Assembly: GCA_004297845.1 (NCBI GenBank)
Contig: SCSP01000289.1
Location: 1 to 39,853, forward strand
DNA length: 39,853 bases
Origin: Bacteroidota bacterium
GTDB lineage: Bacteria; Bacteroidota; Bacteroidia; Palsa-948
Reading direction: 5' to 3'
In this document: positions 1-39,853 of the stretch, one piece after another
Layout: every line of letters begins with the position of its first letter
Numbering within the stretch: position 1 is the first letter of the stretch
Made by a program: the position numbers and the translations under genes
Notes under the pieces: model-generated
Seen by the model: only the letters and a program-made list of their open reading frames with translations
The model's database searches: none
Told to the model about the DNA's origin: nothing

Positions 1-90
1 TTGCTTCCGCCACTCACGCTTTCAAAGGAAGAAGCGGAGATATTCCTTCACGCATTTGCATCCGTGATGAAAAAAGCCCTTGTGAAATAG
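1..90 (+). CDS. argD: C-terminal end of acetylornithine/succinylornithine aminotransferase (partial)
   Basis: The window opens inside a reading frame that encodes LLPPLTLSKEEAEIFLHAF and ends in a TAG stop, 29 residues in all. A 'R-L-x-P-P-L' strand followed by a helix that begins with an acidic 'EE' is the usual C-terminus of class III aminotransferases of the ArgD family. The next gene starts 3 bases after the stop and is argF', followed by argB and argH, so an ArgD in this position fits an arginine operon. ArgD would transaminate N-acyl-glutamate semialdehyde to N-acyl-ornithine, the substrate of the next enzyme. Only the tail is visible, so the call rests mainly on context. Confidence 0.6.
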   Translation: MLPPLTLSKEEAEIFLHAFASVMKKALVK

Positions 91-93
91 TTC

Positions 94-1080
94 ATGAAAA
101 ATTTTATTTCGGTTAAGGATGTTGAGAATATTGACCAACTGGTACTTGAAGCGCTTATAGAAAAGAAATTTCCCTTTGCAAACAAGGAGATAGGAAAGAA
201 CAAAACCCTCGGACTTATTTTTCTAAATCCCAGCCTGCGTACCCGTCTCAGTACCCAGCGTGCCGCTCAAAATTTGGGCATGGATGTCATGGTCATGAAT
301 CTCGATAAAGAGGGGTGGAGCATGGAAACAAAGGACGGAGTCCTTATGGACGGTTCAGCGGCAGAACATATCAAAGAGGCTGCAGCAGTAATTGGGCAAT
401 ACTGTGAAATAATTGGTGTGCGCTCATTTCCAAAATTACTGAACAGAGAGGAGGATTACAGCAACGAGGTGCTGAATAAATTTATCCAATACGCTGGTGT
501 CCCGGTAATTAGTTTAGAATCTGCAACGCTTCATCCGCTTCAATCACTTGCAGATTTAATTACCATTACAGAAATCTGGAACTCCCAGGTCCCAACTCCC
601 GGCTCCAGACCGAAGGTCGTGCTGACATGGGCTCCTCATCCTAAAATTCTCCCGCAGGCAGTTCCGAATTCCTTTTCAGAATGGATGCTGAGATCCAATG
701 TGGATTTTGTAATTACACATCCTGAAGAATATGAATTGGATGCCCGATTTACCTCTCTCCCTTCAGGGTCGGGGCAAGCTAAAATTATTTACAATCAGGA
801 GGAGGCATTTAAAGGTGCAGATTTTATTTATGCGAAGAATTGGTCATCGTATAAAGAATATGGAAAAATAATATCTCAGGATAAAAAATGGATGATCACC
901 AACAAAAAAATGGTGCTGACCAATCAGGCAAAGTTCATGCACTGTTTGCCTGTAAGAAGAAATGTAGTTGTGGCAGATGAGGTTCTTGACGACCCGAATT
1001 CTATCGTGATTCAGCAGGCGAAGAACAGAATTTATTCTGCCCAGGTTGTTTTAAAAAAAATTCTGCAAACATTGAAATGA
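94..1080 (+). CDS. argF': N-acetyl/N-succinyl-ornithine carbamoyltransferase
   Basis: This enzyme transfers the carbamoyl group to an N-acylated ornithine, replacing OTCase in the Bacteroidota arginine pathway. The carbamoyl-phosphate loop reads FLNPSLRTRLST (residues about 43-54), with SLRTR where true OTCases have STRTR. The C-terminal substrate loop is HCLPVRRNVVV instead of the OTCase HCLP-AHRG form. Both mark the acyl-ornithine family. The residue that separates acetyl from succinyl forms (Glu92 in Xanthomonas, Pro90 in Bacteroides) aligns with Ala90 in MDGSAAEHI, so the acyl group is left open. Two short stretches look inserted: QVPTPGS near residue 165, from a 7-base-period array, and SLPSGSGQ near residue 222, from a palindromic element. 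The stop overlaps the argB start (ATGA). Confidence 0.92.
   Translation: MKNFISVKDVENIDQLVLEALIEKKFPFANKEIGKNKTLGLIFLNPSLRTRLSTQRAAQNLGMDVMVMNLDKEGWSMETKDGVLMDGSAAEHIKEAAAVIGQYCEIIGVRSFPKLLNREEDYSNEVLNKFIQYAGVPVISLESATLHPLQSLADLITITEIWNSQVPTPGSRPKVVLTWAPHPKILPQAVPNSFSEWMLRSNVDFVITHPEEYELDARFTSLPSGSGQAKIIYNQEEAFKGADFIYAKNWSSYKEYGKIISQDKKWMITNKKMVLTNQAKFMHCLPVRRNVVVADEVLDDPNSIVIQQAKNRIYSAQVVLKKILQTLK
580..607 (+). repeat. Heptad array inside argF'
   Basis: Four consecutive 7-mers run in phase: AACTCCC, AGGTCCC, AACTCCC, GGCTCCA. They encode the loop SQVPTPGSR, just before the conserved RPKVVLTWAPH strand. This is one of about eleven 7-base-period arrays in the window. Confidence 0.6.
752..776 (+). 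repeat. In-gene palindromic element (type 1) in argF'
   Basis: A C-rich arm (CTCTCTCCC) is followed by a short loop and G-rich segments (AGGGTCGGGGC). In frame it reads SLPSGSGQ, between the strands 'DARFT' and 'AKIIYN', where the family normally has a short turn. It is one of the shorter and weaker copies. Confidence 0.5.
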
Positions 1081-1877
1081 AAATTTTTGTAATAAAAATC
1101 GGAGGCAATGTGATTGACGATGAAAAACAACTTTCATCGTTTCTGAATAATTTCGCTTTTATCCATGATCAGAAAATTTTAGTTCACGGAGGCGGCAAGA
1201 TCGCTACAGAACTTTCCAAGCAATTAGGTATCGAAGCCAAAATGGCGGATGGAAGGCGTATTACCGATGCAGACACGCTTAAAGTGGTGCAGATGGTTTA
1301 CGGAGGATTGATCAATAAGAATATTGTAGCCCAATTGCAATCAAGGAATTGCAACGCGATAGGATTATCCGGTGCTGATGCAAACATTATTCTCGCTGCG
1401 AAGCGTGCCCTCCTCCAGGAGGGGGCAGAGGGAGGATCTGTTGATTTTGGTTTCGTAGGCGATGTGCAACATGTAGAGACGAAAAATATTGTGTCTCTGC
1501 TGAATTCCGGATTTACACCTGTTATTGCCCCCCTCACCCACGATGGCAAAGGACAAATACTGAATACGAATGCCGACACCATGGCATCCGCTGTTTCTGT
1601 TGCTATGGCAAAAAGTTTTGAAATAAATCTTATCTTTTGCTTTGAAAAGTCCGGTGTTTTGAAAAATGCGGATGACGATAATTCGGTTATTGAGAAAATG
1701 AGCTTTTCTGATTATGAAAAATATAAAACGGAAAAAACAATTTCGAAAGGGATGATTCCAAAATTGGATAATGCTTTTGATGCGATAAAGCAAGGAGTAA
1801 AATCAGTGGTGATCTGTCACGCAAAAGATTTGAAGAAAGCGGTATCAGGACAGAAATCAGGAACCTGTTTGAATTAA
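1077..1877 (+). CDS. argB: Acetylglutamate kinase (or N-succinylglutamate kinase)
   Basis: This amino-acid-kinase-fold enzyme phosphorylates the gamma-carboxylate of N-acyl-glutamate, the second step of arginine synthesis. Visible motifs are the N-terminal KIGGNVID phosphate-binding loop, the glycine-rich HGGGK, the central DGRRITDADTL substrate segment and LNTNADTMASAVSVAMAK near the C-terminus. At 266 residues it lacks the extra N-terminal helix of arginine-inhibited hexameric NAGKs. It overlaps argF' by 4 bases (ATGA), so translation is probably coupled. Residues about 110-121 (ALLQEGAEGGS) come from a GC-rich palindromic element between ANIILAAKR and VDFGFVGDV. If the operon works on succinylated intermediates, as in Bacteroides, the substrate would be N-succinylglutamate. 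Confidence 0.94.
   Translation: MKIFVIKIGGNVIDDEKQLSSFLNNFAFIHDQKILVHGGGKIATELSKQLGIEAKMADGRRITDADTLKVVQMVYGGLINKNIVAQLQSRNCNAIGLSGADANIILAAKRALLQEGAEGGSVDFGFVGDVQHVETKNIVSLLNSGFTPVIAPLTHDGKGQILNTNADTMASAVSVAMAKSFEINLIFCFEKSGVLKNADDDNSVIEKMSFSDYEKYKTEKTISKGMIPKLDNAFDAIKQGVKSVVICHAKDLKKAVSGQKSGTCLN
1408..1436 (+). repeat. In-gene palindromic element (type 1) in argB
   Basis: CCCTCCTCC, a 1-base loop, then GGAGGGGG form the hairpin. The tail CAGAGGGAGGA follows. Read in frame this gives ALLQEGAEGGS, a loop insertion immediately before the conserved 'VDFGFVGDV' strand. The C-rich arm comes first in the coding direction, as in nearly all other copies. Confidence 0.75.
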
Positions 1878-1883
1878 TCATTT

Positions 1884-1911
1884 GTATATTCGTCTTTATT
1901 CGTTATTCGTA
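1884..1911 (+). repeat. Heptad array between argB and argH
   Basis: The 7-base-phased units GTATATT, CGTCTTT, ATTCGTT and ATTCGTA fill most of the 34 bases between the argB stop and the argH ATG. The unit ATTCGTA/GTATTTC recurs in the array at 19201. Confidence 0.55.
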
Positions 1912-3279
1912 ATGAAGCTGTGGAAAAAGAAAATATCCGTCAATAAGCAGGTTGAAAAATTTACCATTGGCAAGGATCGCGAACTGGACCTGCTTTTAGC
2001 CGAGCACGATGTGACTGGCTCCATGGCACATGCAAAAATGCTTGCACAGGTTGGATTATTGAAGAAATCGGTCCGGCAAAAACTCCATAAAGAGCTTAAA
2101 AATATTTTACAAAATATCAAAGCAGGCAGATTCAAAATAGAGCAAGGAACGGAAGATATACACTCCCAGATAGAATTCTTACTCACTAAAAAACTGGGCA
2201 ACATCGGAAAGCAGATTCATACGGCACGCTCCCGGAATGACCAGGTGTTGCTGGATGTGGTTTTATTTTCAAGAACAGAAATAAAAACGATTGTGCGGCA
2301 AGCCCATCCGTTATTTTCACTGTTGATTCAGCTCAGCGAAAAACACAAAAAAAAGCTATTGCCCGGTTATACGCATTTGCAAGTGGCAATGCCTTCTTCT
2401 TTCGGCTTGTGGTTTGGCGCCTATGCTGAAAGTATTAAAGAAGACATCGAGTTCTTGTTTTCCGTTTACGGGATTATCAACAAAAACCCGCTTGGCTCAG
2501 CAGCCGGATATGGTACGTCTTTGCCAATCAAAAGAAAGATTACTACACAACTTCTAGGCTTTGACGGAATGAATCACAACTCCGTTTATGCACAGATGAC
2601 AAGAGGCAGAACAGAAAAATTAGTGAGCACAGCCATGGCTCTTCTTGCCTCTACCCTTGCTAAAATGGCAATGGACATCTGCCTGTTCATGAACCAGAAC
2701 TTTGGATTTGTTTCCTTCCCGGAAAATCTTACCACCGGCTCCAGCATCATGCCGCATAAAAAAAACCCGGACGTGTTTGAACTGATCAGGGGCAAGTGTA
2801 ACCGCTTGCAGACCGTACCTCAGCAAATGACTTCCGTAATATCCAACCTTCCTTCCGGTTATCACAGAGAATTTCAGTTGCTGAAAGAAATATATTTCCC
2901 CGCTTTTGGCGAGTTAAAGGATTGTCTTACGATGATGAACTTCATGCTTCGGCAAATCCAGGCAAAAGATAATATCATGTCCGCCAAAAGTGGATCCGCC
3001 TCTGGCGGAAAAGACGAAAAGTACAAGCATATCTTCAGCGTGGACGCAGTGAATGAACTGGTAAAGAAAGGAATACCTTTCCGCGATGCATATAAAAGAG
3101 TAGGGGAAGACATTGCTTCGGACAATTTTATAATTCCCAAAAATATTACATATACTCACGAGGGCAGCATCGGTAACCTTCAAAATTCAGAGATCAGAAA
3201 AGAAATGAACGGGATCATGAGAAAGTTCAATCAGAAGTTCAGGAAAGTGGATTCTGTGCTTGGTCGTTTATTGAAATAG
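1912..3279 (+). CDS. argH: Argininosuccinate lyase
   Basis: This fumarase/aspartase-superfamily enzyme splits argininosuccinate into arginine and fumarate, the last step of the pathway. The superfamily signature is present as GSSIMPHKKNPDVFE (residues about 280-294), with HTARSRNDQ near residue 105 and the catalytic-region TGSMAHAKML near residue 36. The ORF track begins at a TTG at 1882. I prefer the ATG at 1912, because the ten residues before it come from a repeat array and family proteins begin 'M-K-L-W-x-K'. An inserted SAKSGSASGGK (near residues 360-370) encodes a GGATCCGCC/GGCGGA palindrome of a second element type. The 3' end overlaps the convergent HAD gene by 12 bases. Confidence 0.93.
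   Translation: MKLWKKKISVNKQVEKFTIGKDRELDLLLAEHDVTGSMAHAKMLAQVGLLKKSVRQKLHKELKNILQNIKAGRFKIEQGTEDIHSQIEFLLTKKLGNIGKQIHTARSRNDQVLLDVVLFSRTEIKTIVRQAHPLFSLLIQLSEKHKKKLLPGYTHLQVAMPSSFGLWFGAYAESIKEDIEFLFSVYGIINKNPLGSAAGYGTSLPIKRKITTQLLGFDGMNHNSVYAQMTRGRTEKLVSTAMALLASTLAKMAMDICLFMNQNFGFVSFPENLTTGSSIMPHKKNPDVFELIRGKCNRLQTVPQQMTSVISNLPSGYHREFQLLKEIYFPAFGELKDCLTMMNFMLRQIQAKDNIMSAKSGSASGGKDEKYKHIFSVDAVNELVKKGIPFRDAYKRVGEDIASDNFIIPKNITYTHEGSIGNLQNSEIRKEMNGIMRKFNQKFRKVDSVLGRLLK
2992..3010 (+). repeat. In-gene palindromic element (type 2) in argH
   Basis: The core palindrome TCCGCC-TCT-GGCGGA encodes SASGG within a hydrophilic loop before 'DEKYKHIFSVDAVN'. The same core (GGCGGATC with its complement) forms the hairpin at 7172-7208. 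ArgH proteins normally have only a short linker here, so this looks like an in-frame insertion. Confidence 0.6.
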
Positions 3280-3888
3280 AGAAAGTATAGTTTCTCCTTT
3301 TTTTAATAAGATCGTATTTATCCCCAATTTATTGGCTCCTTCAATATGCTGGATGGAATCATCTATAAAAAGGGTCTCCTCCTTTTTTAGTTTATTTTCT
3401 GATAAAACGAATTCGAAGATAGCTGCATCCGGTTTTCTCATCTTTACTTTGTGAGAGACATATGCTTTTTCAAACACATCGGAGAAAATATTGCGCTTGA
3501 ATTTATCTTGCATGTAAGCAGAAAAGGCTGTGTAATGAATTTCATTGGTATTGCTCAACAAAAAGATCCGGTGTGTTTTTCTGACCTCATCCAATAAAGA
3601 CACCCTTTCTTCGGGCAGATCAAGAAGCATGGCGTTCCATGCGTTGTCTATCTCCTCATCAGAAGCAACTCCTATAAATTTCCTGATATCTTCCCTGAAT
3701 TCGGAAGGACTTATTCTTCCTGTTTCTAACTTATCAAATAGATCTTTTTGAGTTGTCTGCGAATAGATCGTGGAAAAGTCGACCAGCCCCAGTTTAGCAA
3801 AGGCGTTTTCAGTAAGTTTATAATCAATATTGAGAATAACTCCGCCAAAATCGAAGATGATATTCTTTATGTGTGAAGGTATACTCAA
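3268..3888 (-). CDS. HAD-superfamily hydrolase (HAD-IA, YihX-like phosphatase)
   Basis: This is a cytoplasmic phosphatase of unknown substrate. HAD motif I is IIFDFGGVILNID, in the YihX/epoxide-hydrolase-N style with the catalytic Asp near residue 12. Motif II is LLSNTN (residues about 114-119), motif III has Lys in KMRKPD, and motif IV is TLFIDDSIQHIEGA. A helical cap lies between motifs I and II. No ATG precedes motif I. The only near-cognate start in frame is the TTG at 3888 used by the ORF track, which leaves just 11 residues before the catalytic Asp, a normal spacing. The gene converges on argH and overlaps its last 12 bases. Confidence 0.85.
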   Translation of the reverse strand: MSIPSHIKNIIFDFGGVILNIDYKLTENAFAKLGLVDFSTIYSQTTQKDLFDKLETGRISPSEFREDIRKFIGVASDEEIDNAWNAMLLDLPEERVSLLDEVRKTHRIFLLSNTNEIHYTAFSAYMQDKFKRNIFSDVFEKAYVSHKVKMRKPDAAIFEFVLSENKLKKEETLFIDDSIQHIEGANKLGINTILLKKGETILSLFQ

Positions 3889-3893
3889 AATAT

Positions 3894-3901
3894 TAAATTT
3901 G
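3894..3901 (+). promoter_or_regulatory. -7 box of the tRNA-Ile promoter
   Basis: TAAATTTG matches the Bacteroidota -7 consensus TAnnTTTG. It would place transcription start near 3905, about 40 bases before the tRNA. I see no convincing TTG -33 element at 17-23 bases upstream. Confidence 0.5.
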
Positions 3902-3943
3902 CAGCCCCGTTGCTTCTTTGAAAGAAATTCAAAGTTAATAAAT

Positions 3944-4020
3944 GGGCCTATAGCTCAGCTGGTTAGAGCACTTGACTCATAATCAAGTGGTCCCAGGTTC
4001 AAGTCCTGGTGGGCCCACCA
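3944..4020 (+). tRNA. tRNA-Ile (anticodon CAU, lysidine type) with encoded CCA
   Basis: A complete 77-base cloverleaf can be folded. The acceptor GGGCCTA pairs with TGGGCCC (one G-U), the D-loop is AGCTCAGCTGGTTAGAGC, the anticodon arm is TTGAC-TCATAAT-CAA, the T-arm is CCAGG-TTCAAGT-CCTGG, and the 3' ACCA is encoded. The anticodon is CAT. The arm GACTCATAATC is the form found in tRNA-Ile2, where TilS converts C34 to lysidine so that it reads AUA, and it is unlike elongator or initiator tRNA-Met. The gene stands alone between a promoter box and a terminator, so it is transcribed separately. Confidence 0.93.
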
Positions 4021-4030
4021 AAACAGAACA

Positions 4031-4067
4031 GAACTTCGTGATTCTCACGGGGTTCTTTCTTTTTATT
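4031..4067 (+). terminator. Rho-independent terminator after the tRNA
   Basis: GAACTTCGTGA pairs with TCACGGGGTTC across a TTC loop, an 11-bp stem with two T-G wobbles. The T-rich run TTTCTTTTTATT follows directly. It starts 11 bases after the tRNA CCA end. Confidence 0.85.
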
Positions 4068-4110
4068 GCAATATTTCATCCTCAATAATAAATATTGATA
4101 TAGTTTTCCT

Positions 4111-7100
4111 TTATATAAAACGGTTAATCAGTTTTTTGGAATAATTCAAAACATTTCTCAAAACATCATAAAACAGCATTATCCACAAAAAGCCAGACAT
4201 TGTCCATAGGACAGCCACGTTGACCCAATACGTGCTGTAATAATTTCCGAAAACATTTTTCCGGGGAGCAAAAAAATGAGAGCGAATAAAATGGTTTGAT
4301 GAGCCGTCCCTGAAAATGGGATCTTTTGTTGCAACAAGCTTACCATCTTCCACAATTATGGCGTTGGTCAGACCGTCATTCGTCACTAGTTCTTCCAGTT
4401 TTTGATTATGGTATTCATTTTTCAGATTATTAAACTCCAAATTTCCGGCTATACTGCTCTGATAGGTAAGCATTAAATCATTTTTAGCTTTCCTTTCCTT
4501 TTTGTCAACATCCAAATAATGCTTCTTGATTTTTGCGAGATATTTTTTCATCTCCACACAAACTGCTGTGTCATACCCGCCACTGGTAAGGTTACTATGA
4601 CGGTTAAACACATGATCAGGAGTGATTTTATGGCTGATAATTTCATTCCTTATTATTTCAAGTATAGAATCTTTCTTAGGTGCGGTTTTTGCAGATAAGG
4701 CTTTATCCGATAAATCCACCATGGCAGGGCACCACGCTCCCGATATAACATTAGCGCTTTTAGATTGTTTTTCATACCTGTAAAAGATTTTTTCATAGTC
4801 GTTGTTCATAAATTGATTTACCGCAAGCGCCTCAAAGGCCCATCTGGATGTCATCATATCACCTGCAAAGGGAACCAGCGCCTGACCGGAAATCTTAGGA
4901 TTCAGTTCATCAAACCTGACCAACGCCCCGCTTAAAAGGATCTGCGGGATGAGCAGGAAAGGGATAAGTATGTAGATAGTAACCACTGAATTGAAAGCGG
5001 CAGAAATATTCAAGCCCAGCATGTTCGCGCAGCAGGAAGTGGTGAAAAGCACCAGCCAGTAATCAATATACATTCCTTTTATTTCAAGAATGTAATTCCC
5101 GATAAGAACAAAAGTGAGGGTTTGAATGGCGGAAATAAAGAACAGGATAATCACTTTGGAAAAGAGGTAGCTCCCTTTGCTCAGGTTCAGAAAAGATTCG
5201 CGTTTCAGAATTTTCCGGTCCCGGATTATTTCCTCTGCGCTCACCATCATTCCCACAAACAGTGCTACGAGTACGCACATGAACATGAAAGCAGGCAGGT
5301 TCTTGTTTTCAGAAAAAATATACTCCTCTCCATTTTTATAATATTTTACAAGAAAAGCAAGAATCAAGGATAGAAGAGGCGCTTCAATCAGGGTTATTGC
5401 CAGATACTGTGTGTTGGAAATTTTCGACAAAACATCACGCACTACAAATACTTTGAATTGATTGATGAAATTAGGTTTCTTGAAAGAGTTATGTATGTCG
5501 TGTTTTGCATTACCTGAAGATATACCTGTATTTGGCGCTATTTTCTCTCTATAAAATCCATTCCATTCATCTGATGATACCTTGCGGTTATGAGTAAGAT
5601 TCCCGTTCTCATCCAGTACCTTTGCTTCAATAATATTGAATACTTGCTCCGGATTCACATTGCCGCAGGCAACACATTCGCTTTCATCCGCATTCACCTG
5701 GTTCACCAGCTTTTTAAAATAAATAACTGAATCTACCGGATTACCATAATAAATTGGGTAACCACCAACATCTAATATCAAAAGCTTATCAAACATCTTG
5801 AAGATGTCGGAGGAGGGCTGGTGGATCACGACAAATACAAGTTTCCCCTTTAAAGCAAGTTCTTTCAGCAGATCCATTATATTTTCAGAATCCCGCGAGG
5901 AAAGACCGGATGTTGGCTCATCACAAAAAAGAACTGCGGGTTCCCGGATCAATTCAAGCGCTATGTTTAGTCTCTTTCTTTGACCACCGCTGATGGTCTT
6001 ATCCAGAGAATTTCCAACTTTTAAGTCTCTCGTCTCATACAAACCAAGCTCATTAAGCATATGTATAACCTTCTCATGAATCCGTGTATCCGGAATCCCG
6101 TCAAAACACAGTTTGGAATTGTAAAACAAATTCTGATAAACGGTAAGTTCTTCGATCAGCAGGTCATCTTGCGGCACATAGCCAACAACTCCTTCGAGCT
6201 TTTCCTTTTCCTTATGGAGATTATATCCATTCACCAAAACCTCCCCGCCTGAGGGTGCGTTATTCCCGTTCAAAATATTCAGCAAAGTGGATTTTCCGGC
6301 ACCGCTCCCTCCCATTATTCCCATCATCTTGCCGGAAGGTTCAGAAAAGCTGAGATCATAGAGTCCCTGCTTGCCGTTTTTAAATTTGTACTCTATATTT
6401 TTTACAACAAATTCAATTTTTGCTTCGGAAGAGGAATTCATAAAACAGCCAGCGATGTCGCTGTAATAGATCGGCTGTACTTTCGCGTTTCGGATGGAGG
6501 ATCCGGGCGACAAAATATAGGTTCGTCCGGCAGATAGGATTTGGCTGTTAAGAAACAACTCCGAACTTCCAAAATAACGGATTATGTAAATTCCAATGCT
6601 GTTAATCTTCAAAATGCCAAGCCGCCCGCTCAAAGAGTCGGAAAAAATGTGTTTTGTTAAATGTTTTGATTCCGGTTTCTCACTGCTAACTACCAGAAGA
6701 TTGGAAGAATCCTCCATCTCTTCCGGAGTGGGCTTATTTGCAAAAAGAAAACATTGGTTGAATTCTTCATCGGAAATTTTAAAGGAAGAGGATACTGTTG
6801 AAATAAATTCCATTTCCTGTTCCGATACAGAAGCATCGGAGCCCACAAACTCAATGAGGTTGAGAAGTACAATAAACTTCTGTTTCTGGCTAAGTTCTTC
6901 ATTGATCTGGTCACAGATGACTATGACTTTTACAGAACTTACAGCCAGTCGTCTCTTCTTCTTTTCGCCTGCAGCTTCTCCGGATTGCTGTTTAAGAAAT
7001 TCATCATAATACGTCAGATATTCTTTAACCTGCTCAGAGTTCAGTTGCTTTTTCAGGAATGTTTCAACAACGTGTTTTGCATCGACAGAATTTTCATTTG

Positions 7101-7155
7101 ACTGTGCAATGATGGCAAACAGGCGCATCAGCGCCTTTAATATTTTTTCACTCAT
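4111..7155 (-). CDS. ABCG/White-type ABC transporter with TerB-like N-terminal domain
   Basis: This 1014-residue fused ATPase-permease is likely an exporter in the inner membrane. Residues 1-150 are all-helical and resemble a TerB-like (tellurite-resistance B) domain. Residues about 170-260 are beta-rich and may be FHA-like. The ATPase follows: Walker A GGSGAGKS (about 283), signature SGGQRKRLNIALE (about 390) and Walker B VLFCDEPTSGLSSRD (about 415), with the order ATPase then membrane domain typical of ABCG half-transporters. Hydrophobic helices cluster at about 595-790. A long polar, probably periplasmic segment and a last helix near 985-1005 follow. It ends a three-gene unit with a lipoprotein and a SiaC-family protein. 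The substrate is unknown. Confidence 0.85.
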   Translation of the reverse strand: MSEKILKALMRLFAIIAQSNENSVDAKHVVETFLKKQLNSEQVKEYLTYYDEFLKQQSGEAAGEKKKRRLAVSSVKVIVICDQINEELSQKQKFIVLLNLIEFVGSDASVSEQEMEFISTVSSSFKISDEEFNQCFLFANKPTPEEMEDSSNLLVVSSEKPESKHLTKHIFSDSLSGRLGILKINSIGIYIIRYFGSSELFLNSQILSAGRTYILSPGSSIRNAKVQPIYYSDIAGCFMNSSSEAKIEFVVKNIEYKFKNGKQGLYDLSFSEPSGKMMGIMGGSGAGKSTLLNILNGNNAPSGGEVLVNGYNLHKEKEKLEGVVGYVPQDDLLIEELTVYQNLFYNSKLCFDGIPDTRIHEKVIHMLNELGLYETRDLKVGNSLDKTISGGQRKRLNIALELIREPAVLFCDEPTSGLSSRDSENIMDLLKELALKGKLVFVVIHQPSSDIFKMFDKLLILDVGGYPIYYGNPVDSVIYFKKLVNQVNADESECVACGNVNPEQVFNIIEAKVLDENGNLTHNRKVSSDEWNGFYREKIAPNTGISSGNAKHDIHNSFKKPNFINQFKVFVVRDVLSKISNTQYLAITLIEAPLLSLILAFLVKYYKNGEEYIFSENKNLPAFMFMCVLVALFVGMMVSAEEIIRDRKILKRESFLNLSKGSYLFSKVIILFFISAIQTLTFVLIGNYILEIKGMYIDYWLVLFTTSCCANMLGLNISAAFNSVVTIYILIPFLLIPQILLSGALVRFDELNPKISGQALVPFAGDMMTSRWAFEALAVNQFMNNDYEKIFYRYEKQSKSANVISGAWCPAMVDLSDKALSAKTAPKKDSILEIIRNEIISHKITPDHVFNRHSNLTSGGYDTAVCVEMKKYLAKIKKHYLDVDKKERKAKNDLMLTYQSSIAGNLEFNNLKNEYHNQKLEELVTNDGLTNAIIVEDGKLVATKDPIFRDGSSNHFIRSHFFAPRKNVFGNYYSTYWVNVAVLWTMSGFLWIMLFYDVLRNVLNYSKKLINRFI

Positions 7156-7171
7156 GGTCCGTTATAAATGC

Positions 7172-7208
7172 AAAAGCTTTGATGCGCCACAGGCGGATCA
7201 AAGCTTTT
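7172..7208 (-). repeat. Strong hairpin in the lipoprotein-ABC intergenic gap (type 2 core)
   Basis: A 17-bp stem with one mismatch (AAAAGCTTTGATGCGCC against GGCGGATCAAAGCTTTT) closes on a 3-base loop. It fills half of the 68-base gap and could act as a terminator or attenuator, or as an mRNA stabiliser for the upstream lipoprotein message. Its GATCCGCC/GGCGGATC core is shared with the element inside argH. Confidence 0.8.
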
Positions 7209-7223
7209 GGTCAAAAACATTGT

Positions 7224-8078
7224 TCAATTCACCGCTTTGCTTCGCACAGAATTTAACTTGTCTGATATTTTTGAAAGCAGCGCCTTATCAATATCGTTCG
7301 ATTTTACTTCATCAAATAATTGCCCAAGGGCTTTCAATTCCTGAATCAGCGGATTGAACTCCTTGTCGCCTTCATATTCCTTCAGCAGGCTCATAAGCTC
7401 CCTTAATTCATTCCTTGCTTCAAAAACTTTCTGATAAATAATTTCGTTGTCCTTGCTTTTCTCAACATTCTTTAACAGGTTCAACGTGATGTATTGGCTC
7501 TCGATCCAGCTCCCTGTCGTTATTTGAGTGGATGTTAGCAGGCGTTCATTTGATTTTAAAAAATTATCCATTTCCGTATACAAGTCGTCCATTATTTTGT
7601 TCATGGTGTCCTTTGATTCAATGTTCCGTTCCATGCGTGAACCAATTATTTTATCAAAGCTTTCCCCCGCCTCAAGATCCTTGGCAAATTTACGGGTGGT
7701 TTCAAAATATTTTTTCATATCTGCATACTCCCCGTTGGTGGAAAGATAGATCATGTCAACGCCATATACGCCATAGTTTATTCCCTTTTTTAATGAAGTG
7801 AGATATTTGGGTGAATTATCCGTGGAATTCACCAGCGCCTTGTTAAACTCCATCCCTGTTTTAGGAAGAAGATTAATGATTTCGAAAGGTGAAGGAATAT
7901 TCAAAACCAGCTTGTGAAATTTGAAATCCGCCATCTCATTATCCGGTTGCGGGGAGGAGGAGGCAACTACCGAGTCTGAAGATTCGGTCGCTTGCGATGT
8001 ATCGGTGGTTTCAATCGAACTGTTTCCACAGGAACACAGCATCAAGATATATGTCGGTAACAGGATTTTTTTAAACAT
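7224..8078 (-). CDS. Predicted lipoprotein of unknown function
   Basis: The 284-residue protein begins MFKKILLPTYILMLCSCGN, a short signal with a lipobox-like LCSC, so the mature protein would be lipid-anchored at the second Cys (near residue 17). A Ser/Thr/Glu-rich linker follows (residues about 18-48), then a mainly helical, charged domain with no motif I recognise. The gene lies 22 bases downstream of the SiaC-like gene and 68 bases upstream of the ABC transporter gene, all on the same strand. A role as the periplasmic partner of that transporter is plausible but only inferred. A stable hairpin follows the stop codon and may set relative expression. Confidence 0.7.
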   Translation of the reverse strand: MFKKILLPTYILMLCSCGNSSIETTDTSQATESSDSVVASSSPQPDNEMADFKFHKLVLNIPSPFEIINLLPKTGMEFNKALVNSTDNSPKYLTSLKKGINYGVYGVDMIYLSTNGEYADMKKYFETTRKFAKDLEAGESFDKIIGSRMERNIESKDTMNKIMDDLYTEMDNFLKSNERLLTSTQITTGSWIESQYITLNLLKNVEKSKDNEIIYQKVFEARNELRELMSLLKEYEGDKEFNPLIQELKALGQLFDEVKSNDIDKALLSKISDKLNSVRSKAVN

Positions 8079-8100
8079 GGGTTTTGGGGTTGATAGTAAA

Positions 8101-8484
8101 TTATTTTTGAAATGAAATTAAATTAAAGGGGATCTTAATAATGGATTTGTAGTCTTCGCCCGCTTCCTGCATGTCCTCATCGGCTTCATCGTATTTCCAG
8201 TTTATTATCGCTTCGCCTTTTTGATTCTTGCTTATCAATTCGATTCTCTTAAAAAGATCAATAATGCATTTTGCAGAACTTGTATTGAAATAATCAAACT
8301 GAACAATTAGCGTAGTTGTTTTTGCAGGATTCTGGATATAGGAATCCACCCACTCGAACAACGGTTTATAATATATAACTGAATTTTCAGGAACCGATTT
8401 TCCGGATAGTTCAAAAACACCTGTCACCGGATCGAAGCTAATATGAGGCGTTTTGGGTGTTTGCTCTGCAGTGAATGGGTTCAT
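8101..8484 (-). CDS. SiaC-family (DUF1987) regulatory phosphoprotein
   Basis: This 127-residue cytoplasmic protein matches the DUF1987/SiaC family: an N-terminal TPKTPHISFDPVTGVFELSG strand pair, then the core segment FDYFNTSSAKCIIDLFKRIE. In Pseudomonas aeruginosa SiaC the switch residue is Thr68, phosphorylated by SiaB, dephosphorylated by SiaA, and controlling the diguanylate cyclase SiaD. Here the Thr of FNTSS also falls at residue 68, so the phosphosite is kept. No SiaA, SiaB or SiaD homolog is in the window. Instead the gene heads a unit with a lipoprotein and an ABC transporter. A -7 box lies about 25 bases upstream. Confidence 0.85.
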   Translation of the reverse strand: MNPFTAEQTPKTPHISFDPVTGVFELSGKSVPENSVIYYKPLFEWVDSYIQNPAKTTTLIVQFDYFNTSSAKCIIDLFKRIELISKNQKGEAIINWKYDEADEDMQEAGEDYKSIIKIPFNLISFQK

Positions 8485-8508
8485 TGGGCGGTTAATTCAA
8501 ATTATGCC

Positions 8509-8516
8509 CAAAGATA
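8509..8516 (-). promoter_or_regulatory. -7 box for the siaC-like/lipoprotein/ABC unit
   Basis: TATCTTTG fits TAnnTTTG exactly. A TTG lies 16 bases upstream, close to the published 17-23 spacing. Transcription would start near 8504 and give a leader of about 20 bases. Confidence 0.55.
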
Positions 8517-8593
8517 AAAATTTTATTGCGCTCAACATGGTGGCATCAATAAATGTGTTCCGGTATGATAATATGAAAATCGTGTTTTTTATT

Positions 8594-11500
8594 TTACTTG
8601 ACGAGGGTCACATGCCCATTGTACGTATGCTCGGTTCCTTCAAAATCCCGGAGCTTGACCATATACACATACACATCCTGCTGGGCAATTTCTGATCCTC
8701 CATTGGCTTTTCCGTCCCATCCGTTCATCAGGTCATTTGTTTGGAATATCTTATTACCCCATCTGTCATAGATGTTCATTTCAAATTCAATGATCTCCAG
8801 TCCTTTTCCTGTAAAAAAGTCGTTGAGGTGGTCACCGTTCGGAGTAAAGGTGTTTGGAATGTAGAAAGTGAACTCGGGTTTTACTTCTATGGTTTTCAGG
8901 ATGGTATCCACGCATCCTCCTGCATTTTTCGTGATCAGTCTGACTGTATAAATTCCTACCTGCCCGTATGTGTGAAAGGGATTTTGCAGTGAGGAGGTAT
9001 CTCCGTCCCCAAAATCCCAGTTCCAGATTGTAGTATTTACAGATTGATCAAAAAAATGAAAATCCGGATTGATAATACTTGTCTCCAAAGGAGGATCAGA
9101 AGTAAAATTGGCAGCAGGATAAGGAAAGATATCCAAGGTGAAGACGGCATGTGCGGAAGAAGAACATCCATAAGGCGATGTTACTGTTATGTTTACAGTA
9201 TACACACCGGTCTGATAATACGAGTGAATAGGGTTTTGCTGGAAAGAAGTGCCTCCGTCACCGAAATTCCAAACGTATGTTGAACCGTTGTTAGCAGAAT
9301 TGGTATCCGAGAAATGCAGGACCGCTCTTCCGCAATCGGTAACGGACTGTGGAGAAATATTGATCTGCGGAAGCGGATGCACCACAACCGTAACTGTTGC
9401 AATGGCAGCAACACCGCAAACATTATATGCCGTTACGGAGTACAGGGTAGTTGTTAAAGGCGAAACAACATAAGGACCCGCTGTGTTTCCAAGGTTATTG
9501 TTCCAGAAGTAATTGGTAATATTATTTCCGATAGCTGTTGCAGAAACAGTTGCAGATTGCCCCAGGCAAATACCGGGCGTTGCATTTGCGCTGAGCGAAA
9601 AATTGTTGTTGTGCACAGTAATGGTTGCCGCTCCGGTGCCGATACATCCGTTCGCATCTGTTACAATGGCGGTGTAAGTTGTTGTTGCAGCAGGACTCAC
9701 TGTCTGCACATTTCCGAATCCCACGTTGGGCTGCCAGAAATACGTGTAAGGTGTTGTTCCTCCGAATGTGTTCGCGTGGATGCTTGTATTTTGCCCGGGA
9801 CAAATCGTGCTGCCCGCGCCAACCGTCACTGATATGGCATCAGGCTGCGTGATGGTTGCTGAAGCAATTGCAGCGCATCCGTTCGCATCTGAAATAACAA
9901 CGGAGTAAGTTCCGCTGATTAATGCTGATGCCCCAGAGGTTGTTTGTCCGTTGCTCCATGCATATTGATAGGGCGCAGTACCTCCATTCGCGACCACGCT
10001 TGCTGTTCCATCCGACAAACTATTACAGGATACATTTTGGATATTTGTAATGATTGCCGAAAGCAGTGTTGGCTGGGTAATTACAATTGTATTTATATGC
10101 GAACATCCGTACATATCTGTTATAGTAACAGAATAGGCTTGGGATGTGAGATTTGAAATTTGAGCAGTTGTACCACCGTTGCTCCACAAATAGGTGTAAG
10201 GCGCACTGCCTCCGGCCGCTGTAACTGCGGCTGTTCCCGTGCTGTTTCCGTAACAGGTTGCAGGTACGGAGCGTATGGTTGAAGAAAGCGCAGAAGGCTG
10301 TGTAATCGTGCATGTGATCATTTTCGTGCAGCCGTTGCCGTCAAGAACCGAAACAGAATAGGTGCCTGCAGATAAACCGCTGGCAGAAGCAGTAACTTCC
10401 CCATTCGGAAACCACTGAAATGTATATGGGGCAATTCCTCCGTACGCGGCAACGGTTGCCGTTCCGCTATTTCCGCCAAAGCAGGTAACATTGTTCTGCG
10501 AAAAAATGCTGAGTGTCAGCAAGGCAGGTTCGTCAATGAACACATGCTGAATGTTTGTACAATTCTTTGCGTCCGTAACGGTCACAAAATAATTTCCGGA
10601 GGCAAGGCCGGTCACAGATTGTGTTGTATGTCCGTTGTTCCATTGGTAGGTATATGGAGGTGTTGCACCGGAAGCGGATACTGAAGCAGTTCCACTATTT
10701 GCTCCGAAACACAATGCGTCCGTATTGGAGACAAAAGCAGCAAGTTGAGTAGGCTGAATGAGGGTGATAGAATCTTTTTTTACACAACCTTGCCCTGTTG
10801 TAACGGTTACAACATAATTTCCTGCCGAAAGTCCGGTAATAGTTTGTGTGGTATCTCCATTAGCCCAGGAATATGTATACGGTGGCTGTCCGCCATTTCC
10901 ATTGGCAAAAGCCGTTCCGTCATTTCCTCCCAAACAAGAAACAGGGGTGAAACTCATATTTACATTGCCGGGCGCAGACCCATTAACGACCGTTCCTGTA
11001 TTAACTGCTGTACAGCCTTTAGAATCTGTTACAATTACGCTGTAAGTTCCGGCACTGAGTCCGTTCAAAGGATTATTATGGCAGCCGCAGGGCAGCCACT
11101 GATAATTGTAAGATGGAGACCCTCCGGAAACAGTGGCGGCAGCAGATCCGTTGCTCGCACCGCAATTTGAATTGATAGTCGTTACACTTACATTTACTTC
11201 GGAAACAATAAGACATATAGAAAAAGTCTGTGAGCCGTTGATCGGGCAGTTATCGTCTTTTACAGTGATCGTGAAACAATGCGTACCAATGTCATTGGCG
11301 GTTGGAGTCCAGGAGAAAACTCCGGAGGTAGTGGGGCCTGGTGTTATCGTGAAGGCAGCGCCCGGTATACCATTGTTCCAGGTCATGGTTATTATCTGAG
11401 AGGTATCAAGATCGTGCGCATAAATATTAAAGGTCAGGTTGGCGCCTACGCAGGCGTTTGAAATGAAAGACCAGGTTGCGCTGATGCCCGATATATAGGG

Positions 11501-12352
11501 GTAGGTATTGGCACAATTCATGGTACGCAACTGGATGTCTCGTATCACATAACCTACCAGTTGATTATTTCTCCACTGTTTTACTTTCACCGCAAGTACG
11601 GTTACTTCCATCATCGTGGGAGTCATATTAATGTCACCGGTTACGGTGTCAAATTGCATCAGCGGATTACTTGTCAGTGGCTGAAAAGGGGTATAAGGAT
11701 TTAGATAGACGATGGTTGAGTTGGGTCCGTTCATGGGAGTAATAAGTTCGTAGGTGATAAAATCTCCATCCGGATCATTTGCTCCGTGATTGAAAGTATT
11801 TTTCTGGTTTATACAAACGAATGGAACCGGTTTTGTAGAAAAAACAGGCGAGCTGTTACAGGGAAAATTTAAATTATCAAGTGTGGATTCAATGTAAATG
11901 TTTTGTCCGCCCGGATTCACAATGGTGGTGATGGCGGCATTGCGGCAGCAAAGATCGAAACTGAAAACCCAGTCAATTGCGGGAGAAAGTGTAACCACCC
12001 TGCGATACACCCATTCCTGAACACCGGGGTAAGTTCCGCCCTGACACTCGGTAAGCGCAGTAGAACATACAATCGGTATTTCTTGTCCGGTTCCGGGAAT
12101 CGGTTGAAGTACAAGATCAAAACTCTGATTGGTAGATACAGAAGAGAAATTTACAGTTGCGGCAGCGGGCGCATTTACGCCATGGCAGTCGCGGTAGAAG
12201 GAAACAGTGAGTTCATACTGATTTCCACCTAGGCATTTGTAGGTTAAATCAGCGCCTTCGGAGTGAGTGGCAGATGCTTCATTAAGCGCTACGATAAAAG
12301 AAATTATGAACGTAAACAGAATAGAGGTATAGGTTTTTGCGGCGGTTTTCAT
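8594..12352 (-). CDS. SprB-repeat and PKD-containing T9SS cargo with CHU_C sorting domain
   Basis: A very large (1252 aa) secreted protein. Residues 1-28 form a signal peptide ending near NEASA. Residues 29-385 form a Cys-rich domain (ATHSEGADLTY, FDLCCRN, NSSPVF, NDPDGDF) also found in the protein at 37479-39628. Residues about 388-840 hold six SprB-type repeats of about 75 residues, each with 'C.G...GTA...GG..PYTY.W..G' and a following 'G.Y.V.V.D..GC'. Two diverged repeats follow to about 995. Two PKD domains (VWNFGDGG and NWDFGDGD) lie at about 996-1158, and the CHU_C/type B domain (FYIPNTFTPNGDHLNDFF, YDRWGNKIF) ends the protein. This domain set marks gliding-associated surface adhesins exported by the type IX system. 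No promoter box is clear. Confidence 0.92.
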   Translation of the reverse strand: MKTAAKTYTSILFTFIISFIVALNEASATHSEGADLTYKCLGGNQYELTVSFYRDCHGVNAPAAATVNFSSVSTNQSFDLVLQPIPGTGQEIPIVCSTALTECQGGTYPGVQEWVYRRVVTLSPAIDWVFSFDLCCRNAAITTIVNPGGQNIYIESTLDNLNFPCNSSPVFSTKPVPFVCINQKNTFNHGANDPDGDFITYELITPMNGPNSTIVYLNPYTPFQPLTSNPLMQFDTVTGDINMTPTMMEVTVLAVKVKQWRNNQLVGYVIRDIQLRTMNCANTYPYISGISATWSFISNACVGANLTFNIYAHDLDTSQIITMTWNNGIPGAAFTITPGPTTSGVFSWTPTANDIGTHCFTITVKDDNCPINGSQTFSICLIVSEVNVSVTTINSNCGASNGSAAATVSGGSPSYNYQWLPCGCHNNPLNGLSAGTYSVIVTDSKGCTAVNTGTVVNGSAPGNVNMSFTPVSCLGGNDGTAFANGNGGQPPYTYSWANGDTTQTITGLSAGNYVVTVTTGQGCVKKDSITLIQPTQLAAFVSNTDALCFGANSGTASVSASGATPPYTYQWNNGHTTQSVTGLASGNYFVTVTDAKNCTNIQHVFIDEPALLTLSIFSQNNVTCFGGNSGTATVAAYGGIAPYTFQWFPNGEVTASASGLSAGTYSVSVLDGNGCTKMITCTITQPSALSSTIRSVPATCYGNSTGTAAVTAAGGSAPYTYLWSNGGTTAQISNLTSQAYSVTITDMYGCSHINTIVITQPTLLSAIITNIQNVSCNSLSDGTASVVANGGTAPYQYAWSNGQTTSGASALISGTYSVVISDANGCAAIASATITQPDAISVTVGAGSTICPGQNTSIHANTFGGTTPYTYFWQPNVGFGNVQTVSPAATTTYTAIVTDANGCIGTGAATITVHNNNFSLSANATPGICLGQSATVSATAIGNNITNYFWNNNLGNTAGPYVVSPLTTTLYSVTAYNVCGVAAIATVTVVVHPLPQINISPQSVTDCGRAVLHFSDTNSANNGSTYVWNFGDGGTSFQQNPIHSYYQTGVYTVNITVTSPYGCSSSAHAVFTLDIFPYPAANFTSDPPLETSIINPDFHFFDQSVNTTIWNWDFGDGDTSSLQNPFHTYGQVGIYTVRLITKNAGGCVDTILKTIEVKPEFTFYIPNTFTPNGDHLNDFFTGKGLEIIEFEMNIYDRWGNKIFQTNDLMNGWDGKANGGSEIAQQDVYVYMVKLRDFEGTEHTYNGHVTLVK

Positions 12353-12550
12353 AGCATGGCATATTTGGTCCCTGTGTTATTAAACGAGTTTTAAAAATGG
12401 AAGTTCAGAAATAAGGCGTTTTTTAGACGAATGGAAACATTCGTGAAGCGGGCGGAATGAAATCAAAGACGAATGGCGTAATTTTATCGTTTAGTCGGAT
12501 TTCATAGCGAAATCGGGCAAATTTTTCTCAGAAGAAAAAAAACAGAAAAA
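12353..12550. other. Intergenic gap without recognised features
   Basis: These 198 bases separate two same-strand genes. I see only a weak inverted repeat (ATGAAATC near 12454 and GATTTCAT near 12497) and a twice-used GACGAATGG word. There is no -7 box match or clear terminator. Confidence 0.4.
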
Positions 12551-13201
12551 TTACTTCACAGGTTGAACTAAAAATGGATTGTGTTTTTTCTCAAAACCAA
12601 TGGAGGTCTTCTGCCCATGTCCTGAAAAAACGGCATAATCATCCCCTAAAATGAACAGCTTTTTGCGGATACACGAGAGCAACATTGCGTGATCTCCGCC
12701 AGGAAGATCTGTTCTGCCAATGCTTCCGTAAAAGAGAACATCTCCTCCGATGATGAATTTATCAGCGTGGGAAATGAAGCAAATACTCCCGGGTGAATGT
12801 CCGGGCGTGAAAACAATATCAAGAACTGAATTCCCGAATTTGATCTGATCGCCCTCTTTCAAGAAGTTAGATGGATCTACGGATTCTTCCGCATTAAGCC
12901 CGTAAATATGAGATACCTGTGGAAGAGAATGGAGGGTTTGCAGGTCGTCCTTGTGAATCTCCAGTCCGAGGTTGTATTTTTTTGCAATGAAGGCATTGCC
13001 GAATACATGATCGATATGGCAATGTGTATTCAATAGTTTGACAGGCTTCAGGCCTTCGTCTGCGATGAACTGCACAAGTTCTTTCTGCTCAGAGTTATTG
13101 CTGCATCCCGGATCAATGATGACACATTCTTTTGTATCATCATACAGAATGTAGGTGTTTTCATCGAAAGGATTGAAAGTGAATGCTTGAATTTGTATCA
13201 T
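12551..13201 (-). CDS. Metallo-beta-lactamase-fold hydrolase (glyoxalase II-like)
   Basis: The 216-residue cytoplasmic metallohydrolase carries the binuclear metal motif THCHIDHVFG (HxHxDH, residues about 59-68). The downstream ligands are in FTPGHSPGSICF (His near 134), GGDVLF (bridging Asp near 153) and the final SGHGQKTS (His near 194). The length and N-terminal DENTYILYDDTKECVIIDPG resemble small glyoxalase II-like members (YcbL type), which lack the full C-terminal glutathione-binding domain of GloB. The exact thioester substrate cannot be told. It lies 57 bases downstream of the DUF1571 gene on the same strand and may be cotranscribed with it. Confidence 0.88.
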   Translation of the reverse strand: MIQIQAFTFNPFDENTYILYDDTKECVIIDPGCSNNSEQKELVQFIADEGLKPVKLLNTHCHIDHVFGNAFIAKKYNLGLEIHKDDLQTLHSLPQVSHIYGLNAEESVDPSNFLKEGDQIKFGNSVLDIVFTPGHSPGSICFISHADKFIIGGDVLFYGSIGRTDLPGGDHAMLLSCIRKKLFILGDDYAVFSGHGQKTSIGFEKKHNPFLVQPVK

Positions 13202-13258
13202 GGATATTTCTGATTCCTTCTCCCGTTTTTATCCGCTTTTCATGGCCGGGCATCTTTT

Positions 13259-14113
13259 CTAAAACCCATACTCCTTATACTCCTTCGTAAACTCCTCCTC
13301 CGAAATTTTTGGGTTCAATTGCAGTCCATGGTACTCGTAGGATTCAAAAAGGCCTTTCTCGTCATACACTTTTATTACGAGGGGAATGAATGTTTCTTTG
13401 TCAATGTAGAGCACCATCTTGTTTCCGTAAACATTAGGCGCTTTTATTTTCTGGTTTGCTTTTATATCGTGAAAATTCTTCACCTTGCCGGAATTTATTT
13501 CCAACAGCATGTAATCGCTCACTTTTAATTTGTGCGCGATAGATACCATTGTTTCGCCTTTCAGCACCGTGTAGTCCACGTACGCAAAATCCGGATATTC
13601 TGCGGTAATAAAGTAACATTCGCGCGAATTCCAGGTAAGAGTGCCTGTGCATTTAAAATAGGTATCAAAATTAATTCCCAGGATGTTAAGGGAATTTTTA
13701 ATGATGTCGCCAAAATATTCAAAACCCATCTGGTGAATGGTGTGGTGCTGTTTTTCCCGCATCAGGGATCCCATAGGGTCCAAATTCAGATTCATGTATG
13801 GAAACCCCTGCGGGTTGACTAAGCAATTCCCGTTATTTTTTCCCTCTACCCAGAGCAGTTCAGGACCCTTGAGGTAGATGTATATTTTCCGGGGCGCTCG
13901 GCTCAGTTTTACCTGGGATTCCGTGAAAAGCAATTTTCCGTTAATGCGCTCGTTGCATTTAAGATGAAACTTTAGGGTTTGTATATTTTCTATCGCAGTG
14001 ATCGTATTTTGCAGAATTTCTTTGCAAGAAGGCGGAGAAAGAGAATAGGCAGCAGGCAACAGACAACAAGCAACGAGCAGCATCCCTAAAGCTATTTTTT
14101 CCACGAACATCAT
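13259..14113 (-). CDS. Exported DUF1571 protein with internal LysM domain
   Basis: The 284-residue protein starts with a signal peptide (MMFVEKIALGMLLVACCLLP) whose core is written by a 7-base-period array. The mature part begins near residue 26 with a helical stretch. A LolA/LppX-like beta sheet segment characteristic of DUF1571 follows: KGPELLWVEGKNNGNCLVNP, then NLDPMGSLMREKQHHTIHQMG. Residues about 178-225 form a LysM domain (DYTVLKGETMVSIAHKLKVS, then ANQKIKAPN), inserted before the last DUF1571 strands (MVLYIDKETFIPLVIKVYDE). It is probably periplasmic, with LysM holding it to peptidoglycan. The DUF1571 match is from memory of the family. A -7 box lies exactly four bases before the first ATG. 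Confidence 0.75.
   Translation of the reverse strand: MMFVEKIALGMLLVACCLLPAAYSLSPPSCKEILQNTITAIENIQTLKFHLKCNERINGKLLFTESQVKLSRAPRKIYIYLKGPELLWVEGKNNGNCLVNPQGFPYMNLNLDPMGSLMREKQHHTIHQMGFEYFGDIIKNSLNILGINFDTYFKCTGTLTWNSRECYFITAEYPDFAYVDYTVLKGETMVSIAHKLKVSDYMLLEINSGKVKNFHDIKANQKIKAPNVYGNKMVLYIDKETFIPLVIKVYDEKGLFESYEYHGLQLNPKISEEEFTKEYKEYGF
14046..14080 (-). repeat. Heptad array encoding a signal-peptide core (DUF1571 gene)
   Basis: Five in-phase 7-mers read on the plus strand as TAGGCAG, CAGGCAA, CAGACAA, CAAGCAA, CGAGCAG. On the coding strand they are the YTGNYTG form and give LLVACCLLPAAYS. Units CAGACAA and CAGGCAG recur in the array at 33944. Confidence 0.8.
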
Positions 14114-14117
14114 GTTG

Positions 14118-14125
14118 CAAATTTA
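14118..14125 (-). promoter_or_regulatory. -7 box four bases before the DUF1571 ATG
   Basis: TAAATTTG, then CAAC, then ATGATG. With transcription starting about 4-5 bases after the box, the message would begin at or next to the start codon (leaderless). Confidence 0.55.
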
Positions 14126-14176
14126 AGAAAGAATGGGGCAGAGCAATGCAAAATACAATAATCACCAATCAATTTC

Positions 14177-14184
14177 TATCTTTA
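14177..14184 (+). promoter_or_regulatory. -7 box four bases before the kdsB ATG
   Basis: TATCTTTA (one mismatch to TAnnTTTG), then CCCG, then ATG. It is divergent from the DUF1571 promoter and has the same four-base spacing, so it is another leaderless candidate. Confidence 0.45.
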
Positions 14185-14188
14185 CCCG

Positions 14189-14959
14189 ATGAAAATTTTG
14201 GGTGTCATACCGGCTCGTTACGCTTCTGCCCGCTTTCCCGGAAAGCCTTTGGCGGATATTAACGGAAAGCCCATGATCCAATGTGTCTATGAGCAGGCTG
14301 TGATGTGCAAAGAGTTAAGCGAAGTACTCGTAGCCACGGATGACAAGCGCATTGAAACTGCTGTAAAAAAATTCAAAGGCAATGTCGTGATGACTTCCGC
14401 TAAACACGAAAGCGGAACTGACAGATGTTATGAAGCTTTGCAGAACTTGTTCCCCCTTAAAAAAGGAGGCAAGAGGGTTGTTGGCTTTGATGCAGTCATC
14501 AATATCCAAGGAGATGAGCCCTTTATTCAGCCGCAACAAATCTCTAAAGTTGCAAACTGTTTCAAAGACGGCAGTGTTGATCTGGCTACTCTCGTAATGA
14601 AAATGACAAGCATCCATGAACTGGCAAATCATAACACAGTAAAAGTTGTTGTGAGTAAAAACAAACAGGCGCTCTATTTCAGCCGGACAGCCATTCCTTA
14701 TTACAGAGGGGAGGATTTTTCGGAATGGATTAAATTGCATACGTACTACAAGCATGTCGGCATTTATGGTTATCGTACAGATGTACTTGCAGAAATAACA
14801 AAGCTGGAACGCTCGTCTCTTGAAATGGCGGAATCGCTGGAGCAATTGAGGTGGCTGGAGAACGGATACAAGATAGCTGTGGAATTTACGGATAAGGAAT
14901 CCTATGCCATTGATACTCCGGAGGACATTAAGAACATCGTAAAGAAATTCATCAAGTGA
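14189..14959 (+). CDS. kdsB: 3-deoxy-manno-octulosonate cytidylyltransferase (CMP-KDO synthetase)
   Basis: This cytoplasmic enzyme activates KDO with CTP for lipid A-core assembly. The N-terminal nucleotide loop IPARYASARFPGKPLADI is diagnostic. VLVATDDKRI, the metal-site NIQGDEPFIQP, YYRGEDF and the C-terminal ESYAIDTPEDI all follow the family pattern. The length (256 aa) is slightly above the usual because residues about 90-101 (FPLKKGGKRVVG) encode a GC-rich palindromic element just ahead of the conserved FDAVINIQGDEP strand. The stop overlaps the GTG start of the next gene (GTGA), so the downstream lipoprotein is probably translationally coupled. Confidence 0.95.
   Translation: MKILGVIPARYASARFPGKPLADINGKPMIQCVYEQAVMCKELSEVLVATDDKRIETAVKKFKGNVVMTSAKHESGTDRCYEALQNLFPLKKGGKRVVGFDAVINIQGDEPFIQPQQISKVANCFKDGSVDLATLVMKMTSIHELANHNTVKVVVSKNKQALYFSRTAIPYYRGEDFSEWIKLHTYYKHVGIYGYRTDVLAEITKLERSSLEMAESLEQLRWLENGYKIAVEFTDKESYAIDTPEDIKNIVKKFIK
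14450..14484 (+). repeat. In-gene palindromic element (type 1) in kdsB
   Basis: A TCCCCCTT arm, an A-rich loop, AAGGAGG, then the tail CAAGAGGGTTGTTGG. It is read as FPLKKGGKRVVG between the helix 'CYEALQN' and the strand 'FDAVINIQG'. KdsB proteins normally have only a few residues there. Confidence 0.65.
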
Positions 14960-15435
14960 AAAGCTTATTCTTCATCCCGCTTGTCATTTTCATGTTCTCT
15001 CTGCAGGGTTGTTCCTGGGTGTGCCGGTTTTATATTGCCAACACCACGAATGAAGTCATAACCGTTGATGTGAAGCTCATGGATTCCACCGGAAGTTTTT
15101 CTATTTTTCATTATCCCTTCCATTACTATGGAAAAGTACGCCAATATAAACTTAAGAAGAACGGCAATATAAATTTTGAGAGCGTAAGCGATATTAAAGC
15201 GGACACGCTTGAAAAATTTTCACATTACAAGGTACAGATACCCCTGAATTCCGCCATTGAAATTGGCAGTTTAACCAACGATAACTACACCAAGCACGAC
15301 CAATATTTCATCAACGGGCGTGTATTCAACCTCGAAAGACTTTCAATTTCAGGGAAAAATATTGAAATTGAACCCGCTGCGTTTGATAACTACTTCCGCA
15401 AGGATAAATACGGTGAAGTTTATTTTGTACCTTAG
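14956..15435 (+). CDS. Small predicted lipoprotein
   Basis: I do not recognise this 159-residue protein. It starts at a GTG overlapping the kdsB stop and begins MKSLFFIPLVIFMFSLQGCS, a signal with a lipobox-like LQGC, so the mature protein is probably lipid-anchored at Cys19. The rest is beta-rich (NTTNEVITVDVKLMD, YYGKVRQYKLKKNGNI, ISGKNIEIEPAAFDNYF) and has no clear family motif. Its position 5 bases before the HU/SPOR gene and directly after kdsB suggests one transcript of three cell-envelope genes. An envelope role is inferred from location only. Confidence 0.75.
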   Translation: MKSLFFIPLVIFMFSLQGCSWVCRFYIANTTNEVITVDVKLMDSTGSFSIFHYPFHYYGKVRQYKLKKNGNINFESVSDIKADTLEKFSHYKVQIPLNSAIEIGSLTNDNYTKHDQYFINGRVFNLERLSISGKNIEIEPAAFDNYFRKDKYGEVYFVP

Positions 15436-15440
15436 CAACA

Positions 15441-16511
15441 ATGCATGTTGAAAAGCATATCGGTGAACTTCTTTTCGAGCACGACTGCGTGATTGTTCCT
15501 GATTTCGGTGGTTTTGTGTGCAATTACTCTTCCTCCGGAATAAATTCTTCCAAACATCAGTTCAAACCGCCCTTTAAAAAAATATCCTTTAACCGCAACC
15601 TGAAGAATAACGATGGACTGCTTGCGAACCAGATATCACGGTCGGAAGGTATCTCCTACACGGATTCAAACTGTTTAATAGCAGAATATGTTGAGGGTCT
15701 GCGTAAAGACCTTAACTATACAAAACACTTTAATTTTAGTAACATCGGAACATTTTATATCGGGGAAGAGAATACGTTGCTTTTTGAGCAGGATGAAACA
15801 ATGAATTATCTCCCGGATTCGTTCGGCTTTTCTACTTTTCATTCTCCTGCTATCAAGCGTGAACCGATTGAAAGAAAGATAGAGAAGAAATTAAAGGACA
15901 AAATAATCATCCCTTCGAAAGAGCAAACAGCAATTGTTCCTGCAAAGAGAAGAATTTCCCGCACGCTCCTTGCTTCTGCGGCAGTTGTACTTATCACAGT
16001 TCTTCTTTGGGTTCCCTTTCAATCGGGACTGGTAAAAAACATAGACTACTCCAGTCTGAATCCTTTCAGGCCCAGTCCGAAACCTCTTTATCGGCCGTCT
16101 GACATCGCTCAACCGGATCCTGATAAGAATACTATCAGGCCGGACGTAACCAATTTACCCGCCATGGCTGGCAAAGATACAGCCAGGTACCTCAACATTG
16201 TGCTTGATGGTCGTATACCTATTGTAGTTCGGTTAAAGGACGAATTCACCCCGGCTGCAAGGACAACGAAAAAAGAAGCAAAAACCAAGAACCATTTTCA
16301 TATTGTGGGCGGTGCATTTGCTATCTCTGAAAATGCCGAAAAATTCTTAAAGAAACTGGTAAAAGACGGTTATGAAGCAAACATCATTGATAAAAAAGGA
16401 AAACGCCTTCGTTTTGTTTCTTACGGAGGATTTTCCACCAAAGAAGATGCGCTGCAGGCGCTTGAAAAGATCCGCGCAGTTCAGGGAGATGTGTGGCTGA
16501 TGCAAATGTAG
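15441..16511 (+). CDS. HU-CCDC81-type domain protein with transmembrane helix and SPOR domain
   Basis: The N-terminal 1-130 residues match the prokaryotic HU-CCDC81 fold pair: IGELLFEHDCVIVPDFGGFV, then KKISFNRNLKNNDGLL, then FNFSNIGTFYIGEENTLLFE. These are relatives of the DNA-binding HU family. One hydrophobic helix follows (RTLLASAAVVLITVLLWVPF, about 174-193), then a Pro-rich linker and a C-terminal SPOR domain (HFHIVGGAFAISENAEKF to GDVWLMQM, about 283-356). SPOR domains bind denuded septal peptidoglycan. The layout implies a cytoplasmic HU-like head and a periplasmic wall-binding tail joined through the inner membrane. It is the third gene of the kdsB unit. Whether the HU part binds DNA is unknown. 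Confidence 0.88.
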   Translation: MHVEKHIGELLFEHDCVIVPDFGGFVCNYSSSGINSSKHQFKPPFKKISFNRNLKNNDGLLANQISRSEGISYTDSNCLIAEYVEGLRKDLNYTKHFNFSNIGTFYIGEENTLLFEQDETMNYLPDSFGFSTFHSPAIKREPIERKIEKKLKDKIIIPSKEQTAIVPAKRRISRTLLASAAVVLITVLLWVPFQSGLVKNIDYSSLNPFRPSPKPLYRPSDIAQPDPDKNTIRPDVTNLPAMAGKDTARYLNIVLDGRIPIVVRLKDEFTPAARTTKKEAKTKNHFHIVGGAFAISENAEKFLKKLVKDGYEANIIDKKGKRLRFVSYGGFSTKEDALQALEKIRAVQGDVWLMQM

Positions 16512-16551
16512 TATGAGAAGGGAACAAATTATACTTTGTAAGAATTGTGTT

Positions 16552-16580
16552 TTGGCTGTTGACTGCCTACTGCCTCTCTG
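16552..16580 (+). repeat. Heptad array at the 3' end of the DUF4296 gene
   Basis: Units TTGGCTG, TTGACTG, CCTACTG and then CCTCTCTG (8 bases). They overlap the last codons and stop of the DUF4296 gene on the minus strand. The unit class is the same as at 14046, 33944 and 34259. Confidence 0.65.
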
Positions 16581-16908
16581 CTTGCATCTTACTCAACTCA
16601 TTCAGCACTTGCGTGTAGATCGAGTCCAGCAATACGGGATGGTCAATATAAAAGGTTAAACTTTCTTCATACTGCTGTTTGGTGATAGAATCTTTTTCAA
16701 AAATCTTCTGGAAGCTGATGGTTTCTTTGGATGTTGAGTCCGGCAATGTCCGGAGGTTTGCCTCCGCCTCGGCAATGTGAACATCGGTAATTACCTGCAC
16801 CATTTTTTTTTTGGGGAGGATGTTGGAGGGGATGGGAACCTGTTTTTCTTTCTCCCCACAAGAGAAAAGAATCGACAAAAATAGTACCGTGAATGTGAAC
16901 CTAACCAT
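16567..16908 (-). CDS. DUF4296 lipoprotein
   Basis: A 113-residue small lipoprotein: MVRFTFTVLFLSILFSCGEK ends in the lipobox LFSC. The mature part has the DUF4296 pattern (PSNILPKKKMVQVITDVHIAEA, then a helix ending QQYEESLTFYIDHPVLLDSIY). DUF4296 proteins are common in Bacteroidota and have no established function. The gene is divergent from the DUF5723 gene, with 61 bases between the start codons holding a -7 box for each direction. Its own box, TATTTTTG, ends four bases before the ATG. The last codons run into a heptad array. Confidence 0.85.
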   Translation of the reverse strand: MVRFTFTVLFLSILFSCGEKEKQVPIPSNILPKKKMVQVITDVHIAEAEANLRTLPDSTSKETISFQKIFEKDSITKQQYEESLTFYIDHPVLLDSIYTQVLNELSKMQAERQ

Positions 16909-16912
16909 AGCG

Positions 16913-16920
16913 CAAAAATA
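16913..16920 (-). promoter_or_regulatory. -7 box four bases before the DUF4296 ATG
   Basis: TATTTTTG, then CGCT, then ATG. It matches TAnnTTTG fully and repeats the four-base spacing seen for the DUF1571, kdsB and ftsE-like genes. Confidence 0.55.
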
Positions 16921-16936
16921 GGATAAAAAAATAGCT

Positions 16937-16944
16937 TACTTTTG
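16937..16944 (+). promoter_or_regulatory. -7 box for the DUF5723 gene
   Basis: TACTTTTG matches TAnnTTTG. It lies 25 bases before the ATG, giving a leader of about 20 bases, and is divergent from the DUF4296 promoter. Confidence 0.5.
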
Positions 16945-16969
16945 TTTCCACCACATTTAATAACACTAA

Positions 16970-18382
16970 ATGAAAAAGCTGCTCTCTACTTCTGCCTTCT
17001 TACTTTTTACTTTATACTTTGCCTTTTCCCAAGTGGATCTCGGACTTCCTTTTGTTACCGGCATGGGAGGTGCAGCCAATGGCGTAGTGAAGGACTGGGA
17101 GTGTATCGGAATTAATCCTGCCAACCTGGGGTGGAAAAATAATTTCAAGTTTTCCCTGAGCACGATGATCGTGGGGATCAATGCACAGTCAGGCGCGCTT
17201 GACTATAAGCAATTGCAAAATGCCATACTTCACCCCGGTGATACTTTTTCCAACGATGAAAAAAAATTATACGCTTCTATTTTTTCCAATGCAGAAGGGC
17301 TGAACCTCAATGCTAATTTAACCTATCTGGCGCTCTCTTTCAAAGTTCCCAAAGTGGGAGGGTTTGCCATGAACCTGAGCGACCGGACCTACGGACACAT
17401 AAAACTAAATAAGAACGCTGCTGAGATCATGTTTTTGGGCATGGACGCTCCGATTTTCAAGGACACGATGGCCTTTTTGCAGAATATCTCCAAGATATTT
17501 GATGATTCGGAAGTGGGCTTTACGCATTACCGCGAGTTGAATGTGGCTTACGGAGCCAAGCTTTTTGGCATTGGAGGAACTCCCGATTCGAGTGATGTTT
17601 CTTTTTATGGAGGGGTAGGATTTAAATACCTCTGGGGCATGGGCAACTACGAAATGGTTGCGGATAACAATGTGCTTACCGGGCACTCCGCTTTTTCATC
17701 CAAGTATGGAATACAATATGGAAAAATAAAAAACTTTACTCCCGAAACAACCTCCGGACTTTTTTCTTCTGTGGGGAACGGTACTGCCCTTGACCTGGGA
17801 TTGGGAGTGGGTATCGGAAAAGTGAAGATCACTGTATCAGCGTTGGATATGGGGAAGATCACTTGGGATAAGAATGTACTGATAGCAAGTGATACACTTT
17901 TGCCCGATACATCTCAGTTTAACTTTGCAGGTATTAACTCATGGAACCTGGCGGAACAGGCCAGCCAGATGTTTAACGACAGTGGAATTATAGAATTCAA
18001 ACCGGGACCATCGTATGAAACTAAACTTCTCTCAAAATTCAGGATTGGAGCGGGCTGGCAGATATCCAGAAGAATGGCGATAGGGTCCGATCTGGTGCTG
18101 CCTATGAGCAGCAATCCTGCCAATCTTCAGAACGCTTATTTCGCAATAGGAACTGAAATTGAGCTGGCTACCAATTTAAAATTTGCCTTTGGTTTCGCAG
18201 GTAATTCCACGTATAAATTCTGCGTTCCGTTTGGCATAACCCTGGGCCGTTTTTTCAAGATATGTGAGTTGCGTCTGGCAACCAGCGATATTCTGACCTA
18301 TATCGCACCCGGAGAGAATCCTACTATTTCATTATCATTTTCTTTGTTTCGCTTTAACTTTGATGGCAAGAAAAAGCAATGA
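16970..18382 (+). CDS. DUF5723 outer-membrane beta-barrel protein
   Basis: This 470-residue protein resembles the DUF5723/PorV-like outer-membrane family. A signal peptide (MKKLLSTSAFLLFTLYFAFS) precedes VDLGLPFVTGMGGAANGV and the family segment ECIGINPANLGW. Alternating hydrophobic/polar strands with many Gly follow (VGGFAMNLSDRTYGHI, VSFYGGVGFKYLWGMGNYE, LGLGVGIGKVKITVSALDMG), ending in LSFSLFRFNF. The role is unknown; related barrels act in T9SS export and lipid transport. Nearly the whole signal peptide is encoded by seven in-phase 7-mers. The stop overlaps the SDR start (ATGA). A -7 box lies 25 bases upstream of the ATG. Confidence 0.82.
   Translation: MKKLLSTSAFLLFTLYFAFSQVDLGLPFVTGMGGAANGVVKDWECIGINPANLGWKNNFKFSLSTMIVGINAQSGALDYKQLQNAILHPGDTFSNDEKKLYASIFSNAEGLNLNANLTYLALSFKVPKVGGFAMNLSDRTYGHIKLNKNAAEIMFLGMDAPIFKDTMAFLQNISKIFDDSEVGFTHYRELNVAYGAKLFGIGGTPDSSDVSFYGGVGFKYLWGMGNYEMVADNNVLTGHSAFSSKYGIQYGKIKNFTPETTSGLFSSVGNGTALDLGLGVGIGKVKITVSALDMGKITWDKNVLIASDTLLPDTSQFNFAGINSWNLAEQASQMFNDSGIIEFKPGPSYETKLLSKFRIGAGWQISRRMAIGSDLVLPMSSNPANLQNAYFAIGTEIELATNLKFAFGFAGNSTYKFCVPFGITLGRFFKICELRLATSDILTYIAPGENPTISLSFSLFRFNFDGKKKQ
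16982..17030 (+). repeat. Seven-unit heptad array encoding the DUF5723 signal peptide
   Basis: The units CTCTCTA, CTTCTGC, CTTCTTA, CTTTTTA, CTTTATA, CTTTGCC and TTTTCCC follow in unbroken 7-base phase for 49 bases. They start four codons after the ATG and stop at the predicted cleavage site. This is the longest array in the window. Confidence 0.85.
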
Positions 18383-19188
18383 GTTTTTTTCAGGAGAAAA
18401 TAATTTGGATAACAGGTGCGTCCTCCGGCCTTGGAGAAGCGATTGCGGTTGAATGCGCCCGAGAGAAGCCTAAACTTGTTTTATCTGCCCGCAGAGAATC
18501 CGAACTGCAGCGGGTAAAAAAAGAATGCACAAAATTCATTTCCGAAGAAAACATTCTGATCCTGCCACTGGATGTAGCTGAACTTTCCAATGTGAATGAA
18601 GAAGTGCAGAAAGTGATTAAAAAATTCGGAAGGATTGATATTCTCATCAACAACGCAGGAGTGGTACAGCGATCTTATGTGATAGATACTCCTGTGGAGT
18701 TGGAGCGAAAAATGATGGAAGTAAATTATTTCGGAGCGGTCATTTTATCAAAAGCAGTTCTGCCTTTTATGAGGAAACAAAATAGCGGGAACATTCTGGC
18801 TGTTAGCAGTGTAATGGGCAAGATGGGTTTCTCAGGGCGGTCCACTTACAGCGCAGCCAAGCATGCGCTTCATGGATATTTTGAAACGCTGCGAATAGAA
18901 GAGAAGCGGAACGGAATCAATGTGCATATTATTTGCCCCGGATATATAAAGACCAATGTTTCGCTGAACGCTATGACAGCAAGCGGGAATAACTATGGCA
19001 AGATGGACAAAGGTCAGGAAAAAGGAATGGATCCGAATATTGCTGCAAGAAAAGTGCTTAAGGCCATTCGCAGAAATAAATTCGAAACCTTTTTTGGTGG
19101 AAAAGAATTGATAGCAATTACGGTAAAGCGGTTATTTCCTTCGCTATTTTATTGGCTGATTCTCAAAGCCGGAAAGCCGAAATTCTAG
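18379..19188 (+). CDS. Short-chain dehydrogenase/reductase
   Basis: A 269-residue classical SDR. The Rossmann glycine motif is ITGASSGLGEAIA (residues about 10-22). The NNAG motif appears in ILINNAGVVQRS, the catalytic Ser lies in VSSVMGKMGF, and the YxxxK pair is YSAAKHAL, followed by HIICPGYIKTNV. The arginine in SARRES after the second strand suggests NADP(H) preference. The C-terminal segment RRNKFETFFGGKELIAITVK with a hydrophobic tail resembles SDRs acting on acyl or sterol-like lipids near membranes, but the substrate is not defined. It is translationally coupled to the DUF5723 gene by an ATGA overlap. Confidence 0.9.
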   Translation: MSFFQEKIIWITGASSGLGEAIAVECAREKPKLVLSARRESELQRVKKECTKFISEENILILPLDVAELSNVNEEVQKVIKKFGRIDILINNAGVVQRSYVIDTPVELERKMMEVNYFGAVILSKAVLPFMRKQNSGNILAVSSVMGKMGFSGRSTYSAAKHALHGYFETLRIEEKRNGINVHIICPGYIKTNVSLNAMTASGNNYGKMDKGQEKGMDPNIAARKVLKAIRRNKFETFFGGKELIAITVKRLFPSLFYWLILKAGKPKF

Positions 19189-19200
19189 CACTATCCGGCT

Positions 19201-19247
19201 GTATTTCGTATTTCGTATTTCGTAAGTTCGTGTCAATTTGTACTTCG
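19201..19247 (+). repeat. Heptad array between convergent genes
   Basis: GTATTTC is repeated perfectly three times from 19201. More degenerate units GTAAGTT, CGTGTCA, ATTTGTA and CTTCGAT follow in the same phase. The array fills most of the 64 bases between the SDR stop and the barrel-gene stop. Confidence 0.8.
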
Positions 19248-19252
19248 ATGGG

Positions 19253-20947
19253 TTAGAACACCATCGTAACCCCCGCCATGAAGTTGAACTTCTGCGATGG
19301 GTAGTTGTTCCACAACGTATACCGCTTTAAGCCTAGGTTGTTAAAGTTTACAAAAGCGGAAAGTTTTTTGCTGTACCGATATTCCAGACCAATGTTGGCA
19401 TCCATGACTGGTTTTAGCTCTTTTGGAATAGAAACTGAAACCCAGGGATCAGGTTTAAATATTCTTGCATTTCTTTTTCCATAAACAAAAATATCTGCGG
19501 TTGCAACGATTTTATTCTTTAGGTTATAGTTTGCAGTTAAGGTAGTTTGCCACAGAGATTTGTGCCAGGGTTTCAGTTCTTTCAACATGTCATACGCATT
19601 GTAATCTCCTTTCAGGATCACTTTTATTTTCTCTTCACGCTGGTATTGTATTTCTCCGTGTATATTCCACAGGTTCACATCATCATACACAGTATTGAAC
19701 CCCTTTTTGAAAAAATCACTGTCGTCATTCACAAAAAAGTATGCGCTCTGAATCCGGCTGAAGGAAGTGCGGGTATTGTAAGATACATTTTTACTGATGC
19801 TTCCCTTTATGCCCGCATACATCTCCCATCGGGTATTGGTATTCTTAATATCAGGGGAGGGGATCAGGAATGGATTTTCTTCGGTCAGTGATTTTAAGGA
19901 ATTCTTTTTTAACCCTCCGGTAACTCCTGCGTATGGAACAACGATGTTCTCCCAAACATTGTAGTTGAAATCAATGTTCGGGTAAAAGAGGAAACGGCTT
20001 TTATTATCCTGGTCATTCTCCACGGCAATGCCCATGCCGATGCGGGTATTCCATTTAGCTCCGGAAGAAAGGATGTAAGGAGCAAGGCTGACGATCACGG
20101 AACTCGCAGTATCTATCGTGTCCTTGTTGTTATAATAATCTAAAGAGAGAGGAGCATGCACTAATTGTTTTTCGTAGTACCCGCTCATGTCCACAGAAGC
20201 ACAAAGGTTATTTTCGGAAGTTTTATAAAAATCCCTGAAGTGGTAATATTTCAGATTGATCAGATAGTTGAGATGAAGGGAATCCGTGTAGTGGCTTTGG
20301 TAGCCGAGGTTTCCATGTATGTTCGAATAACGCTGTTTGGTAATCAGTGCTTTTTCATCGAGGATATGGATGAGTCCGGTGTCATACCCATAGTAGTGGA
20401 TTAAGTTTCTGTCGTATCCAAAGTCTCCTGAAAGTGTGTGCTTATGCAGGAATTTTTTCCCGTACAGCTTTACGGTATTATCACTGAAACCGCCAAATCC
20501 GTAACCATCATAATCTGACTTGGAAGAAAGATGTTTCAAATGAGCTCCGTAAGAAATTTCTTTGGATCGCAGATTATTATAGAATACTTCTGCGTAAGGT
20601 GTGTTATAATTACCTCCGCCAACCCTAATAAGTGTGCTGTAAAGTCTGGAGAGAGGTTCGCCCACCATCTTTGCGGACTTCAGGGTAGCTACGGTGAAAG
20701 GAGTATTTATTTTTTTAGAGTTTATCCCATAAGTAAGTTTTGGAATCGGAGGAACAGAATCACGTACCACCGGCATGTCATTCATCTTGTACGCATCCGC
20801 AATGGTTGGCTGAAAGGATTTCACCACATGGAGCATGGTGTCTTTGAGGATTTTTTGGGCAAACACCCCTCCCCATCCCTCCCCGAAGGGAAGGGAGTGC
20901 ATTACTACAGCAAAGAAAATGCACAGCGTGTACTGTAATCTTTTCAT
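19253..20947 (-). CDS. Outer-membrane beta-barrel protein (TonB-receptor-like)
   Basis: The 564-residue exported protein has no clear plug domain. After the signal comes a conserved-looking segment (VVKSFQPTIADAYKMNDMP, then PIPKLTYGINSKKINTPF, then GEPLSRLYSTLIRVGGGNYN), then many beta strands ending in FNFMAGVTMVF, a C-terminal aromatic typical of barrel proteins. Similar proteins beside large TPR proteins in Bacteroidota are often labelled TonB-dependent receptor, though the barrel is shorter than a true receptor. The signal region is odd: HSLPFGEGWGGVFAQ encodes a palindromic element between the hydrophobic core and the presumed cleavage site. It lies 56 bases downstream of the TPR gene on the same strand, so the two are likely cotranscribed. 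Confidence 0.78.
   Translation of the reverse strand: MKRLQYTLCIFFAVVMHSLPFGEGWGGVFAQKILKDTMLHVVKSFQPTIADAYKMNDMPVVRDSVPPIPKLTYGINSKKINTPFTVATLKSAKMVGEPLSRLYSTLIRVGGGNYNTPYAEVFYNNLRSKEISYGAHLKHLSSKSDYDGYGFGGFSDNTVKLYGKKFLHKHTLSGDFGYDRNLIHYYGYDTGLIHILDEKALITKQRYSNIHGNLGYQSHYTDSLHLNYLINLKYYHFRDFYKTSENNLCASVDMSGYYEKQLVHAPLSLDYYNNKDTIDTASSVIVSLAPYILSSGAKWNTRIGMGIAVENDQDNKSRFLFYPNIDFNYNVWENIVVPYAGVTGGLKKNSLKSLTEENPFLIPSPDIKNTNTRWEMYAGIKGSISKNVSYNTRTSFSRIQSAYFFVNDDSDFFKKGFNTVYDDVNLWNIHGEIQYQREEKIKVILKGDYNAYDMLKELKPWHKSLWQTTLTANYNLKNKIVATADIFVYGKRNARIFKPDPWVSVSIPKELKPVMDANIGLEYRYSKKLSAFVNFNNLGLKRYTLWNNYPSQKFNFMAGVTMVF
20863..20900 (-). repeat. In-gene palindromic element (type 1) in the barrel-gene signal region
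   Basis: Coding-strand order is CTCCCTTCCC, TTC loop, GGGGAGGG, then the tail ATGGGGAGGGGTG. It is read as SLPFGEGWGGV, an 11-residue Gly-rich insert between the signal-peptide core and the AQ cleavage site. Confidence 0.8.
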
Positions 20948-20968
20948 AATAATTTATTTATCCCTACT

Positions 20969-21003
20969 TCTCTCTCCTTTGGGGAGAGACCGAGAGGGGT
21001 GCC
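20969..21003 (+). repeat. Intergenic copy of the type 1 palindromic element
   Basis: CTCTCTCC, TTT loop, GGGGAGAG, then the tail ACCGAGAGGGGTG. It abuts the stop codon of the TPR gene and has the opposite orientation to both flanking genes, unlike nearly all the in-gene copies. Confidence 0.75.
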
Positions 21004-24000
21004 CTACTCCTGTTTATACAATGTCGAATCCTTCGGATTATCCGGTGTGAATTGTATATTCAGGTTTTCAGATTCCTTTTGTAATTTTTTCTCTTGTTCC
21101 GCTTTTTCCATCTCTGCAATGCGGTTGAGTTTTTCCCTGGCAACAGCAACAAGTTCTGTATTGCTTGATTTGTCAATATAAGACTGTAACGCGTATTTTG
21201 CATTGAAATTGTCGTTCAGCGCCACATAATTATCAGACAGCAGCAAATATCCTTTTCCCATCCAATATTCGTACCCGGGATCCTGGTTGAGAAGATCAAA
21301 AGCAGTTTTCTGTGATTCCTTGTATTGTCCTTTCAGGAATTGAACGTAGGCCATATTGTAACGGGCTTCCGCGCTTTTCTCACTGGTGGTAAGTTGTGTG
21401 ATCGCAGAGAATTCGCTTGTCGCCAGATCAAAGTCCTGTTTTTCGAGAGCAGATTTTCCGATGATAAGATGCGCTTCTGATTTTACTTCGCTGGATATCT
21501 TATCGAGTGTCAGAACCTTTTGTGCAGATTCTACCGCTAGGTCGTAATTGCCAAGCATCCACTGGCAACGCATTTCTCCTGTTCTGCCCTCGTTTATGTT
21601 GGCTGGATATTCAGCTACTTCTGCAAGGCGCTTATACAAAGTCAAGGCATTTCGGAAATTTTTATTCTTTAAATTGATCCATGAACCTTTTAATAAAGAG
21701 GATTCTGTGAACTGACTGTAAGGTTTGTCAACCACATATTGGTAGCCACCGAGCGCCAGATCATAATTCTTATTGTTGTAATCACATTCCGCTTTGTAGT
21801 ACATCGCATTCACAAGGAAGATTCCGTCCAGGTACTTCTGAATGTATTTCATGAAATAGCGGTTTGCATTTTCGCAATCGCCTTTATCATAATAATCAAA
21901 AGCTACATCGTAGTTGCTTGAGTCAAGCGATGCGACCGAAACAGAGGCGTAAGGAATAGTTTTAATTATTTCTTCAAAGGGACCCATGTCTCCTTTCGAT
22001 CGGCAGATGTCTCTCATTGCATTGATCGCTTCAAAGGCTTCATTCGTCTTGGGGTAAGCGGCAAGGACTTTATTGATTGTTACAAGTGCCTCATCATATT
22101 CTTTCTTTTTGGCTTGGATTACTCCGATCTGAAGCAAAGACCGCGAGGTGTAGGAACATTCGGGATGTTCCGCCACTACCTTTTTGTAATAGCTGATGGC
22201 ATGGTCATCGTTGCCCAGCTGCAGGTACATATTTGCAAGCTCATATTTTGATGCCGCTTCGTATTTTGACCTTCCGGTGTACCCGGATAGCAACTCCGAA
22301 AGTGTTTTGATCTTCTCCTCCGCTTTTCTGGTCAGACCCTGTGCAAGCGCTTTCTGGTAAAGTGCGTAATCGGCATCCTGCTTGCCTGTTTTCAACGCTT
22401 CATCATAATAATCAACTGCATTGCTGAAATCTTTTGTCATGAAGAAGTTGTCGCCAATCCGGAGGTAAGCATCGTTTAATTTTTCTGTCGGCTCAGCAGA
22501 TTTTAGCCCGACATATTTTCGGAACCATACATTCGATTCAGTGTAATTTGTTTTTTTGAAGAAAGCGTATCCCAGGTTGTAGTTAGCCGCAAAGAACTCA
22601 TTGTTGTTGATAGCGCCCGGATAAATCAAAAATGATTTATACCCGGCAATGGCAGAATCAAGGCCTGCTGACAGGTTTTCTTTTTCTGACATACGGTAAT
22701 TTGCTTCTCCCTTCCAGTAATACGCAAGCGAAACATAATTTCTGTTTGAAGGATACAGAAGCGACCTGTCTAAGTGCGTGATGGCATCTTTCAGCTGGTT
22801 GTCATTGTACAGCTGCAGCCCGCGCATAAAGGCAATTTTCTGGTAAGCGGTTTTCATTTCCTCGTTCAGCGATTTCATGCTTTCGATGGATGCCATAGCC
22901 TGCTTATAATTTTTGGTGGAGAGGTAAACATTCACTAAGTATTTGTAACATTCATCTATCCTCGGAGAGCCGGGGTATTTGCTGATATAATCATTAAGCG
23001 TGGTAACCGCTTCGTTAAAGGGACTGAAGGAAAGTTCGTAGCAGAGTTTTGCGTAATTGAACAGGGCATCTTCTGTAATTACTTTGTCAAAATCAAGTTT
23101 ATAGGCCATTTCGAAAGAATTTCTGGCAAGCATCTTTGAGGAAGTTCCTCCGGAGTAGGGAGATGGTTTTACATAACAGTCCGCCAGGTGGTAGTGTGCG
23201 TTCTGTGCCAGGGAATCTTTTCCGTCCGTGGCATTTTGGAAACAGTACAAAGCCGAGGTGCTGTTATCTGTTTTATAATACGCATACCCAAGTTGATACC
23301 ATTCGCTTCTGTTGAGGGTTGGAGTCAGACTTTTGTATTTTTCCAGGAATGGGAGCGATTCTTTGTAACGCCCGGTGCGGTAGTACGATTCACCGATGAT
23401 CTTCGTGAGCTCTGTAACACGCTTGGAGGTAGAATCAAGCAGGGGAGCAGCCATCGCGATTGCGCTGTCGTATTTCTGCTGGAGATAATATATTTGTGCG
23501 ATGCAGTAAGGCACGATAGGTCCGAAGTTCTCATTCCTTTTCAGCTTGTTGAAGTGCTGCAATGCGGTCTGGTAATTTTTTTCTAAATAGGAAATGTGTC
23601 CGAAATAGTAGGTGGAAGGAGCAGCGTATTTATTGTCTATGTCCTTGATCTCAAAAAAATCTTTTTTCGCTTTTTCAATACTGTCTTCTTCAAAATAACT
23701 GTATCCCCGTTTGAAATAGAATTCAGAAAGCTCCTCGTTGCTCAGGTCATACAGGTCCACTTTCGCAAACCAGTCCAGCGCCTTGTTGTATTGCTTCTTG
23801 CGGTAATTGTATTTCCCGAGATGAAAAGAGGCAGTTTGTACACGCGGACTTTCCGGATGATTGGCCATGAACTCTTTCAGCAGCAACTCGGCATCCTTAT
23901 TGAACAGCTCCAGCGCGCAAAGTGCGGAATAATACGCTGCGTCAATTCGGATAAGATCATTGGGCTCGTTCTTGTAATGAGCAGCAATTTTTGAAAATTG

Positions 24001-24162
24001 TTTTTGGGCAGAACCATATTTTTGTTTCTGGAAAAGCTCCAGTGCGGATTTGAAATCTGCATCCGGATGAGTATAGATGGCGGTCTTCTGAGAAAATGCC
24101 GCGAGACAGGTAATCAGGAAAAGGCCAACGAGAAAAACGTACAATGCAGATCGTTTATCCAT
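21004..24162 (-). CDS. Large periplasmic TPR-repeat protein
   Basis: The 1052-residue protein starts with MDKRSALYVFLVGLFLITCL and AAFSQ, a signal peptide. The rest is mostly tandem TPR-like helix pairs, for example KYGSAQKQFSKIAAHYKNEP, YNKALDWFAKVDLYD, YQTALQHFNKLKRN, DDHAISYYKKVVAEHPECS and YDEALVTINKVLAAYP. The C-terminus is a Glu/Lys-rich helix (REKLNRIAEMEKAEQEKKLQ). It resembles YbgF/BamD-like scaffolds that hold envelope complexes in the periplasm. It is the first gene of a pair with the barrel protein, and the pairing suggests that it serves that barrel. The upstream region holds TATACCTTATA-like words but no clean -7 box. Confidence 0.88.
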   Translation of the reverse strand: MDKRSALYVFLVGLFLITCLAAFSQKTAIYTHPDADFKSALELFQKQKYGSAQKQFSKIAAHYKNEPNDLIRIDAAYYSALCALELFNKDAELLLKEFMANHPESPRVQTASFHLGKYNYRKKQYNKALDWFAKVDLYDLSNEELSEFYFKRGYSYFEEDSIEKAKKDFFEIKDIDNKYAAPSTYYFGHISYLEKNYQTALQHFNKLKRNENFGPIVPYCIAQIYYLQQKYDSAIAMAAPLLDSTSKRVTELTKIIGESYYRTGRYKESLPFLEKYKSLTPTLNRSEWYQLGYAYYKTDNSTSALYCFQNATDGKDSLAQNAHYHLADCYVKPSPYSGGTSSKMLARNSFEMAYKLDFDKVITEDALFNYAKLCYELSFSPFNEAVTTLNDYISKYPGSPRIDECYKYLVNVYLSTKNYKQAMASIESMKSLNEEMKTAYQKIAFMRGLQLYNDNQLKDAITHLDRSLLYPSNRNYVSLAYYWKGEANYRMSEKENLSAGLDSAIAGYKSFLIYPGAINNNEFFAANYNLGYAFFKKTNYTESNVWFRKYVGLKSAEPTEKLNDAYLRIGDNFFMTKDFSNAVDYYDEALKTGKQDADYALYQKALAQGLTRKAEEKIKTLSELLSGYTGRSKYEAASKYELANMYLQLGNDDHAISYYKKVVAEHPECSYTSRSLLQIGVIQAKKKEYDEALVTINKVLAAYPKTNEAFEAINAMRDICRSKGDMGPFEEIIKTIPYASVSVASLDSSNYDVAFDYYDKGDCENANRYFMKYIQKYLDGIFLVNAMYYKAECDYNNKNYDLALGGYQYVVDKPYSQFTESSLLKGSWINLKNKNFRNALTLYKRLAEVAEYPANINEGRTGEMRCQWMLGNYDLAVESAQKVLTLDKISSEVKSEAHLIIGKSALEKQDFDLATSEFSAITQLTTSEKSAEARYNMAYVQFLKGQYKESQKTAFDLLNQDPGYEYWMGKGYLLLSDNYVALNDNFNAKYALQSYIDKSSNTELVAVAREKLNRIAEMEKAEQEKKLQKESENLNIQFTPDNPKDSTLYKQE

Positions 24163-24258
24163 ATTACTGTAACAATATTATAAGGTATAAAATTATGTTC
24201 TGGACAAAGGCAAAAATTGTTTCAAAAACGGACTTATTAACCCGTGATTGTTAATATG

Positions 24259-24416
24259 AGATTCCTCGCTGCGCTCGGAATGACAAGTGCGTGTGAAGGT
24301 GGAAGAGGCGCGCCATAATAGTTTCATTTTTTATAAAATATGCCGGTGGCGCGCCTGCAATTTTCTACGCCCCTTCCTTGTCATTCCGAGTGAAGCGAAG
24401 CGAAGTGAGGAATCTT
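24259..24416. repeat. Nested inverted-repeat element of about 158 bp (MITE/REP-like)
   Basis: The outer arms are AGATTCCTCGCTGCGCTCGG plus AATGACAAG (24259-24287) and their inverted counterpart (24377-24416). The right arm carries extra GAAGC units (GAAGCGAAGCGAAG). The inner arms AGGCGCGCCA (24306-24315) and TGGCGCGCCT (24347-24356) are a perfect 10-bp inverted repeat around a 31-base AT-rich loop. Each outer arm is itself an imperfect palindrome (ATTCC to GGAAT). The outer-arm word resembles a dispersed repeat I recall from other genomes, which I cannot confirm here. No transposase is present. Confidence 0.8.
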
Positions 24417-24460
24417 AAATCAATAACATAGAACCCCAATGAACAAACCAATAACTATAT

Positions 24461-24468
24461 TAATTTTG
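24461..24468 (+). promoter_or_regulatory. -7 box four bases before the ftsE-like ATG
   Basis: TAATTTTG, then ACCG, then ATG. It is a full match to TAnnTTTG with the same spacing as three other genes here, which suggests a leaderless message. Confidence 0.55.
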
Positions 24469-24472
24469 ACCG

Positions 24473-25165
24473 ATGCCCCTCGATACCATCATAGAGCTGA
24501 AGAAGACCTCCATCTTCCAGAAGCACAACCTGGTGCTCACGGATGTTTCGCTTACCATCGACAAAGGCGAGTTTGTTTACCTCGTTGGAAAGACCGGAAG
24601 CGGGAAGAGCAGTTTGCTGCGCACATTGTATGCCGATTTGCCTCTACTGCAAGGGGAGGGAAGCATTGCCGGATATGATCTGACCAAGATGAAAAGCAAA
24701 GAGATCCCATTTTTGAGAAGAAAGCTGGGTATTGTATTTCAGGATTTTCAGTTGCTGCCGGACCGTTCGGTGAATGATAATTTACTGTACGTGATGAAAG
24801 CCACCGGATGGAAGGATAAGGTGGAGATGCAGAAACGTGTCTGTGAGGTGCTTGAAAAAGTAACCCTTGGTACCAAAGGGTTCAAAATGCCCCACGAACT
24901 TTCGGGTGGGGAGCAACAAAGAGTTGTCATTGCCCGTGCACTTATCAACGAACCGGAAGTGATCCTGGCCGATGAACCTACCGGAAACTTAGATACCGAA
25001 ACCGCCCAGGAAATTATAGGACTTCTTTACGAAATCAGCAAGGCAGGGCGTGCAGTGCTCATCGCCACCCACGATTTTCATCTCTTCGAAAAATTTACCG
25101 GCAGAACGATCAGGTGTGAGGGGGGGAGGATAAGTGATACGAAGGTGGTGATCGGTAATCGGTAG
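24473..25165 (+). CDS. ftsE: FtsE-like cell-division ABC ATPase
   Basis: A 230-residue ABC ATPase. Walker A is [12 protein letters not shown] (about 39-50), Q-loop [13 protein letters not shown], signature [15 protein letters not shown], Walker [13 protein letters not shown] and the switch His in [23 protein letters not shown] and the short C-terminus fit FtsE more than LolD, which usually has 'GATLVVVTHD'. FtsE pairs with the membrane protein FtsX to control septal peptidoglycan hydrolases. No ftsX is next to it, but a divisome-type M23 peptidase gene lies 163 bases downstream on the other strand, which fits a link to wall cleavage. The last codons run into a heptad array. Confidence 0.82.
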
Positions 25166-25174
25166 TTGGGCGGT
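25147..25174 (+). repeat. Heptad array across the ftsE-like stop codon
   Basis: Units GGTGATC, GGTAATC, GGTAGTT and GGGCGGT follow in 7-base phase. They encode the C-terminal VIGNR and the TAG stop and continue 9 bases past it. Confidence 0.6.
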
Positions 25175-25328
25175 CTGTTGTCAGGATGTCCACCCATCTG
25201 CGGGCGGAAAATAATTATTCAGTAAAAAAGATGCTTCATTGCATAAGATAAAATACAAAAACTAACTCTTTGAAATTTTAATAAAGCTTTTTCTTTCCCA
25301 TCTGCCTTTTGTCCTCTTATATTTTCCA
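25166..25328. other. Gap between convergent ftsE-like and M23 genes
   Basis: It holds the end of the heptad array and a weak type 2-like palindrome (CCACCC-ATCT-GCGGGCGG near 25190-25208). AT-rich sequence follows, without a clear terminator hairpin. Confidence 0.4.
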
Positions 25329-26219
25329 TCAAAAGACCATATATTCCTGCGGATCGATCGCCTTCCCGTTATACCAAAGTTCAAAATGCAAATGTGGCCC
25401 GTTGCTTTGCTCGCCTGAGTTTCCGATAACGGCAATGGTTTCACCGGCTTTTACAAATTGTCCGGCTTTTTTCAGCAATACAGAATTGTGCTTATAAGCG
25501 GAAACTAAATTGTTTGAATGTTGTATCTGAATGGTAAATCCTGTTTCAGATGTCCATCCTGCAAATAATACAGTACCGTCAAGCGTGGCTTTGATCGGTT
25601 CGTTTTCTTTGGCAACAATATCCGTTCCGTAATGCTCCTGTGCAGAATTAAAAGAAGCAGTAACCATTCCTTTCACCGGAGTAAAAAAGAAAAAACTACT
25701 GATGCTTTCTTTTCCTGCCTTTCTTTCCGAAAATGCAAGTGAATATTTATCTTGTGATTCAATCTGTGCACGAAAAATGGAATCTTCTCTCGAGGGGGTT
25801 ACCCCATCCCCCGCCTTTCCCGAAGGGGAAGGAGCATTCTCCGCTTTGGGAGAGACAGGAGATGGGATGGTATCATTCCCGATATTCCCACTCATTATAT
25901 TCTTAATATTTTCCATTGCTGCCGATCCTAACTTCAGTTCGTTTTGAAGGGAATCCAATTTTAGGGTAAGGTTGATCAATTCTTTTCGTGTATTTATTTC
26001 TGATTCATAGCCGGGTATATACGCTCTTAATGGAGTGAAGGCAACTAAACTAACTGTGAGCGTTATCATTATAATGGAGACAAGTCCGGTGAGGATAAAA
26101 ATATTCAAAGGGGTAAGCTTGAGCGAAAACTGCTCTTCAAAGGTGTCATCATTCATCACCACCAGGCGGTATCTGTTGCGGATTTTAGTCCAAAAAGCGG
26201 ATTTCTTCTTCTCTTCCAT
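25329..26219 (-). CDS. M23-family metallopeptidase, membrane-anchored
   Basis: This peptidoglycan endopeptidase-type protein has 296 residues. A short cytoplasmic N-terminus (RNRYRLVVMNDDTFEEQFSL) leads to one transmembrane helix at about 36-62, then a coiled-coil-like segment and a C-terminal LytM domain. The zinc ligands are in the HxxxD motif EHYGTDIVA (near residue 195) and in GPHLHFELWYNG, with a further His in IQIQHSNNLVSAYKH, so the enzyme looks catalytically complete. Between the coiled coil and the peptidase lies PSPVSPKAENAPSPSGKAGD and following residues, encoded by two palindromic elements back to back. It is likely periplasmic at the inner membrane. A TACCTTTG box sits 8 bases before the ATG, inside a heptad-like array. 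Confidence 0.9.
   Translation of the reverse strand: MEEKKKSAFWTKIRNRYRLVVMNDDTFEEQFSLKLTPLNIFILTGLVSIIMITLTVSLVAFTPLRAYIPGYESEINTRKELINLTLKLDSLQNELKLGSAAMENIKNIMSGNIGNDTIPSPVSPKAENAPSPSGKAGDGVTPSREDSIFRAQIESQDKYSLAFSERKAGKESISSFFFFTPVKGMVTASFNSAQEHYGTDIVAKENEPIKATLDGTVLFAGWTSETGFTIQIQHSNNLVSAYKHNSVLLKKAGQFVKAGETIAVIGNSGEQSNGPHLHFELWYNGKAIDPQEYMVF
25789..25868 (-). repeat. Two type 1 palindromic elements, back to back, in the M23 gene
   Basis: In the coding direction the first copy (PSPVSPKAEN) reads tail first, and the second (APSPSGKAGDGVTPSR) reads C-rich arm first. Together they add about 26 residues to the linker between coiled coil and peptidase. This is the only in-gene case with a reversed copy. 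Confidence 0.75.
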
Positions 26220-26227
26220 GAGGAAAG

Positions 26228-26235
26228 CAAAGGTA
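26228..26235 (-). promoter_or_regulatory. -7 box of the M23 gene inside a heptad-like array
   Basis: TACCTTTG matches TAnnTTTG and is 8 bases from the ATG. It is also the terminal unit of a CCTTATA/CCTTTATA array (about 26228-26256, minus strand). Confidence 0.5.
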
Positions 26236-26256
26236 TAAAGGTATATGGTATAAGGA
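26228..26256 (-). repeat. 7/8-base array upstream of the M23 gene
   Basis: On the minus strand the units CCTTATA, CCATATA, CCTTTATA and CCTTTGC follow one another. Related words recur between the M20 and TSUP genes near 30157-30232. Confidence 0.6.
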
Positions 26257-26331
26257 AAAAATCAAGCAGAAGCATTAATCACCCGTATTGTATCAATCCT
26301 TTTTATTAAAATACCTGTGAGCACTTCTGAT

Positions 26332-27453
26332 TTAGCGTAGTAAATTCATCAACTCTCTCACATTCGCCTCATTCGAAAACTTCTCTTCCAGGATCAGCAC
26401 TCTTTTTCTTTTGTCTTCCAGGGTAAAGGGCATTACCATAAATTCGGAAACTTTTCTTTTCATTTCAGCGAGAGAATCGGCAAGGTGGCAAAGGGGCTCC
26501 AGCCCGGTTTGCGTTACCATAGGAGAGTTAACAATGCAATGCCTGCCTATATAAAGTGCCGAAAGTAATTTCAGTTTTATACCTGTTGCCTGAAAGGTGG
26601 GAAGGATGTTTATTTGTGCGTTTTGGATGAGACCGTAGATATCTTCAACAGAAATATTTTCCTTCAGTTGAATGTTTTTATGTTTTTTCACCGCCCCTTT
26701 TAATTCTGTAGAAACACCATTTCCTGCAATGATCAGTGTAGTGTTCAGGTTATTGAAAACTTCATGGACTAAATAAAGGGCTGCTTTGTTGTTCTCTCCC
26801 ACGGCTAAACTGCCGTGATACAATGCAAAATCGCCTTTGCCTTCTTTGATGGCAATGGTTTCATGCGGATGAAATGCCATGATGTTAGTTACGTTCTTGT
26901 ATTTTTCCGAGAGATATTTTGTATCGGCCGGAGAGATAGCGGCAATAGCATCGGCTTGTGCTAAAACAGATTCAAACCTCTCTAATTTTTTCGCCTCGCC
27001 TTCGAAATATTTTTTTCGGAAGAGGCTTTTCTCAACCCGTGCAAGGGCGGAATAGTAATTGTGTTCGATGTTGTGCATACGCACGATCTTTTTTCGATTC
27101 TTCAGTCGCTCATCGTTGAGGTGAAAGCAGCAATGCAGCCCTTCAAAGAGGATGGGCGCATCGTCCTCTAGTAAATTTTTAACTAATCCTTCAGATGAGC
27201 GGCTTGCAACAATGTATGGAAGAGATCCCAGTAACAGGCGTTTGCTCATGTTCCTTTCGTAATAATACACCTTGCCGCAGTACTTCTCCAGTTCCTTTTT
27301 TTCACCCCTTCCGTACTCGAAACAATGCAGGTGAATGTTTATCCCTTCTGTGTGCAGAGCTTTGATCTTGTAAAAAACATCTATCGCGCCACCGTAATCG
27401 GGAGGATAGGGGACATCGAAAGAAATGATATGTAGTTGCGTTTGTACCAGAAT
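26332..27453 (-). CDS. GT4-like glycosyltransferase lacking a canonical start codon
   Basis: The ORF track begins at a GTG (27270), but coding continues far upstream in the same frame: HIISFDVPYPPDYGGAIDVF, then YKIKALHTEGINIHLHCFEY, the normal N-terminal Rossmann half of these transferases. The frame is open back to a TAA near 27512 but holds no ATG, GTG or TTG. Where homologs have the initiator Met before HIISFDVPYP there is CTA (27435). The nearest possible starts are ATT (27453) or CTG (27450). The C-terminal half has ALYHGSLAVGENNKA (UDP-sugar loop region), TLIIAGNG and FQATGIKLKLLSALYIGRH, a degenerate E-x7-E region. It is probably a cytoplasmic sugar transferase for surface glycans. 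The start could reflect rare initiation or a sequence error. Confidence 0.78.
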   Translation of the reverse strand: MLVQTQLHIISFDVPYPPDYGGAIDVFYKIKALHTEGINIHLHCFEYGRGEKKELEKYCGKVYYYERNMSKRLLLGSLPYIVASRSSEGLVKNLLEDDAPILFEGLHCCFHLNDERLKNRKKIVRMHNIEHNYYSALARVEKSLFRKKYFEGEAKKLERFESVLAQADAIAAISPADTKYLSEKYKNVTNIMAFHPHETIAIKEGKGDFALYHGSLAVGENNKAALYLVHEVFNNLNTTLIIAGNGVSTELKGAVKKHKNIQLKENISVEDIYGLIQNAQINILPTFQATGIKLKLLSALYIGRHCIVNSPMVTQTGLEPLCHLADSLAEMKRKVSEFMVMPFTLEDKRKRVLILEEKFSNEANVRELMNLLR

Positions 27454-27519
27454 AGTATTTTTGTCTTTTAATAGGGCTGTTCCTCGTGCTCTTTGTGTGT
27501 ATTTTAATTTTTACGTACT

Positions 27520-27527
27520 CAAAAATA
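27520..27527 (-). promoter_or_regulatory. -7 box upstream of the glycosyltransferase
   Basis: TATTTTTG, a full TAnnTTTG match on the minus strand, would start transcription near 27515. That is about 60-80 bases before the first residues with family similarity and supports an upstream translation start. Confidence 0.4.
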
Positions 27528-27540
27528 ATTGAAAAATCGA

Positions 27541-28815
27541 ATGGCTCTTAAAATTTTCAAGTTTGGAGGCGCTTCGGTAAAAGATGCAGATTCAGTGCGA
27601 AATGTAGCTTCTGTGTTAAACAAGTTTTCCGGTCAGCAAATCATTACCGTGGTCTCGGCCATGGGCAAAATCACCAACTTGCTTGAAATGCTTGTGGACG
27701 CTTATTTCTATCAAAAGGGAGACACACAAATGGTATTGGAACAGATAAAAAAGTATCATTTCGATATTCTCAAGAACTTATTTCCTATTGCTTCTCATCC
27801 TGTATATAACGATGTGAATACTGTTTTCCTTGCTCTGGAAAATTATGTCAAAGGCTCGCCTTCACATTCTTACAACAAGGATTACGATCAGATCGTATCG
27901 CAGGGGGAGATCATCTCTTCTAAAATAGTAAGTGCTTATCTCATGGAGGCAGGGATTAAAAACAGCTGGCTGGATATCAGGTCCATTATTAAAACGGATG
28001 ATACCTATCGTGAGGGTAAAGTAAACTGGGATCTCACGCAAAAACTGGTTACGGAGCGTGTCCCCCTCTCCGAGGGGGTAGGGGGAGGAATTACGCTCAC
28101 ACAAGGATTTCTTGGGCAAACTCCGGATGGCTTTACCACAACACTTGGAAGAGAAGGTTCCGATTACACAGCCGCAATCCTTGCCCATTGCACCAACGCG
28201 GAGAGCGTTACCATCTGGAAAGATGTGCATGGAGTAATGAATGCTGATCCCAAATGGTTCGATGAAACAAAACTCATTGACCAGATGTCGTACCAGGACG
28301 CGATCGAACTTTCATACTATGGCGCTACCGTGATACATCCAAAAACGATCAAGCCATTGCAGAACAAAAAAATTCCGCTTTACGTGAGATCATTTGTACA
28401 GCCTGATGAGAAGGGAACCCTGATCAACGATCAGCAATCGCAATTGCCGATACCCTGTTTTATTTTTAAAGTGAACCAGATACTGCTGTCCATTTCGCCC
28501 AAAGATTTTTCATTCATCGTGGAGGAAAACTTCAGTGATATTTTTAAAATATTTTCGGAACATCATGTGAAGATCAATGTGATGCAGAATTCGGCTATCA
28601 GCTTTTCAGTTTGTACAGATAATGATGAACGTAAAATCCCCGAGTTGATAAAAACGCTTCAGAAAAAATTCCGCGTTCTTTACAATGACAACATGGAATT
28701 GATAACCATACGGTATTACAACCAGACTACAATAGAACGGGTATGCATCGGAAAGAAGGTTTTTCTGGAACATAAAAGCCGGTACACTGTGCAATTAGTG
28801 GTGAAAAACAGGTAG
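27541..28815 (+). CDS. lysC: Aspartate kinase (monofunctional)
   Basis: This enzyme phosphorylates aspartate, the first step to lysine, threonine, methionine and diaminopimelate. The N-terminal loop is KFGGASVKDADSVRNVASVL, followed by TVVSAMGKITNLLE, then TTLGREGSDYTAAILA and the WKDVHGVMNADPKWF substrate segment. The C-terminal third holds the regulatory ACT region (DFSFIVEENFSDIFKIFSEH, then KINVMQNSAISFSVCTDNDE), so feedback control by lysine or threonine is likely. I choose the ATG at 27541 over the TTG at 27529. RVPLSEGVGGGI (near residue 180) encodes a palindromic element just before ITLTQGFLG. No homoserine dehydrogenase domain is fused. Confidence 0.94.
   Translation: MALKIFKFGGASVKDADSVRNVASVLNKFSGQQIITVVSAMGKITNLLEMLVDAYFYQKGDTQMVLEQIKKYHFDILKNLFPIASHPVYNDVNTVFLALENYVKGSPSHSYNKDYDQIVSQGEIISSKIVSAYLMEAGIKNSWLDIRSIIKTDDTYREGKVNWDLTQKLVTERVPLSEGVGGGITLTQGFLGQTPDGFTTTLGREGSDYTAAILAHCTNAESVTIWKDVHGVMNADPKWFDETKLIDQMSYQDAIELSYYGATVIHPKTIKPLQNKKIPLYVRSFVQPDEKGTLINDQQSQLPIPCFIFKVNQILLSISPKDFSFIVEENFSDIFKIFSEHHVKINVMQNSAISFSVCTDNDERKIPELIKTLQKKFRVLYNDNMELITIRYYNQTTIERVCIGKKVFLEHKSRYTVQLVVKNR
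28061..28089 (+). repeat. In-gene palindromic element (type 1) in aspartate kinase
   Basis: CCCCCTCTCC, then GAGGGGGT, then the tail AGGGGGAGGA. It is read as VPLSEGVGGG in the loop before the conserved 'TQGFLGQTPDG' segment. Confidence 0.75.
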
Positions 28816-28889
28816 GATAGAATATTAATCTTAGTTGTCTGCCTTTTACTGTAAGATATATGAACGGGGCACCTTCGCGATAAGGTTGT

Positions 28890-30152
28890 TTAGATACATT
28901 TCAATTCATTCAGGGCAATCCAGGCCATTAACCCCATCCCTGTTTGAAGAGCAGATTCATCAATATTGAAAGTAGAAGTATGAACTCCGGAGGTAATTCC
29001 CTTGGAAATATTTCCCGTCCCAAGACGATAAAAGCAGGCAGGTATCTTTTGAGCGTAAAAGGAAAAATCCTCCCCGGTCATCCGTAATTCAAGTTCGATA
29101 ACATTTTCTTTTCCTAAAAGGTCTTCCGCGTATTTTTTTGCTTTCGCTGTAGTTTGTTCATCATTTACAAGAGCAGGGTATCCCGTCATGATGTTCACAT
29201 CGCAATCTCCACCCATGCTTTTTGCTTTTGAAACTGCGACTTCCTTAATAATATTCTGTGCTTCTTTTCTCCATGTTTCGTCCATAGTGCGGAATGTACC
29301 GTCTATTTTCACCTCGTTCGGAATAATGTTGGTGGTTCCGTTGGCGTGCATGCGGCCGAAGGCGAGAACTGTAGGAATCGCCCCACCTCGCCTCACCCTT
29401 TGCCCCTCTCCGGAGGAGAGGGGAGAAGCGCCAAATTCTTTTTCAAGGGAGATTAAAATTTCCGCAGCGATAAGTAATGGATTAACATACGTCCCTTTCA
29501 TTGCAGCGTGACCGCCCTTTCCTTTTACGGTCAGATAAATTTCATCGGTGCTTGCCATGTATTTTCCGCTGCGGAAACCCACTTTGCCGGCTTCAAGGGA
29601 AGGGAAAACATGCTGGGCTATGATGGAGGATGGTTTTGGATCTTCCAGCACGCCTTCTTTGATCATCAGCGAGGCCCCTCCGGGTGCTTTTTCTTCTCCC
29701 GGCTGAAAAATAAGTTTTACCGTTCCTGAAAATTCATTTTTTAGTTCGTGGAGGATCTTTGCCGCACCAAGTAGAGAAGAAGTATGTACATCGTGCCCGC
29801 AGGCGTGCATTACACCGGTATTTTGGGATTTGTATTCTACCTCATTGGTTTCGGTGATGGGCAGTGCATCCATGTCGGCACGGAGGGCGAGGCAATACCC
29901 CGCCCTGTCCTTCCCCCCAAGGGAGGGAAGTTGGGCACCAGTGATAGTTGCGACAATTCCTGTTTTTACAATTCCATCTTTATAAGGAATTCCCCATTCA
30001 TTTAATTTTCCCGCAATGAATTTGGAGGTGTTGTATTCCTGAAAAGAAAGTTCGGGGTTAGCGTGTAAATGCCTGCGCACCGCGATTATTTCATTGAGAT
30101 ACTTTTCCGAGAGCGATATTATTTTTTCTTTCAACCCCATTTTCAACTCCAT
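28890..30152 (-). CDS. M20-family amidohydrolase (N-acyl-amino acid hydrolase type)
   Basis: A cytoplasmic dizinc amidohydrolase. RRHLHANPELSFQEYNTSKF opens the fold. The first metal motif is MHACGHDVHTSSLLGAA (about 114-130), the catalytic Glu pair is QPGEEKAPGGA (about 150-160), and the lid-domain strand is VKGKGGHAAMKGTY. RMTGEDFSFYAQKIPACFYRLG and the final His in GVHTSTFNIDE complete the site. This layout fits hippurate/IAA-amino-acid hydrolase relatives; the acyl substrate is unknown. Two palindromic elements are translated: AQLPSLGGKDRAG near residue 75, just before LALRADMDALP, and SPLSSGEGQRVRRGG near residue 250, in the lid. Both interrupt well-conserved regions without breaking the frame. 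Confidence 0.92.
   Translation of the reverse strand: MELKMGLKEKIISLSEKYLNEIIAVRRHLHANPELSFQEYNTSKFIAGKLNEWGIPYKDGIVKTGIVATITGAQLPSLGGKDRAGYCLALRADMDALPITETNEVEYKSQNTGVMHACGHDVHTSSLLGAAKILHELKNEFSGTVKLIFQPGEEKAPGGASLMIKEGVLEDPKPSSIIAQHVFPSLEAGKVGFRSGKYMASTDEIYLTVKGKGGHAAMKGTYVNPLLIAAEILISLEKEFGASPLSSGEGQRVRRGGAIPTVLAFGRMHANGTTNIIPNEVKIDGTFRTMDETWRKEAQNIIKEVAVSKAKSMGGDCDVNIMTGYPALVNDEQTTAKAKKYAEDLLGKENVIELELRMTGEDFSFYAQKIPACFYRLGTGNISKGITSGVHTSTFNIDESALQTGMGLMAWIALNELKCI
29381..29428 (-). repeat. In-gene palindromic element (type 1), M20 lid domain
   Basis: In coding direction: CTTCTCCCCTCTCC, then a short loop, GGAGAGGGG, then the tail CAAAGGGTGAGGCGAGGTGG. It encodes SPLSSGEGQRVRRGG. Confidence 0.8.
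29896..29938 (-). repeat. In-gene palindromic element (type 1), M20 catalytic domain
   Basis: In coding direction: CTTCCCTCCC, TT loop, GGGGGGAAGG, then the tail ACAGGGCGGGGTATTG. It encodes LPSLGGKDRAGY directly before the conserved 'LALRADMDALP' strand. Confidence 0.75.
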
Positions 30153-30156
30153 AATG

Positions 30157-30232
30157 CAAAGGTGTAAGGTATATGGGTTATTAAGCAGGTATTTCTTATG
30201 CCTTTATACCTTATAACCCTATACCTCTCTTT
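30157..30232. repeat. 7/8-base array with inverted symmetry between M20 and TSUP genes
   Basis: The left half (AAGGTATATGGGTTATTAAG) and right half (CTTTATACCTTATAACCCTA) are inverted copies built from CCTTATA/CCTATA units, around a spacer of about 20 bases. Together they fill nearly the whole 80-base gap. The left end contains CACCTTTG exactly four bases before the M20 ATG, one mismatch from the -7 consensus. Confidence 0.7.
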
Positions 30233-30595
30233 CTATTTTCCAAACATCATTTTTAAAGAGAGTAAAAAAATTACCGCTCCAAAAACCCTTTTAAGAGTTT
30301 GCGTATCTATCGAAATAGCCAACTTTGAACCTGCAAAACTTCCAACTAAAAAAGTGGTCGCCATAATGCAGGCTACTTTCCAGTCTATATGCCCTGCCTG
30401 CCAGTAATTGAAAACGCCAAGAATGCCGATGGGCAGCAGGAACATGAAAAGCACTGTGCCTTGTGCAGCATGCTGTGAAAAGCCAAGGAAGTATATCAGT
30501 GCGGGCACTATAACAATGCCCCCACCGATACCCACCATTCCGCTGAGAATGCCCGCAACCAGCCCCAGCGCAAGCAGGATTAAAAGTTCATTCAT
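30233..30595 (-). CDS. Half-size TSUP (TauE/SafE) transporter
   Basis: About 120 residues with four hydrophobic helices: LLILLALGLVAGILSGMVGI, GGGIVIVPALIYFLGF, LFMFLLPIGILGVFNYWQAG, and VACIMATTFLVGSFAGSKLA with the last helix ending LLSLKMMFGK. GLVAGILSGMVGIGGGIVIV is the TSUP signature that occurs twice in full-length members; here only one copy is present, so the protein probably works as a homodimer. TSUP carriers move sulfite or other small organic anions; the substrate here is unknown. The track starts at a TTG (30622). I prefer the ATG at 30595 (MNELLILLALG), which gives the usual N-terminus. Confidence 0.85.
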   Translation of the reverse strand: MNELLILLALGLVAGILSGMVGIGGGIVIVPALIYFLGFSQHAAQGTVLFMFLLPIGILGVFNYWQAGHIDWKVACIMATTFLVGSFAGSKLAISIDTQTLKRVFGAVIFLLSLKMMFGK

Positions 30596-30710
30596 AGTAA
30601 GTGATTTGTGGTTCATGCTCAAAAAACGAAAATATTTAATGTGAAGATATTGCTTTTATAGCATCGCTAGTTGTAAAAAATTGTTTGCGACAAAAGGTAA
30701 TAATACTTTA

Positions 30711-33700
30711 TTAGAAATCCAACGAAAAGGACCAGTAGAAAACACGGGGCTGGATATTTCCATCTTCCCATCCATGGCTCCAATCTAAGCGCATGAAGTA
30801 TCCGAGCAGGCGGCTGCGGATTCCCCATCCATAGCCGCCAACGATGGGTTCCCGCCTTGTTTCAATTACAACGGTAACCGGGCTCGGGGGACCGCCAACA
30901 ACTTGGGTGTTGAGCGAGTTATTGTCGTCATAGGGAGATTTGCCTGTCCAGGCGGTACCGATATCGCCAAACCCAACCACCTGGAAGTTGTTCAGGAAGT
31001 CAGACTTAAGAGGTTTGTTCATCAGGTAGCGGAAAAGAGGAAGACGAAGCTCGGTATTGTAAAGCGCGAAACTGTTTCCGTTGCGAATGTTCTGATGAAA
31101 ACCGCGCATGGGGGTTGCAAGGGTTTGGTATGCGTAGTTCTGCTTCAGGTCAATGGGCGTACTGAAATTGAACTGAGGGCTGAACCAGTTATCCACGCCT
31201 CCCATGTAGTAGATCAGTTTTTTATTTCCGAAAGAAGTGCTTGCCGAAAGCCGGTTCGCCCAGATGAAATCACGGTGTATCTTGGTGTAATTGCGGATGT
31301 CAAGCCCCAGAATGGTAATGTTTGTTTCCGTTTTGTTCAGCTGTTTCAGGTACTCCCCAAAAATTTTCAGGCGAGTACCATAATACAGATTCAATCCACG
31401 CTTGCGCGTATTGTCAAAAACAAATTCCAGTTTCCCGCCTCCCCAGTATTCAAATTCGTTCGGTTTGGAAAGGGAGGGAATGTCAAAGGCATAAAACGAA
31501 GTCCGGTCCTGCCTTGCGTCCACAGTTCCCCGCACTCCGGCCGTTTCGGTGAAGGGCCACTTTATAATATATTTAGCCTGATGACTCTGCACCTTAAGTG
31601 ATCCGTAATCAAGCCCCTGTCGGTGCAGGATAATTTGCTTATCCAGGCGCTTCAGGCGATTTTCATAGCTCATGTAATATTCGTTGCTGTTCAGATCGGA
31701 AGAGATACGCACACCGCCTGTGATTTTGTAATCGTCAAACACATCGCTGAGTCCAAGCTTGAAAAATCCGGTGAACCCCGGACTCAGGAAGATAGGGCCG
31801 GGGCCGGAAAATTTTTGATAGGAGGCGTTTAAAAATGAATTATCGATCTGTGTAACTACGTAATCTGTAGAGAAGAACACAAAATAATTTCTTTGTTGAG
31901 GAAACTGAAATGCGGCAGCAGGTGCAGCGGCAGTGGCAGTATCGGGAGCAGTATTTAAAGTTTCAACTTTAGGGAGATTTGCAGTTTGTTTCTTGGGTTC
32001 GTTGTCAAACACATAGTTATTAATATCAATAGCTGTGCTGTCTTTCTTTTCCGGTATTATCTCTTCGGAAACAAATACCTGCACCGTTTGAATGTCCTTG
32101 ATGGCGCTTTCTTTTTTCTTGTCATTCTCTGTGGTTGCCTGTTTTAAAGAAAGTCCCCTGTATGCGGTGTTTATCAGCGGAACATTTAAAGCGGTATTCC
32201 CCGGCGGCAGGTCATTGACAAACAGCTTGAATTTTTTATTTGTAAAAATAACTTCAGTAATTTTCTTTGATTTCAGGTTGATATCCTGTTCCAGAATGTT
32301 GCGGGAATAATTGGTGATGGGATAGCTGCGCGTGTAGTAGCGGTAATGTTCGGCAGTGTCCACGTATGCGATAGCGCTGTCGAGTACGCCCAGATAGCGG
32401 TTGCGGATGCCGTTTTCATCGCTCAGAAAACAAAGATGTTCGCTGTCGAATTCAAAGGGATAGGATTCGCTCACCGAAGGGGTGTTGGTTACTTTACGCA
32501 GGACGGAGGATTTGTTTTTGTAATTGTAAATGAAAAGGTCTTTATGCTCCATGGGCTGCTGGTGCGCTTTCAGGTCAACAGGATATGCCGGGAAGAACCG
32601 TATCGTATCACTTGGACGGTTGGATGCAAAAATTATTTTAGATGAATTGGCGATGAACTTTGGAGTGAGATCATCGTAAATATCTTTGGTGATCTGTTCG
32701 GAGTTTCCGGCTCCCGGGGTATAAACAAAAATATCGCTTTGTCCGTTCTGCACGGCAGACATCACGAATTGCCTTCCATCATCAGAATAGGAGAAGTCGG
32801 CAATTTTTTCAAAGTTGAATATCTTGATGGTTTCTGATTTTTTGACGGATAGGGTATAATAGGTGAGCAGCAATTCGCCTTTTCTCTCTGTAATGATTGA
32901 AATTCTTTCTCCGGCCGGATGCCAGTTTACGAGGGGGTAGGAATAATCCACAGGCCTGTCGAGCTTCTGCTCCCGCTTTAGAATCCGTTTAGCTTTTCGC
33001 TTTTTAAAATCATAGAGCCATACTTTATACTGCCCAAGCTGATTGGTAGTGTACACTGCGTAATTTCCGTCAGGACTGGTTTTGAAACGCTGATACACAC
33101 GGCTGATCTTCGGTTTTTTAAGCAAGGAGGCAGGCGGAACTTTTTTAGTTGTGTCTGCCTCGGTATAACGATTAGTATAATATTGCATCCACTCGCTGGT
33201 CATGTTTTTCATGGAGACTCCGAGGACAAACAGAAATGCGCTTTCTATGTTGCGTGTAACTTTGGTCATGTACAGGATGTTAGAGATCACGGATTTTCCG
33301 TACGTTTCTGCGATGTAATTCCAGATGGAATGTCCGGCATATAAAGCGTCAACACCTTCCATGCCATTGAATTTTTTGTATTTGCCGGCCAGGATGCCGT
33401 CTTTCACGCGGGAGTCAATATCCGTATCCCATCCATTTGCAATGTAAGAGACGAGCCCTTTTATATACCAGTTAGGAAGGGTAAGCAGCGTGGAGTTTTT
33501 CACCACATCCCGTATGTTGCCGCCATACATCATCTGGTTGATAAGCACTTCGGCAACCACTTCTTTTATCTGCCTGTCATACATTGCATGATCACCGTCA
33601 AAATACAGGAATACTTTAGATCCCACAATTTTTGTAACACCACCCACATTGTAAGGTTCTTCGTATTCAAGCCCAATGTTGCTTTGCCTGAAATCACTTT

Positions 33701-34031
33701 GTTTGTTGTAAACGATAAACTCTATCTTTTCGTCTAAGTTGTAATCCAGCATCCTCTCGATCTTCTCGATGCTTTTCTTCGCTTCCTGGGAGGTATATTG
33801 AGCCAACTCTTTTCCGCCCATGTAGAAGTATACATTGTATTTTTCAAACTTGTACCATTGCCATAACCGGGGTTCATCAAACTGAACGCGGTTTTTCCCG
33901 AATTCCATCTGCGAACCGCTGTAGAACTGAGCGTGAATGCCGGTACACAACAGGCAGCAAACAACAGACAATAATATAATTTGTCTGGAAGGATTTTTCG
34001 AGAGAAAATTGAAATTTGAGATTGTTTGCAT
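30711..34031 (-). CDS. TolB-like exported protein: degenerate peptidase-MA-like domain, PD40 propeller, beta barrel
   Basis: The 1106-residue protein has a signal peptide ending LCTGIHAQ, partly encoded by a heptad array. Residues about 45-300 resemble the gluzincin-like peptidase-MA module, but the place for HExxH reads KEVVAEVLINQMMYGG, so it lacks the zinc motif. Residues about 300-580 form a WD40-like PD40 propeller with repeats such as SPDGNYAVYTTNQLGQYKVW, FSYSDDGRQFVMSAVQNGQS and FIANSSKIIFASNRPSD. After a low-complexity linker (PDTATAAAPAAAFQFP), residues about 725-1106 are strand-rich and end in RVFYWSFSLDF with a terminal Phe, typical of an Omp85/BamA-like barrel. It is likely an outer-membrane protein. 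Role unknown. Confidence 0.82.
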   Translation of the reverse strand: MQTISNFNFLSKNPSRQIILLSVVCCLLCTGIHAQFYSGSQMEFGKNRVQFDEPRLWQWYKFEKYNVYFYMGGKELAQYTSQEAKKSIEKIERMLDYNLDEKIEFIVYNKQSDFRQSNIGLEYEEPYNVGGVTKIVGSKVFLYFDGDHAMYDRQIKEVVAEVLINQMMYGGNIRDVVKNSTLLTLPNWYIKGLVSYIANGWDTDIDSRVKDGILAGKYKKFNGMEGVDALYAGHSIWNYIAETYGKSVISNILYMTKVTRNIESAFLFVLGVSMKNMTSEWMQYYTNRYTEADTTKKVPPASLLKKPKISRVYQRFKTSPDGNYAVYTTNQLGQYKVWLYDFKKRKAKRILKREQKLDRPVDYSYPLVNWHPAGERISIITERKGELLLTYYTLSVKKSETIKIFNFEKIADFSYSDDGRQFVMSAVQNGQSDIFVYTPGAGNSEQITKDIYDDLTPKFIANSSKIIFASNRPSDTIRFFPAYPVDLKAHQQPMEHKDLFIYNYKNKSSVLRKVTNTPSVSESYPFEFDSEHLCFLSDENGIRNRYLGVLDSAIAYVDTAEHYRYYTRSYPITNYSRNILEQDINLKSKKITEVIFTNKKFKLFVNDLPPGNTALNVPLINTAYRGLSLKQATTENDKKKESAIKDIQTVQVFVSEEIIPEKKDSTAIDINNYVFDNEPKKQTANLPKVETLNTAPDTATAAAPAAAFQFPQQRNYFVFFSTDYVVTQIDNSFLNASYQKFSGPGPIFLSPGFTGFFKLGLSDVFDDYKITGGVRISSDLNSNEYYMSYENRLKRLDKQIILHRQGLDYGSLKVQSHQAKYIIKWPFTETAGVRGTVDARQDRTSFYAFDIPSLSKPNEFEYWGGGKLEFVFDNTRKRGLNLYYGTRLKIFGEYLKQLNKTETNITILGLDIRNYTKIHRDFIWANRLSASTSFGNKKLIYYMGGVDNWFSPQFNFSTPIDLKQNYAYQTLATPMRGFHQNIRNGNSFALYNTELRLPLFRYLMNKPLKSDFLNNFQVVGFGDIGTAWTGKSPYDDNNSLNTQVVGGPPSPVTVVIETRREPIVGGYGWGIRSRLLGYFMRLDWSHGWEDGNIQPRVFYWSFSLDF
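33944..33971 (-). repeat. Heptad array encoding a signal-peptide core (TolB-like gene)
   Basis: Plus-strand units TACACAA, CAGGCAG, CAAACAA, CAGACAA in phase; the coding strand gives LLSVVCCLLCTG. It shares units with the array at 14046. Confidence 0.75.
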
Positions 34032-34058
34032 GACAAGAATAATAGGGTAGCGAATTTA

Positions 34059-34066
34059 CAAAATTA
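34059..34066 (-). promoter_or_regulatory. -7 box of the TolB-like gene
   Basis: TAATTTTG on the minus strand, 27 bases before the ATG. A TTG lies 15 bases upstream, slightly short of the usual spacing. Confidence 0.5.
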
Positions 34067-34127
34067 ACTTGGAAAACTAATCAATAAGCCCCAATGATTT
34101 TCGGCAATTTTTATTGTCAAAAAATGA

Positions 34128-34135
34128 TACATTTG
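34128..34135 (+). promoter_or_regulatory. -7 box of the double amidohydrolase gene
   Basis: TACATTTG matches TAnnTTTG, 40 bases before the ATG, and is divergent from the TolB-like promoter in the same 144-base gap. Confidence 0.5.
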
Positions 34136-34175
34136 TTTTCCTGATTTAGAAAGCACGAATCAATATGATTTCCTG

Positions 34176-37100
34176 ATGAAAAAAATTGTTTTTGTCTCCC
34201 CGGTTTCACTTCGTTCATCCGGATTTCGCCCGTTATTATTGATTTTATTGTGCTCAAGCTGTTTACTGTTTGCTGTTTGCTGTTTTTCCCAGGAAACCTT
34301 TCAAGCCAACGGAGCACCGGATAAGCGGCATATTTTTTACGCGTTCACGAATGTAAAGCTGTTTATAGATTACCAAACGGTTGTGGAGAAGGCAACTTTG
34401 CTTATTAAAGACGGAATAATTGTTGACGCAGGCGATAAAGTGGTGATACCCAAAGGAACTGTTGTTTATGACCTGAAAGGCAAAAATATTTATCCTTCCC
34501 TGGTTGATATTTACACCACCTATGGAATGCCGGAAGTGAAGAAAGCAGAGATTTCCCGAGGACCGCAGATGGAAAGCAACACGAAAGGCGCGTACGGATG
34601 GAATCAGGCTATAAAACCGGAAACAGAAGCAGTAAAACTTTTTTCAGGAGACAAAAAATGGGCCGAAGAAATGCGAAAACTTGGTTTTGGCGCTGTTATG
34701 TCTTTCAAAAAAGATGGTATAGCCCGTGGTTCAGCCGTCTTTGTATCGCTTGCTGATAAAAATGAGAATCAGACTGTATTAAAGGACAAGGCGGCTGCCA
34801 TGTATTCATTTGACAAGGGAACCAGCACCCAGAATTATCCGAGTTCGTTGATGGGCAGCATAGCGTTATTAAGACAAACATACTTTGATGCACAATGGTA
34901 CAAACAAGCTGCAAGAGATAAGGAGTTTAATATATCGTTGGACGCATGGAGCCAGCTACAATCCTTACCTCAGATATTTGAAGCAGGCGACAAGCTTTCC
35001 GCCCTGCGTGCCGATAAAGTAGGAGATGAATTTAAAATGCAGTACATAATTAAAGGAAATGGTGATGAATATCAGCGTATGGAAGAGATCAAGGCGACCA
35101 ACGCGCGATTTATTCTTCCTCTTGCTTTTCCTGCGCCTTTTGATGTAGAGGATCCTTACGATGCCAATATGATCTCTCTTTCGGAAATGAAGAATTGGGA
35201 AATGGCTCCGATGAACCCTTCTGCATTTGAGAAAAAATTTATCCCCTTTGCACTTACCACCGGTGGGCTGAAGGAGAAAAAAGATTTCTGGAAAAATATC
35301 CGCAAAGCGATAGAATATGGAATGTCGGAAAAGCAAACGCTTCGTGCTCTTACGTCAACACCTGCAGAAATGATCAGTATGCAGGACAAAATTGGCGCCT
35401 TGAAAAAAGGAATGATCGCAAATTTTATCATTACTTCCGGAAATTTGTTTGATGAAAAAACAAGCATTTTTGAAAATTGGATTCAGGGAGATCAATATGT
35501 TTTAAAGGATATGAATGTGGTGGATCTTCGGGGAAAATACAACCTGACACTGGATTCGAAAACCCTTTCCCTGAAGATATCCGGAGAAGCAGATAAACCA
35601 AAAACGGATATCCATATAAATGATTCTGCAAAAGTTTCCGCAGAACTTTCTCTTTCCGGGAAATTGGTTTCATTGATTTTCACGTTGAAAGGCGATAGTG
35701 GTGTTACACGTTTGAGCGGAAGTGTTGGTCCAGGCCCTGAAGGGGGAAATACATGGATGATGAAAGGAAAGGGACAAATGTCAGGCGGACGTTGGATTTC
35801 CTGGACCGCCCTATGGCAGTCGGCACTTGAACTTGAGTTGGAAAAAAAGGATTCTACTAAAAAGGATACACTACTCCCCTCCTCCCGTGGAGAAGGGAAG
35901 GGGATGAGGCGATACCCAACTCTGGACGATGTGATCTACCCTTTCTCTGCCTACGGTCAGAAAAAACAGGATTCTACTTTTCTGGAAAGATACTGGAACC
36001 GATGGGGTGCCATCATTATCAAAAATGTGACTGTTTGGACGAATGAACCGGAAGGCATTCTGAAAAATAAGGACGTGATGATTACCGAAGGAAAAATTGT
36101 TCGTATTGGAGATAATCTCTCAACACCCGGTACGGTAAAGGCAAAAATAATTGACGGCACGGGCAAGCATCTCACCGCAGGCATCATTGATGAACATTCG
36201 CACATCGCGATCAGCGCAGGAGTAAATGAAGGCTCGCAGGCATCCAGTGCGGAAGTCAGCATTGGAGATGTGATAGACTGCGAAGACATTGACATTTACC
36301 GCAACCTGGCCGGAGGGGTGGTGGCGAGCCAGTTGTTGCATGGTTCAGCCAATCCGATAGGCGGGCAATCCGGAATTGTGAAACTGCGATGGGGAAAGTC
36401 TCCGGAAGAAATGAAAATAAAAGGTGCGGATAGTTTTATAAAATTTGCGCTGGGAGAAAATGTGAAACAAAGCAACTGGGGAGAAAATAATACCGTTCGT
36501 TTCCCTCAAACAAGAATGGGAGTGGAGCAGGTGTATTATGATATGTTCACCCGCGCGCGGGAATATGATCTGAAATGGCAGGCGTACGCTGCGGCCACTC
36601 ATAAATTCAAAACATTCATTGCTCCTCCGCGCATAGATTTGGAAATGGATGCGTTGGTGCAGATATTGGACAAAAAACGTTTCATCACTTGTCATTCCTA
36701 TGTGCAAAGCGAAATAAATATGCTCATGCACGCGGGCGATTCCATGGGATTTAAAGTGAACACCTTTACACATATACTTGAGGGCTACAAAATAGCCGAC
36801 AAAATGAAAGTACATGGCGCGGGAGCGTCCTCTTTCTCCGATTGGTGGGCGTACAAAATGGAGGTGAAAGAAGCTATTCCGTATAACGGAGCCATCCTGC
36901 ATAAAATGGGTTTGGTAACCGCGTTTAATTCTGACGATGCTGAAATGGCAAGAAGATTGAACCAGGAAGCGGCAAAAGCAGTGAAGTACGGAGGACTTTC
37001 GGAAGAAGATGCCTGGAAATTTGTTACGATCAACCCCGCGAAACTTTTGCACCTGGATAATACGATGGGCAGCATCCGGGTGGGAAAGAGTGCGGACCTG

Positions 37101-37325
37101 GTTTTATGGACAGACCATCCACTTTCTATTTACGCAAAAGCCGATAAAACAATTATTGACGGACAAATTTATTTTGATGCCGAAACCGACAAAAAACTCC
37201 GCGAAGAAATTCAAAGAGAGCGGGACCGTCTCATCAATTTGATGATACAGGCGAAGAAAGGCGGTACGCCCACCCAAAAGCCGGAGAAAAAGGAAAAGAA
37301 AAAATATTCATGTCATGGAGAATGA
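34176..37325 (+). CDS. Exported double amidohydrolase with an inactive N-terminal half
   Basis: The 1049-residue protein has a signal peptide ending CCFSQ. Two imidazolonepropionase-like amidohydrolase units follow. In the first (about 45-460) the usual D-x-H-x-H is replaced by LVDIYTTYGMPE (about 109-120), so both metal His are missing, although the end segment TSTPAEMISMQDKIGALKKG is kept. The second (about 620-1030) has GIIDEHSHIAI (His674 and His676), ITCHSYVQSEI, THILEGYK and AFNSDDAEMARR, plus TINPAKLLHLDNTMGSIRVG, and looks active. Between them lie a beta-rich linker and SSRGEGKGMRRYPT, a translated palindromic element. It is likely periplasmic. The substrate is unknown; relatives include peptidase-like and cyclic-amide hydrolases. 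Confidence 0.87.
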   Translation: MKKIVFVSPVSLRSSGFRPLLLILLCSSCLLFAVCCFSQETFQANGAPDKRHIFYAFTNVKLFIDYQTVVEKATLLIKDGIIVDAGDKVVIPKGTVVYDLKGKNIYPSLVDIYTTYGMPEVKKAEISRGPQMESNTKGAYGWNQAIKPETEAVKLFSGDKKWAEEMRKLGFGAVMSFKKDGIARGSAVFVSLADKNENQTVLKDKAAAMYSFDKGTSTQNYPSSLMGSIALLRQTYFDAQWYKQAARDKEFNISLDAWSQLQSLPQIFEAGDKLSALRADKVGDEFKMQYIIKGNGDEYQRMEEIKATNARFILPLAFPAPFDVEDPYDANMISLSEMKNWEMAPMNPSAFEKKFIPFALTTGGLKEKKDFWKNIRKAIEYGMSEKQTLRALTSTPAEMISMQDKIGALKKGMIANFIITSGNLFDEKTSIFENWIQGDQYVLKDMNVVDLRGKYNLTLDSKTLSLKISGEADKPKTDIHINDSAKVSAELSLSGKLVSLIFTLKGDSGVTRLSGSVGPGPEGGNTWMMKGKGQMSGGRWISWTALWQSALELELEKKDSTKKDTLLPSSRGEGKGMRRYPTLDDVIYPFSAYGQKKQDSTFLERYWNRWGAIIIKNVTVWTNEPEGILKNKDVMITEGKIVRIGDNLSTPGTVKAKIIDGTGKHLTAGIIDEHSHIAISAGVNEGSQASSAEVSIGDVIDCEDIDIYRNLAGGVVASQLLHGSANPIGGQSGIVKLRWGKSPEEMKIKGADSFIKFALGENVKQSNWGENNTVRFPQTRMGVEQVYYDMFTRAREYDLKWQAYAAATHKFKTFIAPPRIDLEMDALVQILDKKRFITCHSYVQSEINMLMHAGDSMGFKVNTFTHILEGYKIADKMKVHGAGASSFSDWWAYKMEVKEAIPYNGAILHKMGLVTAFNSDDAEMARRLNQEAAKAVKYGGLSEEDAWKFVTINPAKLLHLDNTMGSIRVGKSADLVLWTDHPLSIYAKADKTIIDGQIYFDAETDKKLREEIQRERDRLINLMIQAKKGGTPTQKPEKKEKKKYSCHGE
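34259..34286 (+). repeat. Heptad array encoding a signal-peptide core (double amidohydrolase)
   Basis: Units CTGTTTA, CTGTTTG, CTGTTTG, CTGTTTT: four near-perfect 7-mers encoding CLLFAVCCF. They are the reverse complement of the CARNCAR units in the other signal-peptide arrays. Confidence 0.85.
35872..35909 (+). repeat. In-gene palindromic element (type 1) in the double amidohydrolase
   Basis: CTCCCCTCCTCCC, GTGG loop region, AGAAGGG, then the tail AAGGGGATGAGGCG. It is read as LPSSRGEGKGMRR in the inter-domain linker. Confidence 0.7.
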
Positions 37326-37478
37326 CATACCCTTGGCGAGGATCTGTCCCGTCTTTCGGTGAACAAATTCACAACGACCTAAAACTTAAAGACAGTTTTT
37401 ATTTTCTGCGGGTTTCCGTTCCTCCCCGCAGGAGACTCGGAGTTCAGAGGGAGTGTAGCTCGTAGGAGAGGGGGTACC
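37326..37478. other. Gap between convergent genes with GC-rich repeat remnants
   Basis: Bases 37421-37476 carry a diverged type 1-like sequence (CCTCCCCGCAGGAG, then GGAGTTCAGAGGGAG and GGAGAGGGGG). I see no terminator with a T run. Confidence 0.4.
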
Positions 37479-38519
37479 TTAATGCACTAAAGACACATGC
37501 CCAATGCGTTTGTAGGGCGTGTTGTCCTTGCTGGCTTTTTCAAATTCGCATTTCCACACATATACATCCTGCTGGCAGCGGTCGCCTTTAAAGGTGCCGT
37601 TCCAGCCGTGGTTAACATCGATAGTCTCGAAGATGAGGTTGCCCCAGCGGTCAAAGATCCACATGCGAAAGTTCTGTATGCCAATGGCCACAGGCATGAA
37701 CATTTCATTCTTTCCATCGTGGTTGGGCGTAAAGGCATTGGGTATCCAGAAAATCGCATCCATGTCAGCGTCTATCAGCAGTTCAAACTGGTCGCGGCAG
37801 CCGTATTGGTTCTCCACAATCTGCGTAACGGTGTAATTGCCCGATGCACCGTAGGCATGCGTGCCTCCGCAGTTGCTGGAGCTGTCTCCATCGCCATACC
37901 ATATCCAGCAGTTGGTGGCTCCCTGGCTCATATCGGTAAAGGTCACCAGCGTGTCGAACATCGTAAGCGTGGTGGGTGTTGCGCTGAGGCCCGCTTTAGG
38001 AGCGGGATACACGGTTACCATGCCGGTAACGGTAAAACTCACGGTGCCTACGCAGGGATTGTTGGTAACAATAATCACCGATACATCATAGGTTCCGGCC
38101 TGCGTGTAAACGTGGTTGGGATTGGTTTGGGTGGAGGTTCCTCCATCGCCAAAGTTCCAGATAACCATCGTTACGGAAGTATCCGCAAAAGAGCTGTCGG
38201 AAAACTGAACGGTCACGGGGTTGCATCCGGTTACCGGAGGCGCGTTAAAGCTGAACACAGGCTCGGGAAGTACGGTAACAACGGCTGTGAAAGAATCCAC
38301 ACAGCCATTTTCCGAAACGGTGAGTGTTACTGAATAATTACCGGGCGCGTTAAAAGTTACACCCGAAACATTTTGCTGGGAAGAAGAAGCAGGCGCAGCG
38401 TTGGGGCCAAACGTCCACTGAAAGGCACCGGTTCCCTGAAAGGTTCCGGCAGCAGTAAAGTTAAAGCTGTTGTTCTGCAGACATTGCGCCGGGCCGGGAA
38501 CGAAACCGGGGTTCAGCAG
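37479..38519 (-). CDS. C-terminal part of a frameshifted T9SS cargo: PKD repeats and CHU_C domain
   Basis: This frame continues the protein that stops at 38513, after a -1 shift at a run of six C (coding strand). In-frame sequence starts LLNPGFVPGPAQCLQNNSFN. It carries a PKD domain (FQWTFGPNAAP, GNYSVTLTVSENGC), a second (IWNFGDGGTSTQTNPNHVYT) and a third (CWIWYGDGDSSS, THAYGASGNYTV), then the CHU_C/type B sorting domain (AIFWIPNAFTPNHDGKNEMF, IFDRWGNLIFET, QQDVYVWKCEFE). The residues that the ORF track adds before LLNPG are out-of-frame sequence, not protein. Together with the upstream ORF this is one gene of about 715 codons. Confidence 0.85.
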   Translation of the reverse strand: MLNPGFVPGPAQCLQNNSFNFTAAGTFQGTGAFQWTFGPNAAPASSSQQNVSGVTFNAPGNYSVTLTVSENGCVDSFTAVVTVLPEPVFSFNAPPVTGCNPVTVQFSDSSFADTSVTMVIWNFGDGGTSTQTNPNHVYTQAGTYDVSVIIVTNNPCVGTVSFTVTGMVTVYPAPKAGLSATPTTLTMFDTLVTFTDMSQGATNCWIWYGDGDSSSNCGGTHAYGASGNYTVTQIVENQYGCRDQFELLIDADMDAIFWIPNAFTPNHDGKNEMFMPVAIGIQNFRMWIFDRWGNLIFETIDVNHGWNGTFKGDRCQQDVYVWKCEFEKASKDNTPYKRIGHVSLVH

Positions 38520-39628
38520 GGGGGCTGCACCACAAAAGTAGTATAGCCTGTATCCGCGCAGGGAGTGCCGTGATTCACAATGAGGGAGACCGTGTAAGTG
38601 CCTGGCTGCGCGTAGGTCCAACTCGGGGTCATAACATTGGAAGTATCGTTAGAGATCGCAGTGTCACCGAAATTCCAGGCCCAGGTGGTTCCGTTCACAG
38701 AGTTGTTCTGGAAGTTAACGGTCATGCCGTTGCAGAAAAGCGTTTGGGAAGGAATGGACGATACAGGCACAGGAGGACAATTCACCACGTTGAACTGAAA
38801 ATCGCGGGTGTTGGCGCTGATGAGCTGGTTGTTGCGGTATTCTTTTACGCGCACGCCAACTACCCACTGGCCTATCATGTTGGGCGTGCCGGTTAAAAGT
38901 CCGGTTGCACTGTTCATCGCCATGGCAGGAGATGAGCTCATTGGATAGGTTGCGTTGTAGGGCGGTAGAAAAGGAACAAGCTGATACCCGGGCGCTGCGG
39001 GGGGCTGAGGCATGGGGGCGCTGCTGGTTGCGCCCGTGAGCGGGTCAGCGAATTCGTAAACGAGCAGGTCGCCATCAGGGTCGGTGGCAGAGTGGTCGAA
39101 GTTCAAGGGTTGGTTGGCGCAAAGATAAATGGGAGGAAAGTTATTGAAACGGGGACTGCTGTTTCCGGAAACAAGTGATTGGTCAGGGATGTGGCAGGTA
39201 TAGGTAGCGCCAACATCACCGGGCTGCACCAGGTTTAGGATGGTGTGGTTGCGGCAGCAGCGCTGGTACGTGATGTCGTAGCCGCCAGGAATGGGAGGCA
39301 GATTGACAACAGTATCGTAAATGGCTTCTTCCACGCAAATGTTGGTGGGAGGTAGCAGGCAGGGGTTCAGGGAATAGGTAACAGGCGTGGAACCGGGAAA
39401 AGCTACCATGAGGTTATACACCAGCGTCCCGTTGGAATTAAATACTCCAATGGATGCCGGATTGTCGTAGGCCGCAAGGCCGTTGATGCAATCCCCGTAA
39501 AGCTTTAAGGTGATCTTGTAATTATTGTTTCCCAGATGGTCGTAAAAAATTTCTCCCCCAACGATATGGGTGGAGAAGGCTTTTAATGAGAACAGAAAAA
39601 GAACAAACGCGATACTGAATCTTTTCAT
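38513..39628 (-). CDS. N-terminal part of a frameshifted T9SS cargo with CCRN/DPDGD domain
   Basis: 371 residues: signal peptide MKRFSIAFVLFLFSLKAFS, then a domain shared with the 1252-aa protein (THIVGGEIFYDHLGNNNYKI, RCCRNHTILNLVQPGD, NSSPRFNNFPP, SATDPDGDLLVYEF, GVRVKEYRNNQLISANTRDF) and one PKD domain (WAWNFGDTAISND, PGTYTVSLIVNHG). It ends abruptly at VVQPPC and a TGA, directly after a six-base C run. The next frame carries on with more PKD domains and the sorting domain. Without the frameshift it would be a gliding-associated surface protein; as written, the product would lack its T9SS signal. Confidence 0.85.
   Translation of the reverse strand: MKRFSIAFVLFLFSLKAFSTHIVGGEIFYDHLGNNNYKITLKLYGDCINGLAAYDNPASIGVFNSNGTLVYNLMVAFPGSTPVTYSLNPCLLPPTNICVEEAIYDTVVNLPPIPGGYDITYQRCCRNHTILNLVQPGDVGATYTCHIPDQSLVSGNSSPRFNNFPPIYLCANQPLNFDHSATDPDGDLLVYEFADPLTGATSSAPMPQPPAAPGYQLVPFLPPYNATYPMSSSPAMAMNSATGLLTGTPNMIGQWVVGVRVKEYRNNQLISANTRDFQFNVVNCPPVPVSSIPSQTLFCNGMTVNFQNNSVNGTTWAWNFGDTAISNDTSNVMTPSWTYAQPGTYTVSLIVNHGTPCADTGYTTFVVQPPC
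38519..38524 (-). other. Homopolymer (G6/C6) at the frameshift
   Basis: On the coding strand CAG is followed by six C and then TGCTGA, which stops. Seven C would give CAG CCC CCC CTG CTG AAC and restore one 2.1-kb reading frame. A -1 ribosomal slip on the second CCC would do the same. Confidence 0.8.
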
Positions 39629-39745
39629 TTGGTGTTCAGTCCCGGGTGTTGGGGACTGTATCTATCATAGGGTGTTATGACGCTTTAAAATTTCGCTGCG
39701 AAAGTAGTAAAATATATTCGGTAAAAATACAGGCATTTAGAAGAA

Positions 39746-39853
39746 TCAGGCATCCAATTCCCCGGCAATCACATTCATGGCGCTCATGGTGAGGATCGCA
39801 TCGGAGAGGAGGCTGCCTTTGATGATCTCGGGATAGGCCTGGTAATAGATAAA
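39746..39853 (-). CDS. C-terminal end of an unidentified protein (partial)
   Basis: A reading frame enters from the right edge and ends in TGA. It encodes 35 residues, including QAYPEIIKGSLLSDAILTMS, and ends AGELDA. The segment looks like the closing helix of a cytoplasmic protein. I do not recognise the family from this fragment. The 117 bases between it and the T9SS cargo gene include TACTTTCG near 39699-39706 (minus strand), one mismatch from the -7 consensus, which could drive the cargo gene. Confidence 0.5.
   Translation of the reverse strand, partial: FIYYQAYPEIIKGSLLSDAILTMSAMNVIAGELDA

Follow-up and report, generated by a model that had tools for sequence, protein, structure and literature searches.

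Degenerate tandem arrays with a period of seven nucleotides, called heptad arrays here, are associated genome-wide with predicted signal peptides (SPs) in a genus of the class Bacteroidia, and the comparison of orthologs supports, at the level of sequence, a rewriting of SP sequences by such arrays. SPs evolve fast, and the SP sequences of orthologs look unrelated to each other. To our knowledge, natural sources of new SP sequence have rarely been identified.

The window is the whole stretch of DNA that was analysed, 39,853 nucleotides in length, and corresponds to contig C410, one of the 412 contigs of an assembly of 3.47 Mb. The gene under study and its array are as follows.

16970..18382, + strand: gene of a DUF5723-like predicted exported protein, 470 aa
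16982..17030, + strand: degenerate array of heptads for LSTSAFLLFTLYFAFS, which is the entire h-region as far as the predicted cleavage site; 21/28 matches at lag 7
16996..17020, + strand: best-kept core of the array, CTTTTTA x 3.6; Tandem Repeats Finder (TRF) 88%

The array comprises 49 nt, reads CTCTCTA, CTTCTGC, CTTCTTA, CTTTTTA, CTTTATA, CTTTGCC and TTTTCCC, begins directly behind ATG-AAA-AAG-CTG and stops at the predicted cleavage point, ...AFS|Q. A first-pass annotation of this DNA had described seven heptads running from four codons past the ATG to the predicted cleavage site, and this description is correct, with the qualification that the inner units are well kept but those towards the ends degenerate, TRF accepting only the 3.6 inner copies. 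The best window of 28 bases has 21 matches at lag 7, 8-14 at lags 4-6 and 8-13, and 18 at lag 14. Neither codon order nor the encoded peptide is sufficient to explain the array, given p=5e-5 against 20,000 shuffles of codon order and p=7.5e-4 against synonymous resampling with the peptide fixed and ordinary codon choice. By a sequence rule only, the N-terminus MKKLLSTSAFLLFTLYFAFS|Q has a basic n-region, an uncharged h-region and a small residue before the cleavage point, and this predicted Sec SP form is repeated in all the congeners. The name DUF5723, given to the protein in the first-pass annotation, is indirect: the window protein itself has no Pfam match at E<=1, but a Hymenobacter relative (L117) which is 31% identical to it matches PF18990 (DUF5723) at 6e-18. 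The structure model of the protein is poor (mean pLDDT 44.5).

Four further stretches of the window are concerned.

14046..14081, - strand: SP of the DUF1571/LysM gene 13259-14113(-), with a heptad array that codes LLVACCLLPAAYS; 22/28; Pfam DUF1571
34258..34285, + strand: GCTGTTT x 4 where the amidohydrolase gene 34176-37325(+) codes its N-terminal hydrophobic segment; TRF 90%; 19/28
33946..33971, - strand: SP of gene 30711-34031(-), with a stretch that is only weakly heptad-like; 15/28 at lag 7, and 14 at both lag 5 and lag 10
19201..19224, + strand: intergenic heptad array, GTATTTC x 3.4; TRF 100%

Three other SP cores in the window, at 14046, 33944 and 34259, had been claimed to consist of heptads as well; this applies to the first (22/28) and the last (19/28, four copies by TRF), while the stretch at 33944 is weak (15/28). 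The intergenic array at 19201-19224 is part of the same genome-wide phenomenon. In addition, the window contains a protein carrying a type B sorting domain of the T9SS (TIGR04131; 8594-12352(-)) and a TPR protein with a weak PorW/SprE match below the cut-off (21004-24162(-)), which together suggest a type IX secretion system.

For the genome-wide test, 1.66 Mb of DNA was sampled from three genomes of one genus, namely 628 kb of this genome (G000), 738 kb of G006 and 295 kb of G004, or about 18%, 21% and 8% of these genomes, respectively. Genes were called by a dicodon model, SPs were flagged by a simple and crude n/h/c rule that is blind to repeats, and an array was defined by at least 20/28 matches at lag 7. 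Some contigs of G000 were picked via a listing of a loose heptad pattern; such a choice can inflate array counts, but it cannot make arrays prefer one class of positions. At the stricter level of at least 21/28, there are 30 lag-7 arrays in G000 and 33 in G006 against 0-9 at other lags, except lag 14 (12 each), that is, the excess of the 7-nt period over other periods which is expected of heptanucleotide simple sequence repeats.

The density of arrays in the three-genome sample is 1.04/kb in SPs (23 arrays), 0.19/kb in the first 75 nt of non-SP genes (12 arrays, about 8 of which look, by eye, like SPs or n-regions missed by the rule), 0.054/kb in internal transmembrane (TM) segments (2 arrays), 0.057/kb in other coding DNA (78 arrays) and 0.32/kb in intergenic DNA (58 arrays). 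Coding DNA is thus depleted of arrays relative to intergenic DNA, as is usual for heptanucleotide repeats, with SPs as the exception, their density being 18 times that of coding DNA (p=4e-20), 19 times that of TM segments (p=2e-8) and 3.3 times that of intergenic DNA (p=1e-5). These arrays are not all independent events, because G000, G006 and G004 are congeneric and share ancestry. When the window is left out, or when G006 and G004 are taken alone, the ratios stay at 17-18, 11-18 and 3.0, respectively. Moreover, among 521 genes that code an N-terminal hydrophobic core, 35 have an array in their first 135 nt, compared with 10 of 662 genes without such a core, and 4 of those 10 are evident SPs. 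The best windows of the SP arrays average 22.7/28, most of these arrays being degenerate. A local reciprocal-best-hit comparison yielded only 42 SP pairs, a number too small for conclusions.

About 6% of the SPs (23/391) carry an array at 20/28 or better, whereas 0.09 are expected from codon shuffling and 0.8 from synonymous resampling; at 17/28 or better, 44/391 do so, with 2.7 and 11.8 expected, respectively. In DNA matched for a pyrimidine/purine skew of at least 65%, arrays occur at 2.87/kb in SPs, 0.66/kb in intergenic DNA and 0.10/kb in TM segments. Because these nulls are low and skew-matched TM and intergenic DNA is sparser in arrays, composition and hydrophobicity alone do not make arrays. 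Consequently, the association of arrays with SP positions throughout the genome, which the first-pass annotation had put forward as a check of its idea, is strong.

The orientation of the SP arrays also follows the anatomy of the SP. In the sense strand, 21 of the SP arrays are pyrimidine-rich and 2 purine-rich, compared with 38 and 40, respectively, in other coding DNA (Fisher p=2e-4); divided by zone, pyrimidine- and purine-sense arrays number 34 and 0 in h-regions and 1 and 7 in n-regions. Pyrimidine heptads read as hydrophobic cycles such as FCLLPSA, YCLLSTV, SYFLLLT and AYCLLPT, and purine heptads as basic or polar ones such as KGKRQKA and KSKVKSQ, so selection on the peptide predicts this pattern of orientation. 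The rule is partly built in, because the very definition of a hydrophobic core implies many T at second codon positions; what the orientation tells is that both zones of the SP keep arrays, each in the sense that fits it. It had also been argued that a pyrimidine-rich heptad, encoding similar residues in all frames, would make a ready hydrophobic segment. As to the frames the argument is right, as any heptad reads as an identical cycle of seven codons in every frame, but hydrophobicity is a filter and does not come automatically, because among all heptads 69% are stop-free and only 7.8% are hydrophobic without polar residues, and SP-capable units (stop-free and hydrophobic) make up 19% of the units in intergenic arrays, compared with 78% in SPs.

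Orthologs of the gene under study carry CTTTTTA/CTTCTTA-type arrays in G000, G002, G003 and G005, while the closest ortholog, that of G004 (73%), has a TTGTCTA-type array, that of G006 the remnant of an array (17/28) and that of G001 none. In G012, which belongs to another family, a relative has an SP and no array, and the SP of the Hymenobacter relative looks ordinary by eye. Similarly, the units of the amidohydrolase gene at 34176 are GCTGTTT here, CTGCCTT in G003 and CATTATC in G006 (25/28), with no array in G001 and G002, and the gene at L065:8424 has CTGTCTT here and a near-perfect CTGCCTA x 4 in G004 (26/28). In the peptidase gene L065:3669-6956, CTGCCTT-(CTTACTT)3 here corresponds to (CTGTCTT)3-CTTACTT of equal length in G004, a pattern as would be expected for replacement of units inside an array. 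In the L020 orthogroup, it is the n-region that is coded by purine-sense arrays, in G000, G006, G001 and G003. In five orthogroups together, the units differ at two or more of the seven bases in 21 of 30 orthologous pairs, compared with 213 of 253 non-orthologous SP pairs, so the place of the array persists while its unit turns over; these orthogroups do not measure the frequency of gain, because they were picked for an array in G000. When the SP DNA of orthologs with and without arrays is compared, as the first-pass annotation had suggested, the SP is retained at the same place ahead of a conserved mature protein, with other units or none. That annotation regarded repeats as a possible route by which secretion signals are created or replaced. 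Replacement is favoured by the orthologs with different units or none; as to creation, no case was seen, and array-free relatives also have an SP in all the orthogroups examined.

To see how widely arrays of this kind are distributed, 395 genomes of the class were searched for ATGAARAAN{3,30} with three pyrimidine heptads behind it, a pattern anchored at the start codon. It matched in 10/395 genomes, that is, in 6/7 of this genus and in 4 of one genus belonging to another family, and nowhere else among the 395; the reversed pattern gave 0 matches, and a purine-sense version gave none in the 14 genomes tested. The ten loci that could be read all encode predicted SPs. Without the anchor, 48 and 28 distinct arrays were counted by hand in these two genera, and 9 and 5 of them follow the anchor, where 0.6 would be expected in all. 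Samples of 20 kb taken class-wide gave only ten arrays, and heptad arrays with other units are also found in other families. The TTTTTAC-type pattern alone was rejected as a search probe, since its reversed control had more matches. Very long, near-perfect intergenic heptad arrays occur in G007, of another family (L163:12513-12630 and 17477-17639), with units of the GGGTTTC/GGGTTTT-, GTTTCGA- and CCAAAAC-type, two of the types in inverted order.

A mobile repeat element of the REP or MITE type has one conserved unit in many copies, whereas 110 distinct canonical units were found among 172 arrays here. Because the arrays have their period in common but not their unit, a process counting seven bases, for example polymerase slippage, is indicated rather than a mobile element. 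In addition, arrays capable of coding an h-region occur at 0.77/kb in SPs and at 0.030/kb per strand in intergenic DNA, and because of this gap of about 25-fold passive tolerance alone is insufficient, so that growth in situ or positive retention is needed. The mechanism proposed would start from a property particular to this lineage, the ready formation of degenerate tandem arrays whose period is 7 nt and whose unit can be almost anything, presumably by replication slippage in 7-nt steps. Selection would purge most of the arrays in coding DNA; SPs would escape, because all that is required of an SP is a basic n-region and a hydrophobic h-region free of charges, and SP-coding arrays would be retained if orientation and unit suit the zone. 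Arrays may grow in place from pyrimidine-rich SP DNA, or those which preserve the SP may be retained while intergenic ones decay, or both. With time, units would be swapped and the SP DNA thereby rewritten, the export signal and the mature protein being retained. It is probable that slippage makes the arrays and that SPs keep the fitting ones. The excess at lag 7, the association with SPs, the orientation rule and the turnover of units between orthologs are observed, while slippage, origin or retention in situ and the function of the encoded SPs are inferred from them.

Several other explanations have to be weighed against this one. Pyrimidine-rich, low-complexity SP DNA or gene calling might produce arrays as an artefact, since identity in SP DNA is raised at every lag, but SPs have only 0-2 strong arrays at the control lags, except lag 14, the double period, with 13, the codon and synonymous nulls lie far below the 23 arrays observed, TM segments of similar skew are without arrays, and orthologs place the SP identically before the conserved mature protein, so that an artefact is extremely improbable. 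Another possibility is one ancestral array per gene, altered by ordinary point mutation with no ongoing rewriting. The CTTTTTA/CTTCTTA-type arrays shared by G000, G002, G003 and G005, at 64-73% protein identity over the full search, accord with this, but the closest ortholog, in G004, has the TTGTCTA array, and other orthogroups include near-perfect arrays of different units (CTGCCTA in G004, CATTATC in G006) together with array-free members; descent from a single array is thus very unlikely.

Arrays might instead reach genes as copies or insertions of intergenic arrays, through a mobile or recombinational process, SPs being passive recipients. Intergenic arrays are indeed common (0.32/kb), and some lie just upstream of starts. 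If local copying took place, neighbouring arrays should share units, but among 26 near pairs only 1 shares its unit (at most one mismatch) in the same orientation and 3 in the inverted one, so local copying is unsupported; moreover, SP-capable units are far scarcer among intergenic arrays than in SPs, and neither a flanking element nor a target-site duplication was noted in an unsystematic look. Insertion is therefore regarded as unlikely. It is quite unlikely, too, that the arrays act as nucleic acid or as switches, that is, as phase-variable contingency loci at gene starts, or as pyrimidine heptads in mRNA to which, for instance, a cold-shock protein binds. The arrays come directly after start codons, a change by one unit of 7 nt shifts the frame, and, according to Lin and Kussell 2012 (as cited in PMC4692102), simple repeats are more frequent close to N-termini and have a link with phase variation; likewise, CspB binds heptamer repeats such as TTCTTTT with weak sequence preference (PMC4679880). 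Most arrays are, however, degenerate, which limits switching by slippage, 110 different units are ill-suited to one binding protein, and the tie of N-terminal arrays to a hydrophobic core (35/521 vs 10/662) would be needless for a general start-site switch.

Beyond slippage and retention of the fitting arrays, a sequence-independent 7-nt process might be a recurrent engine of SP rewriting across the lineage, supplying h-regions by pyrimidine and n-regions by purine arrays and sometimes creating new SPs, the secretome evolving partly by repeat turnover; this wider view is tentative and rather doubtful. A mutational process that leaves a visible period makes its share in SPs countable genome-wide, and offers a testable case of repeats turning into functional peptide segments. 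It also cautions against taking SP similarity in such genomes (CLLPTAYCLL-type) for homology, as it can reflect convergence of repeats.

Repeats were also observed in other parts of proteins. Outside the SP, 11/19 heptad arrays of exported genes lie within 82 residues of the C-terminus (for example L038:5793-5936, L052:9091-9212, L064:694-813 and L054:6808-6849), where they read as STINHQTSTID-like strands beside YNxxGEKI-type motifs and resemble type IX sorting domains; a C-terminal region like a sorting domain is a possible second permissive slot for arrays. In L153 (G006:C35), at the N-terminus of the L021 relative, a palindromic repeat (ATGCTGAGCGAAGTCGAAGCAT) codes the last residues of the SP, MLSEVEASLAQ, and thus a different family of repeats is also found inside an SP. 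Furthermore, the peptides TLSKGEGVSPPSGLPEAGNEDRAEG, LPSSRGEGKGMRRYP and LPNGEGRGG interrupt conserved proteins (L065:3669-6956(-), window 34176-37325 and L158) and resemble a further repeat scattered through coding DNA.

As for known systems, Kaiser et al. (1987, listed in PMC4585086) reportedly found that random sequences act as secretion signals and that many unrelated sequences can replace a signal sequence. The SP is a permissive slot there as here; that experiment used random DNA, whereas in the present case the sequence seems to come from a natural process that forms repeats. What is new is the association with SPs, the orientation rule and the turnover of units in orthologs; no literature linking heptad repeats with SPs was found in a search to which most subscription journals were closed. 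The excess of heptanucleotides, their scarcity in coding DNA and the enrichment of simple repeats near N-termini are already known, according to PMC4692102 and PMC4679880. As cited there, heptanucleotide repeats are over-represented in bacteria (Mrazek and co-workers 2007), polymerase slippage has been proposed as their origin, and examples include GGGAATC-type repeats in Xanthomonas and Nostoc and TAACTGA in Beggiatoaceae and a few Bacteroidetes. The present arrays share with the N-terminal simple repeats of Lin and Kussell (2012), as cited in PMC4692102, their tandem nature and their place at the start of the coding sequence; unlike those, as far as that citation describes them, they are tied to the hydrophobic core and its sense strand, are degenerate and stay at the same place across species while the unit turns over. 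With the known heptanucleotide repeats they have in common the 7-nt period, the many genomic copies, the greater frequency outside genes and a presumed origin by slippage. While those repeats, in the accounts cited, are of one unit type per genome and mostly intergenic, the units here are highly diverse and are densest in the codons of signal peptides.
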